Part shown: piece after piece, positions 1 to 64,000 of the stretch
Layout: each line of letters starts with the position of its first letter
Numbering within the stretch: position 1 is the stretch's first letter
Assembly (NCBI RefSeq): GCF_020176715.1
Contig: NZ_JAIVMF010000008.1
Span: 1 to 64,000 of the forward strand
Direction: 5' to 3'
Length of the DNA: 64,000 bases
Origin: Stappia stellulata
GTDB lineage: Bacteria > Pseudomonadota > Alphaproteobacteria > Rhizobiales > Stappiaceae
Made by a program: the position numbers and the translations under genes
The notes under the pieces: model-generated
The model's input: only the letters and a program-made list of their open reading frames with translations
What the model was told of the DNA's origin: nothing
Databases searched by the model: none

Positions 1-120
1 ACTATAGACGGTAAGGCGGGCACCTTGGTGCGGGTTGTTCATCCTTCGGGATCCTCGGCTGGAGTTTGGCGATTGCAGCCTAACCCCGAACCGGGTGAAC
101 AACCTCCTGAGACTTCACAG
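1..120. ncRNA. Candidate structured RNA, identity not assigned
   Basis: No reading frame is convincing here, but the stretch folds into a long rod. Bases 34-44 pair with 93-103 (11 pairs, one G-U), 46-50 pair with 85-89, and 57-61 pair with 76-80, leaving small bulges and a 14-base loop. A small hairpin sits at 20-31. A long bulged rod is compatible with one arm of a 6S-type RNA, but no family-defining motif was recognised and the 5' side is cut by the window edge. The strand is undetermined. It could also be part of a leader or terminator of the gene to the left. Confidence 0.35.
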
Positions 121-259
121 CTAGGCGCGCGAAAACCGCCACCGGTCGCGATGTTTGTCTTCGCGCAGAAAACAGGGTAGGGCTTTGGCGCCGGCGGGCG
201 AACGGCAACCGCCGGGCGGCGCGCCGGCGCTATGATCGTTCTTGAGTGGGCCGCCTGAC

Positions 260-1147
260 ATGTCCCTGCGCTTGCGCATCGCCTTTTCCAGCATTCTTGT
301 CGGGCTGCTCGTTCTGGGCCTGAAGCTCGTCGCCTACTGGTGGACCGGCTCGGTCGCGCTCTATTCCGATGCGCTGGAATCGGTGGTCAATGTCGCCTCG
401 GCGATTGCCGCCTTTCTCGCCGTGTGGTTCGCCGCCAAGCCGGCCGACAGCAATCATCCCTACGGTCATCACAAGGTCGAGTATTTCGCCGCCGTGCTGG
501 TCGGCGTGATGATCGTGCTCGCGGCGCTGTCGATCATTCGGGCGGCCTGGATGGCCTATGTCGATCCGCAGCCGGTGGAGTTTTCGGTCCAGGGCCTCGC
601 CGTCAACGGTCTCGCCTCGGTGCTCAACGGGGTCTGGGCTTTTGTCCTGATCCGCGTCGGGCGCCAGCACCGCTCGCTGGCGTTGGTGGCCGACGGCAAG
701 CATCTGGTCACTGATGTGGTGTCTTCGCTCGGCGTCCTCGTCGGCGTCCTGCTGGTGTTTGCAACCGGCGTCCAGGCGCTTGATTCCGTGCTTGCCGGAC
801 TGGTCGCGATCAACATCCTGTGGTCGGGCTGGGGATTGGTGAAGGAATCCATTGGCGGGCTGATGGACGAGGCGGTCTCCCCGGCGCTTCAGGACAAGAT
901 CCGCGAGGCGATCTCCGAGGCCGGGGCCGGCGCGCTGGAGGCGCATGACCTCAGGACCCGCTCCGCCGGCCATGTGATCTTCATCGATTTCCATCTGGTG
1001 GTGCCGGGCGACATGACCGTCGACCGGGCGCATGAGATCTGCGACCGGGTCGAGGAAGGCATCGCCAGGGGCGTTCCGGGCGCGCGCACGACGATCCATG
1101 TCGAGCCGGAGCACAAGGCCAAGCACACCGGCATCGTCGTCCTCTAG
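260..1147 (+). CDS. Cation diffusion facilitator (CDF) family transporter
   Basis: 295-aa inner-membrane protein expected to export divalent metal ions in exchange for protons. Several hydrophobic helices fill roughly residues 5-200 and are followed by a cytosolic CDF C-terminal domain ending in an IHVEPE segment. The likely intramembrane metal site is D37/E40 in helix 2 (SDALES) and H148/D152 in helix 5 (KHLVTD). The second helix-2 ligand sits at +3, not +4 as in YiiP, so metal preference cannot be read directly. ATG 260 is preferred over an in-frame TTG at 242, since GAGTGGG lies about 10 bases upstream. It converges on the kinase gene, with a CGCA-TTC-TGCG hairpin and T6 run at 1151-1169 between them. 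Confidence 0.9.
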   Translation: MSLRLRIAFSSILVGLLVLGLKLVAYWWTGSVALYSDALESVVNVASAIAAFLAVWFAAKPADSNHPYGHHKVEYFAAVLVGVMIVLAALSIIRAAWMAYVDPQPVEFSVQGLAVNGLASVLNGVWAFVLIRVGRQHRSLALVADGKHLVTDVVSSLGVLVGVLLVFATGVQALDSVLAGLVAINILWSGWGLVKESIGGLMDEAVSPALQDKIREAISEAGAGALEAHDLRTRSAGHVIFIDFHLVVPGDMTVDRAHEICDRVEEGIARGVPGARTTIHVEPEHKAKHTGIVVL

Positions 1148-1150
1148 CCT

Positions 1151-1169
1151 CGCATTCTGCGGGTTTTTT
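1151..1169 (+). terminator. Short hairpin plus T6 after the CDF gene
   Basis: CGCA (1151-1154) pairs with TGCG (1158-1161) around a TTC loop and is followed by GG and six T. The stem is short, so this is a weak candidate intrinsic terminator in the 35-base gap between convergent genes. Confidence 0.35.
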
Positions 1170-1182
1170 CGCCTTCCTGACG

Positions 1183-2355
1183 TCAGTCGCCGGTGGATCC
1201 GGCCTTGCGGCAATCCGTCATCGCCCGGTCGAGGGCGGCGAAGAGAACCGCCGGCGAGACGGGCTTGTCGAGGATCGCGTGAAAGCCGGCGTCTTCCAGC
1301 TTGCGGTGGTTGGGAATGATCGCGGCGGTGATGCCGATCACCGGCAGGGCGGCCGCCTCTCCGGGCAGCGCCCGGATCGCCGCCAGCGTTTCCAGACCGC
1401 TCATGTCCGGCATGTTGATGTCGAGCAGAACCGCATTCACCGCCTCTTTGCCAAGGCGGGCGAGCGCGTCCCGGCCGCCGTCGGCCAGAACCGCGTCCAC
1501 ACCGAAGGCGCCGAGCATCGCCTCGATCATCCGCCGGTTGGTTTCATTGTCGTCGACGACCAGAACCCTGCGGCGCGGCAGCACGCGGATGTTCGCGCCG
1601 CCCGCAACGGCTCGTGCCGGGTCCGGCGCGGGTGCGACCAGGGGCAGTCGCACGGTGAAGGTCGTTCCCATCGCCGAGCTCTCGACCAGGGCAAGCCGCC
1701 CGCCGATGGAGGCGGCAAGCCGTGCGGCGCTCCAAAGTCCGAGACCGCTTCCCGAGGCCGACGCGCTTGCCCGTTCGCCGCGTTTGCGCGGACGAAACAG
1801 GTCATTTCGCTCGGCTTCCGGAATGCCGATCCCGGTGTCCGCGACGTCGACCTCCAGCGACGGACGGGCGCCGCCATGGGTCGCGCGGGCGGTCACCGTG
1901 ATGCGTCCCTCGCCGGTGTATTTCAGCGCATTGTCGAGAAGAACCGACAGGATCCGGCGCAGCGAGAGCGGGTCGGCGATGCCATAGCCCTCGAGATCGG
2001 CCGCGATCTCGCAGTCGAGCCGCAGGCCGCGGGTCCTTGCATCGGCGGCAAAGAGGTCGGTGACGGCGGAAATCGCGTCCGCGGCGGTCTCCGGCGTGTT
2101 TGCCCGCGGCGACGGCAGACCGTCCGGGTCCAGCAGGTCCTGGGTCATCGCCAGAAGCGCGTCGATCGCCATTTCCAGGGTGCGGATCGCGGAGGCCTGG
2201 CGCTGGGTCGTCGGGTCGAGATCGATCAGTTCCACGGCCGTGCGCATGGCGGAGAGCGGCGTGCGCAGGTCGTGCAGCAGTCCGGCCAGATCCGCGGTGA
2301 GCTCCGCGCGCTCCTGCGGGTCCGGGTCATGCGGCGGTGTCGGTGTATCGCTCAT
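1183..2355 (-). CDS. Soluble hybrid histidine kinase (HisKA-HATPase-REC)
   Basis: 390-aa cytosolic signalling protein with no membrane segment and no recognisable sensor domain. The HisKA H-box HDLRTPL places the phospho-accepting His at H28, almost at the N-terminus. The HATPase_c domain shows the N-box (LLDNALKYT), G1 (DTGIGIP) and G2 (GSGLGL). A C-terminal receiver (about 255-380) has the acidic pair VVDDNE, phospho-acceptor D312 in LLDINMPDMSG, and the conserved KP (DKPVSP). The frame is open to 2562, but ATG 2355 follows an AAAAGG ribosome site and begins exactly where family similarity starts. The input signal and output partner are unknown; no cognate regulator gene is adjacent. Confidence 0.88.
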   Translation of the reverse strand: MSDTPTPPHDPDPQERAELTADLAGLLHDLRTPLSAMRTAVELIDLDPTTQRQASAIRTLEMAIDALLAMTQDLLDPDGLPSPRANTPETAADAISAVTDLFAADARTRGLRLDCEIAADLEGYGIADPLSLRRILSVLLDNALKYTGEGRITVTARATHGGARPSLEVDVADTGIGIPEAERNDLFRPRKRGERASASASGSGLGLWSAARLAASIGGRLALVESSAMGTTFTVRLPLVAPAPDPARAVAGGANIRVLPRRRVLVVDDNETNRRMIEAMLGAFGVDAVLADGGRDALARLGKEAVNAVLLDINMPDMSGLETLAAIRALPGEAAALPVIGITAAIIPNHRKLEDAGFHAILDKPVSPAVLFAALDRAMTDCRKAGSTGD

Positions 2356-2509
2356 CGGTGGCCTTTTCGCCGGCTGTGCCGTGCCGGGCGGGTGCCCGCA
2401 CTTTGACAGTCCGGCCGCGCAAATCAAGGGGCGGGTTTCGCGCCGGATGCGGGGCGGCGGCGCCACTCGCGCGCTTGTGATTGCGCGGGCGCCATGCGAA
2501 AGAGCGATT

Positions 2510-3463
2510 ATGGCAGACCAGATCCTCACCATCGTTCTTCCGGTGTTCGCGCTCATCGGCATCGGCTATGCCGCAGCCCGCATCGGTCTGCTCGATGCGC
2601 GCATTGGCGATGCGCTCGGCCAGTTCGTCTTCGTGATCGCCATTCCCGTCCTGATCTTTCGCACGCTCGCCACCAGCTCGCTCGACGGCGTGTCGCCCTG
2701 GGGGTTCTGGATCGCCTATTTCACCGGCGTCGCGATCACTTGGGCCCTCGGCACGCTCGTCGTGCGTCGCGGCTTCGGGCGGGACGCGCGCGCCGGTGTG
2801 ATCGGCGGCATCAGCGCCGGTTTCGCTAATACTGTGCTGGTCGGCATTCCGCTGATCACCTCGATCTACGGCGAGGCGGGCCTCGTGCCCCTGTTCGTGC
2901 TGATCTCGATCCATCTGCCGGTGATGACGGTCGTCTGTTCCGTGGTGATGGAACGCGCGGCCGTGGTCGACGGCACGCAGGAAGCCAAGCCGCTTTCCGG
3001 CGTTCTTGCAGGCGTCGCGCGCAATCTGGTGACCAACCCGATCGTCATCGGCATTCTGGCCGGCGGCCTGTGGCGCATCACCGGGCTTCCGGTCAGCGGG
3101 GTCTTCGCCGATGTGCTCGGCCGGATCGCCGGAGCCGCCATTCCCGTCGCGCTGTTTTCGCTCGGCATGAGCATGGTCGCCTACGGCATTCGCGGCAATA
3201 TCGGTCCCGGACTGGTGCTCAGCCTGCTCAAGGTCGCCGTCATGCCGGCTATCGTCTATGTGATGGCCGCCCATGTGGTGCAGCTGCCGCCGCTCTGGGT
3301 GGCGGTGGCAACGCTGACGGCCGCCTGCCCGACCGGCATCAACGCGTTCCTCTTCGCCACCCATTACGGCACCGGTCACGCCATGTCGGCAAATTCGATC
3401 ACGCTGACCACGGCCGCCGCCGTGGTCACCACGGGTGCCTGGATGGTGTTTCTCGGCGGCTAG
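2510..3463 (+). CDS. AEC family (auxin efflux carrier-like) transporter
   Basis: 317-aa protein with about ten hydrophobic helices along its length, of the AEC/malonate-transporter type (MdcF/MleP relatives), expected to move small organic anions or related metabolites across the inner membrane. The start MADQILTIVLPVFALIGIGY is typical of the family, as is the C-terminal half with NPIVIGILAG and a broken helix with the TACPTGINAFLFA segment. ATG 2510 is divergent from the kinase start at 2355, leaving about 150 bases for both promoters. The substrate cannot be inferred from neighbours. Confidence 0.88.
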   Translation: MADQILTIVLPVFALIGIGYAAARIGLLDARIGDALGQFVFVIAIPVLIFRTLATSSLDGVSPWGFWIAYFTGVAITWALGTLVVRRGFGRDARAGVIGGISAGFANTVLVGIPLITSIYGEAGLVPLFVLISIHLPVMTVVCSVVMERAAVVDGTQEAKPLSGVLAGVARNLVTNPIVIGILAGGLWRITGLPVSGVFADVLGRIAGAAIPVALFSLGMSMVAYGIRGNIGPGLVLSLLKVAVMPAIVYVMAAHVVQLPPLWVAVATLTAACPTGINAFLFATHYGTGHAMSANSITLTTAAAVVTTGAWMVFLGG

Positions 3464-3475
3464 GAACGCGGATCC

Positions 3476-4369
3476 CTAAGCGTCGAGGCCGATGCTGCGA
3501 CGAATGCCGGCGGGGCTCTCGCCCGCCGTTCTCAGCGCCGAAAGCGCCGTGTCGCCCTTCGACTTGGAGAGCTTGCGGCCCGTCTCGTCCAGAACCAGCC
3601 GGTGGTGGTGGTAGTGCGGCTGCGGCAGGCCGAGCAGCTCCTGCAGCAACCGGTGAACCGCAGTCGCCTCGAACAGATCGCGCCCGCGCACCACATGGGT
3701 CACCCCCTGCAGCGCATCGTCCACCACGACGGAGAGATGATAGCTCGTCGGCGTGTCCTTGCGGGCCAGCACCACGTCACCCCAAAGGGCCGGATCGGCG
3801 ACGCGCGTTGCTGCGTCGTTTTCCGCACCGGCCTGCGGTGCGGGCATCTCCTGCCAGGTGAGCGGTGCGGAAAGCCGGGCGACGGCCTTTTTCATGTCGA
3901 GCCTCAGCGCATAAGGCGCATCGCCGGCCTTGCGGGCGGCGATCTCCTGCGGCGTCAGCACGGCCCGGTCGCCCGGAAAAAGCGGCGTGCCGTCGGGATC
4001 GCGCGGCCAGGGCAGGCCGTCCCGCTTCTCGGCCCGGTCGACCGCATCGCGGATCTCGCGCCGCGTCAGATAGCCACGGTAGACGAGACCATCGCCTTCC
4101 AGCGTTTCAAGCGCCTTGCGATAGTCGGAGAAATGCGCCGACTGGCGGCGAACCGGGGTTTCCCACGACAGTCCCAGCCAGGCGAGATCCTCGTGGATCG
4201 CCGCCTCCAGTTCGGCTGTGCAGCGGGTGGTGTCGATGTCCTCGATGCGCAGCAGGAAACGGCCGTCGCAGGCGCGCGCGGCGTCGAAATTGATCAGCGC
4301 CGAGAGCGCATGTCCCAGATGCAGGCGGCCGTTCGGCGAGGGCGCGAAGCGATAGACGGGGCGGGTCAT
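3476..4369 (-). CDS. gluQ: Glutamyl-Q tRNA(Asp) synthetase
   Basis: 297-aa truncated class I GluRS paralogue that activates glutamate and attaches it to queuosine at position 34 of tRNA-Asp. It has the signature APSPNGRLHLGHA (HIGH motif at residues 17-20) and KLSKS at 266-270, and lacks the anticodon-binding domain of true GluRS, as expected. Unusually, the zinc-binding cysteines of the family are missing: where relatives have YPCFC after GLV, this protein has YRGYL, and the second Cys-bearing segment reads LFPGDRA. The only Cys residues are elsewhere (ARACDG, TTRCTA). The start at 4369 begins the conserved MTRPVYRFAPSP segment. It converges with the AEC gene. Confidence 0.93.
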   Translation of the reverse strand: MTRPVYRFAPSPNGRLHLGHALSALINFDAARACDGRFLLRIEDIDTTRCTAELEAAIHEDLAWLGLSWETPVRRQSAHFSDYRKALETLEGDGLVYRGYLTRREIRDAVDRAEKRDGLPWPRDPDGTPLFPGDRAVLTPQEIAARKAGDAPYALRLDMKKAVARLSAPLTWQEMPAPQAGAENDAATRVADPALWGDVVLARKDTPTSYHLSVVVDDALQGVTHVVRGRDLFEATAVHRLLQELLGLPQPHYHHHRLVLDETGRKLSKSKGDTALSALRTAGESPAGIRRSIGLDA

Positions 4370-4473
4370 GGATCGTCCATCCCAAGAAACGGCCGGGCCG
4401 TCAACGCATCTTGCGCCGCCGCGCCGGACGGGGTTTCCTGCGCGCCGGGCTGACTCTGCCGAAGGAACGTGGG

Positions 4474-5115
4474 ATGCGGCGCATAGACACACAGGCGGAT
4501 CTCGCCGCAGGCCTCGCGAAGCTTCTGGAGATCGCGCCGGAGCTTCGGCACGTGGCCGAGCGCGCCGGTCCCCTGCCTTTGAGGCGCAGTTCGCCGGACC
4601 TGAAGGGGCTGGCACGGATCGTCACCGCGCAGCAGGTGTCGCTGGCAAGTGCTGCGGCGATTTTTTCCAGGCTCGAGGCGCTGCTCGATCCGTTCGACCC
4701 GGACACGCTGTCGCGCACGCAAGATGCGGAGCTTGCGGCGGCGGGCCTGTCGCGGCCGAAGATCGCGACCCTGCGTGCGGTCGAGGGCGCGCTCGGCGAC
4801 GGGCTGGATCTCGCCGCGCTCGGCGATCTGCCGGGCGAGGACGCGCAGGCGCGGCTTGAAGCGATCAAGGGAATCGGCCCGTGGAGCGCGGAGGTCTTCC
4901 TGCTCTTTTGTCTCGGCCATCCGGATGTTTTCCCCGCCGGCGACCTGGCGCTGCGCGAGGCGGTGCGTCACGCGTTTTCGCTCGAGGCACGGCCCGACCA
5001 GCGCGAAACCATGCGACGGGCGGAGGCCTGGCGTCCGGTTCGCGGCATCGCCGCGCGGCTCTTCTGGGGCTATTATCGAAGCGTCACCGGACGCGGAGCC
5101 GGGCTGCCGGCGTGA
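4474..5115 (+). CDS. DNA-3-methyladenine glycosylase II (AlkA/HhH-GPD family)
   Basis: 213-aa base-excision repair glycosylase removing alkylated purines from DNA. The helix-hairpin-helix is seen in IKGIGPWSAEVFLLF, followed by the Gly/Pro-Asp loop (FPAGDLALREA) carrying the catalytic Asp. It is shorter than E. coli AlkA (282 aa) because the N-terminal domain is absent, matching the compact bacterial form. ATG 4474 is chosen over an in-frame upstream start at 4411 because AAGGA lies 7 bases before it. It is divergent from gluQ, with about 100 bases between the starts. Confidence 0.9.
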   Translation: MRRIDTQADLAAGLAKLLEIAPELRHVAERAGPLPLRRSSPDLKGLARIVTAQQVSLASAAAIFSRLEALLDPFDPDTLSRTQDAELAAAGLSRPKIATLRAVEGALGDGLDLAALGDLPGEDAQARLEAIKGIGPWSAEVFLLFCLGHPDVFPAGDLALREAVRHAFSLEARPDQRETMRRAEAWRPVRGIAARLFWGYYRSVTGRGAGLPA

Positions 5116-5150
5116 CGCGCAAATTCGCATCGACTGGACGCAATAAACGC

Positions 5151-5177
5151 AATTTCAGCGTCAATTTTGCTGAAATT
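5151..5177. terminator. 9-bp hairpin between alkA-like gene and tRNA-Gly
   Basis: AATTTCAGC (5151-5159) is perfectly complementary to GCTGAAATT (5169-5177) around a 9-base loop. It lies between the convergent glycosylase and tRNA-Gly genes and could end either transcript. There is no long T-run. Confidence 0.4.
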
Positions 5178-5210
5178 CGTCTCAAGACTTGATGATTTTG
5201 AGAGAGAGTT

Positions 5211-5285
5211 TGGAGCGGGCGATGAGATTCGAACTCACGACCCCAACCTTGGCAAGGTTGTGCTCTACCCCTGAGCTACGCCCGC
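5211..5285 (-). tRNA. tRNA-Gly(GCC)
   Basis: Read on the minus strand this is a complete cloverleaf. The 7-bp acceptor stem is GCGGGCG/CGCCCGC, the D-arm is GCTCAGGGGTAGAGC, the anticodon arm AACCTTGCCAAGGTT carries GCC, the T-arm contains GTTCGAATC, and the discriminator plus encoded CCA (TCCA) ends at 5211. It is the major glycine tRNA for GGC/GGT codons. Confidence 0.97.
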
Positions 5286-5572
5286 ATCCATGTGGCCACC
5301 GGATCGCGCCGGGGCCTGAGGTGGGCTGTATATGAACCAACAAAGCGGGGATTGCAACAGCCTTTTTTGCTTCTTGTCGCGCAACGTCCGACCTGTGGAT
5401 TGATGGTGGATTTCTCGACGCGGGCGGTGCCGGAAACGGGAATCGAGGGCCTCGGGTTTCGAACCGCTTGTGTCGGCGGGGGCGGCTCGGTTACAGCAGG
5501 CCTTGCGCCCTGCGGCACCGGTCCGCGCGGGCGGACATCGTCACGAGCGAACCGTCACCACTGCGAGGTCCC

Positions 5573-6100
5573 ATGCCGGCGACGCGATCCGATCTTTTCG
5601 CCTTTCTCGACAGCCTCGGCATCGAGACCACGACGCAGGACCACCGGGCCGTCTTCACCGTTGCCGAGTCGGAAGGCATTCACGACGCGATCCCGGGCGG
5701 GCACACCAAGAACCTGTTTTTGAAGGACAAAAAGGGAAACCTCTTCCTGGTTGTCGCGCTGCATGATGCGGAGATCGACCTGAAGTCGATCCATCAGAAA
5801 ATCGGCGCGCAGGGTCGGGTGTCCTTCGGCAAGGCCGATCTCCTGATGGAGGTTTTCGGCGTCGAACCCGGGTCGGTGACGCCTTTCGCGCTGATCAACG
5901 ACCGCGCGGCGCGGCGCGTCACGCCGGTGCTCGACGCGGCGATGATGGCGGTGGATCCGCTCAACTATCATCCGCTGCAGAATACGGCGACGACGACGAT
6001 CTCGGCCGACGACCTGAAACGGTTCGTGGAGGCCTGCGGCCACGAGCTGCGGGTGCTGCCGGTCAGCGCGCAGTCGATGGACGCGGCGGGCGACGTTTGA
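5573..6100 (+). CDS. YbaK/ProX-type aminoacyl-tRNA editing protein (ProXp-ala-like)
   Basis: 175-aa free-standing trans-editing domain homologous to the INS domain of ProRS. In alphaproteobacteria such proteins usually hydrolyse Ala-tRNA(Pro). Conserved features are the KNLFLKD segment with the family's invariant Lys, the central VALHDAEIDLKSIHQKIG region, and GVEPGSVTPF before the substrate pocket. The length fits the prolyl-tRNA editing family. ATG 5573 follows GCGAGG. The roughly 290 bases upstream, back to tRNA-Gly, contain no other supported gene. Confidence 0.88.
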   Translation: MPATRSDLFAFLDSLGIETTTQDHRAVFTVAESEGIHDAIPGGHTKNLFLKDKKGNLFLVVALHDAEIDLKSIHQKIGAQGRVSFGKADLLMEVFGVEPGSVTPFALINDRAARRVTPVLDAAMMAVDPLNYHPLQNTATTTISADDLKRFVEACGHELRVLPVSAQSMDAAGDV

Positions 6101-6193
6101 ATTTTCGCCGCGAGGCGACCATGTTAGGCACAACGACGAGCGACACAGGGCGCGCGCCGATGAGGCGCAGGCGCGGGATTGGGGATACGAACC

Positions 6194-7234
6194 ATGAGCA
6201 ATGACGGGTTTTCGGTCGGCGGCAGTTTCGGCGGCAGCTTTGGCGGCGGACCGGCGCAGGGTGCGGGTCAGCCCGCAGCCCCGGCGGCGCCCTCGGCTCC
6301 GGCGGGCCCCTCCGGCCTCGTCGGCGATCTTGCCCGGCCGGCCCCGGCCGGCGGCGCGGCGAGCGGCGAGGTGATCATCGACGTCACGACGCAGACCTTC
6401 ATGTCCGACGTGATCGAGGCGTCGCGCGACCGTCCGGTTCTGGTCGACTTCTGGGCGCCGTGGTGCGGGCCGTGCAAGCAGCTGACGCCGATCCTGGAAA
6501 AGGCGGTCGAGAGCGCGCGCGGCGCCGTGGTGCTGGCGAAGATGAACATCGACGAGAACCCGGAAGTCGCGAGCCAGCTCGGGATCCAGTCGATCCCGGC
6601 GGTGATCGCCTTCAAGAACGGCCAGCCGCTCGACGGGTTCATGGGCGTGCAGCCGGAAAGCCAGATCAAGGCCTTCATCGAGCGTGTCGCCGGTCCGATC
6701 GGGCCGAGCCCGGCGGAGCAGGTGCTGGCCGAGGCCGACACGGCGCATGAGGCCGGCGACTTCGCCCGCGCGGCGGAACTCTATGCCGGCGTGCTGTCGA
6801 TGGAAGCCGACAACGCCAAGGCCTTCGGCGGTCTGGCGCAGTGCATGGTCGCCACGGGCGACGTCGCGCGCGCTAGGGAAGTGCTTGCGGCCGCGCCCGA
6901 AGGCATTGCCGGCGACCCGGCGATCGCGGCGGCGAAAGCGGCCATCGACCTTGCCGAACAGGCCGGCTCGCTCGGCGATCTCGCCGAGCTGGAAGCGCGC
7001 ATCGAGGCCGATCCGGGCGACCATCAGGCCCGCTTCGATCTCGCCGTGGCGCTGGGCTCGGGACCCGACAAGGAAAAGGCGGTCGATCACCTGATCGAGA
7101 TCGTGCGCCGCGACCGCGAGTGGAACGAGGACGGAGCGCGACTGCAGCTTCTCCAGTTCTTCGAGGCCTGGGGACACAAGGATCCGGCGACCGGCTACGG
7201 GCGCCGCCGCCTGTCGTCCGTTTTGTTCCGCTGA
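6194..7234 (+). CDS. cnoX: Thioredoxin-fold/TPR co-chaperone CnoX (YbbN)
   Basis: 346-aa cytosolic protein: a Gly/Ala/Pro-rich N-terminal tail of about 55 residues, a thioredoxin domain with FWAPWCGPCKQ, then C-terminal TPR-like helices (about 180-340). CnoX holds substrates threatened by oxidation and passes them to GroEL or DnaK. E. coli CnoX has lost the CxxC pair, whereas alphaproteobacterial forms such as that of Caulobacter keep it; the full CGPC here implies active thiol-disulfide exchange. ATG 6194 is the first Met of MSNDGFSVGG; an upstream ATG at 6179 adds only five residues. Confidence 0.92.
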   Translation: MSNDGFSVGGSFGGSFGGGPAQGAGQPAAPAAPSAPAGPSGLVGDLARPAPAGGAASGEVIIDVTTQTFMSDVIEASRDRPVLVDFWAPWCGPCKQLTPILEKAVESARGAVVLAKMNIDENPEVASQLGIQSIPAVIAFKNGQPLDGFMGVQPESQIKAFIERVAGPIGPSPAEQVLAEADTAHEAGDFARAAELYAGVLSMEADNAKAFGGLAQCMVATGDVARAREVLAAAPEGIAGDPAIAAAKAAIDLAEQAGSLGDLAELEARIEADPGDHQARFDLAVALGSGPDKEKAVDHLIEIVRRDREWNEDGARLQLLQFFEAWGHKDPATGYGRRRLSSVLFR

Positions 7235-7333
7235 TCGTAAGACCCTCGAGAGCGGCGCGGCCGCCGGGACGGGTGGTCCTCGTCCCGGTTGCTGCCCATA
7301 TAGGGGATACCGCCGCAAACGAGAGTGATGTGC

Positions 7334-8011
7334 ATGCTTGCAGGCAACGCAACCTATTCCGGGCCTGAGAATCTGCCTCAGACCGTTCCGCTGTTTCCGC
7401 TGACCGGCGCCGTGCTGCTTCCCAAGGCACAGATGCCGCTCAATATTTTCGAACCGCGCTATCTCGCGATGATCGATGCCGCGCTGCGCGGCGACCGGCT
7501 GATCGGCATGATCCAGCCGGATTTCTCCGTTCCCGGCGTCGACCGGGCGGAAAAGCCGCCGCTGGTCGGCGTCGGCTGCCTCGGGCGGATCGTCGCCTAT
7601 CAGGAAACCGGCGACGGGCGCTGTCTGGTCACGCTGACCGGCGTCACGCGGTTCACGCTGTCGGAAGAGCTTGAAACCGTCACCCCCTATCGCATCGGGC
7701 GCATTTCGGTCGAGGATTTCGCCGTCGATTTCGAAACCGGCGAGGGCGAGGACGACGTCGACCGGGCCGGACTGGTGTCGGCGCTTCGAAGCTATCTCGA
7801 GGCCAATGATCTGGAGGCCGACTGGGACAGCATCGACCGGGCCTCCACCGAGGTTCTGGTCAACGCCCTGTCGATGATGAGCCCCTATGGCCCGGCGGAA
7901 AAGCAGGCGCTGCTGGAGGCGCCCGATCTTCGGACGCGCGCCGACACGCTGGTGGCGCTGACGGAAGTGGACCTCGCCAAGAAGCAGGACGACGGCGTCA
8001 CGCTGCAGTAA
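7334..8011 (+). CDS. LON peptidase N-terminal domain protein
   Basis: 225-aa protein made of the Lon substrate-binding (LAN/LON) domain alone, without ATPase or protease parts. The hallmark [26 protein letters not shown] lies near the N-terminus (residues about 15-40 of this start), followed by the conserved GVGCLGRI and LTGVTRF strands. Such stand-alone proteins sit next to the thioredoxin/YbbN gene in many alphaproteobacteria; a protein-quality role is inferred, not shown. In-frame starts GTG 7325, ATG 7328 and ATG 7334 compete. 7334 is preferred because AGAG at 7322-7325 is then correctly spaced. Confidence 0.88.
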
Positions 8012-8055
8012 GCTGGCGCGGTGCCTTTGGTGTCATCCGTGGAGACTTTGAGATT

Positions 8056-8265
8056 ATGGCGACCGAGACCGTTCATGCCCTGGACCGCAAGCTCCTGGAG
8101 CTTCTGGTCTGTCCGCTGACCAAGACGACCCTGGAATATGACGCGGCCAACCAGGAACTGATCTCGCGCGCCGCCAAGCTCGCCTATCCGATCCGCGACG
8201 GCATCCCGATCATGCTGCCCGACGAGGCCCGCCCCATCGACGACGCGCCGGCGTCGCAGGACTGA
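8056..8265 (+). CDS. Trm112-like (UPF0434) protein
   Basis: 69-aa small protein of the Trm112p family, with [17 protein letters not shown] and the C-terminal [16 protein letters not shown] block. Eukaryotic Trm112 is the activating subunit of several RNA/protein methyltransferases; the bacterial role is undefined. Only one of the zinc cysteines (VCPL) is visible and the second CxxC position is not Cys, as in other bacterial members. It follows the LON-domain gene by 44 bases in the same direction, a conserved pairing. Confidence 0.9.
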
Positions 8266-9376
8266 CCGTCGCTGTCTGAGGATCTGTCGGGCCGCTGTGT
8301 GACGGGTCGTCGACGTGGCCGCCGTTTGGCTTTCAACGCAAGCCTTTGCGTCTATTCGACCGGTTCGGTTGCCAATGGACCCCGGATCAAGTCCGGGGTA
8401 ACGGCGGGGCGTGGGCCACTGCCATGACATCGCAACAAGCTTCGGACGTCACCCCGGGCAAGCGAAGCGCGATCCGGGGCCTATTGGCGCCCTCAGCATG
8501 TGCGGACCGCGGAGTCCTTGCGGTCGAGACGCTGCCGTTAGGCGCCTAACCCTGCTGCAATGTGGCTTGATCCCCGATCGCGCCGGCGATGATTACGGTG
8601 CGTTGCCGTCAGGCATTGGGGCTTGTTGGCTCGGGCACCGGAGGGACGGCCGGGTGTGGGGCCTTGCGGTGACATTTCAATCCGTCTCGGACTTCACTCC
8701 GGACAAGCGAAGCGCGGCCTGGGGCCTATTGGCGCCCTCAGCATGTGCGGGACGCGGAGCGCTGGCGGTCGAGACGCTGCCGTTAGGCGCCTAACCCTGC
8801 TGCAATGTGGCTTGATCCCCGATCGCGCCGGCGATGACTACGGTGCGTTGCCGTCAGGCATTGGGGCTTATTGGCTCGGGCACCGGAGGGACGGCCGGGC
8901 GTGGGGCCTTGCGGTGACATTTCAATCCGTCTCGGACTTCACTCCGGACAAGCGAAGCGCGGCCTGGGGCCTATTGGCGCCCTCAGCATGTGCGGGACGC
9001 GGAGTGCTGGCGGTCGAGACGCAGTCGTCAGGAGCTTGCTCATGTCCCAAGTGTGAATTGAACCCCGATCACATCGGCGATGGCGATGGCGACGGGGCCT
9101 TGCTGCAAGTGTCGGGGGCTCTACCGGCTCGCGGGCTTGGGTGACGGTCAGCCATTCGGGATCCCGATGCAGCCGGAAGTCGGCCTCAGACTGATGGCGA
9201 CGGATAGGACCGCTTTCCCGCGTCCTACCGGGCAAGCGTCAGCGCGACCCGGTATCGGAGAGCCGGAAGCCTGAATTTTTCACGCAAAAAGAAGCGAACA
9301 GGCAGCGCCTTTCCGATCCCGGCTCTCATTGCAGTCGGCCGGGAGGACGATCCCGATGCGGGTGCCATCCATGGAA
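8266..9376. other. 1.1-kb non-coding, repeat-filled region
   Basis: No frame here shows a ribosome site, conserved domain or consistent codon use. The apparent frames simply run through repeats. It contains a CCCCGGA/TCCGGGG hairpin at 8380-8398 (7-bp stem, 5-base loop), a 245-bp tandem repeat from about 8407, further CCGGGG/CCCCGG half-palindromes, and a degenerate tail to about 9250. It separates plus-strand housekeeping genes from the minus-strand leuB group. Confidence 0.8.
8407..9110. repeat. 245-bp tandem repeat, about three copies
   Basis: The block CTATTGGCGCCCTCAGCATG occurs at 8481, 8726 and 8971, exactly 245 bases apart, and long flanking stretches repeat with it (for example CTGCCGTTAGGCGCCTAACC in copies 1 and 2, CGGACAAGCGAAGCGCGGCC in copies 2 and 3). 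Copy 1 differs upstream and copy 3 degenerates after about 9020. Each unit carries GGCGCC and TAGGCGCCTA palindromes. 245 is not a multiple of three, so the array is not coding. It belongs to the same family as the palindromic patch near 45700. Confidence 0.9.
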
Positions 9377-9406
9377 AAGGCCGGCTGCGGGGGTGCAGCC
9401 GGCCTT
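9377..9406 (-). terminator. Intrinsic terminator of leuB
   Basis: A perfect 12-bp stem, AAGGCCGGCTGC (9377-9388) with GCAGCCGGCCTT (9395-9406), has a 6-base loop and, read on the minus strand, ends in a TTTT run. It lies about 50 bases past the leuB stop codon. Confidence 0.85.
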
Positions 9407-9458
9407 CGGTCTCGGGAGGCGTCGTTTCAGCGGCCCGGGATGTCCGGACCGGCCTTGA

Positions 9459-10571
9459 TCAGGCGCTGAGCGCGTTGAGTTCGGCGACGATGGCGTCGCC
9501 CATGTCGCCGGTGCCGATGGTCTTGGCGCCGGCGGCTGCGATGTCGGCGGTGCGCAGGCCCTTGTCGAGGGTCGCGGCGATGGCCTTGTCGAGCAGGTCG
9601 GCGTCCTCGATGCGCTCGAAGGAGTAGCGCAGCGCCATGCCGAAGCTCGCGATCATGGCGATCGGATTGGCCTTGCCCGTGCCGGCGATGTCGGGCGCGG
9701 AGCCGTGGACCGGCTCATAGAGCGCCTTGCGCTTGCCGGTGGCGGGATCGGTGGCGCCGAGCGATGCCGACGGCAGCATGCCGAGCGAGCCGGTGAGCAT
9801 GGCGGCCACATCCGACAGCATGTCGCCGAACAGGTTGTCGGTGACGATCACGTCGAACTGCTTGGGCCAGCGCACCAGCTGCATGCCGCCGGCATCGGCG
9901 AGCATGTGTTCCAGCGTCACGTCCTCGTAGCCGTCGGCATGGGTCTGGGTCACGACCTCGTTCCAGAGCACGCCGGACTTCATCACGTTGCGCTTTTCCA
10001 TCGAGGTGACCTTGCCCTGGCGGGTGCGGGCCAGCTCAAAGGCGGCGCGGGCGATGCGGTCGATCTCGTAACTCTCGTAGACCTGGGTGTCGACGGCGCG
10101 CTTCTGGCCGTTGCCGAGGTCGGTGATCTCCTTCGGCTCGCCGAAATAGACGCCGCCGGTGAGTTCGCGCACGATCAGGATGTCGAGGCCCTCGATGACG
10201 TCGCGCTTCAGCGAGGAGGCATCGGCCAGTGCGGGATAGCAGATCGCCGGACGCAGGTTGGCGAAGAGCTGCATGTCCTTGCGCAGGCGCAGCAGACCGG
10301 CCTCGGGCCGCACGTCATAGGCAACGCCGTCCCACTTCGGTCCACCGACTGCGCCGAACAGAACCGCGTCGGCCGCCATCGCCTTGTCCATCGCCGCGTC
10401 CGAAATCGCCTGGCCGTGGGCATCATAGGCCGCACCGCCGACGAGATCGGTCTCGGTCTCGAACTGCGTGCCGCCGCGGGCGTTGAACCATGCGAGGATC
10501 TTTTTCACCTCCTCCATGATTTCCGGACCGATGCCGTCGCCGGGCAGGAGCAGGAGCTTGTGCGTGGACAT
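9459..10571 (-). CDS. leuB: 3-isopropylmalate dehydrogenase
   Basis: 370-aa NAD-dependent enzyme that oxidises and decarboxylates 3-isopropylmalate to 2-oxoisocaproate, the third step of leucine synthesis. Family landmarks are [12 protein letters not shown] at the start, the substrate-binding [27 protein letters not shown], the metal-binding [12 protein letters not shown], and [18 protein letters not shown] near the C-terminus. ATG 10571 follows GAGGAAA at good spacing. leuC is encoded about 31 kb away on the other strand, so the leucine genes are dispersed here, as is common in rhizobia. Confidence 0.98.
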
Positions 10572-10676
10572 GGGATGCGTTTCCTCGGTTCGTGGTTGGG
10601 TTGTTGCGAATTTGCTAAATCGTCGCGTCAGTCTTGGCAAGCGGGATGCGCCGGCACCGCCGGTGCCGGAGTCGCG

Positions 10677-11615
10677 TCAGGCAGGCGCCTGGATGGTATC
10701 GAGCGCGACATTGCCGCCGCAGACCAGAACGCCGACGCGCTCGCCGGGGCTGGCGCGATAGGCACCGCCGGTGAGGGCTGCAAGCGCTGCCGCTCCGCCG
10801 GGCTCGGCGGCGACCTGAAGCTCCGACCAGAGCCGGGTCTGGGCATCGCGAATGGCGTCGTCCGTGACCGTGACGCTCTCCGTGACGCGCGGCGCGCAGA
10901 GCTCATGGACCAGATCGCCGCAGCGCTTGGCGCCGAGGCTGTCGGCGGCAAGGCTCTCGACCGTGACATCGACCGGGTGACCCGCCTCAAGGGCCGCATG
11001 AAGGGCGCAGGCACCATCCGGTTCGACCGCCACCACCTTGACCTTCTCGTGCAGCCACACCGCGCAGCCGGAAATCAGCCCGCCGCCGCCAACCGCGATC
11101 AGCACCGTGTCGAGATCCGGCACCTGCTCCAGCCACTCAAGCGCGACCGTGCCCTGCCCGGCGATGGTGCCCGGCGCGTCATAGGCGTGAATGTCCATCG
11201 CGCCGGTTTGCGCGTGGTGGCGGGCGCAGGCCTCCGCCGCGTCGGCATAGCGCGCGCCGCCGACATGGAGCGTGGCGCCGTAGCTGCGAATGCGCGCGAT
11301 CTTGGCCGGGGCGGAGGTTTCGGGAACGAAGATATCGGCCGGGTGGCCGAGGGCGCGGGCGGCATAGGCAACGGCCGCGCCGTGATTGCCGCCCGATGCG
11401 GCCGCGACGCCGCCTGCGGGTACGTCGCTGGACAGCAGCGTGTTGAAGGCGCCGCGCGCCTTGAACGAGCCGGAATGCTGCAACAGCTCGAGTTTCAGGT
11501 TGATCGAGGCATCGAGGGAGAAGCTGCCGGCGCCGCTCTCGATCACCGGCGTGCGGCGGATATGGCCGGCGATGCGCGCGTGGGCGGCCGCGATGTCGGA
11601 GCGTGTGACGGACAT
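10677..11615 (-). CDS. PLP-dependent threonine/serine dehydratase family protein
   Basis: 312-aa fold-type II PLP enzyme, either a catabolic threonine/serine ammonia-lyase or a serine racemase-type protein. The PLP-binding Lys is in GSFKARGAF, the cofactor phosphate loop is GGGGLISG, and ASGGNHGAA is the conserved substrate loop. It lacks the C-terminal regulatory ACT domain of biosynthetic IlvA, so it is probably not feedback-controlled by isoleucine. ATG 11615 follows AAAAGGA. It lies 34 bases after the TauE-family gene on the same strand and about 105 bases before leuB. The exact substrate cannot be told from sequence. Confidence 0.85.
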   Translation of the reverse strand: MSVTRSDIAAAHARIAGHIRRTPVIESGAGSFSLDASINLKLELLQHSGSFKARGAFNTLLSSDVPAGGVAAASGGNHGAAVAYAARALGHPADIFVPETSAPAKIARIRSYGATLHVGGARYADAAEACARHHAQTGAMDIHAYDAPGTIAGQGTVALEWLEQVPDLDTVLIAVGGGGLISGCAVWLHEKVKVVAVEPDGACALHAALEAGHPVDVTVESLAADSLGAKRCGDLVHELCAPRVTESVTVTDDAIRDAQTRLWSELQVAAEPGGAAALAALTGGAYRASPGERVGVLVCGGNVALDTIQAPA

Positions 11616-11649
11616 GGACGAGATCCTTTTGACGTTCAGGGGGGCGCGG

Positions 11650-12429
11650 TCAGGGGGCCAGCAGGGATGTGGCGCCGCGCAGGATGAGACTGACGGCAAG
11701 CGCCGTCATAACAATGCGGAACCCGGTGCGAAAGGTCTCCTCCGGCATGCGCCCGAGAAGGCGCGCGCCGGCGAGCGTACCGAGGAAGCCGCTGGCGATC
11801 ATCAGGGCGACGAGGCCGAGCCAGGGCGCGAAGGCGAAGCCGAGCAGGCCGAAGACCAGCAGTTTCAGCACATGCGACATCAGCGCGGTGACGGCTTGCG
11901 TTGCGACGAAGGTCTGGCGGGTGAGGCCGAGGGTGGACAGCACCGCGCCGCCGATCGGCCCGCTGGCGCCGAAGATCATGCTGAGAAAGGTGGCGATGAG
12001 GCCGGCCACGGTCATGGCGCGCTTGCGCATCTTCTGAAACTTCGGCGTCAATCCCCAGACGAACCACAGCACGAAGAGGCCGATGCCGATGCGCAAGGCT
12101 TCCGCCGGCAGCCGGATTGCCAGCGCACCGCCGGCAAGCGCTCCGACAAGCGCGCCGGCCAGGAACCACAGCGCCACCGGCCAGTCGACATGGCGCGAGA
12201 GGACGAGTGCGCGCCCGGCGTTCGAGCCGGTCTGGACCGCGCCATGCACGGGCACGATGGCGGCGGCGGGAAGGACCTGCGCCATCGCCGCGATCAGCAG
12301 CATTCCGCCGCCGAGGCCGAAGGCGGCGGAGACGGCCGAGGTCGCGAAGCTGAGGGCGATCAGGATCGCGGCGGTCGGGCCGGCGATATCCGGGGGCAGC
12401 AGCCATGCAAGCGCGGGATCAGGCACCAT
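11650..12429 (-). CDS. Sulfite exporter TauE/SafE family protein
   Basis: 259-aa integral membrane protein with about eight hydrophobic helices. The duplicated TauE/SafE pattern is visible: AAFGLGGGMLLIAAM in the first half and IFGASGPIGGAVLSTLG in the second, each a Gly-rich turn after a helix. The family exports sulfite, sulfoacetate or related C2-C3 sulfonates. No sulfur gene is nearby, so the substrate stays open. It starts 6 bases after the AlbA_2-domain gene and is probably co-transcribed with it and with the dehydratase. Confidence 0.88.
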   Translation of the reverse strand: MVPDPALAWLLPPDIAGPTAAILIALSFATSAVSAAFGLGGGMLLIAAMAQVLPAAAIVPVHGAVQTGSNAGRALVLSRHVDWPVALWFLAGALVGALAGGALAIRLPAEALRIGIGLFVLWFVWGLTPKFQKMRKRAMTVAGLIATFLSMIFGASGPIGGAVLSTLGLTRQTFVATQAVTALMSHVLKLLVFGLLGFAFAPWLGLVALMIASGFLGTLAGARLLGRMPEETFRTGFRIVMTALAVSLILRGATSLLAP

Positions 12430-12435
12430 GCGCGC

Positions 12436-13230
12436 TCACGGCCAGCGGGTGCGGGCGTAGTCCATCGCCTCGCGCAGGTCGAGCTGGCGGGTGGAATTGC
12501 CGCTTCGCACATGAAACCGCAGCTTGCCGCCGTCGTTGAGATAGACCGCGCGCGGCGCCGGCTGCACCAGGATCATGCACACGTCATGGCCGTCGATCTC
12601 GGCGAAGGTGGTCTGGATTCCGGGGCAGAGGTCGCCGCCGAGAAACTTGGTGATGATGCCGACGACGGTCTGTTCGAAGGCGTCGCGGCCGGGATTGCGC
12701 AGCGTGGTGTAATCCTTCTCCAGCCCGACGATCGACCCGTCGTCGGCGACGCCGATGAGCAGCCGGCCGCCGCGGGCGTTGAAGAAGCCGGCGATGGTCT
12801 TGGCGATCACCGTTTCCAGCGCCTTGTTGACGCGGTCTTCCTTGAGGTCCCAGCGCATGGTCGACTTGAATTCGACATCCGCCGTTTCGCCGCCGGCGAT
12901 CAGGGCGGGAATTTCCTCGCCGTGGATCTCGCGAAAGAAGCGCAGGCCCCGCGTTGCCTCCAGATAGGAGCGGGTGGCAATGCCGAAACCGAGACCGACG
13001 ACCGCGCCGATGGCGGCGAAGGCCAGCGTCATGTGGAGGTGGCGCGGCACGACGAGCAGCAGGAGCCGGTCGCTCAGGAAGTCGCCAAGCGCCGGGGCCT
13101 CGGGCGACAGCCGGCTGACCTCCACCCAGACGATGACGAGAACGGCCGGATGGATCAGCACCACGCCGACCAGCGCGCCGGCGAGCAGATAGGCGATCAG
13201 CAGGGAAACGCGGGATGCAAGGAAACGCAT
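12436..13230 (-). CDS. Membrane-anchored AlbA_2 (Schlafen-like) domain protein
   Basis: 264-aa protein with two N-terminal hydrophobic regions (about residues 8-38 and 55-85) and a cytosolic AlbA_2 domain (about 105-250). The domain shows the ETADVEFKSTMRWDL opening, GFFNARGGRLLIGVADDGS (the diagnostic N-x-GG-x-L-x-IGV turn) and LEKDYTT. AlbA_2 domains bind nucleic acids or act as RNases in other contexts; tethering one to the membrane is uncommon but recurs in proteobacteria. The function is unknown. Base composition matches the host, unlike the second AlbA_2 gene at 25142. Confidence 0.78.
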   Translation of the reverse strand: MRFLASRVSLLIAYLLAGALVGVVLIHPAVLVIVWVEVSRLSPEAPALGDFLSDRLLLLVVPRHLHMTLAFAAIGAVVGLGFGIATRSYLEATRGLRFFREIHGEEIPALIAGGETADVEFKSTMRWDLKEDRVNKALETVIAKTIAGFFNARGGRLLIGVADDGSIVGLEKDYTTLRNPGRDAFEQTVVGIITKFLGGDLCPGIQTTFAEIDGHDVCMILVQPAPRAVYLNDGGKLRFHVRSGNSTRQLDLREAMDYARTRWP

Positions 13231-13257
13231 GATGCGTTGAAGAGCCTTTGAAAGATC

Positions 13258-13286
13258 GGCGGACGGCGCCGAGGTCGCCGTCCGCC
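13258..13286 (-). terminator. Hairpin terminator downstream of the M20 gene
   Basis: An 11-bp stem, GGCGGACGGCG (13258-13268) with CGCCGTCCGCC (13276-13286), has a 7-base loop. On the minus strand it is followed by GATCTTTC. It sits just past the stop codon of the amidohydrolase gene. Confidence 0.65.
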
Positions 13287-13295
13287 CTTGCGGGA

Positions 13296-14465
13296 TCAGT
13301 CCGCCTTCATGGCGGTTTCGACGAGCTTCACCCAGTAGGAGCAGCCGACCGGAATCAGCTCGTCGTTGAAGTCATAGGCCGGGTGGTGAAGCATCGCCGT
13401 GTCGCCGTTGCCGGCGAAGATGAAGGCGCCGGGACGCTCCTGCAGCATGAAGGAGAAGTCCTCGCCGCCCATGGTCGGCGGCACGTCGGTGTCGACATTG
13501 TCGGCGCCGGCGATCTCGCGGGCGATACCGGCGGCGAACTCCGTCTGCGCCTCGTGGTTGGAGGTGATCGGATAGTCGCGCTTGTAGTGGATCGTCGCCT
13601 TGGCGCCGAAGGCCTCGGCGATGGTCGGCACGATCTGCTTCAGCCGTGCTTCCGCCAGGTCGCGGATTTCCGGATCGAGCGTGCGAACCGTGCCGCGCAG
13701 CACGGCGGTCTGCGGGATGACGTTGTCGGTGAAGCCGGCGTTGAAGGTCGTCAGCGACACGACCACCGACTTCAGCGGATCGGTGTTGCGGCTGGCGATC
13801 GACTGCACCGCCTGGACGATATGCGCGCCGACCAGGATGGTGTCGACGCCCTCATGCGGCTTGGCGGCGTGGCAGCCGGTGCCCTCGATCTCGATGCGCA
13901 GGCGGTCGGCGGCGGCCATGATGCTGCCCGGGCGGATGTGGAAGGTGCCGACCGGAGCGCCCGGCAGGTTGTGCATGCCGTAGACTTCCTGGATGCCGAA
14001 GCGGTCCATCAGGCCGTCCTCGATCATCGCCTTGGCGCCGGCTCCGCCCTCTTCCGCCGGCTGGAAGATGACGACCGCGGTGCCGTCGAAATTGCGGGTC
14101 TCGGCGAGATATTTCGCCGCGCCGAGCAGCATCGCGGTGTGGCCGTCATGGCCGCAGGCATGCATCTTGCCGGGGATCGTCGAGGCGTAGGGCTTGCCGG
14201 TGATCTCCTCAAGCGGCAGCGCGTCCATGTCGGCGCGCAGGCCGATGACCTTGCCGGAATTGTTGGTCTTGCCGCGGATCACGCCGACCACGCCGGTCTG
14301 GCCGATGCCGGTGGCGATCTCGTCCACGCCGAAGGCCTTGAGCTTGTCGGCGACCAGTTCCGCCGTGCGGTGGGTGTCGTAGAGGAGTTCCGGATGGGCG
14401 TGGATATCCCGGCGCCATTCGGTGATTTCCTCGGAGAGATCGGCAAAACGGTTGATGATCGGCAT
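13296..14465 (-). CDS. M20 family metallo-amidohydrolase (hippurate hydrolase-like)
   Basis: 389-aa di-metal hydrolase of the HipO/amidohydrolase branch, cleaving N-acyl amino acids. Metal-binding and catalytic motifs are present: LRADMDALPLEE, MHACGHDGHTAML (Cys and His ligands), PAEEGGAGA (catalytic Glu), MHNLPG and, near the end, MGGEDFSFML with a late His (LHHPAYDF). No signal peptide is seen, so it is cytosolic. ATG 14465 is the first Met of MPIINRFADLSEEI; the longer open frame upstream lacks conserved sequence. Substrate prediction beyond N-acyl amino acids is not possible. Confidence 0.93.
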   Translation of the reverse strand: MPIINRFADLSEEITEWRRDIHAHPELLYDTHRTAELVADKLKAFGVDEIATGIGQTGVVGVIRGKTNNSGKVIGLRADMDALPLEEITGKPYASTIPGKMHACGHDGHTAMLLGAAKYLAETRNFDGTAVVIFQPAEEGGAGAKAMIEDGLMDRFGIQEVYGMHNLPGAPVGTFHIRPGSIMAAADRLRIEIEGTGCHAAKPHEGVDTILVGAHIVQAVQSIASRNTDPLKSVVVSLTTFNAGFTDNVIPQTAVLRGTVRTLDPEIRDLAEARLKQIVPTIAEAFGAKATIHYKRDYPITSNHEAQTEFAAGIAREIAGADNVDTDVPPTMGGEDFSFMLQERPGAFIFAGNGDTAMLHHPAYDFNDELIPVGCSYWVKLVETAMKAD

Positions 14466-14632
14466 GGTGACCTCGGCTTGCGTGACGGAGTGTAAGGCTT
14501 GGCGGAGCGGCCCTGCAATCGCTGGCGCGTCCGTGAAGAGGCGCGTATCTGACGCCAGAAACCGCCTTTCGCGCAAGCCCCCTCGCCGCAAAGACCGCCC
14601 GCATGGCGACAGGTTGGAGAACTTACGCTGCG

Positions 14633-15304
14633 TCAGCCCGGTGCGCCGGCCGTCTTGAGCCGAAACACGCTGGAGCGCTTGACGGCGTTGTCCTCCAGTG
14701 AGCGGTTCACCGGCACGTCGTAGGTCGCGAGCCGGGCGAGACGCTCCTTCGGCAGATAGCTGCGGCCCGGATCGCCGACGAGAACGTCGGCGCCTTGTGC
14801 CCGCGCCCGGTCCAGCCACGGCAGGATCCGGTCGGCCATCGGCTTTTCATAAAAGACATCGCCGGCGAAGAGCACATCGACCTGCGGCGGATCGGTCGCG
14901 AGAAGATCGGCGGTGGCAATCTCCAGATCGACCTCGTTGAGCGCGGCGTTGAGGCGGGCAGCCGTGAGCGCGAAGGGATCGATGTCGCAGGCAAGCACAT
15001 GCGCCGCCCCCGCCCTGGCACAGGCGATGCCGACAAGGCCGGAGCCGGTGGCGAAATCGAGCACCGGCCGGCCGGCGACCAGCTCCGGCGTGTCGAGGAT
15101 GTAGCGCGCCAGCGCCTGGCCGCCGGCCCAGGCGAAGGCCCAGAACGGCGGCGGCAGGCCGAGCGCGCCGAGATCGTCCTCGGTCTTTTGCCACAGGTCC
15201 ATCGCCTCGTCGGCGAGGTAAAGCCGGATCTCCGGCGCATGCGGCACGGCGTGGATCCGCGTGTTGGCGCGAATGAAGCCCGCCGGATCCGCGCGCGGCG
15301 TCAT
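14633..15304 (-). CDS. Class I SAM methyltransferase, EtfB-lysine methyltransferase (METTL20) type
   Basis: 223-aa cytosolic methyltransferase. The SAM-binding motif I is PVLDFATGSGLVGIACARAG, the acidic motif II end is CDIDPFA, and the post-motif GDVFYEKPMA replaces the DPPY-type signature of base methylases. The upstream FWAFAWAGGQALARY segment is characteristic of the METTL20/PrmA-related group, whose Agrobacterium member methylates lysines of the electron-transfer flavoprotein beta subunit. That substrate is inferred by family; an etfB gene begins at 63724. The start codon overlaps the EVE-gene stop (ATGA, 15301-15304), suggesting coupled translation. Confidence 0.8.
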   Translation of the reverse strand: MTPRADPAGFIRANTRIHAVPHAPEIRLYLADEAMDLWQKTEDDLGALGLPPPFWAFAWAGGQALARYILDTPELVAGRPVLDFATGSGLVGIACARAGAAHVLACDIDPFALTAARLNAALNEVDLEIATADLLATDPPQVDVLFAGDVFYEKPMADRILPWLDRARAQGADVLVGDPGRSYLPKERLARLATYDVPVNRSLEDNAVKRSSVFRLKTAGAPG

Positions 15305-15738
15305 TTCGGGGCGATTTTGCTGGCGTCCAGCCCGCCCATCTCGCAGACGATCTTCCATTCCTCCTCCGTGACGGGCTGCACGGAAAGCCGCATGGAGGTG
15401 ACGAGCGACATCCGGGACAGACGCGGCTCCGCCTTGACGTCGGCGAGGGTCACGGGCTTGGGCATGTCGCAGACGGCCTTGACGTCGACGCATTCCCAGC
15501 GCGGATCGTCGATGGTCGAATCCGGATGGATCTCGGCGCAGACCTCGACGATGCCGACGACCTCCTTGCCGATGTTGGAATGGTAGAAGAAGCCGCGGTC
15601 GCCGATCTTCATCTCGCGCATGTTGTTGCGCGCCTGATAGTTGCGGATCCCGTCCCACTCCTCACCGGCGTCGCCCTTGGCCTTCTGCATCTCCCAGGAC
15701 CATTTGTCGGGCTCGGACTTGAACAGCCAGTAACGCAT
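15301..15738 (-). CDS. EVE domain-containing protein
   Basis: 145-aa single-domain protein of the EVE/PUA-like fold (thymocyte nuclear protein 1 type). The family opening YWLFKSEPDKWSW, then WDGIRNYQARNNMREM and DRGFFYHSN, are almost diagnostic. Related domains bind modified nucleobases in DNA or RNA, but the function of the small stand-alone bacterial form is not established. It sits 3 bases after the YciI gene and overlaps the methyltransferase start. Confidence 0.92.
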   Translation of the reverse strand: MRYWLFKSEPDKWSWEMQKAKGDAGEEWDGIRNYQARNNMREMKIGDRGFFYHSNIGKEVVGIVEVCAEIHPDSTIDDPRWECVDVKAVCDMPKPVTLADVKAEPRLSRMSLVTSMRLSVQPVTEEEWKIVCEMGGLDASKIAPK

Positions 15739-15741
15739 GCC

Positions 15742-16029
15742 TCAGGCCTCCGGGTTCTTGAGGACCCAGTTCCAGGGCCGGATCTCGACGCTCTCGAACA
15801 GGCCGGCGCGGGCGTAAGGGTCTTCCTGCGAGATCGCCAGCGCCTCGTCGCGGCTTGCCGCCTCGATCACGACCAGCGAGCCGGTCATGCCGCCGTCGTC
15901 GTCAAGAAAGGGGCCTGCGGCCTTCAGCTTGTCGCCCATGGCGGCGAGAAACGCGAGATGGTCCTCGCGGTTGGCCTTGCGCACCTCAAGCGCGCCCGGC
16001 TTGTCGGTGCAAATCAGCGCATACAGCAT
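15742..16029 (-). CDS. YciI family protein
   Basis: 95-aa ferredoxin-like fold protein. The family pattern is present: LYALICTDKPG with the strand-1 His region replaced by CTD, REDHLAFL with the conserved His-Asp/Glu neighbourhood, GGMTGSLVVIEA, and DPYARAGLFESVEIRPW near the end. YciI proteins are suspected small-molecule enzymes or domains, with no agreed reaction. ATG 16029 follows AGGGGA. The gene lies in the conserved rhizobial order gpsA-yciI-EVE. Confidence 0.9.
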   Translation of the reverse strand: MLYALICTDKPGALEVRKANREDHLAFLAAMGDKLKAAGPFLDDDGGMTGSLVVIEAASRDEALAISQEDPYARAGLFESVEIRPWNWVLKNPEA

Positions 16030-16126
16030 GGAGTGTCCCCTGTGTCGGTGTCCGGAAAGTTGCCGCATTACATAACCGACGGGCACGCGCCCGCAAGGTG
16101 TTGCTTGGGCGCGAGGCGCCGCCGCC

Positions 16127-17143
16127 TCACGCCTCGCGCTTCAAAGGCCGCGTCATCAGGGTGGTGAGGGCGTCGTCGATGGACAGACGGCTTTCCAGCA
16201 CGGCGGAGACCGCGCGGCAGATCGGAAGCTCGACGCCATGGCGGGCGGCGAGCGTTTCGGCAACGGCGGCGGAATGCACGCCCTCGGCGAGCTTTTGTCC
16301 CTCCGCCATCAGCGCGGCGACGCTCGCCCCTTCGCCCAATGCCTGACCGAAGGCGAAATTGCGCGATTGCGCCGAGCCGCAGGTCAGCACGAGATCGCCG
16401 AGGCCCGACAGGCCGGCGAGGGTCTCGCGGCTTGCGCCGAGCGCAAGGCCGAGCCTTGTCAGTTCGGCAAAGCCGCGCGCAGTCAGGGCGGCGAGCGCGC
16501 TGGCGCCCCATTTCTTGCCGGCGACCGCGCCGCAGGCGATCGCCAGCACGTTCTTTAACGCGCCGCCGATCTGCACGCCGATGAGATCGGTCGCTGCATA
16601 GGGGCGAAACTGCGGGGAAGCGAGTGCCGCAGACAGCCGGTCGGCGACCGCGCCTTCGGTGGCGGCGATGGTTACCGCGGTCGGCAGGCCGCGCGCCACG
16701 TCGCCGGCGAAACTCGGACCCGACAGCACGGCTGGCATGACGCCGGGCGCGGCCTCGCGCAGCACGTCGCCAAGCAGCAGCCCCGTGTCGCGTTCGATGC
16801 CCTTGGCGCAGAGGATCACCGGCGTTCCCGGCGCAAGGCGCGGGGCAAGAGCCTCGGCCATGGCGCGGGTGGTCTGCGCCGGCGTCACCAGCAGCACGGC
16901 CTCGGCACCCTCAAGGGCGGTATCTAGGTCGGTCGTTGCAAAGAGCGGCGGGTCGATGGTTACCCCCGGCAGATAGCGCGGGTTCGCATGGTCCTCGTTC
17001 AGCTTGCGCACCGTGTCGGCATCGCGCGCCCACAGGCGCACCTCGCGGCCGGCGCGGGCCGCGACGAGCGCAAGGGCGGTGCCCCAGGCGCCGCCGCCCA
17101 GAACCGCGATCCGCTCGATGCTTCGACCTTCCGCCGGTGTCAT
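16127..17143 (-). CDS. gpsA: NAD(P)-dependent glycerol-3-phosphate dehydrogenase
   Basis: 338-aa cytosolic enzyme reducing dihydroxyacetone phosphate to sn-glycerol 3-phosphate for phospholipid synthesis. The Rossmann motif is VLGGGAWGTALA; the catalytic-site segments are CAKGIE, LSGPSFAGDV, the Lys of GGALKNVLAIACG, and the substrate loop LSGLGDLVLTCGSAQSRN. ATG 17143 overlaps the stop codon of the upstream Nudix gene (ATGA), indicating translational coupling. Confidence 0.97.
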   Translation of the reverse strand: MTPAEGRSIERIAVLGGGAWGTALALVAARAGREVRLWARDADTVRKLNEDHANPRYLPGVTIDPPLFATTDLDTALEGAEAVLLVTPAQTTRAMAEALAPRLAPGTPVILCAKGIERDTGLLLGDVLREAAPGVMPAVLSGPSFAGDVARGLPTAVTIAATEGAVADRLSAALASPQFRPYAATDLIGVQIGGALKNVLAIACGAVAGKKWGASALAALTARGFAELTRLGLALGASRETLAGLSGLGDLVLTCGSAQSRNFAFGQALGEGASVAALMAEGQKLAEGVHSAAVAETLAARHGVELPICRAVSAVLESRLSIDDALTTLMTRPLKREA

Positions 17144-17667
17144 CGGCGCGCCTCCAGCCGCCCGCGCAGATCGGCGAGCGGGGCGTGAAAGCCGGTGAAG
17201 AAGCGGCCCGCGCCCTGTTCGATCGCCGTGTCGATATCGATCCAGAACAGCTCGAAGCGGATCGGGTCGCCGCCGGCCGACGGCGTCATCTCGTAGTGTT
17301 CCCAGCGCTCGCGTTCGCGGGCCGGAGCGTCGAGCGGCATGGCGGCGTGATAGAGCCGGCGCGAATGGATATCGCGCCCGAGCTCGTTGTCGAACAGCAC
17401 GAGTTGTTCGGTGAGTGTGTCGAGCGCATGGGAGACCGCAAGGCCGGTTTCCTCGTGAAACTCGCGAAGGGCCGCACCCAGGTGGCTTTCGCCGGGATCG
17501 ACCGTACCGCCGGGGATCTGCAGGCCGACATAGGGCTGGTCCGGCTGGCGGAAGACCAGAAGGTCGCGTCCGGCGGTGAGATAGATATAGGCCTTGTGCT
17601 TCAGCCGGTCGTAGCGGGCCGGCAGCGCCGCGCAGACCTCGCCCTCGTAGAATCTCGGATCGCTCAC
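17140..17667 (-). CDS. Nudix hydrolase
   Basis: 175-aa hydrolase with the Nudix box spread over [24 protein letters not shown] (GX5EX7REUXEEXGU: the Gly, the acidic RE and the EE pair are present). It probably hydrolyses a nucleoside diphosphate derivative; substrate unknown. The start is GTG 17667, whose bases overlap the tsaD stop (GTGA). The frame continues open upstream inside tsaD, but without a start that makes sense. The far end overlaps the gpsA start. It is the middle gene of a tightly coupled tsaD-nudix-gpsA operon. Confidence 0.87.
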
Positions 17668-18830
17668 GCCTTGGCTCCCTTGCGTCCCGAACCGACCAGT
17701 CCGGCGGCATTTGCATCCAGCGGCCAGCGCGGCCGCGGCGACACGCTCTGGTCGTCCACCGTCTCGCCCGTTGTTGCCGCCGCCCGCAGCCGCTCGATGC
17801 CGGCCCAGGCGATCATGGCCGCATTGTCCGTGCACAGCCGGTGCGGCGGTGCGACGAGGCGCGCCCCGGCGGCGCGCGTCACGTCGTCCAGCCGGGCGCG
17901 GATCGCGGAATTGGCGGCGACGCCGCCGGCGACCACCAGAACGGGCGCGACATCCGGGTGGGCCCTGGCGAAAACCTCCAGCGCGCGCCGGCTCTTTTCG
18001 CCGATCACGTCGCTCACCGCCTCCTGGAAGGATGCGCAAAGGTCCGAAACAGCCTGAGCATCCAGAGGGGCTGCCCGGTGGGCGGCGGTGCGCACCGCCG
18101 TCTTCAGTCCGGCGAAGGACAGATCGATCCCCGGCCGGTCGAGCATCGGGCGCGGCAGGGGAAAGCGGGTCGCGTCTCCGCTGGCGGCGGCAGCTTCCAC
18201 CGCCGGACCGCCGGGATAGGACAGGCCGAGGAGCTTCGCGGTCTTGTCGAAGGCCTCGCCCACCGCGTCGTCGATGGTGGAGCCGAGCCGGCGGTAGACG
18301 CCGACGCCTTCCACCAGCAGGAACTGTGTGTGGCCGCCGGAGACCAGAAGCAACAGATAGGGAAAGGCGACATCGTCGGTCAGCCGCGCCGTCAGGGCAT
18401 GACCTTCCAGATGATTGACGGCGATCAGCGGCTTGCCGGCGGCAAGGGCGGCTGCCTTGGCGGTCATCAGCCCGACGATCACGCCGCCGATCAGGCCGGG
18501 ACCGGCGGTCGCGGCAATCGCATCGATGTCGTTGAAAGAGACGCCGGCCTCTTCCATCGCGGCGGCAATGATCGTGTCGAGCACGGAGATATGGGCGCGG
18601 GCGGCGATTTCCGGCACAACGCCGCCGAAGGCTGCGTGTTCGTCGACCTGCGAGCGGATGATGTCGGAGAGAATATGCGGCGTGCCGTCGGCGTCGAGCC
18701 GCACCACGGCGGCCGCGGTTTCGTCGCAGCTCGTCTCGATGCCCAACACCGTCAGCGACGCCGCCGCGCCGGGTGCGGGGCGATTTTCAGGGTCGACCGC
18801 ATTGGCCGGAGCGGCTTGAGGGCTTATCAT
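17664..18830 (-). CDS. tsaD: tRNA N6-threonylcarbamoyladenosine synthase, TsaD subunit
   Basis: 388-aa Kae1/Qri7 family protein, the transferase of the complex that makes t6A37 in ANN-decoding tRNAs. ASKHA-fold landmarks are [15 protein letters not shown], the iron-binding [22 protein letters not shown], and the C-terminal [13 protein letters not shown]. The N-terminal extension of about 25 residues before LTVLGIETS is longer than usual and Ala/Pro-rich, so a later start is possible. It is transcribed divergently from hemC with only 51 bases between start codons. Confidence 0.96.
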
Positions 18831-18881
18831 CGATCCAATCGCCTATCGCACGACACCCGCCTAGCACCAGGAATAACCTCC

Positions 18882-19817
18882 TTGCAAACAAAACCTTCCG
18901 CCCCCCAACTCCGCATCGGCACGCGCGGCAGCGCGCTCGCGCTCGCCCAGGCCCATGAGACCCGGGACCGGCTGATCGCCGCGCATGGCCTGCCGGAAAG
19001 CGCGTTCGAGATCATCGTGATCAAGACGTCGGGGGACCAGATCCAGGACCGGCCGCTGTCGGAGGTCGGGGGCAAGGGCCTGTTCACCAAGGAAATCGAG
19101 CAGGCAATGATGGATGGCGACATCGACATCGCCGTCCATTCCGCCAAGGACATGCCGACCGTGCTGCCCGAGGGGCTGGAGCTGATCGCCTTCCTGCCGC
19201 GCGAGGACGTGCGCGACGCGTTCCTCTCGCCCAAGGCGAAGCGGATCCAGGACCTGCCGCAAAACGCCGTGGTCGGCTCCTCCAGCCTGCGTCGCCAGGC
19301 GATGATCAAGCGGCTGCGGCCCGACATCGATGTGGTGATGTATCGTGGCAACGTGCAGACGCGGCTGAAAAAGCTCACCGACGGGGTGGTCGACGCGACA
19401 CTTCTGGCCACGGCCGGGCTGCGCCGGCTCGGGCTCGGCGACGTCATCACCTCGGTGATCGAGCCCGCGGAGTTCCTGCCCGCCGTCGGCCAGGGGGCGA
19501 TCTGCATCGAGGCGCGCGCCGACGACACGGCGACGCGCGATCTGCTCGCCGCCATTCACCACCACGAGACCGAGACCTGCCTGATGGCGGAACGCGCCTT
19601 TCTTGCCGAACTCGACGGCTCCTGCCGCACGCCGATCGGCGGCCTGGCAAAGCTCGATGGCGATCGCATCCGTCTCGACGGGCTGATCCTGCGTCCGGAC
19701 GGCTCCGAAGCGCATGAGACGTTCCGCGAGGGGCCTGCCTCGGAGGCGGCCGTGCTGGGACAGGATGCGGGCGCTGAGCTGAAACGACGCGGCGGCCCTG
19801 ACTTCTTCCGGGATTGA
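18882..19817 (+). CDS. hemC: Hydroxymethylbilane synthase (porphobilinogen deaminase)
   Basis: 311-aa enzyme polymerising four porphobilinogen units into hydroxymethylbilane. Markers are [48 protein letters not shown], and the dipyrromethane-cofactor Cys in [12 protein letters not shown]. The start is a rare TTG at 18882, with AGGA about 10 bases upstream. The open frame extends far to the left through antisense tsaD sequence, but no ATG/GTG exists near the conserved N-terminus. It shares a short divergent promoter region with tsaD; hemD follows after 4 bases. Confidence 0.96.
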
Positions 19818-19821
19818 TCTC

Positions 19822-20532
19822 ATGTCGCGCGTGTTGCTGACACGGCCCGAACCCGCCGCCAGCCGGACGGCGCGGGACCTGATCCGGCGCGGATATCTGC
19901 CGGTTGTCGCGCCGATGATGCGGATGCGGGCGATCGGTCTTGCCGGCCTGCCGGCGGTGCCGGCGGGGTCTGCGGTCGCCGTGACCAGTGCGCGCGCCAT
20001 CGAGGCGGTGGCCGGATCGCCCGGCTGGGAGCGGCTGCGCGGACTTTCGGTCTTCGCCGTCGGCGGGGCCACGGGTGCCGCCGCGAGAGACGCCGGCGCC
20101 GCGCAGGTGGAGGCCGCCGGCGGGGACCTTGGATCGCTGTGCGACCATTTGCTGCGCGCAAGGCCCGGAGCGGTGATCTATCTCGCCGGCCGGCAACGCA
20201 GCGGCGACCTCTGCGCCATCCTGCAGACGAACGGCATTCCCTGCGAAACGCACGAGGTCTACGACATGGAGGCGGTTCCCGAACCGCCGGTCGCGCTGGT
20301 GTCGGCGCTGGCTGCTTGCGATCCTGCGGATCCGCTCGCGGTGCTGGTCTACTCCAGGCGCTCGGCCGAGGCATTGATCGCGGGGCTGGCGGAACTCGAT
20401 TTTCGCGGACGGCTCGTGTTCTTTGCGCTGTCGGAGCAGGTGGCGCAGCCGTTGCGCGGGCTCGGGCCCTGCCATGTCGCGGACGAGCCGAGCGAGGCGG
20501 CGCTGATCGCCTTGCTGGAAAAGACATGCTAA
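19822..20532 (+). CDS. hemD: Uroporphyrinogen-III synthase
   Basis: 236-aa enzyme that inverts ring D and closes hydroxymethylbilane to uroporphyrinogen III. Sequence conservation in this family is low; recognisable parts are VLLTRPEPAASRTA at the start, AVTSARAIEA, the FAVGGATGAAARDAG segment, YLAGRQRSGDL and VLVYSRRSAEAL. Position directly behind hemC, with a 4-base gap, supports the call strongly. It is followed by the mitofilin-type gene, the usual alphaproteobacterial order. Confidence 0.93.
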   Translation: MSRVLLTRPEPAASRTARDLIRRGYLPVVAPMMRMRAIGLAGLPAVPAGSAVAVTSARAIEAVAGSPGWERLRGLSVFAVGGATGAAARDAGAAQVEAAGGDLGSLCDHLLRARPGAVIYLAGRQRSGDLCAILQTNGIPCETHEVYDMEAVPEPPVALVSALAACDPADPLAVLVYSRRSAEALIAGLAELDFRGRLVFFALSEQVAQPLRGLGPCHVADEPSEAALIALLEKTC

Positions 20533-20653
20533 TCGACAGACATATTTGTTTTGCAGCGCGAAAACGGCAATCATGGGGGCAACCGGTTCCACCGCGAACC
20601 GCATGTTGCAGGGAAAGACACCGGGCGCAGGCCCGGCAGGCGAGAGGACAGTC

Positions 20654-22678
20654 ATGGCCGCTGACAGCAAGAAGCCGGACCAGAAGAGCGACTCCGCGAA
20701 AACCTCATCCAAGCCCGGCTCCGGCCCCGCATCGGGGACCGGCTCGGGCCGCAAGCCGGTAACGATCGACCTGGAAGCCAGGGAAGTTCCCGGCGCCAAA
20801 CCCGCCGCGCAAAAGCCGGCGACCGGCGGGCCGGCGGCGTCAGCCGCATCGCCGGCGTCGAAGCCGGGTGAGGCGAAGGCGCCAGAGACGAAGCCGGCGG
20901 AGACGAAGCCGGCAGAGGCTCGCCCCGGCGCATCCTCCGCGCCGACGTCGAAACCCGCATCGGCGCTGGCCGGCGCTTCCACGTCGGGTGCCTCCCCGTC
21001 TGGCGCGTCCCGGCCCGCGTCCACCGGCGCGGCATCGCCGGGCAAGCCGGCCACCTCCGGCTCTGGCGCAAGCCCGGGGTCCTCTCCGGCATCTTCCCCG
21101 GCATCCGCTCCGGCAAGCGCGACTTCACCTAGCGGTGCATCCGCGAGCGGGGCGAAGCCCGGCGGGTCGGGTGCCGGGTCCGCATCCACTGGTTCCGCAT
21201 CTACCGGGTCCGCATCCGCGACCTCCGCGGCTGCGTCCTCCACGGCGTCCGCCGACAAGGGCAAGCCCGGTTCGGCCTCGGCCTCCGCATCGTCGAAGCC
21301 CTCCGAGGCACCGGCCTCCCGGCCCTCGGCCAAGCCCGGATCCGAGGCTTCCGGCGGGGTCGGGGTCGGGGGTCTTGTGCTTGCCTCCGTCGTTGGCGCG
21401 GCGCTGGTGCTCGGCGGTGCCTATGGCGCGCATCGCGCCGGCTATCTGCCTGTTACGTCAGGTCCGGCGGCCTCCGAGGTGCAATCGGCGCTGACCGCCG
21501 CGCAAAGCCGCATCGCCGGGCTTGAGGAGCGCATCGCCGGCCTCGCCGATACGCAGGATGCGGCATCCTCCGCGTCTGCCGCGCTTGACGATGTCCGGAC
21601 CCGCTTGTCGGCGCTTGAGGCCTCTCTGGAAAACGGCCTGCAATCCGCGGCCGGTCTGCCGGAGGCGGCGTCAGAGCAGCTGGCGCAGCTGGAAAGCGGG
21701 CTCGCCGAGCTGCGCCGGTTCGTCTCTTCCGGCGGGGCGGGCGAGACGGCCGGACTTGCCAGCCTGCAGGAGCGGCAGGCCGCCCTCCAGCAGACCGTCG
21801 ATACCCAGGGCGAAACACTGGCCGCGCTCCAGACCCGACTTGGCGAGGGATCGCAGACGGGCGAGGCGGTCAATGCGCTCGATACCCGCATCGCCGCGCT
21901 TGAGGAGACCGTCGCCACGCTCGACAAGACGCTGGCCGGCCTGTCCGGCGTCAGCGAGACGCTTTCAGGCGTTCAGGAGAGCGTCACCGCGCTGCAGGGC
22001 CAGACCGCTACGAAGGCGGAGACCCTTGCCCAGCTGACCAGCGGACAGGCGACACTTACGACCCGCGTCGATGAGGGGCTTGACGGGGTATCGGCGAAAA
22101 TCGCCGCCCTGGAGGACCGGCTCGCGCCGGTCGAAGCCCAGATCGGCGGCGTTGGCGCCCGCGAGACGGCGGCGCGCGCCGTTGCGGTCTCGGCGCTGAA
22201 ATCCGCGATGGACCGGGGTGCGCCGTTCGAGACGGAGCTTGCCGCGGTCGCAGCCGCGCTTCCCGCCGATACGGATCTTGCACCGCTGCAGGCGCGCGCG
22301 GCCGAGGGCGTTCCCACCCGCAACGCGCTTCAGGCGGAGTTTGCCGCCGCCGCGCGGGCGATGAGCGCCAAGATCGACGCGCCCGCCGACGGCGATCTGG
22401 TCGACAGTTTCTGGTCCAATGCGCGCTCGCTGGTGTCGATCCGCCAGCCGGGCGAAAGCGACGCCAACACGCCTTCCGCCGCACTCGGGCGGATGGAGGC
22501 CCGTGTCGATGCCGGCGATTTCGCCGGGGCGCTCGAGGCCTATGACAGCCTGCCGGAGGAGGTGCGCGCCGCCGGCAGTGACTGGGCGGGAAACGCGCGG
22601 GCGCGGCTCGCCGCCGACCGCCTGGTGGACCAGGTGACCGGCGACGTGTTGAAATCGCTCAGCGCGGCGCCGCAATGA
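20654..22678 (+). CDS. Mitofilin/Mic60-domain membrane protein
   Basis: 674-aa protein with three parts: a low-complexity Ala/Ser/Pro/Gly/Lys-rich cytosolic stretch (about 1-230), one membrane helix (about 236-258), and a periplasmic portion with long heptad-like coiled coil (about 275-500) and a C-terminal mitofilin-like domain (about 510-670). Alphaproteobacterial Mic60 is encoded in the heme gene cluster and shapes inner-membrane folds and envelope contacts, like its mitochondrial counterpart at cristae. ATG 20654 follows GAGAGGA; upstream ATGs at 20573 and 20603 lack such a site. The unusually long low-complexity tail is probably disordered. Confidence 0.85.
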   Translation: MAADSKKPDQKSDSAKTSSKPGSGPASGTGSGRKPVTIDLEAREVPGAKPAAQKPATGGPAASAASPASKPGEAKAPETKPAETKPAEARPGASSAPTSKPASALAGASTSGASPSGASRPASTGAASPGKPATSGSGASPGSSPASSPASAPASATSPSGASASGAKPGGSGAGSASTGSASTGSASATSAAASSTASADKGKPGSASASASSKPSEAPASRPSAKPGSEASGGVGVGGLVLASVVGAALVLGGAYGAHRAGYLPVTSGPAASEVQSALTAAQSRIAGLEERIAGLADTQDAASSASAALDDVRTRLSALEASLENGLQSAAGLPEAASEQLAQLESGLAELRRFVSSGGAGETAGLASLQERQAALQQTVDTQGETLAALQTRLGEGSQTGEAVNALDTRIAALEETVATLDKTLAGLSGVSETLSGVQESVTALQGQTATKAETLAQLTSGQATLTTRVDEGLDGVSAKIAALEDRLAPVEAQIGGVGARETAARAVAVSALKSAMDRGAPFETELAAVAAALPADTDLAPLQARAAEGVPTRNALQAEFAAAARAMSAKIDAPADGDLVDSFWSNARSLVSIRQPGESDANTPSAALGRMEARVDAGDFAGALEAYDSLPEEVRAAGSDWAGNARARLAADRLVDQVTGDVLKSLSAAPQ

Positions 22679-22769
22679 GGGCCGCGCTCAAGACCGCTTC
22701 CGGCGGATCCGCCACGTGCCCCGCATGCCGTCATGACCCGCTCGGCCGGGTCGTGGGGAGGGAAAGACC

Positions 22770-24641
22770 ATGATTCGCTTGCTGATCTTCATCGCCCTTG
22801 TGTTCGTCGTCGCGGTCGGTTCCGCGTGGATTGCCGACAAGCCGGGCATCATCACCCTCGACTGGCAGGGCTATCAGATCGAGACCGGCGTGATGACCGC
22901 CGCGGTCGCGCTGATCGGCCTGCTGGCGCTCGGCATCATCGTGTGGAACGTCGCGCTTTTCATCCTGCGCACGCCCGATCATGTCGGCAGCTTCTTCCGC
23001 CGCCGGCGCAAGGACCGCGGCTATGACGCCATGTCCAAGGGCCTTTTGGCGCTGGGCGTGGGCGACGCCGCCGGCGCCGGGCGCTACGGGGCGGAAGCTG
23101 CGAAGCTTCTCTCCGGGGAACCGGCGACCCAGCTCCTGCTTGCGCAATCCGCGCAGCTCGACGGCCGCCACGAGGAGGCGCGGTCGCGCTTCGAGGCGAT
23201 GCTGGATGATCCGGCGCTGCGTCCCGTCGGCCTGCACGGCCTCTACATCGAGGCGGAGCGGCTGAACGAGCCGGTGGCCGCGCGCCACTATGCCGAGGAA
23301 GCCGCGAAGCTGATGCCGGGGCTCGACTGGGCCGGACGCGCGGTGCTCGGCTATCAGGCGGTCAGCGGCGACTGGGCGGACGCGATCAAGACGCTGGAGA
23401 AGAACTACGCCTTCAAGCGCGTCGACAAGAAGACCTTCCGCCGCCACAAGGCGGTGCTCCTGACGGCCCAGGCGCAGGAGCTGGAGGATCGCGATCCCGA
23501 TGCGGCGCGCCAGAAGGCGAACGAGGCGCACGGTCTGGCGCCCGCGCTGGTGCCGGCGGCGATCCTGGCGGCGCGTCTCGCCACACGGCGCGGCGATATC
23601 CGCAAGGCGATGAAGATCGTCGAGACCACCTGGAAGCTCACCCCGCATCCCGAGCTTGCCGACGCCTACGCCCATGCCCGCAACGGCGATTCGGCGCAGG
23701 ACCGGCTGAAGCGGGTAAAAGCGCTCGCCGCGCTTCGCGCCCACAATGCGGAAGGCGCGCTGGCGCTGGCGCGGGCCGCCATCGAGGCGAACGACTGGGA
23801 TCTGGCGCGCGCGCAGATGAAGGCGGCACTTCGCCTGGAGCCGACCCAGCGCGCGTTCCTGATGATGGCCGATCTGGAGGAGCGCCAGCATGGCGATCGC
23901 GGTCGGGTGCGCGAATGGCTCGCCCGCGCGGTGCGTGCGCCCGCCGATCCGGCCTGGGTGGCCGATGGCGTCGTCAGCGAGACGTGGTCGCCGGTCTCGC
24001 CGGTCGACGGACGGCTGGATGCCTTCGTCTGGACCACGCCGCCGGCAACGCTCGACCATCATGACGATCCGCTGGAGGCGCTCGACGACGCGCTGATGGA
24101 GGCGCTGCCGGCCGCTCCCGCGCATCTGGAAGCCGCGCCGCTGGAGCGCAAGCCGGATCCGTCCGAGCCCCTCGCCCCCTCGCCCGTGCCGCAGCCCGCC
24201 GCCTCAGCGCCTGCGACAGATGCTGCGCCGGCAAAAGATCCGGCAGCTCCCGACACAGCGAAAGCCGAGACGGCCAAGACCGAACCGGTGCAAACGGGCC
24301 TGGCCAAGGACGACGCGCCCAAGGCAGACGCTGCGAAGACGGACGCCGCCAAGCCTGCGGCGCAAGACGCGGGCGCTTCGGCCTCGGGAACTGCGGACGC
24401 CAAGGCGTCGGGACCGGAGACGGGGGCCACGTCTTCCGCCAAGCCGAGCGCGCCGGATGCAAGCCCCAAACCGGCGGCGAAGCCGGAGGCAAAGGCGGAC
24501 GCCAAGGCCGGCGACACGCGCAAGGACGATCTTTCGCGGCCGATCGAGTTTCCGCTGAAGCATATGCCGGACGATCCCGGCCCGGACGACGAGCCGGAGG
24601 ACGCGCGCCAGAAGAAGCCGGGTTTCCGCTTCTTCAACTGA
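22770..24641 (+). CDS. HemY N-terminal domain / TPR membrane protein
   Basis: 623-aa protein with two N-terminal membrane helices (about 1-20 and 41-65) forming the HemY_N domain (IITLDWQGYQIET is typical), followed by TPR-like helices (about 90-400) and an Ala/Pro/Lys-rich tail (about 440-600) ending in PGFRFFN. Despite the name it is not the Gram-positive protoporphyrinogen oxidase; this family is a TPR scaffold of unclear function conserved beside hemC-hemD and mic60. It follows the mitofilin gene by 91 bases. Confidence 0.88.
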   Translation: MIRLLIFIALVFVVAVGSAWIADKPGIITLDWQGYQIETGVMTAAVALIGLLALGIIVWNVALFILRTPDHVGSFFRRRRKDRGYDAMSKGLLALGVGDAAGAGRYGAEAAKLLSGEPATQLLLAQSAQLDGRHEEARSRFEAMLDDPALRPVGLHGLYIEAERLNEPVAARHYAEEAAKLMPGLDWAGRAVLGYQAVSGDWADAIKTLEKNYAFKRVDKKTFRRHKAVLLTAQAQELEDRDPDAARQKANEAHGLAPALVPAAILAARLATRRGDIRKAMKIVETTWKLTPHPELADAYAHARNGDSAQDRLKRVKALAALRAHNAEGALALARAAIEANDWDLARAQMKAALRLEPTQRAFLMMADLEERQHGDRGRVREWLARAVRAPADPAWVADGVVSETWSPVSPVDGRLDAFVWTTPPATLDHHDDPLEALDDALMEALPAAPAHLEAAPLERKPDPSEPLAPSPVPQPAASAPATDAAPAKDPAAPDTAKAETAKTEPVQTGLAKDDAPKADAAKTDAAKPAAQDAGASASGTADAKASGPETGATSSAKPSAPDASPKPAAKPEAKADAKAGDTRKDDLSRPIEFPLKHMPDDPGPDDEPEDARQKKPGFRFFN

Positions 24642-25060
24642 CGGTGCGGTGCAACGCGCCGGCCGGGGAGGCCGGCCGTTTCGATGGCAGGGACCCGAAA
24701 CGCCGATGGACGCGGGGGCCGTCGCCACGGCCTCACGTACGGGGGGTGTCCCCGCCGTGGGGCCGGGATGCGATCCGCGTCTCGACGGTCCCGACGGTCG
24801 TGCAGGTCGGGGCGGTTCGCTTGCCAAATCGCGCTGCCTTGCTGCTTTGTCCAAAAGGCGCGAGCCGGCACGCAAAGCCTCTTGCGCCGCGCCGCCCGGT
24901 CGGGTATCAAGCGGCCACCTCGCCGAACGCCTGACAGTGGCCTTGGTCGCTGTCGTGATTTACGCGAGGTCTGCCCGTCCCCTATGACCGGGACGGCAAG
25001 ACGTCCGAAGCGCTATGCTTCGGAAAAGACATACGGGACGCTCACGTCCCGGTTTGGTGC
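24642..25060. other. Intergenic stretch before tRNA-Thr
   Basis: No supported gene. A GC-rich inverted repeat (CCGGCC, spacer, GGCCGG, about 24659-24677) followed by GTTTC could end the hem transcript. The tRNA-Thr promoter must lie near the right end, but no confident -35/-10 pair was picked. Confidence 0.5.
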
Positions 25061-25136
25061 GCCGGTGTAGCTCAGTTGGTAGAGCACGTCATTCGTAATG
25101 ATGGGGTCGGCGGTTCGAGTCCGTTCACCGGCACCA
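25061..25136 (+). tRNA. tRNA-Thr(CGT)
   Basis: Complete cloverleaf: acceptor stem GCCGGTG/CACCGGC, D-arm GCTCAGTTGGTAGAGC, anticodon arm CGTCATTCGTAATGATG with CGT, T-loop GGTTCGAGTCC, discriminator A and encoded CCA. It reads ACG codons. An AT-rich two-gene segment begins 5 bases beyond its 3' end. Confidence 0.97.
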
Positions 25137-25141
25137 TTTTC

Positions 25142-26059
25142 TTATTCTTTGTCACCTTCTTTTTCGGCGGTTTCTATAGCTTCTGACAATATTTCTTTAA
25201 GTTCCTCTTTCGTCAATTCTTTGGCAGCCTTTCCTGTGGCTTTAAGAGACACGCTGTGCGCTCCGCTTTTTATAGATTCAACAAGTGATGGATTACTTTT
25301 CAGGTTTTTAATAGCTTCGATAAGTAATTTTTTTCTCGTTCTGTCACGAACTGGATCTTTTCGAGAATCTTGGCGGAATAGTGCTCTCATCCTTTCGGAT
25401 ATATCGCCGGTTTCATCGATCAGGTGTTTAACGTGAGATAAAACACTTTCAATAGTATCTCCTGTGTCATCTACCTTAAACTCGGCCCAGCCTAACTGAT
25501 CTCCTATAGATTTGATGCTCGAGCTGATATTGCTTTGTAATTTGAGAAGATGCTCCGATATTTCCTTTGATGCTTCTTCAAATCTTGCAGAAAACTCCCG
25601 GCCTTCTTCCTCAAGGAATATCTTTAAGAGCTCATTTGGATGAAGTGGCCGATTACGACTGCCGTCGCGAATACAGTAGATGCCCTTTGCTGTCGCGTGT
25701 GGCTTGTTTTTACTTGGGGGAACATATATTCTCAGAAATGGAATTGAATTTGTATTTTCAGAAAAAATATCTAAAGAAACAGGCGGTGTGCAACTAATTG
25801 CTTTATTCATTATCTGTAAAAGGATGCTATCGCTCAAATCGCATCCAATTATTTTGCCATATTGGGAGCCATCATTCCTTTTTTCTTCGTCTACACCAAC
25901 AAGAATGCTCCCGCCAGTTTCAGTGTTTGCGAATGCAGCCAAGTCTTCTGAACTTATACCTTCGGGCTTGCGCTTATAGTCAACGAATTGGTTCTCGCCA
26001 CTCTCCAATAGATCTCGCGATATTTTGGTAGTGGTCTTGTAGCTCTTCGAAATTGCCAC
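25142..26059 (-). CDS. AlbA_2 (Schlafen-like) domain protein, AT-rich
   Basis: 305-aa protein. The AlbA_2 domain (about 20-150) is visible from ENQFVDYKRKPEG (nucleic-acid-binding opening), AFANTETGGSILVGVDEE (family turn) and GIYCIRDGSRNRPL. The rest (about 165-305) is helical, Lys/Glu-rich and probably coiled coil. No helicase or ATPase domain follows. Codon and base use are clearly AT-rich (sampled 60-base lines run about 30-50% G+C), unlike the surrounding GC-rich genes, so it was probably acquired. Its stop lies almost at the 3' end of tRNA-Thr. It could be a defence or regulatory gene; no activity can be assigned. Confidence 0.75.
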   Translation of the reverse strand: MAISKSYKTTTKISRDLLESGENQFVDYKRKPEGISSEDLAAFANTETGGSILVGVDEEKRNDGSQYGKIIGCDLSDSILLQIMNKAISCTPPVSLDIFSENTNSIPFLRIYVPPSKNKPHATAKGIYCIRDGSRNRPLHPNELLKIFLEEEGREFSARFEEASKEISEHLLKLQSNISSSIKSIGDQLGWAEFKVDDTGDTIESVLSHVKHLIDETGDISERMRALFRQDSRKDPVRDRTRKKLLIEAIKNLKSNPSLVESIKSGAHSVSLKATGKAAKELTKEELKEILSEAIETAEKEGDKE

Positions 26060-26102
26060 AATATCCTCACCGAATCAAATTTTAGAGATAATGCTTAATT
26101 TA

Positions 26103-26345
26103 CTAGTCAGGAAAAAGGTTTGATGCTTTAATTTGCAATGCAGAAGCAATCCGAGCAACTATTTTTATAGTTGGGTTTCTTTTTCCGCTCTCGATGCCGC
26201 TCACGTAGGTGGGATGCAATTGTGCGAGATGCGCGAATTCCTCCTGTGAGAGGCCGCGCTGCTTTCGCCAATACCGTACCTTTTGTCCGAACGCTTTTTC
26301 CAAGTCCATGCAACCAATGGGCAACGAAGCCTTGTCGACTGCCAT
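26103..26345 (-). CDS. Small XRE-family HTH regulator
   Basis: 80-aa protein consisting of one Cro/C1-type helix-turn-helix: RYWRKQRGLSQEEFAHLA, then HPTYVSGIESGKRNPT and IARIASALQI. It resembles short regulators next to restriction or toxin-antitoxin genes. The start may be 26345 or the internal ATG at 26309, where the family pattern MDLEKAFGQKVR begins; neither has a strong ribosome site. It is AT-rich and lies 43 bases upstream of the AlbA_2 gene on the same strand, so the two probably form one acquired unit with the regulator transcribed first. Confidence 0.82.
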   Translation of the reverse strand: MAVDKASLPIGCMDLEKAFGQKVRYWRKQRGLSQEEFAHLAQLHPTYVSGIESGKRNPTIKIVARIASALQIKASNLFPD

Positions 26346-26394
26346 AGACTATGAGTAAGATTTTAGGGGCTGCTCATCTTGGAATTTTAGCTCG

Positions 26395-26694
26395 ATGCCA
26401 ACGGACTATTCCGCCTTCGCCGATCTCCTCGATACCTATCAGTCGCTGTCGGATGGCTTGCAACTGGCGTGGCTGGTGGTGCCGCCGGTGTTTCTGTTGG
26501 GGAGTCTGGCGCTGGTTCTGCGCTATCGGCTGGCGTGTCGGCGGACCGATTGTCTCGCCGGAGGCCGTTTGGCCTATACGGTTTTCGCCGAGGAAAACGG
26601 TCGGTTGCAGGTCATCGCGTATGACGACACGGCGTGTGACGATGCCAATTCGAATCTGAAAACAGGAGTGCCGCGGGCGTCATCGCGCAGCTGA
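26395..26694 (+). CDS. Hypothetical small membrane protein
   Basis: 99-aa protein, not assigned to a named family. One clear membrane helix spans about residues 23-45 (LAWLVVPPVFLLGSLALVL), flanked by Arg residues, followed by a soluble tail. Base composition returns to the host GC level here, marking the right border of the AT-rich segment. It converges with the next hypothetical membrane gene. Confidence 0.55.
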   Translation: MPTDYSAFADLLDTYQSLSDGLQLAWLVVPPVFLLGSLALVLRYRLACRRTDCLAGGRLAYTVFAEENGRLQVIAYDDTACDDANSNLKTGVPRASSRS

Positions 26695-26708
26695 CGATCA
26701 GATCCCCC

Positions 26709-27221
26709 TCACCCGCCGCAGACCTCCCGCGCAATCGGGTCGTCGACGAGCTTTTCCCAGGCGGCTTCGGGGATCTCTGTCGGGTCGACCGTTTCGCTTG
26801 GCAGCAGGTCGATGCGGCGGCCTGTCTCGCAGTCGTAGATCTGGCGCAATTCGCGCGGTGGCTGGTAGCGGGCGAAGAGGTAGAGCGAGGCCTTGCGGTA
26901 GCGCGGGGCGTTCTCGTTGGTCTCGATGCTCGGCCGGTCGAGCGCGACCATGCGGTTGATGCGCGGTTTCACCAGCGTCCAGGGCTGCAGCAGGTTCGAG
27001 GTCTCGTAGGTCTCGATCACCTCCAGTCCGCCCGGCAGGCCGCGCGCGATGCGCGCGGACCAGTCGTAGTCCGTCCAGATTGTGTAGACGAGCATGGCAA
27101 TCCCGGCGGCGGCGGGGGCGAGCCAGCGCGGCAATCGCCCGCCGGCGAGGTGGTTCACCAGCATCATGGAGCCGGCGACGGCAATGCCGAGGACGATGGT
27201 GCTGATCAGCGAGAAAAACAT
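26709..27221 (-). CDS. Hypothetical protein with two N-terminal membrane helices
   Basis: 170-aa protein, function unknown. Two hydrophobic helices (about 3-25 and 32-48) precede a soluble domain of about 115 residues containing a single late Cys pair region (IYDCETG and EVCGG at the end). No catalytic motif was recognised. It lies about 100 bases from the stop of the cNMP/CBS gene on the same strand. ATG 27221 opens the hydrophobic segment. Confidence 0.65.
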   Translation of the reverse strand: MFFSLISTIVLGIAVAGSMMLVNHLAGGRLPRWLAPAAAGIAMLVYTIWTDYDWSARIARGLPGGLEVIETYETSNLLQPWTLVKPRINRMVALDRPSIETNENAPRYRKASLYLFARYQPPRELRQIYDCETGRRIDLLPSETVDPTEIPEAAWEKLVDDPIAREVCGG

Positions 27222-27320
27222 GAGGCTGCGTCTTTCGGTCTGAAATGGGGGCGCGGGTCAGGGATGGGGCCTGCGTGCCTTGGTGTCAAATGGCGGGCGG
27301 CCTTCGGACGGGCTGTTGTC

Positions 27321-29168
27321 TCACAGCGCGCGGCCGTGGCCGATGGCCGACTGAAGCGTCTTGATCACGCCGAAGGCGTCCTTGAGATGGTTGCGCTCCA
27401 GCGCCGAGAGGGTCGCCGGGGCCATGAAGTTGTCGGGTTTTTGCCCCTCGCGCACCTGTCTGGCCTGATGGGCGAGGCGGATGTTGGAGATCAGGTCGTA
27501 GGCATCGATCAGATCGCCGCCGCCCGACGCGCTCAGCGTTCCGGCCTCGCGCGCGGCGATCAGCCGTTCGCGCGTGTTGACCGGCTCCAGTCCGCCTTCC
27601 AGCGCGTAAAGACGCGCAAGGTCGACGATGGGAACGACGCCGCTGTGCTTGAGGTCGAGCGTGTCCTTGTGCTCGCCCGAGCGGATCAGGGCGAAACCGC
27701 GGAACAGGCCGAGCGGCGGCGTGTGTTTCAGCGAATTGGCGGTCATATGGGCGCGAAAGATCGAGTTGCGGCGCGCGAGATCCAGCGTGCGGCGCTGCAT
27801 GCCGGAATACAGCGCGGCGTCGCCGTCGATCGGGCGCAGGTCGAACATCACGCTGGCGAGCATCTGTGCCATCGGGTCGGGGGTTGCGATCCAGCCCTCG
27901 AAATAGCTCTTCCAGACCTTCGCCGGTTGCCGCCAGCGCGGATTGGTCGCCATCATGTCGCCGGGACAATAGACGTAGCCGCAGGCGTGCAACCCGTCGG
28001 AGACGTAGCGGGCAAACTCGGCGAACCATTTGCCGTGGCGCGCCTCGTCGTAGGCGTCGTCGAGGATCAGGCAATTGTCCTGGTCCGATACGCCGGTCTG
28101 TTCGCGCCGGCCTTGCGACCCACAAGCGAGCCACAGCCACGGCACGGGCGCGGGGCCGAGCTCGGCCTGCGCGAGTTCGATCAGCCGCCGGGTCAGCGCA
28201 TCGGTGATGCTGCTGATCATGTGGCCGATGCGATAGGCCTCGACGCCGAGACCGACGAGCTGGGCGAGAAGCTGGGGCACCTGCGCCACCGTCGCGGCGA
28301 GTGCGTCGAGCGTGTCGTGGCGGGCGATGTCGGAGATCAGCGAGACGGCGGAGAGCGACTGGTGGCGCACCAGATTGGTACGGGTGACGATGCCGACCGC
28401 GCGGCCGTCCTCGCAGACCGGCAGATGGCCGATCCCCTTGCCGCTCATCAGCATCAACGCGTCGAGCATCAGCGCGCCGGGGGCAAGGGCGGCGGGATCC
28501 GGCGTCATTACCTGCGACAGCGGCACGTCGGGATCGCGCCCCTCCGCCAGAACGCGCGCGGTCAGGTCGCCGGTGGTGACGATGCCCGACAGCACCGCGT
28601 TCTCGCCGACGAGCACGCAGGAGATGTTCCTGTCCGCCATCGCGCGGGCGGCCTCGCGCGCGCTCGTTGTCTCGGCGAGCATCAGCGGATCGGCGGTCAT
28701 GATGTCGCGCAGCTCGGCGGAGACGAGGGCGGCACCCGCGCCGTTTCCGGCCGGGGCTGGCTTGCGTCTCGGGGTGTCGCGGAGCCGGTCGAAGAAGGCG
28801 TCGAAGCGCGGATGACGCGCCAGCAGGTCGCGAAAGACGGCCTCGGGGACCGCGATCAGCCGCGCGCCCGTGTCGCTGGCCGCGCGCAGGCTGGCGGTGC
28901 CGTCGCGCAGCAGCGTCTTGGCGCCGAGGATCTCGCCGCCGGCGGCGCGCGCCACGAGATCGCCTTGCGGCGAAAGCAGGTCGACCTCGCCGCTTTCCAC
29001 CACATGGATGCGGGTGAGCCTGTCGCCGATGGCAAAAAGGGTGCCGCCGGGGGCAAGCGTTTCCGGCTCTGCGGTCTCCGCAAGGGTCGCGAGATCCGGC
29101 GCCGGCAGCAGATCGAAGGGGTGGTGTCGGGAGAAAAAGGCGGTCAGGGAGGCTGTGTCGAGGGTCAT
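27321..29168 (-). CDS. cNMP-binding / CBS / DUF294 nucleotidyltransferase-like protein
   Basis: 615-aa cytosolic multidomain protein: a cyclic-nucleotide-binding-type domain (about 15-125), two CBS domains (about 150-265, starting at IMTADPLML and VMTPDPAAL), a DUF294 putative nucleotidyltransferase (about 300-440, with ACGSQGRREQ followed by SDQDNCLIL giving the GSxxR and DxD residues), and a C-terminal substrate-binding domain. This architecture resembles GlnD-like sensors and commonly accompanies acetate/solute symporters, so control of the adjacent ActP system is a reasonable inference. The phosphate-binding Arg of a canonical cAMP site is not obvious. It lies just downstream of actP past a terminator. 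Confidence 0.85.
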   Translation of the reverse strand: MTLDTASLTAFFSRHHPFDLLPAPDLATLAETAEPETLAPGGTLFAIGDRLTRIHVVESGEVDLLSPQGDLVARAAGGEILGAKTLLRDGTASLRAASDTGARLIAVPEAVFRDLLARHPRFDAFFDRLRDTPRRKPAPAGNGAGAALVSAELRDIMTADPLMLAETTSAREAARAMADRNISCVLVGENAVLSGIVTTGDLTARVLAEGRDPDVPLSQVMTPDPAALAPGALMLDALMLMSGKGIGHLPVCEDGRAVGIVTRTNLVRHQSLSAVSLISDIARHDTLDALAATVAQVPQLLAQLVGLGVEAYRIGHMISSITDALTRRLIELAQAELGPAPVPWLWLACGSQGRREQTGVSDQDNCLILDDAYDEARHGKWFAEFARYVSDGLHACGYVYCPGDMMATNPRWRQPAKVWKSYFEGWIATPDPMAQMLASVMFDLRPIDGDAALYSGMQRRTLDLARRNSIFRAHMTANSLKHTPPLGLFRGFALIRSGEHKDTLDLKHSGVVPIVDLARLYALEGGLEPVNTRERLIAAREAGTLSASGGGDLIDAYDLISNIRLAHQARQVREGQKPDNFMAPATLSALERNHLKDAFGVIKTLQSAIGHGRAL

Positions 29169-29215
29169 GGCTCACCTTATCCGCAGGATCGCACTCGGGC
29201 GATTGGCGAAAACAC

Positions 29216-29239
29216 GACCCCCGCCCGTGGGCGGGGGTC
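29216..29239 (-). terminator. Strong hairpin terminator after actP
   Basis: An 11-bp perfect stem, GACCCCCGCCC (29216-29226) with GGGCGGGGGTC (29229-29239), is followed on the minus strand by GTGTTTTC. It lies between the actP stop and the start of the cNMP/CBS gene, so that gene is read by leakage or its own promoter. Confidence 0.8.
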
Positions 29240-29262
29240 GATCTTGTCGCAGTGCGCTGCCG

Positions 29263-31038
29263 TCAGTGGTCGACGGCGGCACCGGCGCCGCGCGGGATAC
29301 GCACGGATTCCACCAGGTCCTGGATCTCCTGCGGCGGCTCCGCCGTCTGCATCGACACCAGATAGGCGACCGCGAAGTTGAAGATCGCGCCGATGGTGCC
29401 GAAGGAGGCCGGGGAGATGCCGAAGAGCCAGGCGTCCGGCGTGTTCGGCAGCAGGTTGGTGCCGGGGATGAAGAACATGCCCAGATAGGTGAACACGTAG
29501 CCGACCGTGAGGATCAGGCCCGTCAGCATGCCGAAGATGGCACCTGTCGAGTTCACCCGCTTGGAGAAGATGCCCATCATCAGCGCCGGGAAGATCGACG
29601 CCGCGGCAAGACCGAAGGCAAGCGCCACCGTCTGGGCGGCGAAGCCCGGAGGATTGAGGCCGAGCCAGGTGGCGACGATGATCGCGCCGGTCATCGCGAG
29701 GCGGGCGGCAAGCAGCTCGCCCTTTTCCGAGATACCCGGGTTGAACACCGACTTGATCAGGTCGTGCGAGATCGCCGAGGAAATGGCGAGCAGCAGGCCG
29801 GCAGCGGTCGACAGCGCGGCGGCGAGACCGCCGGCGGCGACGAGTGCGATCACCCAGCCGGGAAGCTGTGCGATTTCCGGATTGGCCAGCACGAGGATGT
29901 CGCGGTTGACGTTCAGTTCGTTGCCATTCCAGCCGAACTCCTGCGCCTTGGCGGCAAAATCGGCGTTCTTGTCGTTGTAGAACTGGATGCGGCCGTCGCC
30001 GTTCTTGTCCTCGAAGGAGAGGAGCCCGGTCAACTCCCAGTTCTTGAACCACTGGGGGCGATTTTCATAGGCGAGGTTGCCTTCCGGCGACCCGACTTCG
30101 CCCGTCTGGATCGTGTCCATGATGTTGAGGCGGGCCATGGCGCCGACGGCCGGAGCGGTCAGATAGAGCAGGGCGATGAAGACCAGCGCCCAGCCGGCGG
30201 ACCAGCGCGCGTCGGCGACCTTCGGCACGGTGAAGAAGCGGATGATGACATGCGGAAGACCCGCGGTGCCGATCATCAGCGACATGGTGAAGAGCACCAT
30301 GTTCAGCGTGTTGGAATGGTGGCCGGTGTAGCTGGCGAAGCCGAGATCGGTGACGATCTGGTCGAGCTTGGCCAAAAGCGGCTGGCCGCTTGCCGTGTGC
30401 TCGGAGAACAGGCCGAGCGAGGGGATCGCATTGCCGGTCAGCGCCAGCGAAATGAAGATCGCCGGGATCGTATAGGCGGTGATCAGAACGACATATTGCG
30501 CGACCTGGGTGTAGGTGATGCCCTTCATGCCGCCCAGCACCGCGTAGAAGAACACGACCGTCGAGCCGATCAGAAGACCGGTGGTCACATCCACCTCGAG
30601 GAAGCGGGCGAAGGTCACGCCGACGCCGGTCATCTGGCCGATGACATAGGTGATCGAGGCGACGATCAGGCAGATCACCGCGACGATGCGGGCGGTCTGC
30701 GAGTAGAAGCGGTCGCCGATGAACTCCGGCACCGTGTATTTGCCGAACTTGCGCAGATAGGGAGCAAGCAGCATGGCGAGCAGCACGTAGCCGCCGGTCC
30801 AGCCCATCAGGAAGGTCGAGTTGTCATAGCCGGTGAAGGCGATCAGGCCGGCCATGGAGATGAAGGACGCCGCCGACATCCAGTCGGCTGCCGTGGCCAT
30901 GCCGTTCATGACCGGCGGAACGCCGCGGCCGGCCGCGTAGAACTCGCCGGTCGACCCGGCGCGTGCCCAGATGGCGATACCGAAGTAGAGCGCAAAGGAC
31001 AGCCCCACGACGATGTAATTGAGTGTTGTTTGATCCAT
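29263..31038 (-). CDS. actP: Sodium:solute symporter, ActP-type acetate permease
   Basis: 591-aa integral membrane protein of the SSS family, expected to import acetate and other short-chain monocarboxylates with a cation. About 13 helices are visible. Signatures include YAAGRGVPPVMNGMATAADWMSA (SSS motif 1), YAVLGGMKGITYTQV, and AALSTAAGLLLAISSA with the conserved Ser of the sodium site. A hydrophilic insert at about 310-380 is typical of the two-subunit VC_2705 subgroup. The small DUF4212 partner gene lies immediately upstream, supporting a paired transporter. Confidence 0.9.
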   Translation of the reverse strand: MDQTTLNYIVVGLSFALYFGIAIWARAGSTGEFYAAGRGVPPVMNGMATAADWMSAASFISMAGLIAFTGYDNSTFLMGWTGGYVLLAMLLAPYLRKFGKYTVPEFIGDRFYSQTARIVAVICLIVASITYVIGQMTGVGVTFARFLEVDVTTGLLIGSTVVFFYAVLGGMKGITYTQVAQYVVLITAYTIPAIFISLALTGNAIPSLGLFSEHTASGQPLLAKLDQIVTDLGFASYTGHHSNTLNMVLFTMSLMIGTAGLPHVIIRFFTVPKVADARWSAGWALVFIALLYLTAPAVGAMARLNIMDTIQTGEVGSPEGNLAYENRPQWFKNWELTGLLSFEDKNGDGRIQFYNDKNADFAAKAQEFGWNGNELNVNRDILVLANPEIAQLPGWVIALVAAGGLAAALSTAAGLLLAISSAISHDLIKSVFNPGISEKGELLAARLAMTGAIIVATWLGLNPPGFAAQTVALAFGLAAASIFPALMMGIFSKRVNSTGAIFGMLTGLILTVGYVFTYLGMFFIPGTNLLPNTPDAWLFGISPASFGTIGAIFNFAVAYLVSMQTAEPPQEIQDLVESVRIPRGAGAAVDH

Positions 31039-31056
31039 CGATCAGGCCTCCCGGGC

Positions 31057-31323
31057 TTATTCCTCGACGCCGAACTGGCGGTCGAGCTTGTTCATGCGCC
31101 AAGCGTAAAAGAAGATCAGAACCAGAAAGACCAGGATCGATCCCTGCTGGGCGAACCAGAAGCCCAGGTCGGTTCCGCCGACCTTGATGCCCGATAGCAG
31201 CGGGCGGAACAGGATGCCCATGCCGAAGGACGACAGGGCCCAGATGATCAGGCTGTTGCGGATCAGGGCGAGGTTGGCCTTCCAATAGGCCTTGCCCGCC
31301 TCCGTAGCGTTTTCGTTGCTCAT
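31057..31323 (-). CDS. DUF4212 small subunit of a sodium/solute symporter
   Basis: 88-aa membrane protein with two helices and the DUF4212 pattern YWKANLALIRNSLIIWAL, FGMGILFRP, LGFWFAQQGSI and FFYAWRMNKLDR. Members always sit directly upstream of an SSS symporter of the ActP subgroup, as here (18-base gap). ATG 31323 follows an excellent GGAGGAAA; the longer open frame to 31548 has no conserved sequence. Confidence 0.93.
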   Translation of the reverse strand: MSNENATEAGKAYWKANLALIRNSLIIWALSSFGMGILFRPLLSGIKVGGTDLGFWFAQQGSILVFLVLIFFYAWRMNKLDRQFGVEE

Positions 31324-31667
31324 GCGATTTCCTCCACAATTCTGTCGCGACCGCATCCGCGACCGGAGCGGGGAAAGACGGCCACGAGTGTCGCGCGGCC
31401 TGTGCCGCGCGGCATCGCCCGAGGGCTCGCCCGACGCGATGTCGGCCGTCCCGCGGTCCTCCCGGTCTGTCCGGCTTTCCCGTGTCGCCGATCTTGTCCG
31501 ATGCGTTCCGGCGCGGCGCAATCCGCCGCCCCGGCCAATGACGGCCACAGGTTATTCGTGCGCTGCCATCTTGGCCGGACCATACAACCAAGCGAAACGC
31601 AGGCGAACCGAGACATTCGGTTAATGCGGGTTACTGCGGAGGAGCCGGTCCTGGCGGAATGTGCCGA
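31324..31667. promoter_or_regulatory. Untranslated region upstream of the actP pair
   Basis: A 344-base gap between the MarR stop and the DUF4212 start, with no supported gene. It must carry the promoter of the DUF4212-actP operon. Its first 220 bases next to DUF4212 are GC-rich with many short CGCG inverted repeats, suggesting a structured leader. No specific operator could be identified. Confidence 0.4.
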
Positions 31668-32105
31668 TCAGGGCGCGCGGTCGATCAACTGCGTGAGCGC
31701 GGCTTTCAGGATGTCCGCGTTCTCCGGCCCCAGCGCGTCGAGCAGGCGCGTCTGGTGGTCCATCGCGCGGGCAATCAAGGAATCGACGCGCTGCTCGCCC
31801 GCAGGCGTCAGGCGGACCCAGACCCGGCGCCGGTCGTCCGTGTCGGCGTGGCGCTCGAGCAGCCCTTGCTCGACGAGCTTGTCGACGGTCTTGGAGATCG
31901 CCGGCTGGTTGGCGAGGCAACTGCGCGCCAGTTCTCCGACGGTCAGGCCCTGGTCGGTCCCCTTCAGCGACGCAAGAACCCGCCAGACGGCGATGGACAC
32001 GCCCTGCGCGCGCACCTGCTGGTGAAACTCCGCGCTGGCGACGCTGGAGGCGCGGGCCAGCAGGTAGAGCAGATAGCCATCGACGAAGCGCCCCGACCCG
32101 CTCAT
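31668..32105 (-). CDS. MarR-family transcriptional regulator
   Basis: 145-aa winged-helix regulator. The HTH lies around LTVGELARSCLANQPAISKTVDKLVEQGLL, followed by the wing with the family's D-x-R-D-R-R pattern (DTDDRRRVWVRLT). Helices at both ends form the dimer interface. The start codon overlaps the stop of the flavin reductase gene (ATGA, 32102-32105), so the two are co-translated. Divergent to the catabolic operon at 32755, it is the natural candidate for its ligand-responsive repressor (compare NicR or HpaR). Confidence 0.9.
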   Translation of the reverse strand: MSGSGRFVDGYLLYLLARASSVASAEFHQQVRAQGVSIAVWRVLASLKGTDQGLTVGELARSCLANQPAISKTVDKLVEQGLLERHADTDDRRRVWVRLTPAGEQRVDSLIARAMDHQTRLLDALGPENADILKAALTQLIDRAP

Positions 32106-32593
32106 GGCAGGGCCGGCGCGTAGCACGGCGTTGCATAGCGTCCGCCGTGGTAGAGAAGCGGCTCGCGGTCGCGGGCGTCGAAGGCTTCCACCTGTCCCAG
32201 AAAGACGATGTGGTCGCCGCCCGGGACCCGTGTCGCGTGGCTGCATTCAAAGACCGCGGTCACGCCGTCCAGGATCGGAACGCCGCCGAGGCCGGCGCGC
32301 CAGTCGACGCCTGCGAAGCGGTTCTCCACCGGCCGGGCGAAGCGGTCGGACAGGGCGCGCTGGTCGGAGGCGAGCACGTTGATCGCGTAGTGGGTCGCGC
32401 GTTCGAAGATCGCGAGATTGCGCGAGGTCCGCGCCAGGCTCCACAGCACCATCGGCGGATCGAGGGAAACGGAATTGAAGGAATTCGCCGTCAGCCCGAC
32501 CGGACGGCCGTCGCCGTCGAGCGTGGTGACGATGGTCACCCCGGTTGCGAAGCGGCCGAGCGCTGCCCGAAAATCTCGGTGGTGGGTCATCAT
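32102..32593 (-). CDS. Flavin reductase (HpaC/NtaB-type) family protein
   Basis: 163-aa FMN-binding split-barrel protein. The family opening is FRAALGRFATGVTIVTT, followed by GLTANSFNSVSLDPPMVLW (flavin-binding segment), YAINVLASDQ, and HIVFLGQVEAF near the end. Such proteins supply reduced FMN/FAD by diffusion to a partner monooxygenase. The flavoprotein at 34601 in the facing operon is the only plausible partner in the window. The ATG at 32593 (or 32590) is chosen; the open frame to 32668 would run through the AT-rich promoter region. Confidence 0.88.
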   Translation of the reverse strand: MMTHHRDFRAALGRFATGVTIVTTLDGDGRPVGLTANSFNSVSLDPPMVLWSLARTSRNLAIFERATHYAINVLASDQRALSDRFARPVENRFAGVDWRAGLGGVPILDGVTAVFECSHATRVPGGDHIVFLGQVEAFDARDREPLLYHGGRYATPCYAPALP

Positions 32594-32669
32594 GGCCTGG
32601 CCCCCTGTCTGGTCGCGGTTCCGTCTGATGGCGGGTGTCGGTTCAACTGTAAAAATATTCCTTTTCATA

Positions 32670-32683
32670 CAATAACGATATTG
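32670..32683. promoter_or_regulatory. Candidate MarR operator
   Basis: CAATAACGATATTG is an inverted repeat (CAATA, 4-base spacer, TATTG) in the AT-rich gap between the divergent flavin reductase and NicX-like genes. MarR proteins typically bind palindromes of about this size here. Additional related half-sites (ATATT, ATTGTATG) lie within 25 bases. Confidence 0.45.
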
Positions 32684-32754
32684 CTACGATCCTCCAAGTT
32701 CTTTTCGGTTCCTGCGCAAAAGCATGGCCAGGAACAACATTCGGGAGGGTGTGC

Positions 32755-33801
32755 ATGCTTGCCGATCGGATCGAGGGCAAATGGATCGTCGCCTTCGAGC
32801 GGGTGTTCGCTCTTTGCAGGGTGACGAAGGGCGAGACGGTCGCGCTCCTGTCGGAAACCCAGTCCCGCCCTCTCAACGTCCATATCGCGGAGCTTGCGCT
32901 GCAGCGCCTCGGGGCGACGGTGTTCCATATCGTGGTGCCGACGCCGCCGCAGGATGCGCCCGTGCCGGTGCGCTCCACCGGCGCCTCCGCTGCGCTCGGC
33001 GGCCAGGACGCCGCGGTCAAGGCACTTGCCGCGAGCGGGCTGGTGGTCGATCTCACCGTCGAGGGCCTTTTGCATGCGCCCGAACTCCCGCGCATCATCG
33101 CCGATGGCGCGCGGGTGCTGATGATTTCCAACGAGCATCCGGATGCCCTTGAACGGCTGTTGCCGCAGGAGCGCGACAAGGATCGGGTGCGCGACGCGGT
33201 CGCCCGTATCCGCGGCGCGTCGGCGATGACGGTAACCTCGAAAGCGGGAACCGATCTTTCCGTGGCGATGGAGGGCGCCTCCACCGTCGGGATCTGGGGC
33301 TGGTGCGACCGGCCCGGCAGCGTTGCCCACTGGCCGGCGGGCCTTGTCGTCAGTTTCCCGAAGGCCGGCAGCGTCAACGGCACGCTGGTCCTCGATGCGG
33401 GCGATGTAAACCTCACCTTCAAGCGCTATCTGGAAAGCCCGGTCCGGCTGACCATCGTCGATGACTATGTCACCGCGATCGACGGTCACGGAACGGATGT
33501 CGAGCTGACCCGGCGCTACCTGGCGGCCTGGGGCGAACGCGAGGCCTATGCGGTCAGCCACGTCGGCTTCGGCATGAACGAGGCGGCGCGCTACGAGGCG
33601 CTCGCCATGTACGACCAGCGCGAGACCAACGGCACGGAAGTCCGGGCCTATTCCGGCAACTTCCTGTTCTCCACCGGTGCCAACGAGTTCGCCGGGCGGT
33701 TCACCAAGGGACACTTCGACATTCCGGTGCGCGGCTGCACCATCTCGCTCGACGGCGAGGCGGTTGTCGTCGACGGCGAGCTGATCGAGGCGCTGCGGTG
33801 A
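32755..33801 (+). CDS. NicX-like 2,5-dihydroxypyridine 5,6-dioxygenase (M29-fold) family protein
   Basis: 348-aa protein of the aminopeptidase-T/M29 fold branch that contains NicX, the mononuclear-iron enzyme opening 2,5-dihydroxypyridine to N-formylmaleamate. The three iron ligands of Pseudomonas NicX (H265, H318, D320) have clear counterparts: H269 in SHVGFGMN and H320/D322 in KGHFDIP. Length also matches NicX (350 aa). ATG 32755 follows GGGAGG by 6 bases; an in-frame GTG at 32749 is too close. It is the first gene of a tight operon and is followed, with overlap, by a NicD-like hydrolase, which strongly supports ring-cleavage chemistry; the exact substrate is unproven. Confidence 0.82.
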   Translation: MLADRIEGKWIVAFERVFALCRVTKGETVALLSETQSRPLNVHIAELALQRLGATVFHIVVPTPPQDAPVPVRSTGASAALGGQDAAVKALAASGLVVDLTVEGLLHAPELPRIIADGARVLMISNEHPDALERLLPQERDKDRVRDAVARIRGASAMTVTSKAGTDLSVAMEGASTVGIWGWCDRPGSVAHWPAGLVVSFPKAGSVNGTLVLDAGDVNLTFKRYLESPVRLTIVDDYVTAIDGHGTDVELTRRYLAAWGEREAYAVSHVGFGMNEAARYEALAMYDQRETNGTEVRAYSGNFLFSTGANEFAGRFTKGHFDIPVRGCTISLDGEAVVVDGELIEALR

Positions 33802-34574
33802 GCGGCGGCGATCACCTGCGCGCGACGGGGGGCGCGCGCGCTGTCGTGTTCCTGCACGGGATCGGCGCGGGGGCGGAGATGTTCGCGCCGCAGATTGCCG
33901 CGCTCGGCCGCAGCTGCGACGTGATCGGCTGGAACCTGCCCGGTTACGGCGGCCACGACCTTGACGGCGAAATGACCTTCGAGGGGCTGAGCGCCGCGCT
34001 TCTCGCCTTCCTCGACCGGCTGCATCTCGCCCGGGTCGATCTGGTCGGCCATTCCATCGGCGGCATGTTGGCGCAGGCCTTCGTCGCCCGTCATCCCGAG
34101 CGCGTGCGCACGCTGGTGCTGTCGGCAACGACCGCCGCCTTCGGCAGCCGCGACGGCAGCTTCCAGAAGCAGTTCGTCGCCGAGCGGCTCGCGCCGCTCG
34201 ACGCCGGGCGCCGCATGCCTGAGCTCGCGGCGGAATTCGTGCCGGGTCTCGTCGGGTCGCGGGCAGTGCCGGAGGCCGCCGATCAGGCGCGCGCGGCAAT
34301 GTCCGGGGTGCCCGAGGCGACCTATCGCGCCGCGATCCGCTGTCTTGCCACCTTCGACGAGCGCGAGGCGCTTTCCAGAATCCCGGTGCCGGTTCTCCTG
34401 ATCGCCGGCGGCGAGGACCGCAATGCGCCCGCACCCACCATGCGGCGGATGGCGGAGAAGATCCCGGCCGCGCGTTTCGTCGAGCTTGCGGGCATCGGAC
34501 ATCTCGCGCCGCTGGAATGCCCGGACGAATTCACCGGAGAGATCCGCAGCTTCCTGAAAGACACGCCCAGATAA
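33798..34574 (+). CDS. Alpha/beta hydrolase, NicD-like (N-formylmaleamate deformylase type)
   Basis: 258-aa cytosolic alpha/beta hydrolase. The oxyanion HG motif is VVFLHGIGAG, the nucleophile elbow is GHSIGG (Ser at about residue 86), a catalytic Asp is probably in IAGGEDRNAP, and the His is in GIGHLAPLECP. In nicotinate catabolism NicD removes formate from the product of NicX, and here it directly follows the NicX homologue. The GTG start (33798) overlaps the upstream TGA (GTGA), showing tight coupling. Homology alone could equally indicate a lactonase or C-C hydrolase; context favours a deformylase. Confidence 0.8.
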   Translation: MSGGDHLRATGGARAVVFLHGIGAGAEMFAPQIAALGRSCDVIGWNLPGYGGHDLDGEMTFEGLSAALLAFLDRLHLARVDLVGHSIGGMLAQAFVARHPERVRTLVLSATTAAFGSRDGSFQKQFVAERLAPLDAGRRMPELAAEFVPGLVGSRAVPEAADQARAAMSGVPEATYRAAIRCLATFDEREALSRIPVPVLLIAGGEDRNAPAPTMRRMAEKIPAARFVELAGIGHLAPLECPDEFTGEIRSFLKDTPR

Positions 34575-34600
34575 GAAAACCGCCAGAGAGGACCCGCTTC

Positions 34601-35872
34601 ATGACCATCGCCGACCTTGATGCAACGGACATCGACCGGCCGATCTTCGATCCGGCGGCGTTCCGTCTCACCGAACAGGAAGCCGAATTGACGAGCCTGG
34701 CGCGCCGGGTCGCCCGGACGCGGTTCGCGCCGCGGGCGGAGCAATACGACCGCGAGGCGACCTTTCCGACGCAGAATTATCGCGACATGCATGAGGCCGG
34801 TCTGCTCGGCATCTGCGTGCCGAAGGAAAACGGCGGCCACGGCGCGCCGTTTCGCGCCTACATGATGACGGCGGCGGAGATCGGGCGCTATTGCGGCGCC
34901 ACCGCGCTGACCTGGAACATGCATGTCTGCTCCTGCCTGTGGACCGGCGCGCTGACCGACGATCTCGACATGAGCGCGGCCGAGCGCGAGCTCCACCTGG
35001 AGCGCAGGGCGCGTCACTATGCGCGTATTCTCGACGACGGGGCGATCTACTCGCAGCCGTTTTCCGAAGGCGGCGCGGCGGCGGCGGGCGCTGCCCCCTT
35101 TTCCACCAGCGCGAAACAGGTCGACGGCGGCTGGCTGATCAACGGCAAGAAGATCTTCGCCTCGCTGTCCGGTCATGCGGACTATTACGGCATTCTCTGC
35201 GGCGAGATGAAGGAAGGCGAGAAGCCCTCGCGCCGCGACACGATGTATATCGCCGTGCCGGCCCGGGCCGAGGGCGTGGAGGTGGTCGGCGACTGGGATC
35301 CGCTCGGCATGCGCGGGACGGTGTCGCGCACGCTGATCTTCAAGGACGTCTTCGTGCCGGACGACGAGCAGCTGATGCCGCGCGGGGTCTACTACCAAGC
35401 GGCAAGCCGCTGGCCGCACATGTTCATGACGCTGTCGCCGACCTACATGGGCATCGCCCAGGCGGCCTATGATTTCACCATCAAGTATCTGCGCGGCGAA
35501 TGGCCCGGCCTGCCCCCGGTCAAGCGGCGGATGTTCCCGACGAAGCAGATGGGCGTCGCCCAGATGCAGCTGATGCTGGAACAGACCAAGGCGCTGTGGT
35601 TCCAGGCGATCACCGAAGCCGGTCCCGATCCCTCGCGCGAGCAGATGATGCGCGCCTGGGCGGCGCATTATACCGTGATGGAAAACGCCAACGAGATCTG
35701 CCAGCTTGCCGTGCGCACCTGCGGAGGACAGTCGATGCTGAAGACCCTGCCCCTGGAGCGGCTTTACCGCGACAGCCGCTGTGGCTCGCTGATGCTGCCC
35801 TGGACGGCGGAGATCTGTCTCGACAGAATTGGCCGCGAAAGCCTGTATCTGCCGGGAGAAAGCGACGCGTGA
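34601..35872 (+). CDS. Acyl-CoA dehydrogenase-fold flavoprotein, possibly a monooxygenase
   Basis: 423-aa flavoprotein. The N-terminal helical domain (LTEQEAELTSLARRVARTRF), central beta domain (YSQPFSEGG, WLINGKKIFASLSGHADYY, GMRGTVSRTLIF) and C-terminal helices (LYRDSR) follow the acyl-CoA dehydrogenase fold. The usual catalytic Glu in the YEGT motif is replaced: the aligned segment reads LPWT, with Pro at about residue 400, and no Glu is seen at the alternative isovaleryl-CoA-dehydrogenase position. That, plus a flavin reductase gene in the same cluster, suggests a reduced-flavin-dependent oxygenase (DszC/HpaB-like group) or an unusual desaturase. ATG 34601 follows AGAGAGGA. Confidence 0.78.
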   Translation: MTIADLDATDIDRPIFDPAAFRLTEQEAELTSLARRVARTRFAPRAEQYDREATFPTQNYRDMHEAGLLGICVPKENGGHGAPFRAYMMTAAEIGRYCGATALTWNMHVCSCLWTGALTDDLDMSAAERELHLERRARHYARILDDGAIYSQPFSEGGAAAAGAAPFSTSAKQVDGGWLINGKKIFASLSGHADYYGILCGEMKEGEKPSRRDTMYIAVPARAEGVEVVGDWDPLGMRGTVSRTLIFKDVFVPDDEQLMPRGVYYQAASRWPHMFMTLSPTYMGIAQAAYDFTIKYLRGEWPGLPPVKRRMFPTKQMGVAQMQLMLEQTKALWFQAITEAGPDPSREQMMRAWAAHYTVMENANEICQLAVRTCGGQSMLKTLPLERLYRDSRCGSLMLPWTAEICLDRIGRESLYLPGESDA

Positions 35873-37407
35873 CCTCCATCGACAGCTGGATCGAAGCGCA
35901 TGCCCGCTTCACCCCCGACAAGCCGGCGGTGCTCTTCGACGGCGAGGTCCTGACCTATCGCGAGATGGCGGGGGCGGTCGGCAGGCTGGCCGGCTACCTG
36001 CGGTCCGAGCACGGGATCGGTCGCGGCGACCGGTTCGCCTATCTCGGCACCAATGCGCCGGACACGCTGGCGCTTCTGTTCGCCGCCGCCCGGCTCGGAG
36101 CCATTCTGGTTCCGCTCAACTGGCGTCTCGCGCCGCCGGAGCTTGCCCATGCGGTAACCGACAGCGGCGCGCGCCTGCTGATCCATCAGCCGGCGTTCGC
36201 CGCGGCGGTCGCCGCGATGGCGCAAGACGGCGCGCTGCCGTCTGCCATTTCCGCCGATCCGGGCGACGGCGGTCTGATCCGCATGGCCGCGGAGCATGCG
36301 CCGATCCGGCCCGAGGCAACCGCTGGAAGTGCCAGGGATGCGTTGCTTCTGGTCTATACCTCGGGCACGACCGGCCGTCCCAAGGGGGCGGTGCTGACGC
36401 AGGCGGCGGTTCAGGCCAATGCGCTCAATGCCATCCACATGCAGGGGCTGACGAGCGAGGACTCCGTCTTGACGGTGCTGCCGATGTTCCACGTCGGCGG
36501 GCTGAACATCCAGACCACCCCGGCGCTCTACGTCGGGGCGAGCGTCGTGCTGCATGACCGGTTTCACCCGGACAAGGTGCTGAAGAGCCTTGCCGCCGAC
36601 CGGCCGAGCCTGACCGTTCTGGTTCCGGCGACGCTGGCCGCGCTGCTGGCCCATCCCGGCTGGCCGGAGGCGGATCTCTCAAGTCTGCGGCTTGTCGCGA
36701 CCGGATCGTCGGATGTGCCGCATCCCTTGATGCGCGGGTTCATCGAGCGCGGGGTGCCGGTTCTCCAGGTCTATGGCGCGACGGAAACCGGCCCGGTCTC
36801 GATCTACCAGCGGCTCGACGACGCGGACGCAGAATTCGGTGCGATCGGACGCGCCGGTCTGCACACATCCGCGCGCATCACCATCGACGGACGGGAAGCA
36901 GGCGTCGGCGAGGTCGGCGAGATCGAGCTCAAGGGGCCGAATGTGACCGCCGGCTACTGGAACCGTCCCGAGGCGACGCGCGCGTGTTTTCGCGACGGCT
37001 GGTTCCGGACCGGCGATCTGGCCGAAGTCGACGACAACGGCGTCTACTGGTTTCGCGACAGGTTGAAGAACGTGATCATTTCCGGCGGCGAGAACATCTA
37101 TCCGGCGGAGATCGAGCGGGTCCTGCGCGAATTCCCGGAGGTGCGGGAAGCCGCCGTCGTGGGAGTCGACGATGCACAGTGGGGCGAAACGCCGGTCGCG
37201 GTGGTCGTGCCGCTGTCGGACGGCGGTTGCGATCCGCGCGCGCTGCTTGGACAATTCGACGGGCGACTTGCCCGCTACAAGCATCCGAAAGCCCTTGTTT
37301 TCGCAACGGCACTTCCGCGCAATGCGCTCGGCAAGATCCAACTGGATAAGGTCCGCAAAATGGCGGAGGATGCCCTTACACGCGAGACCGCACAAAAAAA
37401 AGCCTGA
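35869..37407 (+). CDS. Acyl-CoA synthetase (AMP-forming ligase)
   Basis: 512-aa ANL-superfamily ligase activating a carboxylic acid through an acyl-adenylate to its CoA thioester. Core motifs are VYTSGTTGRPKGAV (A3), YGATETGP (A5), GWFRTGDLAEVDDNGVYW (A7-A8), KNVIISGGENIYPAEIE, and the catalytic Lys in RNALGKIQLDKV. The GTG start overlaps the stop of the flavoprotein gene (GTGA, 35869-35872). Its presence implies that the imported compound, or a ring-opened product, is handled as a CoA thioester, which differs from the known CoA-free nicotinate pathway. Confidence 0.9.
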   Translation: MTSIDSWIEAHARFTPDKPAVLFDGEVLTYREMAGAVGRLAGYLRSEHGIGRGDRFAYLGTNAPDTLALLFAAARLGAILVPLNWRLAPPELAHAVTDSGARLLIHQPAFAAAVAAMAQDGALPSAISADPGDGGLIRMAAEHAPIRPEATAGSARDALLLVYTSGTTGRPKGAVLTQAAVQANALNAIHMQGLTSEDSVLTVLPMFHVGGLNIQTTPALYVGASVVLHDRFHPDKVLKSLAADRPSLTVLVPATLAALLAHPGWPEADLSSLRLVATGSSDVPHPLMRGFIERGVPVLQVYGATETGPVSIYQRLDDADAEFGAIGRAGLHTSARITIDGREAGVGEVGEIELKGPNVTAGYWNRPEATRACFRDGWFRTGDLAEVDDNGVYWFRDRLKNVIISGGENIYPAEIERVLREFPEVREAAVVGVDDAQWGETPVAVVVPLSDGGCDPRALLGQFDGRLARYKHPKALVFATALPRNALGKIQLDKVRKMAEDALTRETAQKKA

Positions 37408-37436
37408 CAAATCCAGGCAAGCAGAGGGGATTACTC

Positions 37437-38465
37437 ATGAGAAAGCTTTTCGGCGTCCTGGCAACCCTGGCCACCATCGGGGGGGCGGTTGTCGGCACGG
37501 CCCTGCCGGCCTCGGCGGAAACCACCTTGCGCGTTTCCAACTGGCTGCCGCCGTCGCATCCGATCGTGCGCGATATCTTGGCCCCCTGGGGCGAGCAGGT
37601 GAGCGAGGCCACCGACGGCCGGGTGACGGTGGAGATCATGACCTCGCCGATCGGCAAGCCGCCGGCCCAGTTCGACCTGATCCGCTCCGGCGCCGCCGAT
37701 GTCGGCTATGGCGTTCACGGCTATACGCCGGGCCGGTTCAAGCTGACGCCGATCGTCGAGGGGCCGTTCCTCTCCGACAGCGCCGAAGCGCTCTCGGTCG
37801 CCTACTGGCGGGTGCAGGAGGCCATGCTCGAGGCGGCCGACGAGCACAATGGCGTCAAGCTGCTGACCGTCTTCACCCACGGCCCGGGCATGATCTACAC
37901 CACCGACACGCCGGTCTCCTCGGTCTCCGATCTCGCGGGCCTGAAGATGCGCATCGGCGGCGGCGTGGTTGCCAAGATCGCCGAGCGGCTCGGCATGGTC
38001 GGCGTGCAGGCGCCCTCGCCGCAGGTCTATGAGATCCTCGCCAACGGCGTTGCCGACGGCATCCTGTTTCCGGCCGAATCCGTTCCCTTCTTCCGCATCG
38101 ACGAGGTGGTGCGCAATGGCGTTTCCGTGCCGGGCGGGCTCTACAACACCTCCTTCTTCGTGGTCATGAACCGGCGCACCTGGGACGGGCTGTCGGAGGA
38201 AGACAAGGCCGCCATCGACAGCGTTTCGGGCGAAGCCATGGCGCGGCTCGCGGGCCAGGCCTGGGATGCGGCGGATGCGGCCGGCACCAAGGTGATGAGC
38301 GACAAGGGCGTTGCCCTTTCGCAGGCCGATGCGGCGATGACCGCCGAACTTGAGGAAGAGCTGGCCGGCATCGAGCAGGGCTTCCTCGACGCCGCCGCCA
38401 AGAGCGGCGTCGACGGCGCGGCCGCGCTGGAAATGCTCAGGGCCGAGATCGCCAAGGCGCAATGA
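37437..38465 (+). CDS. TRAP transporter solute-binding protein (DctP family)
   Basis: 342-aa periplasmic binding protein. A signal peptide ends near residue 27 (LPASAET), followed by TTLRVSNWLPPSHP and the DctP fold with the substrate-carboxylate Arg region (LAGLKMRIGGG) and the family's GVADGILFPAES. The IGGG segment replaces the RxxG-type motif of C4-dicarboxylate binders, so the ligand is probably a different organic acid. It is followed with overlap by both membrane subunits and placed behind four catabolic genes, so the substrate is presumably that of the pathway. Confidence 0.92.
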   Translation: MRKLFGVLATLATIGGAVVGTALPASAETTLRVSNWLPPSHPIVRDILAPWGEQVSEATDGRVTVEIMTSPIGKPPAQFDLIRSGAADVGYGVHGYTPGRFKLTPIVEGPFLSDSAEALSVAYWRVQEAMLEAADEHNGVKLLTVFTHGPGMIYTTDTPVSSVSDLAGLKMRIGGGVVAKIAERLGMVGVQAPSPQVYEILANGVADGILFPAESVPFFRIDEVVRNGVSVPGGLYNTSFFVVMNRRTWDGLSEEDKAAIDSVSGEAMARLAGQAWDAADAAGTKVMSDKGVALSQADAAMTAELEEELAGIEQGFLDAAAKSGVDGAAALEMLRAEIAKAQ

Positions 38466-38962
38466 CGGGACTGCGTTCCAGCGACGGCGCGGGCGGCGGC
38501 CTGCGTCGCCTCGTCGGGGCGGCGGGCCTTGTGCTGCGCCTTGCCGCCTCCCTGCTGCTGTTGACCATGATGATCGTCACCTTCGTCGACGTGCTGGGGC
38601 GCGAGGTCTTCTCCGCGCCCCTGCCGGGAGCCTATGAATTGACCGAGGTGCTTCTCGCGCTGGTGATCTTCGTCGGGCTTCCGATCGCCACGGCGCGGCG
38701 CGAGCACGTCTCGGTCGACCTGCTGGTCGCCCGCCTGCCGGGCCCGCTGCGGCGCGGGTTCGCGGTGCTTGCGGCGGTGATTACGGCGCTGGTTCTCATG
38801 GTGCTGGCGTGGCGTCTGTCCGTCAGCGCCAGCGACTTCACGGCCTATGGCGATGCGACGGTCTATCTCGGCGTTCCGCTCGGCCCGGTGGCCGCGGCCA
38901 TGGCGGGGTTCACGGCGATCGCCGCGGTGGTCGCCGTCGTCGTCGTCTTCCGGCGCGACTGA
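38462..38962 (+). CDS. TRAP transporter small membrane subunit (DctQ family)
   Basis: 166-aa protein with four membrane helices typical of DctQ. The conserved stretch IVTFVDVLGREVFSAPLPGAYELTE, followed by ATARREHVSVDLL, identifies the family. The start codon overlaps the DctP stop (ATGA, 38462-38465). It pairs with the large subunit encoded 94 bases downstream. Confidence 0.9.
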   Translation: MTGLRSSDGAGGGLRRLVGAAGLVLRLAASLLLLTMMIVTFVDVLGREVFSAPLPGAYELTEVLLALVIFVGLPIATARREHVSVDLLVARLPGPLRRGFAVLAAVITALVLMVLAWRLSVSASDFTAYGDATVYLGVPLGPVAAAMAGFTAIAAVVAVVVVFRRD

Positions 38963-39056
38963 GCGCGGCCCGTCCCGTCCCGTCTCCGGCGCCGCCGCCG
39001 GACCCTGCCCCTCCCGCACCGGCTTGCGGTGTGTCTGCGACTTGGAAACTGGCGTC

Positions 39057-40349
39057 ATGGAAACCTGGTTGCCCGGCCTCCTGATCCTTATCGTGGTGAT
39101 GTTCGCCGGCGTTCCCATCGCCATGGCGATGGCGGCGGTCGGCGGTCTCGGCCTCGCCGCGATGCTCGGCATCGGCCCGGCGCTTGCCATCGTCGGCCAG
39201 ACGACCTTCGACACCGGCCTGTCCTATTCGCTCTCCGTGGTGCCGCTCTTCGTGCTGATGGGAAATCTGGTGACGCGGGCGGGCCTGTCGGACGAACTCT
39301 ATGCCGCCTGCCATGCCTGGCTCGGCCACCGCCGGGGCGGGCTGGCGATGGCGACGGCGGTCGCCTGCGGCGGCTTTTCGGCCGTTTGCGGCTCGTCGCT
39401 TGCCACCGCCGCCACCATGGGCAAGGTGGCGCTGCCGCAGATGCGCCGCTACCGCTACGACGACGGGCTGGCGAGCGGCGTCATCGCTGCCGGCGGCACG
39501 CTTGGCATTCTCATTCCGCCGAGCGTCATTCTCGTTCTTTACGGGGTCACGGCGCAGCAGGACATCGCGCGGCTCTTCATCGCCGGCATCGTGCCCGGCA
39601 TTCTCGGCATCCTGGGATATATGGCGGCGGTGCGCATCACCTGCTGGCGCAATCCGGCCGCCGGACCGCCGGCCGAGCGCATGCCCTATGCCGCCCGTTT
39701 CAAGGCGCTTTGGGGCGTGTCCGGGATCGTCGGACTGTTCGTTCTGGTGATCGGGGGCATCTACACCGGCGCCTTCACCGCGACCGAGGCGGCCGGCATC
39801 GGCGCCAGCGGCGCCTTCGTCATCGCCCTTTTCCGCGGTCGGCTGACGCTGCGCAGCCTGCTGGAAACGCTCGCCGATACCGCCGCCACGACGACCATGA
39901 TGTTCATGGTGTTGATTGGCGCGCTGATCTTTTCCAATTTCGTCAATATCGCCGGCCTGCCGTCGGCGCTTGCCGGCTTCGCGCGCGCCTCCGAGCTTCC
40001 CGCACCGGTGATCCTCGGATGCATCCTGCTGGTCTATCTCTGTCTCGGCATGGTGCTGGAAAGCCTGTCCATGGTGCTCCTGACCGTGCCGATCTTCGCG
40101 CCGGTGATGGCAGCGCTCGGCTACGACCTGGTGTGGTTCGGCATCGTCGTCGTCGTGGTCACCGAAATCAGCCTGATCACACCGCCGGTGGGGTTGAATG
40201 TCTTCGTGCTGAAATCCGTTCTGCCGGATGTGCCGCTTTCGACGATCTTTCGCGGCGTGCTGCCGTTCGTGGCGGCGGATATCGTCCGGCTGGCGCTCAT
40301 CGTCGTGGTGCCCGGGCTGGTGCTCTTCCTGCCCGACCTGATGCGCTAG
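39057..40349 (+). CDS. TRAP transporter large permease subunit (DctM family)
   Basis: 430-aa membrane protein with about 12 helices forming the sodium-driven core of the TRAP system. Markers are VPLFVLMGNLVTRAGL, SAVCGSSLATAATMGKVALPQM, GTLGILIPPSVILVLYG, LGMVLESLSMVLLTVPIFAP and ITPPVGLNVFVLK. The start METWLPG at 39057 is the first Met in line with the family. It is the last gene of the NicX-like operon; no clear terminator was found in the AT-richer gap to the next gene. Confidence 0.93.
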   Translation: METWLPGLLILIVVMFAGVPIAMAMAAVGGLGLAAMLGIGPALAIVGQTTFDTGLSYSLSVVPLFVLMGNLVTRAGLSDELYAACHAWLGHRRGGLAMATAVACGGFSAVCGSSLATAATMGKVALPQMRRYRYDDGLASGVIAAGGTLGILIPPSVILVLYGVTAQQDIARLFIAGIVPGILGILGYMAAVRITCWRNPAAGPPAERMPYAARFKALWGVSGIVGLFVLVIGGIYTGAFTATEAAGIGASGAFVIALFRGRLTLRSLLETLADTAATTTMMFMVLIGALIFSNFVNIAGLPSALAGFARASELPAPVILGCILLVYLCLGMVLESLSMVLLTVPIFAPVMAALGYDLVWFGIVVVVVTEISLITPPVGLNVFVLKSVLPDVPLSTIFRGVLPFVAADIVRLALIVVVPGLVLFLPDLMR

Positions 40350-40483
40350 GCAGAAGTCTTACACGAGTATTTACCTTACCGTTGCGTCGGGTTTGTATTT
40401 TTACGCCGGTTAACTGAATCCTCGTCTTTGCCATCTCAAATCGACCGATAACAAAACGCAATCAAGATCCAACGAGGTCGACT

Positions 40484-41548
40484 GTGCAAACCCTCGCCAG
40501 CATCAAGGCACTCAGCCTTGCCGCCACTCCCGACGATCGCCGCACCCTGGTGCTTGCCATCACGCAGGCGTTCGACGCCGTTCAAAAAGCTCCGTCCGAC
40601 GATGAAAACGCCCTTTTTTGCGAGGTGGTCGGACGCATTCTCGACCAGCTCACGGAGAGCGTGCGCGCGGAAGTGGCGCAGAAGCTGGCGCCGATGGAGC
40701 GAACGCCGGAAGCGCTCGCCTTCAAGATGGCCAGCGACGAGTCCATCGCCGTTGCCGGTCCGGTGCTCGAACAGTCGACCAAGCTCACCGACGCGCAACT
40801 TGTCGAGATCGCGGAAAATCGCGACGACAGTTATCGCATGGCGATTGCCAAGCGCGAGAGCGTTTCGGAGGCGGTGACGGATGTGATCGTCGAGAAGAGC
40901 GGGCGCGAGGTTCTCCAGGCGATTTCGGGGAACCGCGGCGCCGCCTTTTCGCAAAAGGGCGTCGGCGTGCTGCTTGAGCGCGGGGGCGAGGACGCCACCG
41001 TGCAGCAGAACCTTCTGGCGCGCTCGCGCGACGACGGAAGCATGGCCGGCAAGATCCGCAATGCCCTCACCGAAGGCCTGCGCAAGAAGCTCGGCGACTT
41101 CGTCACGCAACTGCCGGCGGAGGAAATGGATCACGCGGTGGAGATCGCCCAGCAGGCCTATATGGCCGAAAAGGGCGTGGCGCGCCGCGCGCGTATGGCA
41201 CGCAAGCTGATGCTCGACGAGATCAACGCCGGCAAGATGCAGGTGGACGAGGCGGTCACCCAACTGTCGCGCGAGAAGCGGATCGACGATCTCGGCTGGC
41301 TCGCGGCGCAGATCCTGCAGATCCCTGAGACGATCGCCCAGGGGGCCTTCAATGCGGTCGCCGTCGATACCGCCGTCATTCTCGGCCGGGCGCTGGGGGT
41401 GAGCGAGAGGACCTTCCAGCTGGTCGCGACCGCGCGTCGACAGGTGCTGTCGCTGCCGCCGGAAAGCGAGGCGGCGGCGCTCCAGGAATTCTCCGCCCTC
41501 AGCCAGATGGAAGCCAGCCGCGCCATCCGCCTGCTGAAGATGCGCTGA
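40484..41548 (+). CDS. DUF2336 domain-containing protein
   Basis: 354-aa soluble, almost entirely helical protein of the DUF2336 family, common in Hyphomicrobiales and Caulobacterales and built of HEAT-like repeats. Recognisable repeats are LTDAQLVEIAENRDDSYRMAIAKRE and the following SEAVTDVIVEKSGREVL with the family pattern NRGAAFSQKG. No catalytic residues are seen; a protein-interaction role is inferred. The start is GTG 40484, preceded by AACGAGG. A 134-base upstream gap, AT-richer than average, probably holds its own promoter. Confidence 0.82.
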   Translation: MQTLASIKALSLAATPDDRRTLVLAITQAFDAVQKAPSDDENALFCEVVGRILDQLTESVRAEVAQKLAPMERTPEALAFKMASDESIAVAGPVLEQSTKLTDAQLVEIAENRDDSYRMAIAKRESVSEAVTDVIVEKSGREVLQAISGNRGAAFSQKGVGVLLERGGEDATVQQNLLARSRDDGSMAGKIRNALTEGLRKKLGDFVTQLPAEEMDHAVEIAQQAYMAEKGVARRARMARKLMLDEINAGKMQVDEAVTQLSREKRIDDLGWLAAQILQIPETIAQGAFNAVAVDTAVILGRALGVSERTFQLVATARRQVLSLPPESEAAALQEFSALSQMEASRAIRLLKMR

Positions 41549-41924
41549 CCGGCGGCGCGCGCGAACGATCCGACCTTGACCCGAACGGGGGTTCTGCGCC
41601 ATTGAAGGACGCGGAGCCGTCTTGCCTGGCGAACCGCCCGCTGCCCGTCCCGGGACGGCCTCGGGTCCAGGGCAGACGGATCATCAGGGATCCTTCAGCG
41701 GCAGGGCCTTTTTCAAATGTCGAATGCCGACACATGCGGACACGATGTCGCCGGGCGGACAATGCCCTGGCGCCGCGTCATCATGTGCGATCGTCGGCGC
41801 CTGCCCTCCCGTTTCCATGCCCGGCTGAGCGCCGTCATCGGACTGGACGATCTCGGCTGACACGGCCCCGAGTTCGCCGCGCGCCGACGCGCCGGCCCCC
41901 CGCAAGTTTTTCAAGGAGAGACGG
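41549..41924. promoter_or_regulatory. Intergenic leader region of leuC
   Basis: 376 bases with no supported gene. The right end carries AAGGAGAG directly before the leuC ATG. The remainder may hold the leuC promoter or leader, but no Leu-codon-rich leader peptide or obvious attenuator hairpin was found. Confidence 0.4.
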
Positions 41925-43337
41925 ATGAGCACGTCGAGAACCCTCTACGACAAGATCTGGGACGACCATGTGGTCGATACGCAGGAAGACGGTACCAGCC
42001 TGCTCTATATCGATCGCCATCTCGTGCATGAGGTGACCAGCCCGCAGGCCTTCGAGGGCCTGCGCATGACCGGCCGTCAGGTGCGCCAGCCGGGCAAGAC
42101 GCTCGCGGTTGTCGATCACAATGTGCCGACGACCGACCGCAGCCACGGCATCGACGACCCGGAATCGGCGCTGCAGGTCGACACGCTCGCGAAGAATGCC
42201 GGCGCCTTCGGCATCGAGTATTACAGCGAGACGGACAACCGCCAGGGCATCGTGCATATCGTCGGTCCCGAGCAGGGCTTCACCCTGCCGGGCATGACCA
42301 TCGTGTGCGGCGACAGCCACACCTCGACCCATGGCGCCTTCGGCGCGCTGGCGCATGGCATCGGCACCTCGGAGGTCGAGCATGTGCTCGCCACCCAGAC
42401 GCTGATCCAGAAGAAGGCCAAGAACATGCGGGTCACCGTCGACGGCGAGCTGCCGGACGGCGTGACGGCCAAGGACATCATTCTCGCCATCATCGGCGAG
42501 ATCGGCACCGCCGGCGGCACCGGCCATGTGATCGAATACGCGGGCGAGGCCATTCGCGCGCTGTCGGTCGAAGGGCGGATGACCGTCTGCAACATGTCGA
42601 TCGAGGCGGGCGCGCGCGCCGGCCTGATCGCGCCGGACGAGAAGACCTTCGCCTACATCAAGGATCGCCCCAAGGCGCCGAAGGGTGCGGCCTGGGATCA
42701 GGCGGTCGCCTACTGGAAGACGCTGTTCACCGACGAAGGCGCGCATTTCGACAAGGAAATCCGTCTCGACGCGGCCAACCTCCCGCCGATCGTCACCTGG
42801 GGCTCCAGCCCCGAGGACGTGGTGTCGGTGACCGGCAGCGTGCCGGACCCGGACGAGATCGCCGACGAGAACCGCAAGTCCTCCAAGAAGCGCGCGCTGC
42901 AGTACATGGGCCTGGAAGCGGGAACGCCGATCACGGACATCACGCTCGACCGCGTGTTCATTGGCTCCTGCACCAACGGTCGCATCGAGGATCTGCGCGC
43001 CGCCGCCGAGGTCGTGCGCGGCCACAAGGTGGCGGACACGGTCAGCGCCATGGTGGTTCCCGGATCCGGCCTGGTGAAGGCGCAGGCCGAGGCCGAGGGC
43101 CTTGATGCGATCTTCAAGGAAGCCGGCTTCGAATGGCGCGAGCCCGGCTGTTCGATGTGTCTTGCCATGAACGCCGACAAGCTGGCGCCGGGCGAACGCT
43201 GCGCCTCCACCTCGAACCGCAACTTCGAGGGCCGTCAGGGCTTCAAGGGCCGCACCCATCTGGTGTCGCCGGCGATGGCGGCGGCCGCGGCGATCGCCGG
43301 TCACTTCGTCGACATCCGCGACTGGCCGAAAGGCTGA
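41925..43337 (+). CDS. leuC: 3-isopropylmalate dehydratase large subunit
   Basis: 470-aa aconitase-family protein that, with LeuD, isomerises 2-isopropylmalate to 3-isopropylmalate. The three 4Fe-4S ligands are a Cys in [15 protein letters not shown] and the pair in GCSMCLAMN. Other markers are [21 protein letters not shown] at the start and [25 protein letters not shown]. leuD is not in the window. ATG 41925 follows AAGGAGAG. Confidence 0.98.
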
Positions 43338-43350
43338 CGTAGCGTCAAAA

Positions 43351-43381
43351 AACCGCGCGCGACGCCCGTTCGCGCGCGGTT
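43351..43381. terminator. Hairpin after leuC
   Basis: An 11-bp perfect stem, AACCGCGCGCG (43351-43361) with CGCGCGCGGTT (43371-43381), has a 9-base loop, 14 bases after the leuC stop. The plus-strand side is followed only by ATCTG, whereas the run of six A lies upstream. As a U-tract terminator it would therefore work best on minus-strand transcripts; on the plus strand it is a GC-rich pause or stop. Confidence 0.65.
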
Positions 43382-43480
43382 ATCTGCTTCACAAGACTGT
43401 CACTGTCGCTCTACACTATGCCGGCATCGGGGCGCGCCGAGGCGCTGCTCCCGTTCTTGAACGGCACGAGGAGCGAAGGT

Positions 43481-44038
43481 GTGAACGTCGCTATCTCTCC
43501 AGGGGCTCATCCGGCCCTTGTTTTGAATGCGGACTACCGGCCACTTGCCTATTATCCGCTGTCGCTCTGGGGGTGGCAGGACGCGGTGAAAGCCGTGTTT
43601 CTCGATCGGGTGAACATTGTCTCCGAATATGATGTCATCGTTCGAAGTCCGAGCAGCGAATTCCGGCTTCCCAGCGTCGTCTCCCTGAAAAGCTACATCA
43701 AACCAAACCGCTATCCCGCCTTTACCCGTTTCAATGTTTTCCTGCGCGACCGGTTCCAGTGCCAGTATTGCGGCGCCCGAGAGGAACTGACCTTCGACCA
43801 TCTCGTGCCCCGGTCGAGCGGTGGCCAGACCACCTGGCAGAATGTGATAACCGCCTGCTCGCCCTGCAATCTGCGCAAGGCCAACAAGTCCTGCGAGGAC
43901 ATCGGCATGTGGCCGTTTCACATGCCGTTCGCGCCGAGCGTGCAGGACCTGCACAACAACGGCCGGCAGTTTCCGCCGAACTATCTCCACGACAGTTGGC
44001 TCGACTTTCTCTACTGGGACACCGAACTGGAACCGTGA
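43481..44038 (+). CDS. HNH endonuclease domain protein
   Basis: 185-aa protein with an HNH fold stabilised by two CxxC knuckles: FQCQYCG, then LTFDHLVPRSSGG (catalytic His pair region), WQNVITAC and CSPCNLRKANK. It is widespread in rhizobia as a chromosomal single-copy gene, unlinked to restriction or phage genes; the biological target is unknown. The frame opens at 43418, but GTG 43481 is preferred because GAGGAGCG precedes it and related proteins start at the VAISPGAHPALVLNADYRPL block. Confidence 0.85.
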   Translation: MNVAISPGAHPALVLNADYRPLAYYPLSLWGWQDAVKAVFLDRVNIVSEYDVIVRSPSSEFRLPSVVSLKSYIKPNRYPAFTRFNVFLRDRFQCQYCGAREELTFDHLVPRSSGGQTTWQNVITACSPCNLRKANKSCEDIGMWPFHMPFAPSVQDLHNNGRQFPPNYLHDSWLDFLYWDTELEP

Positions 44039-44199
44039 GCGACAATCCGTCCGGGTTTCGCAGGTCGGGTTAACGGTCCGTTTATCCTGTGGGCAGATAC
44101 CCCGCTGCCTGCACGGCCGCGTTAACCGGGCCAAAGCCTTTTCTCGCGCAATCTTGTCGCAAAAGGACGTCGAACGACGGCGCCGCTGGAGTGCGTGAG

Positions 44200-45585
44200 A
44201 TGACAGGCTGGAAGTTCAACGCGAAAACCGCGCGGTTGCGTGCCTTTGCAGAGGATCGTGCGGGCGCGATCCTGCCGCTTTTCGCCATGGTGCTGGTCTT
44301 CGTGATCGTGGCCGCCGGGGCCGGGATCGATTTCGCCCGCGCCGTCAACCAGCGCCAGTCTCTGGCGCGCGGCCTCGACGCGGCGATGCTGGCTGTCGCC
44401 CGCGAATTGTCGATCCGCAACATGTCGGAAGGCGAGATCCGGACCTTTCTCGACGAGAATTACGCCGCCTATTTCGGCGCGAACGGTGAGGGTTCCAGTG
44501 TCGCCGGCGCCACCGTGACGATCGAGGAGCCGCAGATCAACACGCAGACCCGCCAGATCGCGGTGGCGGCAAGCGCCAGCGTCCCGACCTTTTTCATCGG
44601 ATTGGGGGGCCTTGGGCCGGAAAAGCTCGACGTGTCCGTCAATGCGCAGGCGGTCTATCCCAAGAGCGTGGAGGCGGCGCTGGTGCTCGATGTGACCGGA
44701 TCGATGGGCGGCTCCAAGATCCGGGCGCTGCGCGATGCGGCGGCTGCCTTCGTCAACACGCTGGTGCCGCCGGATTCCGCCGACGCCAACGAAAAGGTCC
44801 GCATCGCCGTCATTCCCTATGCCTCGGGGGTGAATATCGGCTCCACGCGGGCAACCAAGGCGACCGGTGGATGGAATAGATCGCGCAGGTCATTCGAGTA
44901 TTGCGTGACCGAGCGCGGCGGCGCGCAGGCCTATACGGATGACAGCTATACAACGGCGGTTGTTGGACCCGGTACCGTTCGCAGCGGCAACAAGCGCGGC
45001 TACTACAAGAGCGGCAACAGGGTTCGCAGCAGTTCCGGATTTGTGTGCCCAAACGCGAAGCTCGTTCCGCTGACGCTCGACCCGGGGTCGTCCTCGAAAA
45101 GCGGGACGCCTCTTCACACGATCGCAAACCTGAATGCGTCGGGAAACACTGCCGGCCAGACCGGCGTTGCCTGGGGGTGGTACACGCTCTCCAGCCGCTG
45201 GTCGGGACTTTGGCCGAACGAAAGCCGTCCGGCGCCTGAATCCGACGAGCGCGTGTTGAAATACATGCTCCTGATGACGGACGGCGAATTCAACACCTAC
45301 TTCCAGCCCGCGCGCGTTCGCGGCGTGGACTATGACTGGCTGGCACATACGGGCGGGTCGGAATCCACCAATCGCGCGATCCGCTTGTGTGAGGAAGCAA
45401 AGGACAGCGGCATCAAGATCATCACCGTGGGCTTCCAGATCGGCGGCAATTCGAATGCCAAGAAGGTCATGGAAAAGTGTGCCTCGACGCCGTCGGACTA
45501 TTATCTCGCCGATGACGACGACGAGCTGATCGAGCGTTTTTCGGCCATCGCCAACCAGATCAAGACGACCTATCTGGCGCGCTGA
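44200..45585 (+). CDS. TadE/G-like pilus-assembly protein with a VWA domain
   Basis: 461-aa protein. A basic N-terminus, then a TadE/TadG-type membrane helix (about 22-45, GAILPLFAMVLVFVIVAAGAG) anchors a large extracytoplasmic region. A von Willebrand A domain begins near residue 160: VLDVTGSMGGSK supplies the DxTGS metal-ion (MIDAS) residues and LMTDGEFN a later one. Two Cys pairs (EYCVTE/GFVCPN and IRLCEEA/EKCAST) suggest periplasmic disulfides. Such proteins accompany Flp/Tad pilus systems, but no other tad genes are near, so it is an orphan copy. ATG 44200 is just upstream of the helix. Confidence 0.85.
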   Translation: MTGWKFNAKTARLRAFAEDRAGAILPLFAMVLVFVIVAAGAGIDFARAVNQRQSLARGLDAAMLAVARELSIRNMSEGEIRTFLDENYAAYFGANGEGSSVAGATVTIEEPQINTQTRQIAVAASASVPTFFIGLGGLGPEKLDVSVNAQAVYPKSVEAALVLDVTGSMGGSKIRALRDAAAAFVNTLVPPDSADANEKVRIAVIPYASGVNIGSTRATKATGGWNRSRRSFEYCVTERGGAQAYTDDSYTTAVVGPGTVRSGNKRGYYKSGNRVRSSSGFVCPNAKLVPLTLDPGSSSKSGTPLHTIANLNASGNTAGQTGVAWGWYTLSSRWSGLWPNESRPAPESDERVLKYMLLMTDGEFNTYFQPARVRGVDYDWLAHTGGSESTNRAIRLCEEAKDSGIKIITVGFQIGGNSNAKKVMEKCASTPSDYYLADDDDELIERFSAIANQIKTTYLAR

Positions 45586-46000
45586 GCTTGCGCCGGCGAG
45601 CGTTGTTGTCTCTCGGTCTTCTGTCAGGAAAATTCCACCTCACCCGAAAAAAGCGGGTGTGTGGCGAAGCGGTGCACTGCCGTCCTGGTCTCAGGCCGTC
45701 ACCCCGGGCAAGGCGAAGCCGCGACCCGGGGCCTATTCGTTCCCAGAGCGGCGGCTATAGGAGTGCTGCGGCTGCGTGGCGGCCCTGTGGCGACTGGTGG
45801 AGCGCCTCGCCCCTGCCGGGGGTGCCAATGGATCCCCGCTCGGGGGCGGGGATGACGACTGCGAGGGAGACAGCGGCCCGCACAACAGCAGCGGCTTTGA
45901 AGGATGACCGGTCTTCAGCAATCTCTGCGATCATCTTCAGCGCCGGGGCCTTGCGGTCCCGGCGTTTGCTGTTCGGTTCGACTTGGTCCGTCAGCCGCCG
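45586..46000. repeat. Intergenic patch of palindromic repeats
   Basis: No supported gene. CACCCCGGGCAAGGCGAAGC followed by CGCGACCCGGGGCC (45700-45735) is nearly the same as the element at about 8450-8482 in the 245-bp array, and both continue with GGGCCTATT. A second palindrome, ATCCCCGC (45832-45839) with GCGGGGAT (45846-45853), forms an 8-bp stem. These are extragenic palindromic repeats lying between the convergent VWA and acs genes, where they may also terminate transcription. Confidence 0.8.
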
Positions 46001-47941
46001 TCAGGACGGGCGGTTCTGACGGTTCTCGATCAGGTCGTCGACCACGGCGGGGTCGGCGAGCGTCGAGGTGTCGCCCAGGTTCTCGAAGCTGTCCTCGGCG
46101 ATCTTGCGCAGGATGCGGCGCATGATCTTGCCCGAGCGGGTCTTGGGCAGGCCCGGTGCGAACTGGATGAGGTCCGGCGAGGCGATCGGGCCGATTTCAT
46201 TGCGCACCCAGGTGCGCAGTTCCTTGGCAAGCTCCTCGCTCGGCTCCTCGCCGGCCATCAGCGTCACATAGACGTAGATGCCCTGGCCCTTGAGATCATG
46301 CGGATAGCCGACCACGGCGGCCTCGGAGACCTTGGGATGGGCGACGAGCGCGGATTCGACTTCCGCCGTGCCCATGCGGTGGCCCGAGACGTTGATCACG
46401 TCGTCGACACGGCCGGTGATCCAGTAGTAGCCGTCCGCGTCGCGGCGGCAGCCGTCACCGGTGAAATACATCCCCTTGTAGGCGGAGAAATAGGTCTGCA
46501 CGAAGCGCTCGTGGTCGCCGTAGACCGTGCGCATCTGGCCCGGCCAGCTGTCGAGCAGCACCAGGTTTCCTTCCGTGGCGCCCTCCAGGATCTTGCCTTC
46601 CGCGTCGACCAGCGCCGGCTGGACGCCGAAGAAGGGCCGCGTCGCGGAGCCCGGCTTGAGGTCGGTGGCGCCGGGAAGCGGCGTGATCAGGATGCCGCCG
46701 GTTTCCGTCTGCCACCATGTGTCGACGATGGGGCAGCGGCCCTCGCCGACGATGTCGTAATACCACTGCCAGGCTTCCGGATTGATCGGCTCGCCGACCG
46801 ATCCGAGAATGCGAAGCGACTTGCGCGAGGTCTTGGTGACATGGTCCGGACCCGCGCCCATCAGCGAGCGGATCGCGGTCGGCGCGGTGTAGAAGATCGA
46901 CACCTTGTGCTTGTCGACCACCTCCCAGAACCGGGCCGGCGAGGGATAGGTCGGCACGCCCTCGAACATCAGCGTGGTCGCGCCATTAGCGAGCGGGCCG
47001 TAGACGATGTAGGAGTGACCGGTCACCCAGCCCACATCCGCCGTGCACCAGTAGACGTCGTCGTCCTTGCAGTCGAAGACATATTGATGCGTCATCGAGG
47101 CATAGACGAGATAGCCGCCGGAGGTGTGCAGCACGCCCTTGGGCTGGCCCGTGGAGCCTGAGGTGTAGAGGATGAACAGCGGATCTTCCGCGTTCATTTC
47201 CACCGGCGCGCAATGGTCGGAGACCCGGTCGGCTTCCTCGTGGTACCAGACGTCGCGGCCGTCCTTCATCGAGACGTTGCCGCCGGTACGCTTGACGACG
47301 ATGACCTTGTCGACGTCGAGGCCCTCGACCGCCTTGTCGACATTGGCCTTGAGCGCCACCTTGCGGCCGCCGCGCAGGCCTTCGTCGGCGGTGATCACCA
47401 CCTTGCTGTCGCAGCCGGTGATGCGCTGGGCGAGGCTGTCGGGCGAGAAGCCGCCGAAGACGATGGAATGCACCGCGCCGACGCGGGCGCAGGCGAGCAT
47501 CGCATAGGCTGCTTCCGGGATCATCGGCAGATAGAGGGTGACGCGGTCGCCCTTCTTCACGCCCATGGCATGCAGCACATTGGCGAATTTGTTCACCTCG
47601 TGATGCAGTTCCTTGTAGGTGATGATCTTGTGTTCGGACGGATCGTCGCCTTCCCAGATGATCGCCGGCTTGTCGCCGCGCGTCGCCACATGGCGGTCGA
47701 CGCAGTTGGCGGAGACGTTGAGCGTGCCGTCCTCGAACCATTTGATCGACACGTTGTGCGGATCGTAGGAGGTGTTCTTGACCTTGGAGTAGGGCTTGAT
47801 CCAGTCGATGCGCTTGCCGTGCTCGGCCCAGAAGCCCTCCGGATCGCTCACCGAGGCCTTGTACATTTCCTGGTACTTGGCGTTGTCGACAAGCGCCGTG
47901 GCGGCGATGTCCGCCGGAACCGGATAGAGATTTTCGGACAT
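46001..47941 (-). CDS. acs: Acetyl-CoA synthetase
   Basis: 646-aa AMP-forming ligase converting acetate, ATP and CoA to acetyl-CoA. It starts with MSENLYPVP and shows [21 protein letters not shown] (P-loop), [39 protein letters not shown], and the regulatory/catalytic Lys in [14 protein letters not shown], the usual site of reversible acetylation. ATG 47941 is preferred over the longer frame to 47974. It is functionally linked to the ActP/DUF4212 acetate symporter about 15 kb away but is not in the same operon. Confidence 0.98.
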
Positions 47942-48111
47942 ACGGACCCTCCCAAAATGACATTTGTCCCGCACTTGCGCACATGCGGTGCTTGCGAATG
48001 CCGCGCATTATGGGGATGAGGGGCCGGGCCGTCCACTGGGCTGCAGTCGTTCTTTCGTAGGCTCGGGAGGAACCCGTAAGCCTTTGGAACGAAAAGCGCG
48101 GAAAACCGGGT

Positions 48112-48510
48112 TCAGCCGATGGCGCCGATCACCGCACCCTGGACGAGGAGAACCGCCAGCCAGTGGCCCCCGTCGATCAGGGTCAGCGACCAGGGCTGCC
48201 CCTGAAAGCGGTGATTGACGATCAGGCTGGTGGCGATCAGTCCAACCCAGACGAGGCTTGCCGACAGCAGGCCGTTGGCGACCGTCACCGGACCGGCGTG
48301 ATAGATCAGGCCGGCGAAGACGAAGGCCATCAGCAGCTGACAGAGAAAGGTGCCGGCGAAGAGCAGCGCTGAGGGGCGCGTCTGCTCCTTGGTCAGCCCG
48401 GCCGCGCGCATCCACAGCTTGCCGAGCACCCCGTACCAGGCCGCGCCGGCGACGAAGGAGGCGACGCCCGCAGCAAGCACCGCCAGCAGGTTGATCCCGT
48501 CGAACATCAT
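48112..48510 (-). CDS. DUF1761 domain-containing membrane protein
   Basis: 132-aa inner-membrane protein with four hydrophobic helices. The DUF1761 signature is INLLAVLAAGVASFVAGAAWYGVLGKLWM. Function unknown. The start is ATG 48510 (or 48507), preceded by GGGGAGA. The same frame stays open upstream through the entire 57-bp repeat array to 48966, but the family begins exactly at this Met, so the extension is probably not translated. Confidence 0.85.
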   Translation of the reverse strand: MMFDGINLLAVLAAGVASFVAGAAWYGVLGKLWMRAAGLTKEQTRPSALLFAGTFLCQLLMAFVFAGLIYHAGPVTVANGLLSASLVWVGLIATSLIVNHRFQGQPWSLTLIDGGHWLAVLLVQGAVIGAIG

Positions 48511-48611
48511 GGCGCGTCTCCCCTCGCTCATCCGTGTGCAACCTATAGCGCAAACCGCCCGCCGGGGAAGGTCGCAGTCAGCCTCAGCCCGCCATTTCCC
48601 GTTGGACAAGG

Positions 48612-48968
48612 CCGCCGGGTGCAAGCATGCCCGCGCGGTCTCAGCCGGCGGCTTCGATTTTTCGCAGTCCGCCGCGCGCAAGCATGCCCGCGCGGTCTCA
48701 GCCGGCGGCTTCGGTTTTTCGTAGTCCGCCGCGTGCAAGCATGCCCGTGCGGCCTCAGCCGGCGGTTTCGGTTTTTTGCAGTCCGCCGGGTGCAAGCATG
48801 CCCGCGCGGTCTCAGCCGGTGGTTTCGGTTTTTCGCAGTCCACCGGGTGCAAGCATGCCCGCGCGGTCTCAGCCGGCGGCTTCGGTTTTTCGCAGTCCGC
48901 CGGGTGCAAGCATGCCCGCGCGGTCTCAGCCGGTGGCTTTGGTTTTTTGCAGTCCGCCGCGCGCAAGC
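48612..48968. repeat. 57-bp tandem repeat array at the 3' end of ureG
   Basis: The marker GCAAGCATGC recurs at 48621, 48678, 48735, 48792, 48849 and 48906, each exactly 57 bases apart, and a partial unit starts at 48963. Units differ by only a few bases. On the minus strand each unit contains a copy of the last codons and stop of ureG (AAACC-AAG-CC-CCGGCTGA), so the array appears to be an amplified ureG 3' tail. 57 is 19 codons, so frames stay open across the array on both strands. It separates ureG from the DUF1761 gene. Confidence 0.95.
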
Positions 48969-49558
48969 AGGAAAGCCAGCACCGCGTCGACGCCGCTGCC
49001 GGTCTTGACGTTGGTGAAGACGAAGGGACGCTCGCGGCGCATCATGCGGGCATCGCGGTCCATCACCTCGAGCGAGGCGCCGACCAGCGGCGCGAGATCG
49101 GTCTTGTTGATGACCAGAAGGTCGGAGCGGGTGATGCCGGGGCCGCCTTTTCGCGGGATCTTGTCGCCGGCGGAGACGTCGATCACGTAGATCGTCAGAT
49201 CCGCAAGCTCGGGCGAGAAGGTCGCGGAGAGATTGTCGCCGCCGGATTCAATCAGGATCAGGTCGAGCGCGGGAAAGGCCGCTTCCAGATCGGCGACCGC
49301 GGCGAGGTTGATCGAGGCATCCTCGCGGATCGCGGTGTGCGGGCAGCCGCCGGTCTCGACGCCGCGGATGCGGGCGGCGTCGAGCGCGCCGGAACGGGTC
49401 AGGAACTCCGCGTCTTCCTTGGTGTAAATGTCGTTGGTGATCGCCGCGATCTCGAAATCGTCGCGCAGCAGCTTGCACAGCGCATCCATCAGCGCCGTCT
49501 TGCCAGAGCCGACGGGGCCGCCGATGCCGACGCGCAAGGGTCCGTTCGGGGATGTCAT
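48926..49558 (-). CDS. ureG: Urease accessory GTPase UreG
   Basis: 210-aa SIMIBI-class GTPase that powers nickel insertion into urease with UreD, UreF and UreE. Motifs are [11 protein letters not shown] (P-loop), [13 protein letters not shown] (nickel-binding CPH), [17 protein letters not shown], and the guanine-specificity NKTDLAP. The last dozen codons ([14 protein letters not shown]) lie inside the first unit of the 57-bp array, so the C-terminus is slightly extended and repeat-derived. Its ATG sits immediately after the DUF3995 stop codon. Confidence 0.97.
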
Positions 49559-49996
49559 CTAGAAACTCCAGATCACGAGAAGCGAAAACCCGCCGCCAAG
49601 AAGGAGGCAGAGCGGTGAAAAATATTTGCGGTCGAGGCCGCGAAACGGCTCTTCGGGGAAAACGCTGGCGAAGCGCTGTGTGAAGCCTGCAAGACCGCGC
49701 AGCAGAAACACGAGCGCGAAGGTTGCGGCGGCGAACAGGGCGAGCGTTGCGATCCGGTCAGGCAGGAGCGCCCGGTGGGTCAACAGCCATGGCAGCGCGG
49801 CGCCTGCGAGAACGGCGCCGGCAACGGCGAAACAGGCGGCGGGCGCGGGCATGTGCGAAATGTCGCGCTCACCGACGACCGTTCTGGCAAGGCGGACCTC
49901 GTCCGCTATCGGCCACCATACCCGCAGCCCCCACAAGGCATGCAGCAGGGCGATGCCCAAAAGGATGACGGACAGGGCGACGGCAAGAATGCTCAT
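49559..49996 (-). CDS. DUF3995 membrane protein within the urease operon
   Basis: 145-aa inner-membrane protein with four helices; the family opening SVILLGIALLHALWGLRVWWP is clear. Function unknown. Its ATG overlaps the ureF stop (ATGA) and its stop abuts the ureG ATG, so it is fully integrated between ureF and ureG. A role in nickel or urea handling at the membrane is plausible from position only, as no HupE/UreJ-type nickel motif is seen. Confidence 0.82.
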   Translation of the reverse strand: MSILAVALSVILLGIALLHALWGLRVWWPIADEVRLARTVVGERDISHMPAPAACFAVAGAVLAGAALPWLLTHRALLPDRIATLALFAAATFALVFLLRGLAGFTQRFASVFPEEPFRGLDRKYFSPLCLLLGGGFSLLVIWSF

Positions 49997-50724
49997 GAGC
50001 GAAACAGCCGCGTGTACTGGGTTTCGTGGTTCATCGAGGCGATGTCGGCGAGAAAAGCGCAGCCGCCGATGTCGTCGAGTCCGCTGTCCAGCGCGCCTTC
50101 GGCTAGGGCGGCGATGGCCGGGCCGAGCGCCTGGATCACGCGCTGGCCGTCGGTCTGGCCAAGCGGCACCGCGCGCACGGCCGCCGACACCAGATTGGCG
50201 GTAAAGGCATGCAGATAGGCGCCGACCATCGGGGCGGCGGGCATCGCATGGGCGCTTGCGGCAAGCGCCACGGCGAGCGGATAGCTCCAGCCGCCGCGCG
50301 CGATCGCCTCGGGGGCGTCGGTCAGGTCGCGAAAGAGGAGCGCCGCCGCAGATCCGTTCGCCGGCTGCCAGGCATCGCGCACGGCCGCGATGAAGGCGCC
50401 GCCCTGGGCGCTTGCCTCCAGGAACCGTTCGGCGGAGGGCTGCAGGGCGAGCGAGAGTTCGAGCAGGTCAAGAAAGGCGCGTTTGTCGCCGGCGGTCGCG
50501 GCATCCATGGCACGGGCGAGCAGGATGGCATCCGAGCGACCGGCGCCATGGTGCAGGATATCCGCGAGCCAGGCCGTGAGGCTTGCCGCATCCGTCACGG
50601 TACCGTCCTCAACGGCCCATTCCAGCCCGTGGCTGTAGGTATAGGCACCGACCGGAAAGGCCGGCGACATCCACGCGAGCAGCGCATGCAGCGCGTCCGG
50701 CGACAGGGCGGCGTTAGTGGTCAT
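49993..50724 (-). CDS. ureF: Urease accessory protein UreF
   Basis: 243-aa all-helical accessory protein that bridges UreD and UreG and gates the GTPase. Family segments are LLAWMSPAFPVGAYTYSHGLE, GWSYPLAVALAASAH, YLHAFTANLVSAAVRAVPLGQTDGQR and the C-terminal DIASMNHETQYTRLFRS. ATG 50724 overlaps the 3' end of ureE by 11 bases. The longer open frame is antisense to nothing useful and reads the His-tail codons of ureE in another frame. Confidence 0.96.
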   Translation of the reverse strand: MTTNAALSPDALHALLAWMSPAFPVGAYTYSHGLEWAVEDGTVTDAASLTAWLADILHHGAGRSDAILLARAMDAATAGDKRAFLDLLELSLALQPSAERFLEASAQGGAFIAAVRDAWQPANGSAAALLFRDLTDAPEAIARGGWSYPLAVALAASAHAMPAAPMVGAYLHAFTANLVSAAVRAVPLGQTDGQRVIQALGPAIAALAEGALDSGLDDIGGCAFLADIASMNHETQYTRLFRS

Positions 50725-51241
50725 GAAGATGGGGATGCCCGTGCGCGTGCCCGTGGTCATGCGCGTGGTCGTGGCCGTGATCGTGGGAATGGTCATGGCC
50801 GCGCACCGTGCCGTGGCCATAGGCGCCGCCTTCCGGGTCGAAGGGTGCGCTCAAAACGCTCATGCGGCCGCCGAGGCGGGTCACGAGGTCCTCTATGACG
50901 TGATCGCGGCGGATGCGCAGCGCGCCGGGCACGAGCTGTGTCGGCAGGTGGCGGTTGCCCAGATGCCAGGCGATCCGGATGAGCGCGTCGGTCGTCTCCG
51001 CCTCGATCTCCACCAGCTCCTCGGCGGCGGCGAGGATCGCGACGATGCGCCCGTCCTCCAGCTTCAAGCCATCGCCATGGCGCAGCTGGACGGCCTTCGG
51101 CAGGTCGAGCAGCACCTGGGTTCCGCGCGCGCCATCAAGCACCGCGCGGCGCCGGTGGCGGTCTTCCCGGTCGAGCACGACGCTGTCGTCGGGCGCGCCC
51201 TCCCAGCTTCCGGCCGGCAGGATTTCGGTGACAGGGATCAT
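50714..51241 (-). CDS. ureE: Urease accessory protein UreE, His-rich nickel chaperone
   Basis: 175-aa metallochaperone delivering nickel to the urease apoprotein complex. An N-terminal peptide-binding domain (VLDREDRHRRRAVLDGA) is followed by the metal-binding domain with AWHLGNRHLPTQ (conserved His) and DHVIEDLVTRLGG. The last 30 residues are a poly-His/Asp/Gly tail, beginning GHDHSHDHGHDH, that can bind several nickel ions. The start overlaps the GST stop (ATGA), and the end overlaps ureF. Confidence 0.96.
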   Translation of the reverse strand: MIPVTEILPAGSWEGAPDDSVVLDREDRHRRRAVLDGARGTQVLLDLPKAVQLRHGDGLKLEDGRIVAILAAAEELVEIEAETTDALIRIAWHLGNRHLPTQLVPGALRIRRDHVIEDLVTRLGGRMSVLSAPFDPEGGAYGHGTVRGHDHSHDHGHDHAHDHGHAHGHPHLHDH

Positions 51242-51846
51242 GTTTCGGCATCCTTGCCGCGCAGAAGGGCGGCCTTGAAGGCCGGACGCGCCGTCACGCG
51301 GTCGAAATATCCGGCGACGGGTCCGCTCTCCGGCACGTCGAACTTGGCCGCCCGGGCCCAGCCGGCGGCATGGCCGAGCAGGATGTCGGGAACGGTGAAT
51401 GTCTCGCCCATGACAAAGGGCCCGTCGCCGATCGTGACCTCGAGCCGCTGCATTGCGGTTGCGAATTCCGCCGCGCAGACGCGCTTGATCTCCGGCACGC
51501 GCAGCTCTTCGGGGTGGATGAAGCTGTTCTTGGCCGCGGTCCACAGCGCGCCTTCCACCTCGTCGACGGTGAATTGCGTGACGGCGTCCTGATGCGCGCG
51601 CTCCGGCGTGCCGGCGGGATAGGTCAACGCGCCGTGCTTGTCGGCGAGATACTGGCAGATCGCGACGGAATCGGTGAGCACATGGTCCCCGTCCTTCAGC
51701 ACCGGCACCTTGCCGAGCGGATTGAGGGCGAGGACCTCCGGACTTTGCGGCATGGCCGGCACCAGCTCGTAGTCCTGGCCAAGCTCCTCGAGCGTCCACA
51801 TCACCCGCATCGCGCGTGTGCGCGGAAAGCCGATCACCGTGTACAT
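51238..51846 (-). CDS. Glutathione S-transferase family protein in the urease operon
   Basis: 202-aa protein with an N-terminal thioredoxin-like GSH domain (VIGFPRTRAMRVMWTLEELG, NPLGKVPVLKDGDHVLTDSVAICQYLAD, with the cis-Pro of KVPVL and the DS of the gamma-Glu site) and a C-terminal all-helical domain. It lies between ureC and ureE and overlaps the ureE start by 4 bases, so it is co-translated with the urease genes. The electrophilic substrate is unknown; a link to nickel or thiol homeostasis is speculation. Confidence 0.88.
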   Translation of the reverse strand: MYTVIGFPRTRAMRVMWTLEELGQDYELVPAMPQSPEVLALNPLGKVPVLKDGDHVLTDSVAICQYLADKHGALTYPAGTPERAHQDAVTQFTVDEVEGALWTAAKNSFIHPEELRVPEIKRVCAAEFATAMQRLEVTIGDGPFVMGETFTVPDILLGHAAGWARAAKFDVPESGPVAGYFDRVTARPAFKAALLRGKDAET

Positions 51847-51885
51847 GTCGTCTCCCTCCCGATCCCCGGTTGTGTCGCGCGGATC

Positions 51886-53598
51886 TTAAAACAGGAAATA
51901 GCGCTGGGCCATGGGAAGCGTTTCCGCCGGCTCGCAGGTGAGGAGTTCGCCGTCGGCGCGGACCTCGTAGGTTTCCGGATCGACCTCGATATGCGGCACG
52001 GCGTCGTTGAGCACCATCGAGGCCTTTGAAATGCTGCCGCGCGTGTTGGCGACGGGAAGCACCAGCCGGTCGAGCCCGAGCTTGCTCTTGATGCCATTGT
52101 CGAAGGCTGCCTGCGACACGAAGGTTACCGAGGAGGCGGTCATCGCGCGCCCGTAGGCGCCGAACATCGGCCGGTAGTGTACCGGCTGGGGCGTGGGGAT
52201 CGAGGCATTGGGGTCGCCCATCGGGGCGGCGGCGATGGTGCCGAGTTTCAAGACCAGATCCGGCTTGACGCCGAAGAAGGCCGGGTCCCAGAGCACCAGG
52301 TCGGCAAGCTTGCCCACCTCGACCGAACCGATGTGGTCGGCGAGGCCATGGGCGATGGCCGGATTGATCGTCACCTTGGAGATGTAGCGGCGCACCCGCA
52401 GATTGTCGTTGGCGCCGGTCTCGCCGGCGAGACGTCCGCGCTGGACCTTCATCTTGTGGGCGGTCTGGAAGGTGCGGATGATCACCTCGCCGACGCGGCC
52501 CATTGCCTGGCTGTCCGAGGCGATGATCGAGAAGGCGCCCATGTCGTGGAGAATGTCCTCCGCCGCGATGGTCTCGCGCCGGATCCGGCTTTCGGCAAAG
52601 GCGACGTCCTCGGGGATCGAGCTGTCGAGATGGTGGCACACCATCAGCATGTCGAGATGCTCGTCGATGGTGTTGACCGTATAGGGCCGCGTCGGATTGG
52701 TGGAGGAGGGGATGACGTTCGCCTCGCCGCACAGCTTGATGATGTCGGGCGCATGGCCGCCGCCGGCACCCTCGGTGTGGAAGGCGTGGATGGTGCGGCC
52801 CTTGAAGGCGGCGGTGGTGTTTTCCACGAAGCCGGATTCGTTCAGCGTGTCGGTGTGGATCATCACCTGGATGTCATAGGCATCGGCGACCGACAGGCAG
52901 CAGTCGATCGCGGCCGGCGTCGTGCCCCAGTCCTCGTGCAGTTTCAGCGCGCAGGCGCCGGCGAGCACCTGTTCCTCAAGGGCGGCGGGAAGGGCCGCGT
53001 TGCCCTTGCCGGCGAAGGCGAGGTTCATCGGGAAGGCCTCGGCCGCCTGCAGCATGCGCTCGATATGCCAGGGGCCGGGTGTGCAGGTCGTGGCGTTGGT
53101 GCCGGTCGCCGGCCCCGTGCCGCCGCCGAGCATGGTGGTGACGCCGGAGGTGAGCGCTTCCTCGATCTGCTGCGGGCAGATGAAGTGGATGTGCACGTCG
53201 AGCGCGCCGGCGGTGACGATCTTGCCTTCGGCGGCGATCGCCTCCGTGCCCGGTCCGATGACGATGTCCACGCCCGGCTGGACGTCCGGGTTGCCGGCCT
53301 TGCCGATGGCGGCGATGCGGCCGTCCTTCAGCCCGATGTCGGCCTTGTAGATGCCGGTGTGATCGACGATCAGCGCATTGGTGATCACCGTGTCGACCGC
53401 GCCTTGCGCGCGGGTGCGCTGCGACTGGCCCATGCCGTCCCGGATCACCTTGCCGCCGCCGAATTTCACCTCGTCGCCATAGACGGTGAAATCCTTCTCC
53501 ACCTCGATGATCAGGTCGGTGTCGGCAAGGCGGATCCTGTCGCCGGTTGTGGGGCCGAACATGTCGGCATAGGCGGCGCGCGACAATTTATAGGGCAT
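51886..53598 (-). CDS. ureC: Urease alpha subunit
   Basis: 570-aa catalytic subunit hydrolysing urea to ammonia and carbamate. Nickel ligands and catalytic parts are in [11 protein letters not shown] (HxH), the carbamylated Lys in [41 protein letters not shown], and the flap/catalytic His in [21 protein letters not shown]. The length is that of the standard three-subunit bacterial form. It is preceded by the small LprI-like gene (39-base gap) and followed by the GST gene. Confidence 0.99.
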
Positions 53599-53637
53599 CG
53601 GGGTCTCCAGACGGTGCGGCGCGGGTCAGGGCAAGGC

Positions 53638-54063
53638 TCAGTTGCCGAGCCCGCTCGCCAGATCATCGAGTTCGCGGGTGCGTTGACCGGTGAGATCGGC
53701 GCGGCACTGGTAGATCAGCATGGGTTCCATCGACCCGCCACGGGCCTGGAAGCCATAGGCGGCACAGGCGGCGTCGCGGTAGGGGATCCAGGCGCGCTGG
53801 GCGTCGCGCAGGGCCTTTGCCGCGCCGGCAAGCGCCGGACTGTCGGCAAGATCCGCGTCCATCTGTTTCATTGCCGCCATCGCCCGGCCATAGGCGGCGT
53901 TCAGCTCCGCGTCCGCCGCCTGCCAGTCCTGTTCCGCGCAATAGGTCATTTCCATCTGCGTGACGGGATCGGAGCAATCCACGTCCTGCGCCAGTCCGCT
54001 GACGGGAGCGAGGAGCGCGAGCAGGCAAACGGCATGGGAAATCCGGCGGATCATGCGTGTCAT
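53638..54063 (-). CDS. LprI/DUF1311-family periplasmic protein in the urease operon
   Basis: 141-aa secreted protein. A signal peptide ends near residue 25 (PVSGLAQDV). The mature part has the LprI pattern [33 protein letters not shown], then [20 protein letters not shown] and a late Cys ([17 protein letters not shown]), giving two likely disulfides. The family includes lysozyme inhibitors of unclear generality. Its ATG overlaps the ureB stop (ATGA); it is inserted between ureB and ureC, a position also known from other alphaproteobacteria. Confidence 0.87.
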
Positions 54064-54365
54064 AGCGGCCCCATCACCCTGGCGTTGAAGCCGTAGACCG
54101 TCCGGTCTCCGACGAAGGGAATGAGCGTGACGGAGCGCGTCTGGCCCGGCTCGAAGCGGATGGCGGTTCCCGCCGGAATATCGAGGCGCAACCCGCGCGC
54201 GGCCGCCCGGTCGAAGGCAAGCGCCGGATTGGTCTCGGCGAAATGATAGTGCGAGCCGACCTGCACCGGCCGGTCGCCGGTGTTGGCGACGTCGATTTCA
54301 AGCGTGGGCCGTCCGGCGTTCAGCTCGATCTCGCCGTCGGCGGGGAAGATTTCTCCGGGGATCAT
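54060..54365 (-). CDS. ureB: Urease beta subunit
   Basis: 101-aa structural subunit of the urease core. The opening [19 protein letters not shown] and the body [39 protein letters not shown] and [10 protein letters not shown] are near-invariant in the family. It is a separate gene, not fused to ureA, 10 bases after it. Confidence 0.98.
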
Positions 54366-54375
54366 GGCGGCGCCC

Positions 54376-54678
54376 TCAGCGGATCGGTTGGTGGACGGTG
54401 ACGAGCTTGGTGCCGTCGGGAAAGGTCGCCTCGACCTGGACGTCGTGGATCATCTCGGCGACGCCCTCCATCACCTGGTCGCGCGTCAGCACCGAGGCGC
54501 CGGCGCTCATCATCTCCGCGACGCTGCGCCCGTCGCGCGCGCCCTCGACGACGAAGTCGGTGATCAGGGCGATGGCCTCGGGGTGGTTGAGCTTGACGCC
54601 CCGTTGCAGCCGCTTGCGCGCCACCTCGGCGGCCATCGCCACCAGCAGCTTGTCCTTTTCCCGCGGTGTCAGTTTCAT
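54376..54678 (-). CDS. ureA: Urease gamma subunit
   Basis: 100-aa subunit with [55 protein letters not shown] and the C-terminal [19 protein letters not shown], all standard. It follows ureD by 61 bases. It assembles with UreB and UreC as a trimer of trimers in the cytoplasm. Confidence 0.98.
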
Positions 54679-54739
54679 GTGGCGGTCCCCAAACCCTTGT
54701 CCTGTCGTGAAGCCGGCGAAACGGCGTGTCCTGCACTGT

Positions 54740-55591
54740 CTAGCAATACCATGTGCGCGGCAGCCGCGCGCCCCGCCAGGCCTCCAGCAACCCCATCAGC
54801 CCGGCCCGCAGGATCTGTCCGTTTTCGGCGACAAGGCGGAAGATGAGCAAGCCGCTGCGCGCGCTGACGCCGGCGCTGAGGCCGTCGCGGCGAATGTCGC
54901 CGACCGCGGTCCTGGCCGCGTCGATGTCGCCTTCCGCATCCTCGCGGCAGTCCACCAGCGTTGCGAAGGCGCGGCCGCCCGCCGCCGTCGCCGAGCCGGA
55001 CAGGATATCCGTCGCATCGCCGCTGATGCGGGTCTCGTCGGCGAAGACCAGCTGCCCGTTGCGGCGGATGCGCCAGCGGTCGCGGAAGGAGACGGCGTGG
55101 ACATCCTCGCCCATGGCCTCGCGGCCGAGCACGACGCTTTCAACCGCCAGAAGGCGGGCGTTTCCCTCAAGATCGACGGTGAGCGCGCGGGTCAGGGCCG
55201 CCTCGTCGAAAAGGATCGTTTCCTGCGGCAGCCATTCGACCAGGCCGCCGGCATCCACCCGGATCGCGCCCTGGACATCGGCCGGGCCCTCCTGGCTGCG
55301 ATAGATGCGCTCAGCCGCCTGTGTCGTGATCACGGCGTGGGCGTCTTCGCCGGCTTGCGCCTCATACTCCAGCCGGTCGCCGCCGGTGAGGCCGCCTGCT
55401 GTGTTGAGAAACACCGCCACGGGAGCCTCGCCGTGGACCTTGGGGAGGCGCACCTTGGCCGAGCCGCTCTGGTCGAGATCGCGCAGCCGCACCGTCTCGC
55501 CCGCCCGCTCGAACCGCACCCGGGCCCGGCCGGTGACCCGTTGCAGGCCGAGGGAGGGTGCGGGGGCGGAAAAGGCGGGGTCAATCGTCAT
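54740..55591 (-). CDS. ureD: Urease accessory protein UreD
   Basis: 283-aa accessory protein that binds apo-urease first and forms the nickel tunnel with UreF and UreG. Typical segments are [47 protein letters not shown] (here VEWLPQ) and the end [16 protein letters not shown]. The start is ATG 55591 ([10 protein letters not shown]); the open frame continues to 56155 but without conserved sequence and antisense to the next gene. It is the promoter-proximal gene of the ten-gene urease operon. Confidence 0.94.
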
Positions 55592-55949
55592 CGATGGGGT
55601 GTCCGTCGTCCTGGGAACCTGCGGTGTCGGGCAGAACACATGGCGTGCCATCCCGCTGCCGTTTTCCGGAAGCGAAGCAAGACAGGGGCCAATCGGATCG
55701 CGCGCGGCGGCGAGGGCCTCGAGCAGGCATGATCCCGGTGCGGGGCGATCCGCTCGATGCGGCAAGTTCGGGGCCGTGAGCGCGGCGCATGCCTCCCGAT
55801 TGCCGTAATTTTGGGCAATTGCCCTGTTTGAGGTCGATTTCGGCGGGGTGCATGGCGGGCCAAGGCATGTGGTCTTTGCATTTGGGCGGCGCGTTCGGTT
55901 AGATACCGCCCTGGAGGGTCGACGGCCTATCGAAGACGGAAGGCACGAC
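55592..55949. promoter_or_regulatory. Divergent intergenic region, ureD and D,D-carboxypeptidase
   Basis: 358 bases without a supported gene between divergent operons. A perfect 12-base palindrome, GGGCAATTGCCC (55813-55824), within AT-richer sequence is a candidate operator. No sigma-54 (GG-N10-GC) promoter could be assigned with confidence for the urease operon. Confidence 0.4.
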
Positions 55950-57338
55950 ATGTTTCGATCAGTTGTTGCTGCGCTGCTCGCGCCGGTTCGGCCGGTGCGG
56001 TCATTCGCCTTGTGGGCGGGGCTTGCGATGCTTGCGCTTCCCGCGGCTCCGGCGCGCGCCGACATCGGCGCCTGGATCGTCGTCGACATGGAGAGCGGCG
56101 CGGTGCTCGACCAGAAGCAGGCGCTGCGCCAGTGGTACCCCGCCTCCATCACCAAGCTGATGACCGCCTATCTCACCTTCAAGGCGATCCGCGACGGGCG
56201 GGCGACGCCGCAGTCGGCGGTGACGATCAGCGCGAATGCCCATGCCGAACCGCCCAGCAAAATGGGCTTCAAGCCGGGCACGCGGATCTCGCTGGAAAGC
56301 GCGCTGAAGATGCTGATCGTGAAGTCGGCGAATGATGTCGCCGTCGCGGTCGCGGAATCGATCGGCGGCTCGGAGCCCGCTTTCATCCAGATGATGAACG
56401 CCGAAGCCCGCCGGCTCGGCATGAGCGCCACGCGCTTCGTCAATCCGCACGGCCTGCCGGACAACCGGCAGGTATCGTCGGCCCGCGACCTTGCGGTCCT
56501 GGCGCGCGCGGTCTGGCGCGAGTTCCCGGAGTATCGCTCCTATTTCAACCTTGTCGGCATTCGCGTCGGCAAGAAGGCGTTGCGCTCGGCCAACCGGGAG
56601 TTCCTGCTTCGCGTTCAGGGCGCCAACGGCATGAAGACCGGCTATATCTGCAATTCCGGCCTGAATGTGGTGGTGTCCGCGACCCGCGGCGGGCGCACGG
56701 TGATGGCGGTCATTCTGGGTGCTGCCTCCGGCGTGGAGCGCGCGGCCAAGGCACGGGTGCTGATCGACGACGGTTTCAAGGCGCGTGGCGGCCGGTCGGT
56801 CGACCAGCTTACCGGCGTCGCCGGCAAGCCGCCGGCCGATGGCTACTGCAAGCGCAACAGCCGGCCGGAAGCCGAAGAGCTGATGGCGGCCTTCGCCAAG
56901 AAGACCCGCTCCTCCTCCATCCTGTCCTTCGCGCGTGGCGATCTGAACAGCGGCGGCATTCGTCGCAGCATCGTCGCAGCGCCCGCTCCGAGCGGGCAGG
57001 TCGGATCGCTGACGGTCCCCCTGCGTGCCGACGGCAAGACCGACTGGGCCAAGGTGATGGATACGGTGATCGGTCCGCGCCTGCGCGACTATCAAGCGGT
57101 TCCCGTCTCCACGTCCGCGCCGAGTGCCGCGATCGCGCCGCAGGTGGTCGATGGCACACCGGTCCCGGTGCCCGGAACGCCGAAGCCGGTCGCCAAGCCG
57201 CTTGCGGCGGCCGCAGGTCTGGCGAGCGTGCCGGCCGTGGCGGCGCCGGTGGCGCAACAGCCGGCGAAACCGGGCGCGATCTTCCGCGGCGAGCCGCTGC
57301 TGATCGCGCCGATCCCGCCGCAAAACCCCCGCCCCTAG
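55950..57338 (+). CDS. D-alanyl-D-alanine carboxypeptidase (S11 family)
   Basis: 462-aa periplasmic penicillin-binding protein trimming the terminal D-Ala of peptidoglycan side chains. A signal peptide ends around residue 38 (APARADIG). Active-site motifs are SITK (after QWYPA), SAN (IVKSANDVAVAVAE), and KTG (NGMKTGYICNSG). The C-terminal third is Pro/Ala/Val-rich, replacing the usual PBP5-type beta domain and amphipathic anchor, so it may be soluble in the periplasm. ATG 55950 starts the signal peptide; upstream in-frame codons lack it. Confidence 0.94.
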   Translation: MFRSVVAALLAPVRPVRSFALWAGLAMLALPAAPARADIGAWIVVDMESGAVLDQKQALRQWYPASITKLMTAYLTFKAIRDGRATPQSAVTISANAHAEPPSKMGFKPGTRISLESALKMLIVKSANDVAVAVAESIGGSEPAFIQMMNAEARRLGMSATRFVNPHGLPDNRQVSSARDLAVLARAVWREFPEYRSYFNLVGIRVGKKALRSANREFLLRVQGANGMKTGYICNSGLNVVVSATRGGRTVMAVILGAASGVERAAKARVLIDDGFKARGGRSVDQLTGVAGKPPADGYCKRNSRPEAEELMAAFAKKTRSSSILSFARGDLNSGGIRRSIVAAPAPSGQVGSLTVPLRADGKTDWAKVMDTVIGPRLRDYQAVPVSTSAPSAAIAPQVVDGTPVPVPGTPKPVAKPLAAAAGLASVPAVAAPVAQQPAKPGAIFRGEPLLIAPIPPQNPRP

Positions 57339-57450
57339 CGGGGCACAGGCTCCACGTCGGCGATTGACCGGGGACGTGCGATCGGGCATGTCGCTTTGCC
57401 CGGACGGTCGTCGCCGTTATCATCCCGCCAGTTTTCGATAGAGGGTCCTC

Positions 57451-58683
57451 GTGAGCGAAACCACGTCTGCGCAAAAGCCCGCGCGCGGCCCCAAGCCGCC
57501 GATCCCGCTGACCGTCATCACCGGCTTCCTGGGCGCCGGCAAGACGACGCTGCTCAACCGGCTGCTGGTCGATCCGGCGCTGTCGGATGCGGCGGTGATC
57601 ATCAACGAGTTCGGCGAGGTCGGGCTCGACCATCTCTTCGTCGAAGGCGGGGAGGAAGGCATCATCGAACTGTCGTCCGGGTGCCTGTGCTGCACCATTC
57701 GCGGCGATCTGGTGACGACGCTGGAAAACCTGCTGCGCCGGCTCGACAACGGTCACACCGAGCGCCTGTCGCGCGTCGTGATCGAGACCACGGGGCTCGC
57801 CGATCCCGCGCCCGTGCTGCACACGGTGATGCAGCATCCCTATCTGGTGATGCGCTATCAGCTCGACGGCGTGGTGACGCTGGTCGATGCGGTCAACGGG
57901 CTGGGAACGCTCGAAACCCAGGAAGAGGCGGTGAAACAGATCGCCGTCGCCGACCGCATCGTGTTGACCAAGACCGACCTGGACGACGGTGCCGTCGCCC
58001 TCGATCCGGCCTCGCCCTTGCGCCGGCGGATCGCGGCGCTCAATCCGGCCGCTCCGGTCCTCATCGCTGCCGAGGGCGAGGCGGCCGCGGCGCATCTGAT
58101 CGGGACCGGGCTCTACGATCCGGCCACCAAGACCGCCGACGTGGCGCGCTGGCTCAACGCGGAGGCCTATGGCGGCGATCACGCGCATCACGACCACGAC
58201 CACGACCATCACCATGACCACGGGCACAATCACGACCACGACCACGACCACGACCATGGGCATGACCACCATGGGCATGCGCATGACGTGAACCGGCATG
58301 GCGACGGGATCCGGGCGTTTTCGCTGACCAGCGACAAGGCGATTTCCGCCGGTGCGCTGGACATGTTCCTCGACCTTTTGCGCTCCGCCCACGGGCCGAA
58401 GCTCTTGCGCATGAAGGGCATCGTGAAGCTTGCCGAGGATCCGGACCGGCCGGTGGTGCTGCACGGGGTGCAGCATGTGTTTCACCCGCCGGCGACCCTG
58501 CCGAAATGGCCGGACGAGGACCACCGCACGCGGCTGGTCTTCATCACTCGCGACCTGCCGGAGGGCTTCGTCCAGCGCATGTTCGACGCCTTTACCGGCG
58601 GCGTTTCGGCTGATACGCCGGACAAGGTCGCCATGTCCGACAATCCGCTGGCGATCACCGGCTTCAGCGGCCGGTTCTCCTGA
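57451..58683 (+). CDS. COG0523 (CobW/ZNG1-like) GTPase with His-rich linker
   Basis: 410-aa metal-chaperone GTPase: P-loop GFLGAGKTTLLN, Walker B EFGEVGLDH, the metal-binding CxCC in SSGCLCCTIRGDL, ETTGLADPAP, and NKxD-equivalent LTKTDLDD. Between the GTPase and the CobW C-terminal domain (about 285-405) lies a remarkable His/Asp/Gly stretch (about residues 245-280) with some 18 His. Family members supply zinc or cobalt to client enzymes; no cob gene is adjacent, so zinc is more likely. The start is GTG 57451 after GAGGGTCC. Confidence 0.9.
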   Translation: MSETTSAQKPARGPKPPIPLTVITGFLGAGKTTLLNRLLVDPALSDAAVIINEFGEVGLDHLFVEGGEEGIIELSSGCLCCTIRGDLVTTLENLLRRLDNGHTERLSRVVIETTGLADPAPVLHTVMQHPYLVMRYQLDGVVTLVDAVNGLGTLETQEEAVKQIAVADRIVLTKTDLDDGAVALDPASPLRRRIAALNPAAPVLIAAEGEAAAAHLIGTGLYDPATKTADVARWLNAEAYGGDHAHHDHDHDHHHDHGHNHDHDHDHDHGHDHHGHAHDVNRHGDGIRAFSLTSDKAISAGALDMFLDLLRSAHGPKLLRMKGIVKLAEDPDRPVVLHGVQHVFHPPATLPKWPDEDHRTRLVFITRDLPEGFVQRMFDAFTGGVSADTPDKVAMSDNPLAITGFSGRFS

Positions 58684-58690
58684 GCCGGCG

Positions 58691-59557
58691 TCAGGGCGCC
58701 TTGCGCATGCGGATCAGTCCTTCCTGCGCGACCGACGCCACCAGGTGGCCGGCCCGGTCGTAAAGCGCGCCGCGCGTGAAGCCGCGCCCGCCGGAGGCGG
58801 ACGGACTGTCTTCCGAGTAAAGCAGCCACTCGTCGGCGCGGAAGGGGCGGTGAAACCACATCGCGTGGTCGAGGCTCGCGATCTGGAGCTTGGGATCGAA
58901 CACGCTGGTGCCATGGGCGAAGAGCGCGGTGTCGAGCAGCGTCATGTCGGAGGCATAGGCCAGCACGCAGGAGTGGATGCGTGGATCGTCGGGGAGCGAG
59001 GCGCTCGCCCGGACCCAGACGTTTTGCGCCGGCGTCAGCTTCTTGCGGCTGAAATAATGGGTCAAGTCGACGGGGCGAAGCTCGATCGGCCGGTCGCGCT
59101 CCCAGTAGCGGCGCACCGGCTCCGGCGCATGCGCCAGGAATTTCTCCTTCAGCTCCGCCTCGCTCGGCAGCTCCTCCGGCGCGGTGACCTCGGGCATGGT
59201 CATCTGGTGTTCCAGTCCCTCCTCGTGCTTCTGGAAGGAGGCGGACATGGAAAAGATCGCGTGACCGTGCTGGATCGCCACGACGCGGCGGGTGGTGAAG
59301 CTGCCGCCGTCGCGGATCCTGTCGACCTCGTAGATGATCGGCACCGCCGGGTCGCCGGGACGCAGGAAATAGGCGTGCAGCGAATGGACGCCGCGCTCCT
59401 CCGGTACCGTGCGCGAGGCGGCAACCAGCGACTGGCCGATGACCTGGCCGCCGAAAACCCGCTGCCATCCGACCTGCGGGCTCATGCCGCGGAAGAGATT
59501 GTGTTCCAGCGGCTCCAAATCGAGTATCGAGAGAAGGTCGTCGACGGCTGAGCGCAT
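58691..59557 (-). CDS. Acyl-CoA thioesterase II (TesB family)
   Basis: 288-aa double-hotdog thioesterase hydrolysing medium/long acyl-CoA to free acid. Family segments are VFGGQVIGQSLVAASRTV, HSLHAYFLRPGDP, the catalytic-site region LAYASDMTLLDTAL (Asp) with a downstream ASLDHAMWFHRPFRADEW (Asp-His), and RGFTRGALYDRAGHLVASVAQEGLIR. ATG 59557 starts MRSAVDDLLSILDLEPLE; the open frame far upstream is antisense to the next gene. It converges with the COG0523 gene. Confidence 0.95.
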   Translation of the reverse strand: MRSAVDDLLSILDLEPLEHNLFRGMSPQVGWQRVFGGQVIGQSLVAASRTVPEERGVHSLHAYFLRPGDPAVPIIYEVDRIRDGGSFTTRRVVAIQHGHAIFSMSASFQKHEEGLEHQMTMPEVTAPEELPSEAELKEKFLAHAPEPVRRYWERDRPIELRPVDLTHYFSRKKLTPAQNVWVRASASLPDDPRIHSCVLAYASDMTLLDTALFAHGTSVFDPKLQIASLDHAMWFHRPFRADEWLLYSEDSPSASGGRGFTRGALYDRAGHLVASVAQEGLIRMRKAP

Positions 59558-59789
59558 GCGGGAATTACCTTTTCGCAGGATCTGTGGCAGGCGTTTGGGA
59601 CACCGGTCCGGGGAGTTGTTTCCGTGACCGTGTGATTTGCAGGGGGCAAAAGTCAAGGCTGTCCCAAGGGCACCCCCGGTGTGCCGGTTCCGGGCCCGAC
59701 CGGGGCGCAAGACTGGCGTTGCGGCGCGTCGTCGCCGATAAATGGAACGGGTGCGGCCGCGCCGCGCCGCAGGAAGAGGACCGATCATC

Positions 59790-61028
59790 ATGACCCGCAA
59801 GCCCGATGCCGATCCCGTGCTCGACGTTCTGGTCGGCGGCGGCGGATATGTCGGCCTCTCGCTCGGCGTTGCGCTGAAACAGGCCGACCCGGCGCTGTCT
59901 GTCGCCGTTGTCGACATGCGGCCGCGCGAAGCGATGGCCGGCGACCCGCGCGCGTCCGCGATCGCGGCTGCGGCGAGCCGGATGCTCGACCAACTCGGTG
60001 TCTGGCAGGACATCGCGCCGCATGCGCAGCCGATGACGGAGATGATCGTCACCGACAGCAAGCTTCGCGATGCCGTGCGGCCGGTGTTCCTGACCTTCGA
60101 CGGCGAGGTCGAACCCGGCGAGCCCTTCGCCCATATGGTACCGAACGGAAAGATGGTCGCGGCCCTGGCAAACCGGGCCGAGGCGCTGGGCGTCGAGCTG
60201 ATTGCGCCGGAAAGCGTGAGCGATTTTTCCGTCGGTGAAGCGGATGTAGCGATTGCCCTGGGATCAGGGAAGACGCGTCGCGCGCGGCTCTTGGTCGCCG
60301 CCGACGGCGTGCGCTCGCGGCTTCGCGATCTGGCGGGCATCCAGACGGTGAAATGGGACTACGACCAGTCGGGCATTGTCACCACCATTCGCCACGAGCG
60401 GCCGCACAACGGGCGGGCGGAAGAGCATTTCCTGCCCTCCGGGCCTTTCGCCATCCTGCCGCTGACCGGCAACCGCTCCTCGCTGGTGTGGTCGGAGCGG
60501 CGGGCGGAAGCGGACCGGCTGGTGAAGGGTGACGATTTCACCTTCGAACTGGAGCTGGAACGGCGGTTCGGCCATCACCTCGGCAAGATCGATCTCGACG
60601 GTCCGCGCAACGCCTATCCGCTGGGACTGACGCTGGCGCGCGGCTTCGTCAAGCCGCGCTTCGCGCTTGCCGGGGATGCGGCGCACGGCATTCATCCGAT
60701 CGCCGGACAGGGTCTCAACCTCGGCTTCAAGGATGTCGCGGCCCTTGCGGAGGTGCTCGTCGAGGCGCGCCGGCTCGGTCAGGATATCGGGGCGCTCGAC
60801 GTGCTGGAGCGCTACGAACGCTGGCGCCGGTTCGACACGTTCCAGATGGGCGTGGCGACCGATGTCTTGAACCGCCTGTTTTCCAACGATATGGATGGAG
60901 TGCGCGCGGTACGGGATATCGGGCTGGGACTGGTCGACCGGCTGCCTTCGCTGAAACGGTTCTTCATCCGTCAGGCGGCAGGGCTGGAAGGGTCGGCCCC
61001 ACGCCTGCTGGCCGGGGAACCGATCTGA
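59790..61028 (+). CDS. UbiH/UbiF/COQ6-type FAD monooxygenase
   Basis: 412-aa flavoprotein hydroxylase of ubiquinone synthesis. The N-terminal dinucleotide motif is LVGGGGYVGLSLGVAL (a variant of GxGxxG), the middle has VAADGVRSRLRDLAGI (DG motif), and the FAD-ribityl motif is ALAGDAAHGIHPIAGQGLNLGFKD. Which ring carbon it hydroxylates cannot be told; alphaproteobacteria often use few, broad enzymes for all three. ATG 59790 follows AAGAGGA, better than the upstream start at 59742. Confidence 0.92.
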   Translation: MTRKPDADPVLDVLVGGGGYVGLSLGVALKQADPALSVAVVDMRPREAMAGDPRASAIAAAASRMLDQLGVWQDIAPHAQPMTEMIVTDSKLRDAVRPVFLTFDGEVEPGEPFAHMVPNGKMVAALANRAEALGVELIAPESVSDFSVGEADVAIALGSGKTRRARLLVAADGVRSRLRDLAGIQTVKWDYDQSGIVTTIRHERPHNGRAEEHFLPSGPFAILPLTGNRSSLVWSERRAEADRLVKGDDFTFELELERRFGHHLGKIDLDGPRNAYPLGLTLARGFVKPRFALAGDAAHGIHPIAGQGLNLGFKDVAALAEVLVEARRLGQDIGALDVLERYERWRRFDTFQMGVATDVLNRLFSNDMDGVRAVRDIGLGLVDRLPSLKRFFIRQAAGLEGSAPRLLAGEPI

Positions 61029-61055
61029 GGCGCGACGGAGAGGAACACCGTATCG

Positions 61056-61934
61056 ATGCCCGGGCAAAAGGCAGCCGAACAGGACCGGCCGCAGCGCATT
61101 ATCCTGATCACGGGCTGCTCGTCGGGGATCGGCGCGGCCGCGGCGCGCACCCTGCGCGGGCGCGACTGGCGGGTGTTTGCCACGGCGCGGCGCGCCGAGG
61201 ACGTCGAGCGGCTGCGGGCCGCCGGTTTCGAGAGCCTTCTGCTGGACTATGAGGATGCGGCAAGCATCGAAGAGGCGGCGGCCGCCGTGCTGGAGCGCAC
61301 GGGCGGGCGGCTCGACGCGCTGTTCAACAATGGCGCCTATGCGATCCCCGGCGCGCTGGAGGACATGCCGACGGCGGCGTTGCGCCAGTTGTTCGAGGCG
61401 AATTTCCTCGGCTGGCACACGCTCACGCGGGCGGTGCTGCCGGCCATGCGCCGCCAAGGCGCGGGCCGCATCGTGCAGTGTTCCTCCATTCTGGGCTTCA
61501 TCGGCATGCCCTATCGCGGGGCCTATAATGCGTCGAAATTCGCGCTCGAGGGCTACAGCGACACATTGCGGCTGGAACTTGGAGGCAGCGGGATCCATGT
61601 ATCGCTGATCGAGCCGGGGCCGATCGCCACGCGCTTCACCGAAAACGCGCTGGAGAACTTCCTCAGGATCATCGGACAGGACGGCATCGCCGCCTCGGTG
61701 CATCGCGAGGCCTATGAAAAGCGGGTCGCGCGCATGCAGGCAGGCGAAAAGTCGCTGTTCAAGCTTCCGGCGCGCGCCGTCGTGAAACAGGTGGTCCATG
61801 CGGTGGAGGCGCCGCGACCGAAGGCGAGATACTGGATCACCGTGCCCACGGTCGCAATGGCGGTGGCGAAACGGCTCCTGCCGACACGCGCGCTCGACCG
61901 GGTGCTGACCCGCGCGGCGCGCTCAGAAGAATGA
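61056..61934 (+). CDS. Short-chain dehydrogenase/reductase
   Basis: 292-aa classical SDR. The cofactor motif is ITGCSSGIGAAAA, followed by FNNGAYAIPGA (NNG in place of NNAG), catalytic Ser in QCSSILGFIGMPYRG and the YxxxK pair in YNASKFALEGY. The EPGPIATRF segment closes the active site. The substrate is unknown. It lies 27 bases after the UbiH-type gene and is probably co-transcribed with it. Confidence 0.93.
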   Translation: MPGQKAAEQDRPQRIILITGCSSGIGAAAARTLRGRDWRVFATARRAEDVERLRAAGFESLLLDYEDAASIEEAAAAVLERTGGRLDALFNNGAYAIPGALEDMPTAALRQLFEANFLGWHTLTRAVLPAMRRQGAGRIVQCSSILGFIGMPYRGAYNASKFALEGYSDTLRLELGGSGIHVSLIEPGPIATRFTENALENFLRIIGQDGIAASVHREAYEKRVARMQAGEKSLFKLPARAVVKQVVHAVEAPRPKARYWITVPTVAMAVAKRLLPTRALDRVLTRAARSEE

Positions 61935-61977
61935 CAGACCGGCCGGGCAAAACCCGCCGGGACAGAAGGATTTCAAG

Positions 61978-62175
61978 ATGACGGACGTGCTGCGGATGCT
62001 CATCCCGGTGGCTGTGGGAGCGGTTGCCGTGGTCCTGATGATGGGCTTGTGGAACATGATGCGCGGCGGCTCGTCGTCGCGCTCGCAGACCTTGATGCGC
62101 TGGCGGGTCGGGCTGCAGTTCCTGGCCGTGGTCATCGTCATGGCCCTGCTCTATCTGACAACATCCACGCCGTGA
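61978..62175 (+). CDS. Twin-transmembrane HIG1-type small protein
   Basis: 65-aa protein with two membrane helices (about 5-25 and 45-62) joined by a short basic loop containing MMRGGSSSRSQTLMRWRVGLQ; the MRWRVGLQ segment is the HIG1 (QRRVx-type) signature. In mitochondria HIG1 proteins assist cytochrome c oxidase assembly; in Hyphomicrobiales this small protein is conserved ahead of the adenosyltransferase gene. The role is inferred. Confidence 0.88.
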   Translation: MTDVLRMLIPVAVGAVAVVLMMGLWNMMRGGSSSRSQTLMRWRVGLQFLAVVIVMALLYLTTSTP

Positions 62176-62217
62176 TCCCCACGGGGTGGCCAACATCCAA
62201 CCTGCAAGGGAGCGGCC

Positions 62218-62793
62218 ATGGTTGTCCTCAACAAGATCTACACGAAGACCGGCGACGCCGGGACGACGGCGCTGGCGTCCGGCGAGCGTCGGCCCAAGCA
62301 CGATCTCAGGGTGGAGGCCTATGGAACCGTCGACGAGACCAATGCTGTGCTCGGGCTCGTGCGCCAGGTGACGGCAGACGCCCATCCGCAGCTCGATGCC
62401 GTGCTCGGACGGATCCAGAACGACCTCTTCGACCTCGGCGCCGACCTTGCAACCCCGGAGACGGAGGAGCCGCCGGCCTATCCGCCGCTCAGGATCACCG
62501 AAGCGCAGGTCACCGCCATCGAGACGGAGATTGACCGGCTGAACGCCGATCTCGAGCCCTTGCGCTCCTTCGTGCTGCCAGGCGGATCGGCGGCGGCGGC
62601 GCATCTGCACATGGCGCGCACGGTGTCGCGGCGCGCGGAACGGCTGATGACGGCGCTTGCCGAAGCGGAAACGGTCAACCGGAACGCGATGGTGTATATG
62701 AATCGCCTGTCGGATTTCTTTTTCGTGGCCTCGCGCTGGGCGAACGACAAGGGCGCGCAGGACGTGTTGTGGGTGCCCGGCAAGAACCGCTAG
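62218..62793 (+). CDS. PduO-type ATP:cob(I)alamin adenosyltransferase
   Basis: 191-aa enzyme making adenosylcobalamin from cob(I)alamin and ATP. Motifs are KIYTKTGDAGTTALASGER (ATP binding), RVEAYGTVDETNA, PGGSAAAAHLHMARTVSRRAER with the catalytic Arg region, and NRLSDFFFVASRWAN. Its position upstream of etfB matches other Hyphomicrobiales, where it probably serves methylmalonyl-CoA mutase and related enzymes. Confidence 0.95.
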   Translation: MVVLNKIYTKTGDAGTTALASGERRPKHDLRVEAYGTVDETNAVLGLVRQVTADAHPQLDAVLGRIQNDLFDLGADLATPETEEPPAYPPLRITEAQVTAIETEIDRLNADLEPLRSFVLPGGSAAAAHLHMARTVSRRAERLMTALAEAETVNRNAMVYMNRLSDFFFVASRWANDKGAQDVLWVPGKNR

Positions 62794-62820
62794 CCCCCGG
62801 CGCGGGCAGGGAGAGACGCG

Positions 62821-63513
62821 ATGTTCATTCCGCTGCATGACACCAACCCCCTGCGGCACGTGCAGCGGCAATATGTCACATGGGGCCTGATCCTGGCGAA
62901 TGTGGCGGTCTTCGTGATCGTGCAGGGTGGCGGGCTTTCCGGTCCGATGGCGCAAGCGGCAAGCCTCTCCTACGGGCTGGTGCCGGCGGTGCTCTTCGAC
63001 ATTCGCGATCTCGCGCCCGAACTGGCCGTGCTGCCCGAGGGCGCTTCGCTGGTCACCTATGCCTTCCTGCACGGCGACTGGATGCATCTCGGCGGCAACA
63101 TGCTGTTCCTCTGGGTGTTCGGCGACAACGTCGAGGATGCGCTGGGGCATTTCCGCTATTTCGTTTTCTATCTCCTGTGCGCGGCCGCAGCCGGTTTGGC
63201 CCATGCGGTGATCGACCCGAACTCGGTCGCGCCGCTGATCGGTGCGTCCGGGGCCGTCGCCGGGGTGATCGGCGCCTATCTGGTGCTGCATCCGAAGGTC
63301 AATGTCTGGGTGCTGGCCTTCGGGCGGGTGCCGCTGCGCCTGCCCGCCGCATGGGTCCTGCTGGCCTGGATCGGATTTCAGCTGATGATGGCTTTCGGCG
63401 GCGGCGACGAGCAGGTCGCCTGGTGGGCGCATGTCGCCGGGGCGGCTGCGGGTGCCGCGCTGATCGTGGTCATGCGGCGTCCCGGCGTCGTGCTTTTCGA
63501 CCGCGGACTGTAG
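62821..63513 (+). CDS. Rhomboid family intramembrane serine protease
   Basis: 230-aa membrane protein with six or more helices. The hallmark HGDWMHLGGNMLFLWVFGDNVEDALGH precedes the catalytic Ser in GASGAVAGVIGAY, and the His is in WAHVAGAAAGA; the Ser-His dyad is therefore complete. Cleaves substrates within the membrane; the target is unknown. It is 27 bases after the adenosyltransferase gene. Confidence 0.92.
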   Translation: MFIPLHDTNPLRHVQRQYVTWGLILANVAVFVIVQGGGLSGPMAQAASLSYGLVPAVLFDIRDLAPELAVLPEGASLVTYAFLHGDWMHLGGNMLFLWVFGDNVEDALGHFRYFVFYLLCAAAAGLAHAVIDPNSVAPLIGASGAVAGVIGAYLVLHPKVNVWVLAFGRVPLRLPAAWVLLAWIGFQLMMAFGGGDEQVAWWAHVAGAAAGAALIVVMRRPGVVLFDRGL

Positions 63514-63723
63514 GCAGGATTCTGCGGCGCCGCGCCGAGCCGCGGGTTTCGCGACAGCCGGGCGGCCTGCGCAGCGTTGACAGTGCGGTGGCGCGTCAGT
63601 ACGGTCGCCGCCCGACAGTCCAAATGGCAGAATTCAGCCGATGAAGCTGCCCTAACGGCATCTGACTTCGGCACAAGACCGGCGGCTTGCAGGCAGCCGC
63701 GCTAGCGGGAGGTTGAAAACCCC

Positions 63724-64000
63724 ATGAAGATCCTTGTCCCCGTCAAGCGGGTGATTGACTACAACGTCAAAGTGCGGGTGAAGGCGGACGGGTCGGGCGT
63801 CGACCTGGCCAACGTCAAGATGTCGATGAACCCCTTCGACGAGATCGCCGTCGAAGAGGCGATTCGCCTGCGCGAGGCCGGCAAGGCGGAGGAGATCATC
63901 GTCGTGTCGGTCGGTCCGCAGCAGGCGCAGGAAACCCTGCGCACGGGACTGGCCATGGGCGCAGATCGCGGCATCCTGGTCAAGACCGACCAGACGACCG
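63724..64000 (+). CDS. etfB: Electron transfer flavoprotein beta subunit, partial
   Basis: The first 92 codons are present and the gene continues beyond the window. [41 protein letters not shown] and [23 protein letters not shown] are characteristic of EtfB, which with EtfA passes electrons from acyl-CoA dehydrogenases to the quinone pool. GGGAGG lies about 9 bases before ATG 63724. The recognition-loop lysines that METTL20-type enzymes methylate are in the part not seen. Confidence 0.96.

Follow-up and report, generated by a model that had tools for sequence, protein, structure and literature searches.

A TRAP-linked gene cluster of Stappia stellulata with a NicX-fold enzyme: a candidate ring-opening route to anthranilate

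Introduction

Why would a gene cluster that encodes a homologue of NicX, the dioxygenase of 2,5-dihydroxypyridine, also encode an acyl-CoA ligase, an ACAD-fold flavoprotein and a complete TRAP transporter, and which ring would such a set of enzymes open? The cluster lies in a window of 64,000 nucleotides from Stappia stellulata, for which a sequence-only reading had proposed an undescribed route in which a pyridine carboxylate is taken up, activated, ring-opened and deformylated. The order of uptake, activation, ring opening and hydrolysis still seems plausible to us; on balance, however, we lean towards another substrate and regard the cluster as a module for uptake and ring opening, under MarR control, that would convert a benzo-fused N-heteroaromatic carboxylic acid into anthranilate, to be passed on to the 2-aminobenzoyl-CoA pathway.

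Results

Organization of the cluster

All nine genes are found between positions 31,668 and 40,349 of the window, tightly packed and in a divergent layout, which confirms the earlier description of a MarR regulator and a flavin reductase diverging from an overlapping catabolic set with TRAP genes. On the reverse strand, the gene of the MarR-family regulator (31668..32105; Pfam MarR_2 3e-14; likely start 32105) overlaps by four bases that of a short flavin reductase of HpaC/HsaB type (32102..32593; Pfam Flavin_Reduct 1.6e-43; likely start 32593 or 32590), which scores 204 bits against the NCBIfam p-hydroxyphenylacetate hydroxylase reductase, short of the cut-off of 340, and is a likely source of reduced flavin. 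The forward strand carries, in this order, the NicX-like protein (32749..33801; GTG start, or ATG at 32755), an alpha/beta hydrolase (33798..34574; Pfam Abhydrolase_1 2.7e-27) whose gene overlaps the preceding one by four bases, the ACAD-fold flavoprotein (34601..35872; Pfam ACAD domains; likely start 34601) and an AMP-forming acyl-CoA ligase (35869..37407; Pfam AMP-binding 2e-78; GTG start 35869), again with a four-base overlap. The TRAP genes follow on the same strand and encode the solute-binding protein DctP (37437..38465; Pfam DctP), the small permease DctQ (38462..38962; Pfam DctQ 1.2e-24) and the large permease DctM (39069..40349, start 39057 or 39069; Pfam DctM 1.1e-92; NCBIfam dctM above cut-off). 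The closest solved chain to DctP is 4p56 (308 bits), whose ligand we take to be mandelate; 4pgn/4pgp, presumably bound to indole acids, are weaker matches (91 bits). Passages of PMC5812351 describe TRAP binding proteins that take indole acids as ligands. When the window was aligned with 12 close loci, a conserved core appeared in the divergent intergenic region (32657..32688), inside which the window has CAATA-N4-TATTG, the second half varying in several relatives; we propose that this core may hold the promoter and the MarR operator.

Within 8 kb of NicX-like relatives at 47 loci, and under preset score limits, an ACAD-fold gene was found in 42/47, a ligase in 33/47 and a hydrolase in 33/47, and because these partners recur the grouping exceeds chance. 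In 28/47 loci, some of them on short contigs, no reductase turned up inside these 8 kb, and in one branch, type B, the ligase is missing and a glutamine-synthetase-like protein takes its place, so that not all steps of the route proposed below would be universal. On two gammaproteobacterial contigs the module is embedded in a glycolysis operon, a setting that an anthranilate route does not explain.

The NicX-like protein

At E<=0.001, the NicX-like protein hit neither a Pfam nor an NCBIfam family. In a sequence search of the PDB, NicX (7cn3, 217 bits) was the sole match below E 0.01, and a predicted-fold search with Foldseek placed the same structure on top (E 9e-43, TM 0.89), far ahead of M29 aminopeptidases (E 6e-13 and weaker, TM 0.55-0.63); a PepS/AmpT-type aminopeptidase is thereby ruled out, in agreement with the sequence-only reading. 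That reading had counted three intact iron ligands. The ligands are indeed intact, but NicX has four, and all of them (H265, S302, H318, D320), together with R293, are conserved in 79/79 rows of the module clade and 13/13 nic-type rows, counts in which genes fetched twice appear twice. It is well supported that the protein is an iron-dependent NicX-fold enzyme, and we propose that it acts as a non-haem Fe(II) ring-cleavage dioxygenase.

Fold, length, iron ligands, R293, L104/H105 and H189 are shared with NicX of P. putida KT2440 (7cn3), but the protein has other gene neighbours, its group is 36-39% identical to NicX and it forms a separate clade, the module and nic-type groups being split in the tree by one branch with SH-aLRT 100. 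The two groups also differ at E177 and E308 of NicX, which are Glu in 13/13 nic-type rows versus 0/79 module rows (Ile and Phe, respectively, in the window protein). According to passages of PMC7910607, E177 and H189 of NicX hold the C2 oxygen, and activity falls to 2.7% in E177A. Since neither position is ever Glu in the module clade, 2,5-dihydroxypyridine is, as far as the alignment can tell, an unlikely substrate. No earlier description of this clade was found in the literature searched, which was largely outside subscription journals.

Comparison with nic and pic clusters

One may still ask whether a monocyclic pyridine carboxylate is imported, activated, hydroxylated, opened by the NicX homologue and deformylated. 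The NicX fold with its full iron site would suit such a route, as would the retention of H105 (79/79 module rows) and H189 (72/79), but we consider it unlikely, given that the C2-oxygen residue E177 is missing in 79/79 module rows, that the genome itself has only distant relatives of NicB, NicC, NicE and NicF, and that the link with anthranilate described below would be left unexplained. When the whole genome was searched with these four proteins from a bona fide nic cluster (Azospirillum lipoferum, L051), the best matches had identities of 31% for NicC, 26% for NicE, 36% for NicF and 29-36% for NicB. The absence of these genes, first remarked for the window, therefore holds for close homologues across the genome, and a split nic operon is ruled out. 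Among 11 nic-type loci (4 kb each), NicE and NicF homologues lie beside NicX in seven and a NicC homologue in two, while none of the three was seen beside the NicX-like gene in the module loci listed alongside them. Nic and pic clusters such as that of A. lipoferum follow the same logic (MarR, hydroxylase, NicX-fold enzyme, alpha/beta hydrolase), but here the ACAD-fold flavoprotein and the CoA ligase replace NicA/B/C, uptake is of TRAP type, and the cluster has no amidase or maleate isomerase gene.

The label NicD-like given to the hydrolase proved loose: it is 22% identical (E 8e-4) to the hydrolase of the bona fide nic cluster, and its best curated models are those of the PcaD enol-lactonase group, under cut-off. 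We propose that it is an amide or formyl hydrolase. With substrate residues that differ, a hydrolase not close to NicD and a genome context of anthranilate, the idea that a true NicD serves the breakdown of a pyridine carboxylate is not supported; what stands of the undescribed route is that the cluster is genuine, of catabolic type and equipped with a NicX-fold enzyme, the pyridine framing being probably wrong. Homarine and other N-methylpyridine acids, raised because close relatives of the cluster are marine, were also set aside, as no gene link was found among the entries listed and the genome context lies elsewhere.

Link with the anthranilate pathway

As a marker of the anthranilate cluster we used the PRK08258 enoyl-CoA hydratase. 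In a phylum-wide sample of 398 genomes it is carried by 19/19 genomes with the module clade versus 48/379 others (Fisher p 2e-16, for genomes not independent of each other), and, with a weaker contrast, within the window's family alone by 22/22 module genomes versus 48/65 others. Nic-type genomes are enriched as well (8/15; 19/19 versus 8/15, p 0.001), so that a shared lifestyle accounts for part of the link. That lifestyle would account for all of it, versatile genomes holding both modules without a common pathway, seems distinctly unlikely to us: this explanation agrees with the enrichment in nic-type genomes and with the 10/19 module genomes in which marker and module were not seen close together, but not with the difference between 19/19 and 8/15, nor with a spacing of 7-13 kb between the marker and the NicX-like gene in 9/19 module genomes of three families (f3, f17, f43), against 0/8 marker-bearing nic-type genomes (six of these eight, with the two genes on different contigs, give no distance). 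Families f3 and f4 are, at a guess, kin of Bradyrhizobium and Rhizobium.

The full anthranilate cluster was read in G121, G450, G469, G475, G473 and G317. In G128, about 7 kb separate the module from a gene resembling 2-aminobenzoate-CoA ligase. The window's genome holds a 2-aminobenzoyl-CoA cluster on another contig (L102, 7035-15157), with the bifunctional hydroxylase/reductase PRK08255 (above cut-off), a ligase, a hydratase, a Rid protein, an SDR and a MarR regulator. We take the fused PRK08255 form to be the 2-aminobenzoyl-CoA enzyme; its NCBI name refers to salicylyl-CoA. This name, and the gentisate-dioxygenase-like and fumarylacetoacetase-family genes that adjoin some type B modules, could speak for a common lower pathway through salicylyl-CoA and gentisate, in which case the opened ring would not be a benzo-fused N-ring. 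We judge this very unlikely: 7/7 copies of the cluster (the six above and G000) encode a protein of the Rid family and a ligase of 2-aminobenzoate type, which would fit an amino-bearing substrate, and a route from indole through anthranilate to gentisate is also reported in passages of PMC6221969, which describe a 2-aminobenzoyl-CoA cluster as vital to anthranilate breakdown during indole degradation. It is fairly well supported that anthranilate is the end point of the cluster's pathway. As the genome context points to anthranilate, a benzo-fused ring is implied, which suggests that the rings opened by the NicX-like clade are not pyridines but resemble indole or quinoline.

Discussion

The ACAD-fold flavoprotein has Thr at the position of the SCAD catalytic Glu (E368 in SCAD and E376 in MCAD by our presumed numbering), and Glu occurs there in 1/58 rows of the ACAD-fold family with the motif, 6 further rows being without that stretch. 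With this Glu missing, and with type B modules devoid of a ligase, a canonical acyl-CoA dehydrogenase of beta-oxidation is disfavoured. The best fold matches are 5gj7 and 5z8t (by its title a flavin-containing monooxygenase), and we propose that the protein is an oxygenase. Group D (ACAD-fold) flavin monooxygenases oxygenate their substrate with reduced flavin from a separate reductase, and the cluster has a reductase gene close by. ACAD-like proteins figure among the indole oxidisers listed in passages of PMC6221969. By its description in parts of PMC8283759, the ACAD-like flavoprotein dioxygenase TdaE is comparable in that it oxygenates a cyclic carboxyl-CoA ester with loss of CO2 from the product, but TdaE is biosynthetic.

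It is tempting to assemble these parts into the following scheme. The TRAP transporter would import a benzo-fused N-heteroaromatic acid, the ligase would turn it into its CoA thioester, and the ACAD-fold flavoprotein, supplied with reduced flavin by the adjoining reductase, would place oxygen on the carbon beside the N-CH unit, perhaps expelling the carboxyl group in doing so, to give a ring with an N-CH=C(OH) unit, for instance indoxyl. Next, the CH-C(OH) bond, the counterpart of the one that NicX cleaves in 2,5-dihydroxypyridine, would be broken by the NicX-like Fe(II) dioxygenase to yield an N-formyl acid such as N-formylanthranilate, from which the hydrolase would free formate and anthranilate (2-aminobenzoate) for degradation by the 2-aminobenzoyl-CoA pathway. 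Indole-3-carboxylate would be the substrate of simplest fit. Every reaction and substrate of this scheme, its regulation and its direction of flux are what we infer from the NicX fold with an intact iron site, the altered substrate residues, the conserved NicX/ACAD/hydrolase/ligase set and the strong coupling to the anthranilate marker. Against it count the location of the two clusters on separate contigs in the window's genome, the 10/19 genomes without visible proximity and the distance of the hydrolase from that of the nic cluster; in other indole degraders, moreover, passages of PMC9871250 propose that N-formylanthranilate arises from isatin through other genes.

An acid of the 4-quinolone or kynurenate type would offer the same N-CH=C(OH) unit, cleavage of a 3-hydroxy-4-quinolone leading through 2-aminophenylglyoxylate to anthranilate, and passages of PMC3534580 describe a degradation of quinaldine that runs by way of anthranilate and CoA esters. 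Such a substrate nonetheless appears improbable to us, since it requires an extra oxidative decarboxylation for which the cluster has no obvious gene, and the ligase would be without a clear role. We raise only tentatively, as possible but doubtful, a new ring-opening step for indole-type compounds: that the NicX-family dioxygenase cleaves indoxyl, formed from an indole acid by CoA ligase and ACAD-fold hydroxylase, straight to N-formylanthranilate, the hydrolase then freeing anthranilate. An isatin step in indole breakdown was reportedly proposed in 1953; direct cleavage, if true, would bypass it and amount to a widespread sink for indole acids, present in Stappiaceae of the sea and in many further bacteria.

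Known indole systems resemble this cluster in part. The iif/ipo-dho clusters, which take indole to anthranilate, share a flavin oxygenase with a partner and the proposed anthranilate end, but a NicX-fold enzyme, a CoA ligase and a TRAP transporter go unmentioned in the passages of PMC12538310 consulted. The iad auxin cluster is likewise controlled by a MarR regulator, includes the AMP-forming acyl-CoA synthetase IadF and ends at anthranilate, but its pathway begins with the Rieske oxygenase IadDE (passages of PMC12633357), and by Pfam none of the nine proteins here has a Rieske domain; within the cluster, then, there is no match to a known iac/iad auxin cluster. A homoprotocatechuate cluster (HpaB, HpaD) lies beside the module in L038 and is partly common to L032 and L033; it did not recur across module loci in general, and this link was set aside.

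Should the substrate be an indole acid, the module would be one more means by which bacteria remove auxin-like signals from sea and soil. If tied to anthranilate breakdown, this sister clade of NicX, with its iron site kept and its substrate residues altered, would stretch this class of dioxygenases to bicyclic rings, and the name 'peptidase M29', under which four plasmid records list its members, would be corrected.

The NicX-like protein belongs to a clade distinct from nicotinate degradation

The cluster spans positions 31668-40349, with two minus-strand genes, for a MarR regulator and a flavin reductase, and seven divergent plus-strand genes that encode, in this order, the NicX-like protein, an alpha/beta hydrolase, an ACAD-fold flavoprotein, an AMP-forming ligase and the TRAP components DctP, DctQ and DctM; overlaps of 4 bases join NicX-like/hydrolase, ACAD/ligase, DctP/DctQ and flavin reductase/MarR. 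The catabolic-type NicX-like cluster observed in the sequence-only reading stands. Aligning the window with 12 close loci reveals a conserved core (32657-32688) between the divergent genes. Within this core the window carries CAATA-N4-TATTG, imperfect in several relatives; judged by its sequence, this is a plausible candidate operator. Elsewhere in the window, G+C falls to 0.57 at 24001-26000 and is 0.61 in the next 2 kb, the surroundings being at about 0.66-0.71.

At E<=0.001 neither Pfam nor NCBIfam has a family for the NicX homologue, and NicX is the only solved sequence to match it below E 0.01 (217 bits). When its predicted structure (mean pLDDT 90) was compared with known folds, NicX (7cn3) was the top match and M29 aminopeptidases, the identity against which the earlier reading had been staked, came well behind. 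Passages of PMC7910607 give H265, S302, H318 and D320 as iron ligands of NicX, R293 as setting the position of D320, L104/H105 as steering the substrate, E177 and H189 as holding the C2 oxygen (stated for the product) and E308 as adjoining H105. We aligned 92 rows, 79 module-type and 13 nic-type as assigned by identity to the window protein, some module genes being fetched, and counted, twice. Neither group shows any change at the four ligands or at R293, whereas Glu occupies positions 177 and 308 in 13/13 nic-type and 0/79 module-type rows. Module-type proteins carry at 177 Val (47), Thr (11), Asn (8), Gly (5), Ile (4, as in the window protein), Ser (3) or Ala (1), and at 308 chiefly Phe (40), Val (12) or Tyr (11); His is found at 105 in 79/79 of them and in just 4/13 nic-type rows, and at 189 in 72/79 module-type rows. 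In a quick tree search (63 rows at a 93% identity cut, grouped by E177 itself), a branch with SH-aLRT 100 parts 12 nic from 51 module rows, the program warning that long branches meet there. The NicX-fold clade and its module are distinct from nicotinate degradation, and the pyridine route proposed earlier is unlikely.

Conservation of the module and its link to anthranilate degradation

A scan of the genome collection returned 47 loci with NicX-like relatives, and the gene occurs in 14/14 genomes of the window's genus. Within 8 kb of it, under score limits of our choosing and with some contigs ending early, lie ACAD (42), ligase (33), hydrolase (33), MarR (21), DctP (20) and flavin reductase (19) genes. 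With L051, the Azospirillum lipoferum nic cluster, as reference for naming gene clusters, and four further nic-type genomes set aside, 11 nic-type loci were read at 4 kb each: NicE and NicF homologues adjoin NicX in 7 and a NicC homologue in 2, while L080 and L081 have none of these in their 4 kb and are therefore nic-type by sequence alone.

In three genomes of family f3 (G121, G450, G469), the module precedes a complete 2-aminobenzoyl-CoA cluster encoding a bifunctional hydroxylase/reductase of ~780 aa, the enoyl-CoA hydratase PRK08258, an SDR, a MarR regulator, a benzoate-type CoA ligase and a Rid protein. In G317 (f43) the module and such a cluster are ~13 kb apart; in G475 and G473 (f17) one adjoins a type B module, a second branch; in G128 (f50) a benzoate-type CoA ligase gene lies ~7 kb away and PRK08258 on a separate contig. 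Among 398 genomes of the phylum sample, 67 carry PRK08258 above its curated cut-off and 34 a NicX-like match (E<=1e-40, best few candidates per genome scored), 19 module-type (identity above 49%) and 15 nic-type only, both scans being taken from the genome handles to cover the same genomes. The marker is present in 19/19 module-type genomes versus 48/379 others (Fisher p 2e-16) and 8/15 nic-type genomes (p 0.001), related genomes being counted as independent in both tests. That nic-type genomes are enriched as well speaks against the anthranilate reading. The two genes lie 7-13 kb apart in 9/19 module genomes (f3, 6; f17, 2; f43, 1) and are close in 0/8 marker-bearing nic-type genomes, six of which hold them on different contigs. 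In the window's family, PRK08258 accompanies the module-type gene in 22/22 genomes versus 48/65 lacking that gene.

The window's own genome has its anthranilate cluster on contig C1 (L102, 7035-15157), whose 779-aa protein exceeds the PRK08255 cut-off; we take this fused form to be the 2-aminobenzoyl-CoA monooxygenase/reductase. As NCBI names PRK08255 after salicylyl-CoA, salicylate may instead be the end product. Passages in PMC3534580 and PMC6221969 relate to the monooxygenase/reductase assignment. Funnelling to anthranilate is the best-supported reading, and we consider it somewhat better than an even chance.

A possible route from indole-3-carboxylate

We infer every reaction step of the following route. 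NicX cleaves the bond joining C(OH) to the CH beside the nitrogen; applied to a benzo-fused ring, such cleavage would turn indoxyl into N-formylanthranilate, from which the hydrolase would release anthranilate, a product that fits the lower pathway found. Upstream, the ACAD-fold enzyme would oxygenate indole-3-carboxylate to indoxyl with loss of the carboxyl group, isatin being omitted; NicC performs an analogous oxygenation and carboxyl loss on 6-hydroxynicotinate. The TRAP transporter and CoA ligase would be there because the substrate is an acid. That indoxyl itself is the compound whose ring is cleaved is plausible, if doubtful.

In the ACAD-fold protein, Thr replaces the catalytic Glu of SCAD; among 64 family rows the motif is found in 58, with Glu in one (L003), the stretch being absent from 6. 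The structures nearest to its model (mean pLDDT 85) are 5gj7 and 5z8t, the latter titled a flavin-containing monooxygenase; ordinary acyl-CoA dehydrogenases score almost equally, and a TdsC-indole complex ranks tenth. Parts of PMC6221969 list ACAD-like proteins among indole oxidisers, and TdaE, in passages of PMC8283759, is likewise an ACAD-like enzyme, able to oxygenate a cyclic carboxyl-CoA ester. The solved protein closest to DctP is 4p56, with 4pgn/4pgp as weaker matches; TRAP ligands include indole acids, according to a section of PMC5812351. Against funnelling to anthranilate stand the reductase, frequently not adjacent, and the hydrolase, which had been called NicD-like and, at just 22% identity to the hydrolase of a nic cluster, is no close relative of NicD.

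Type B (~51% identical), found on Aminobacter and Ensifer plasmids and in genomes of families f4 and f17, combines NicX-like, ACAD, hydrolase, glutamine-synthetase-family and flavin reductase genes, most copies read adding TetR and an APC permease and some clusters a gentisate-dioxygenase-like cupin, a fumarylacetoacetase-family protein and a nitrilase-family hydrolase. The ligase is missing from the copies read, a further point against the anthranilate reading; type B is perhaps an amine counterpart of the acid route. Loci L048, L049, L050, L088 and L101 are type B with the glutamine-synthetase-family protein and APC permease, some with gentisate-dioxygenase-like and nitrilase-family genes.

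On two gammaproteobacterial MAG contigs (L025, 5507-16442, domains checked; L043, 3435-14100, matching L025 in its gene clusters and their order), the genes for the NicX-like protein, the ACAD and the ligase lie inside a glycolysis operon, flanked by phosphoglycerate kinase and pyruvate kinase; this placement counts against the anthranilate reading, which does not explain it. In G076, of the window's genus, a second, divergent NicX-like gene (~50%; L089, 9479-16800) is accompanied by a TRAP transporter of its own, together with a hydrolase, a small protein and a PRK06126-type FAD monooxygenase. Modules of both type A and type B repeatedly have an FAD monooxygenase nearby (L032, L038, L092, L095, L096, L101), that of L038 being of PRK07538 type.
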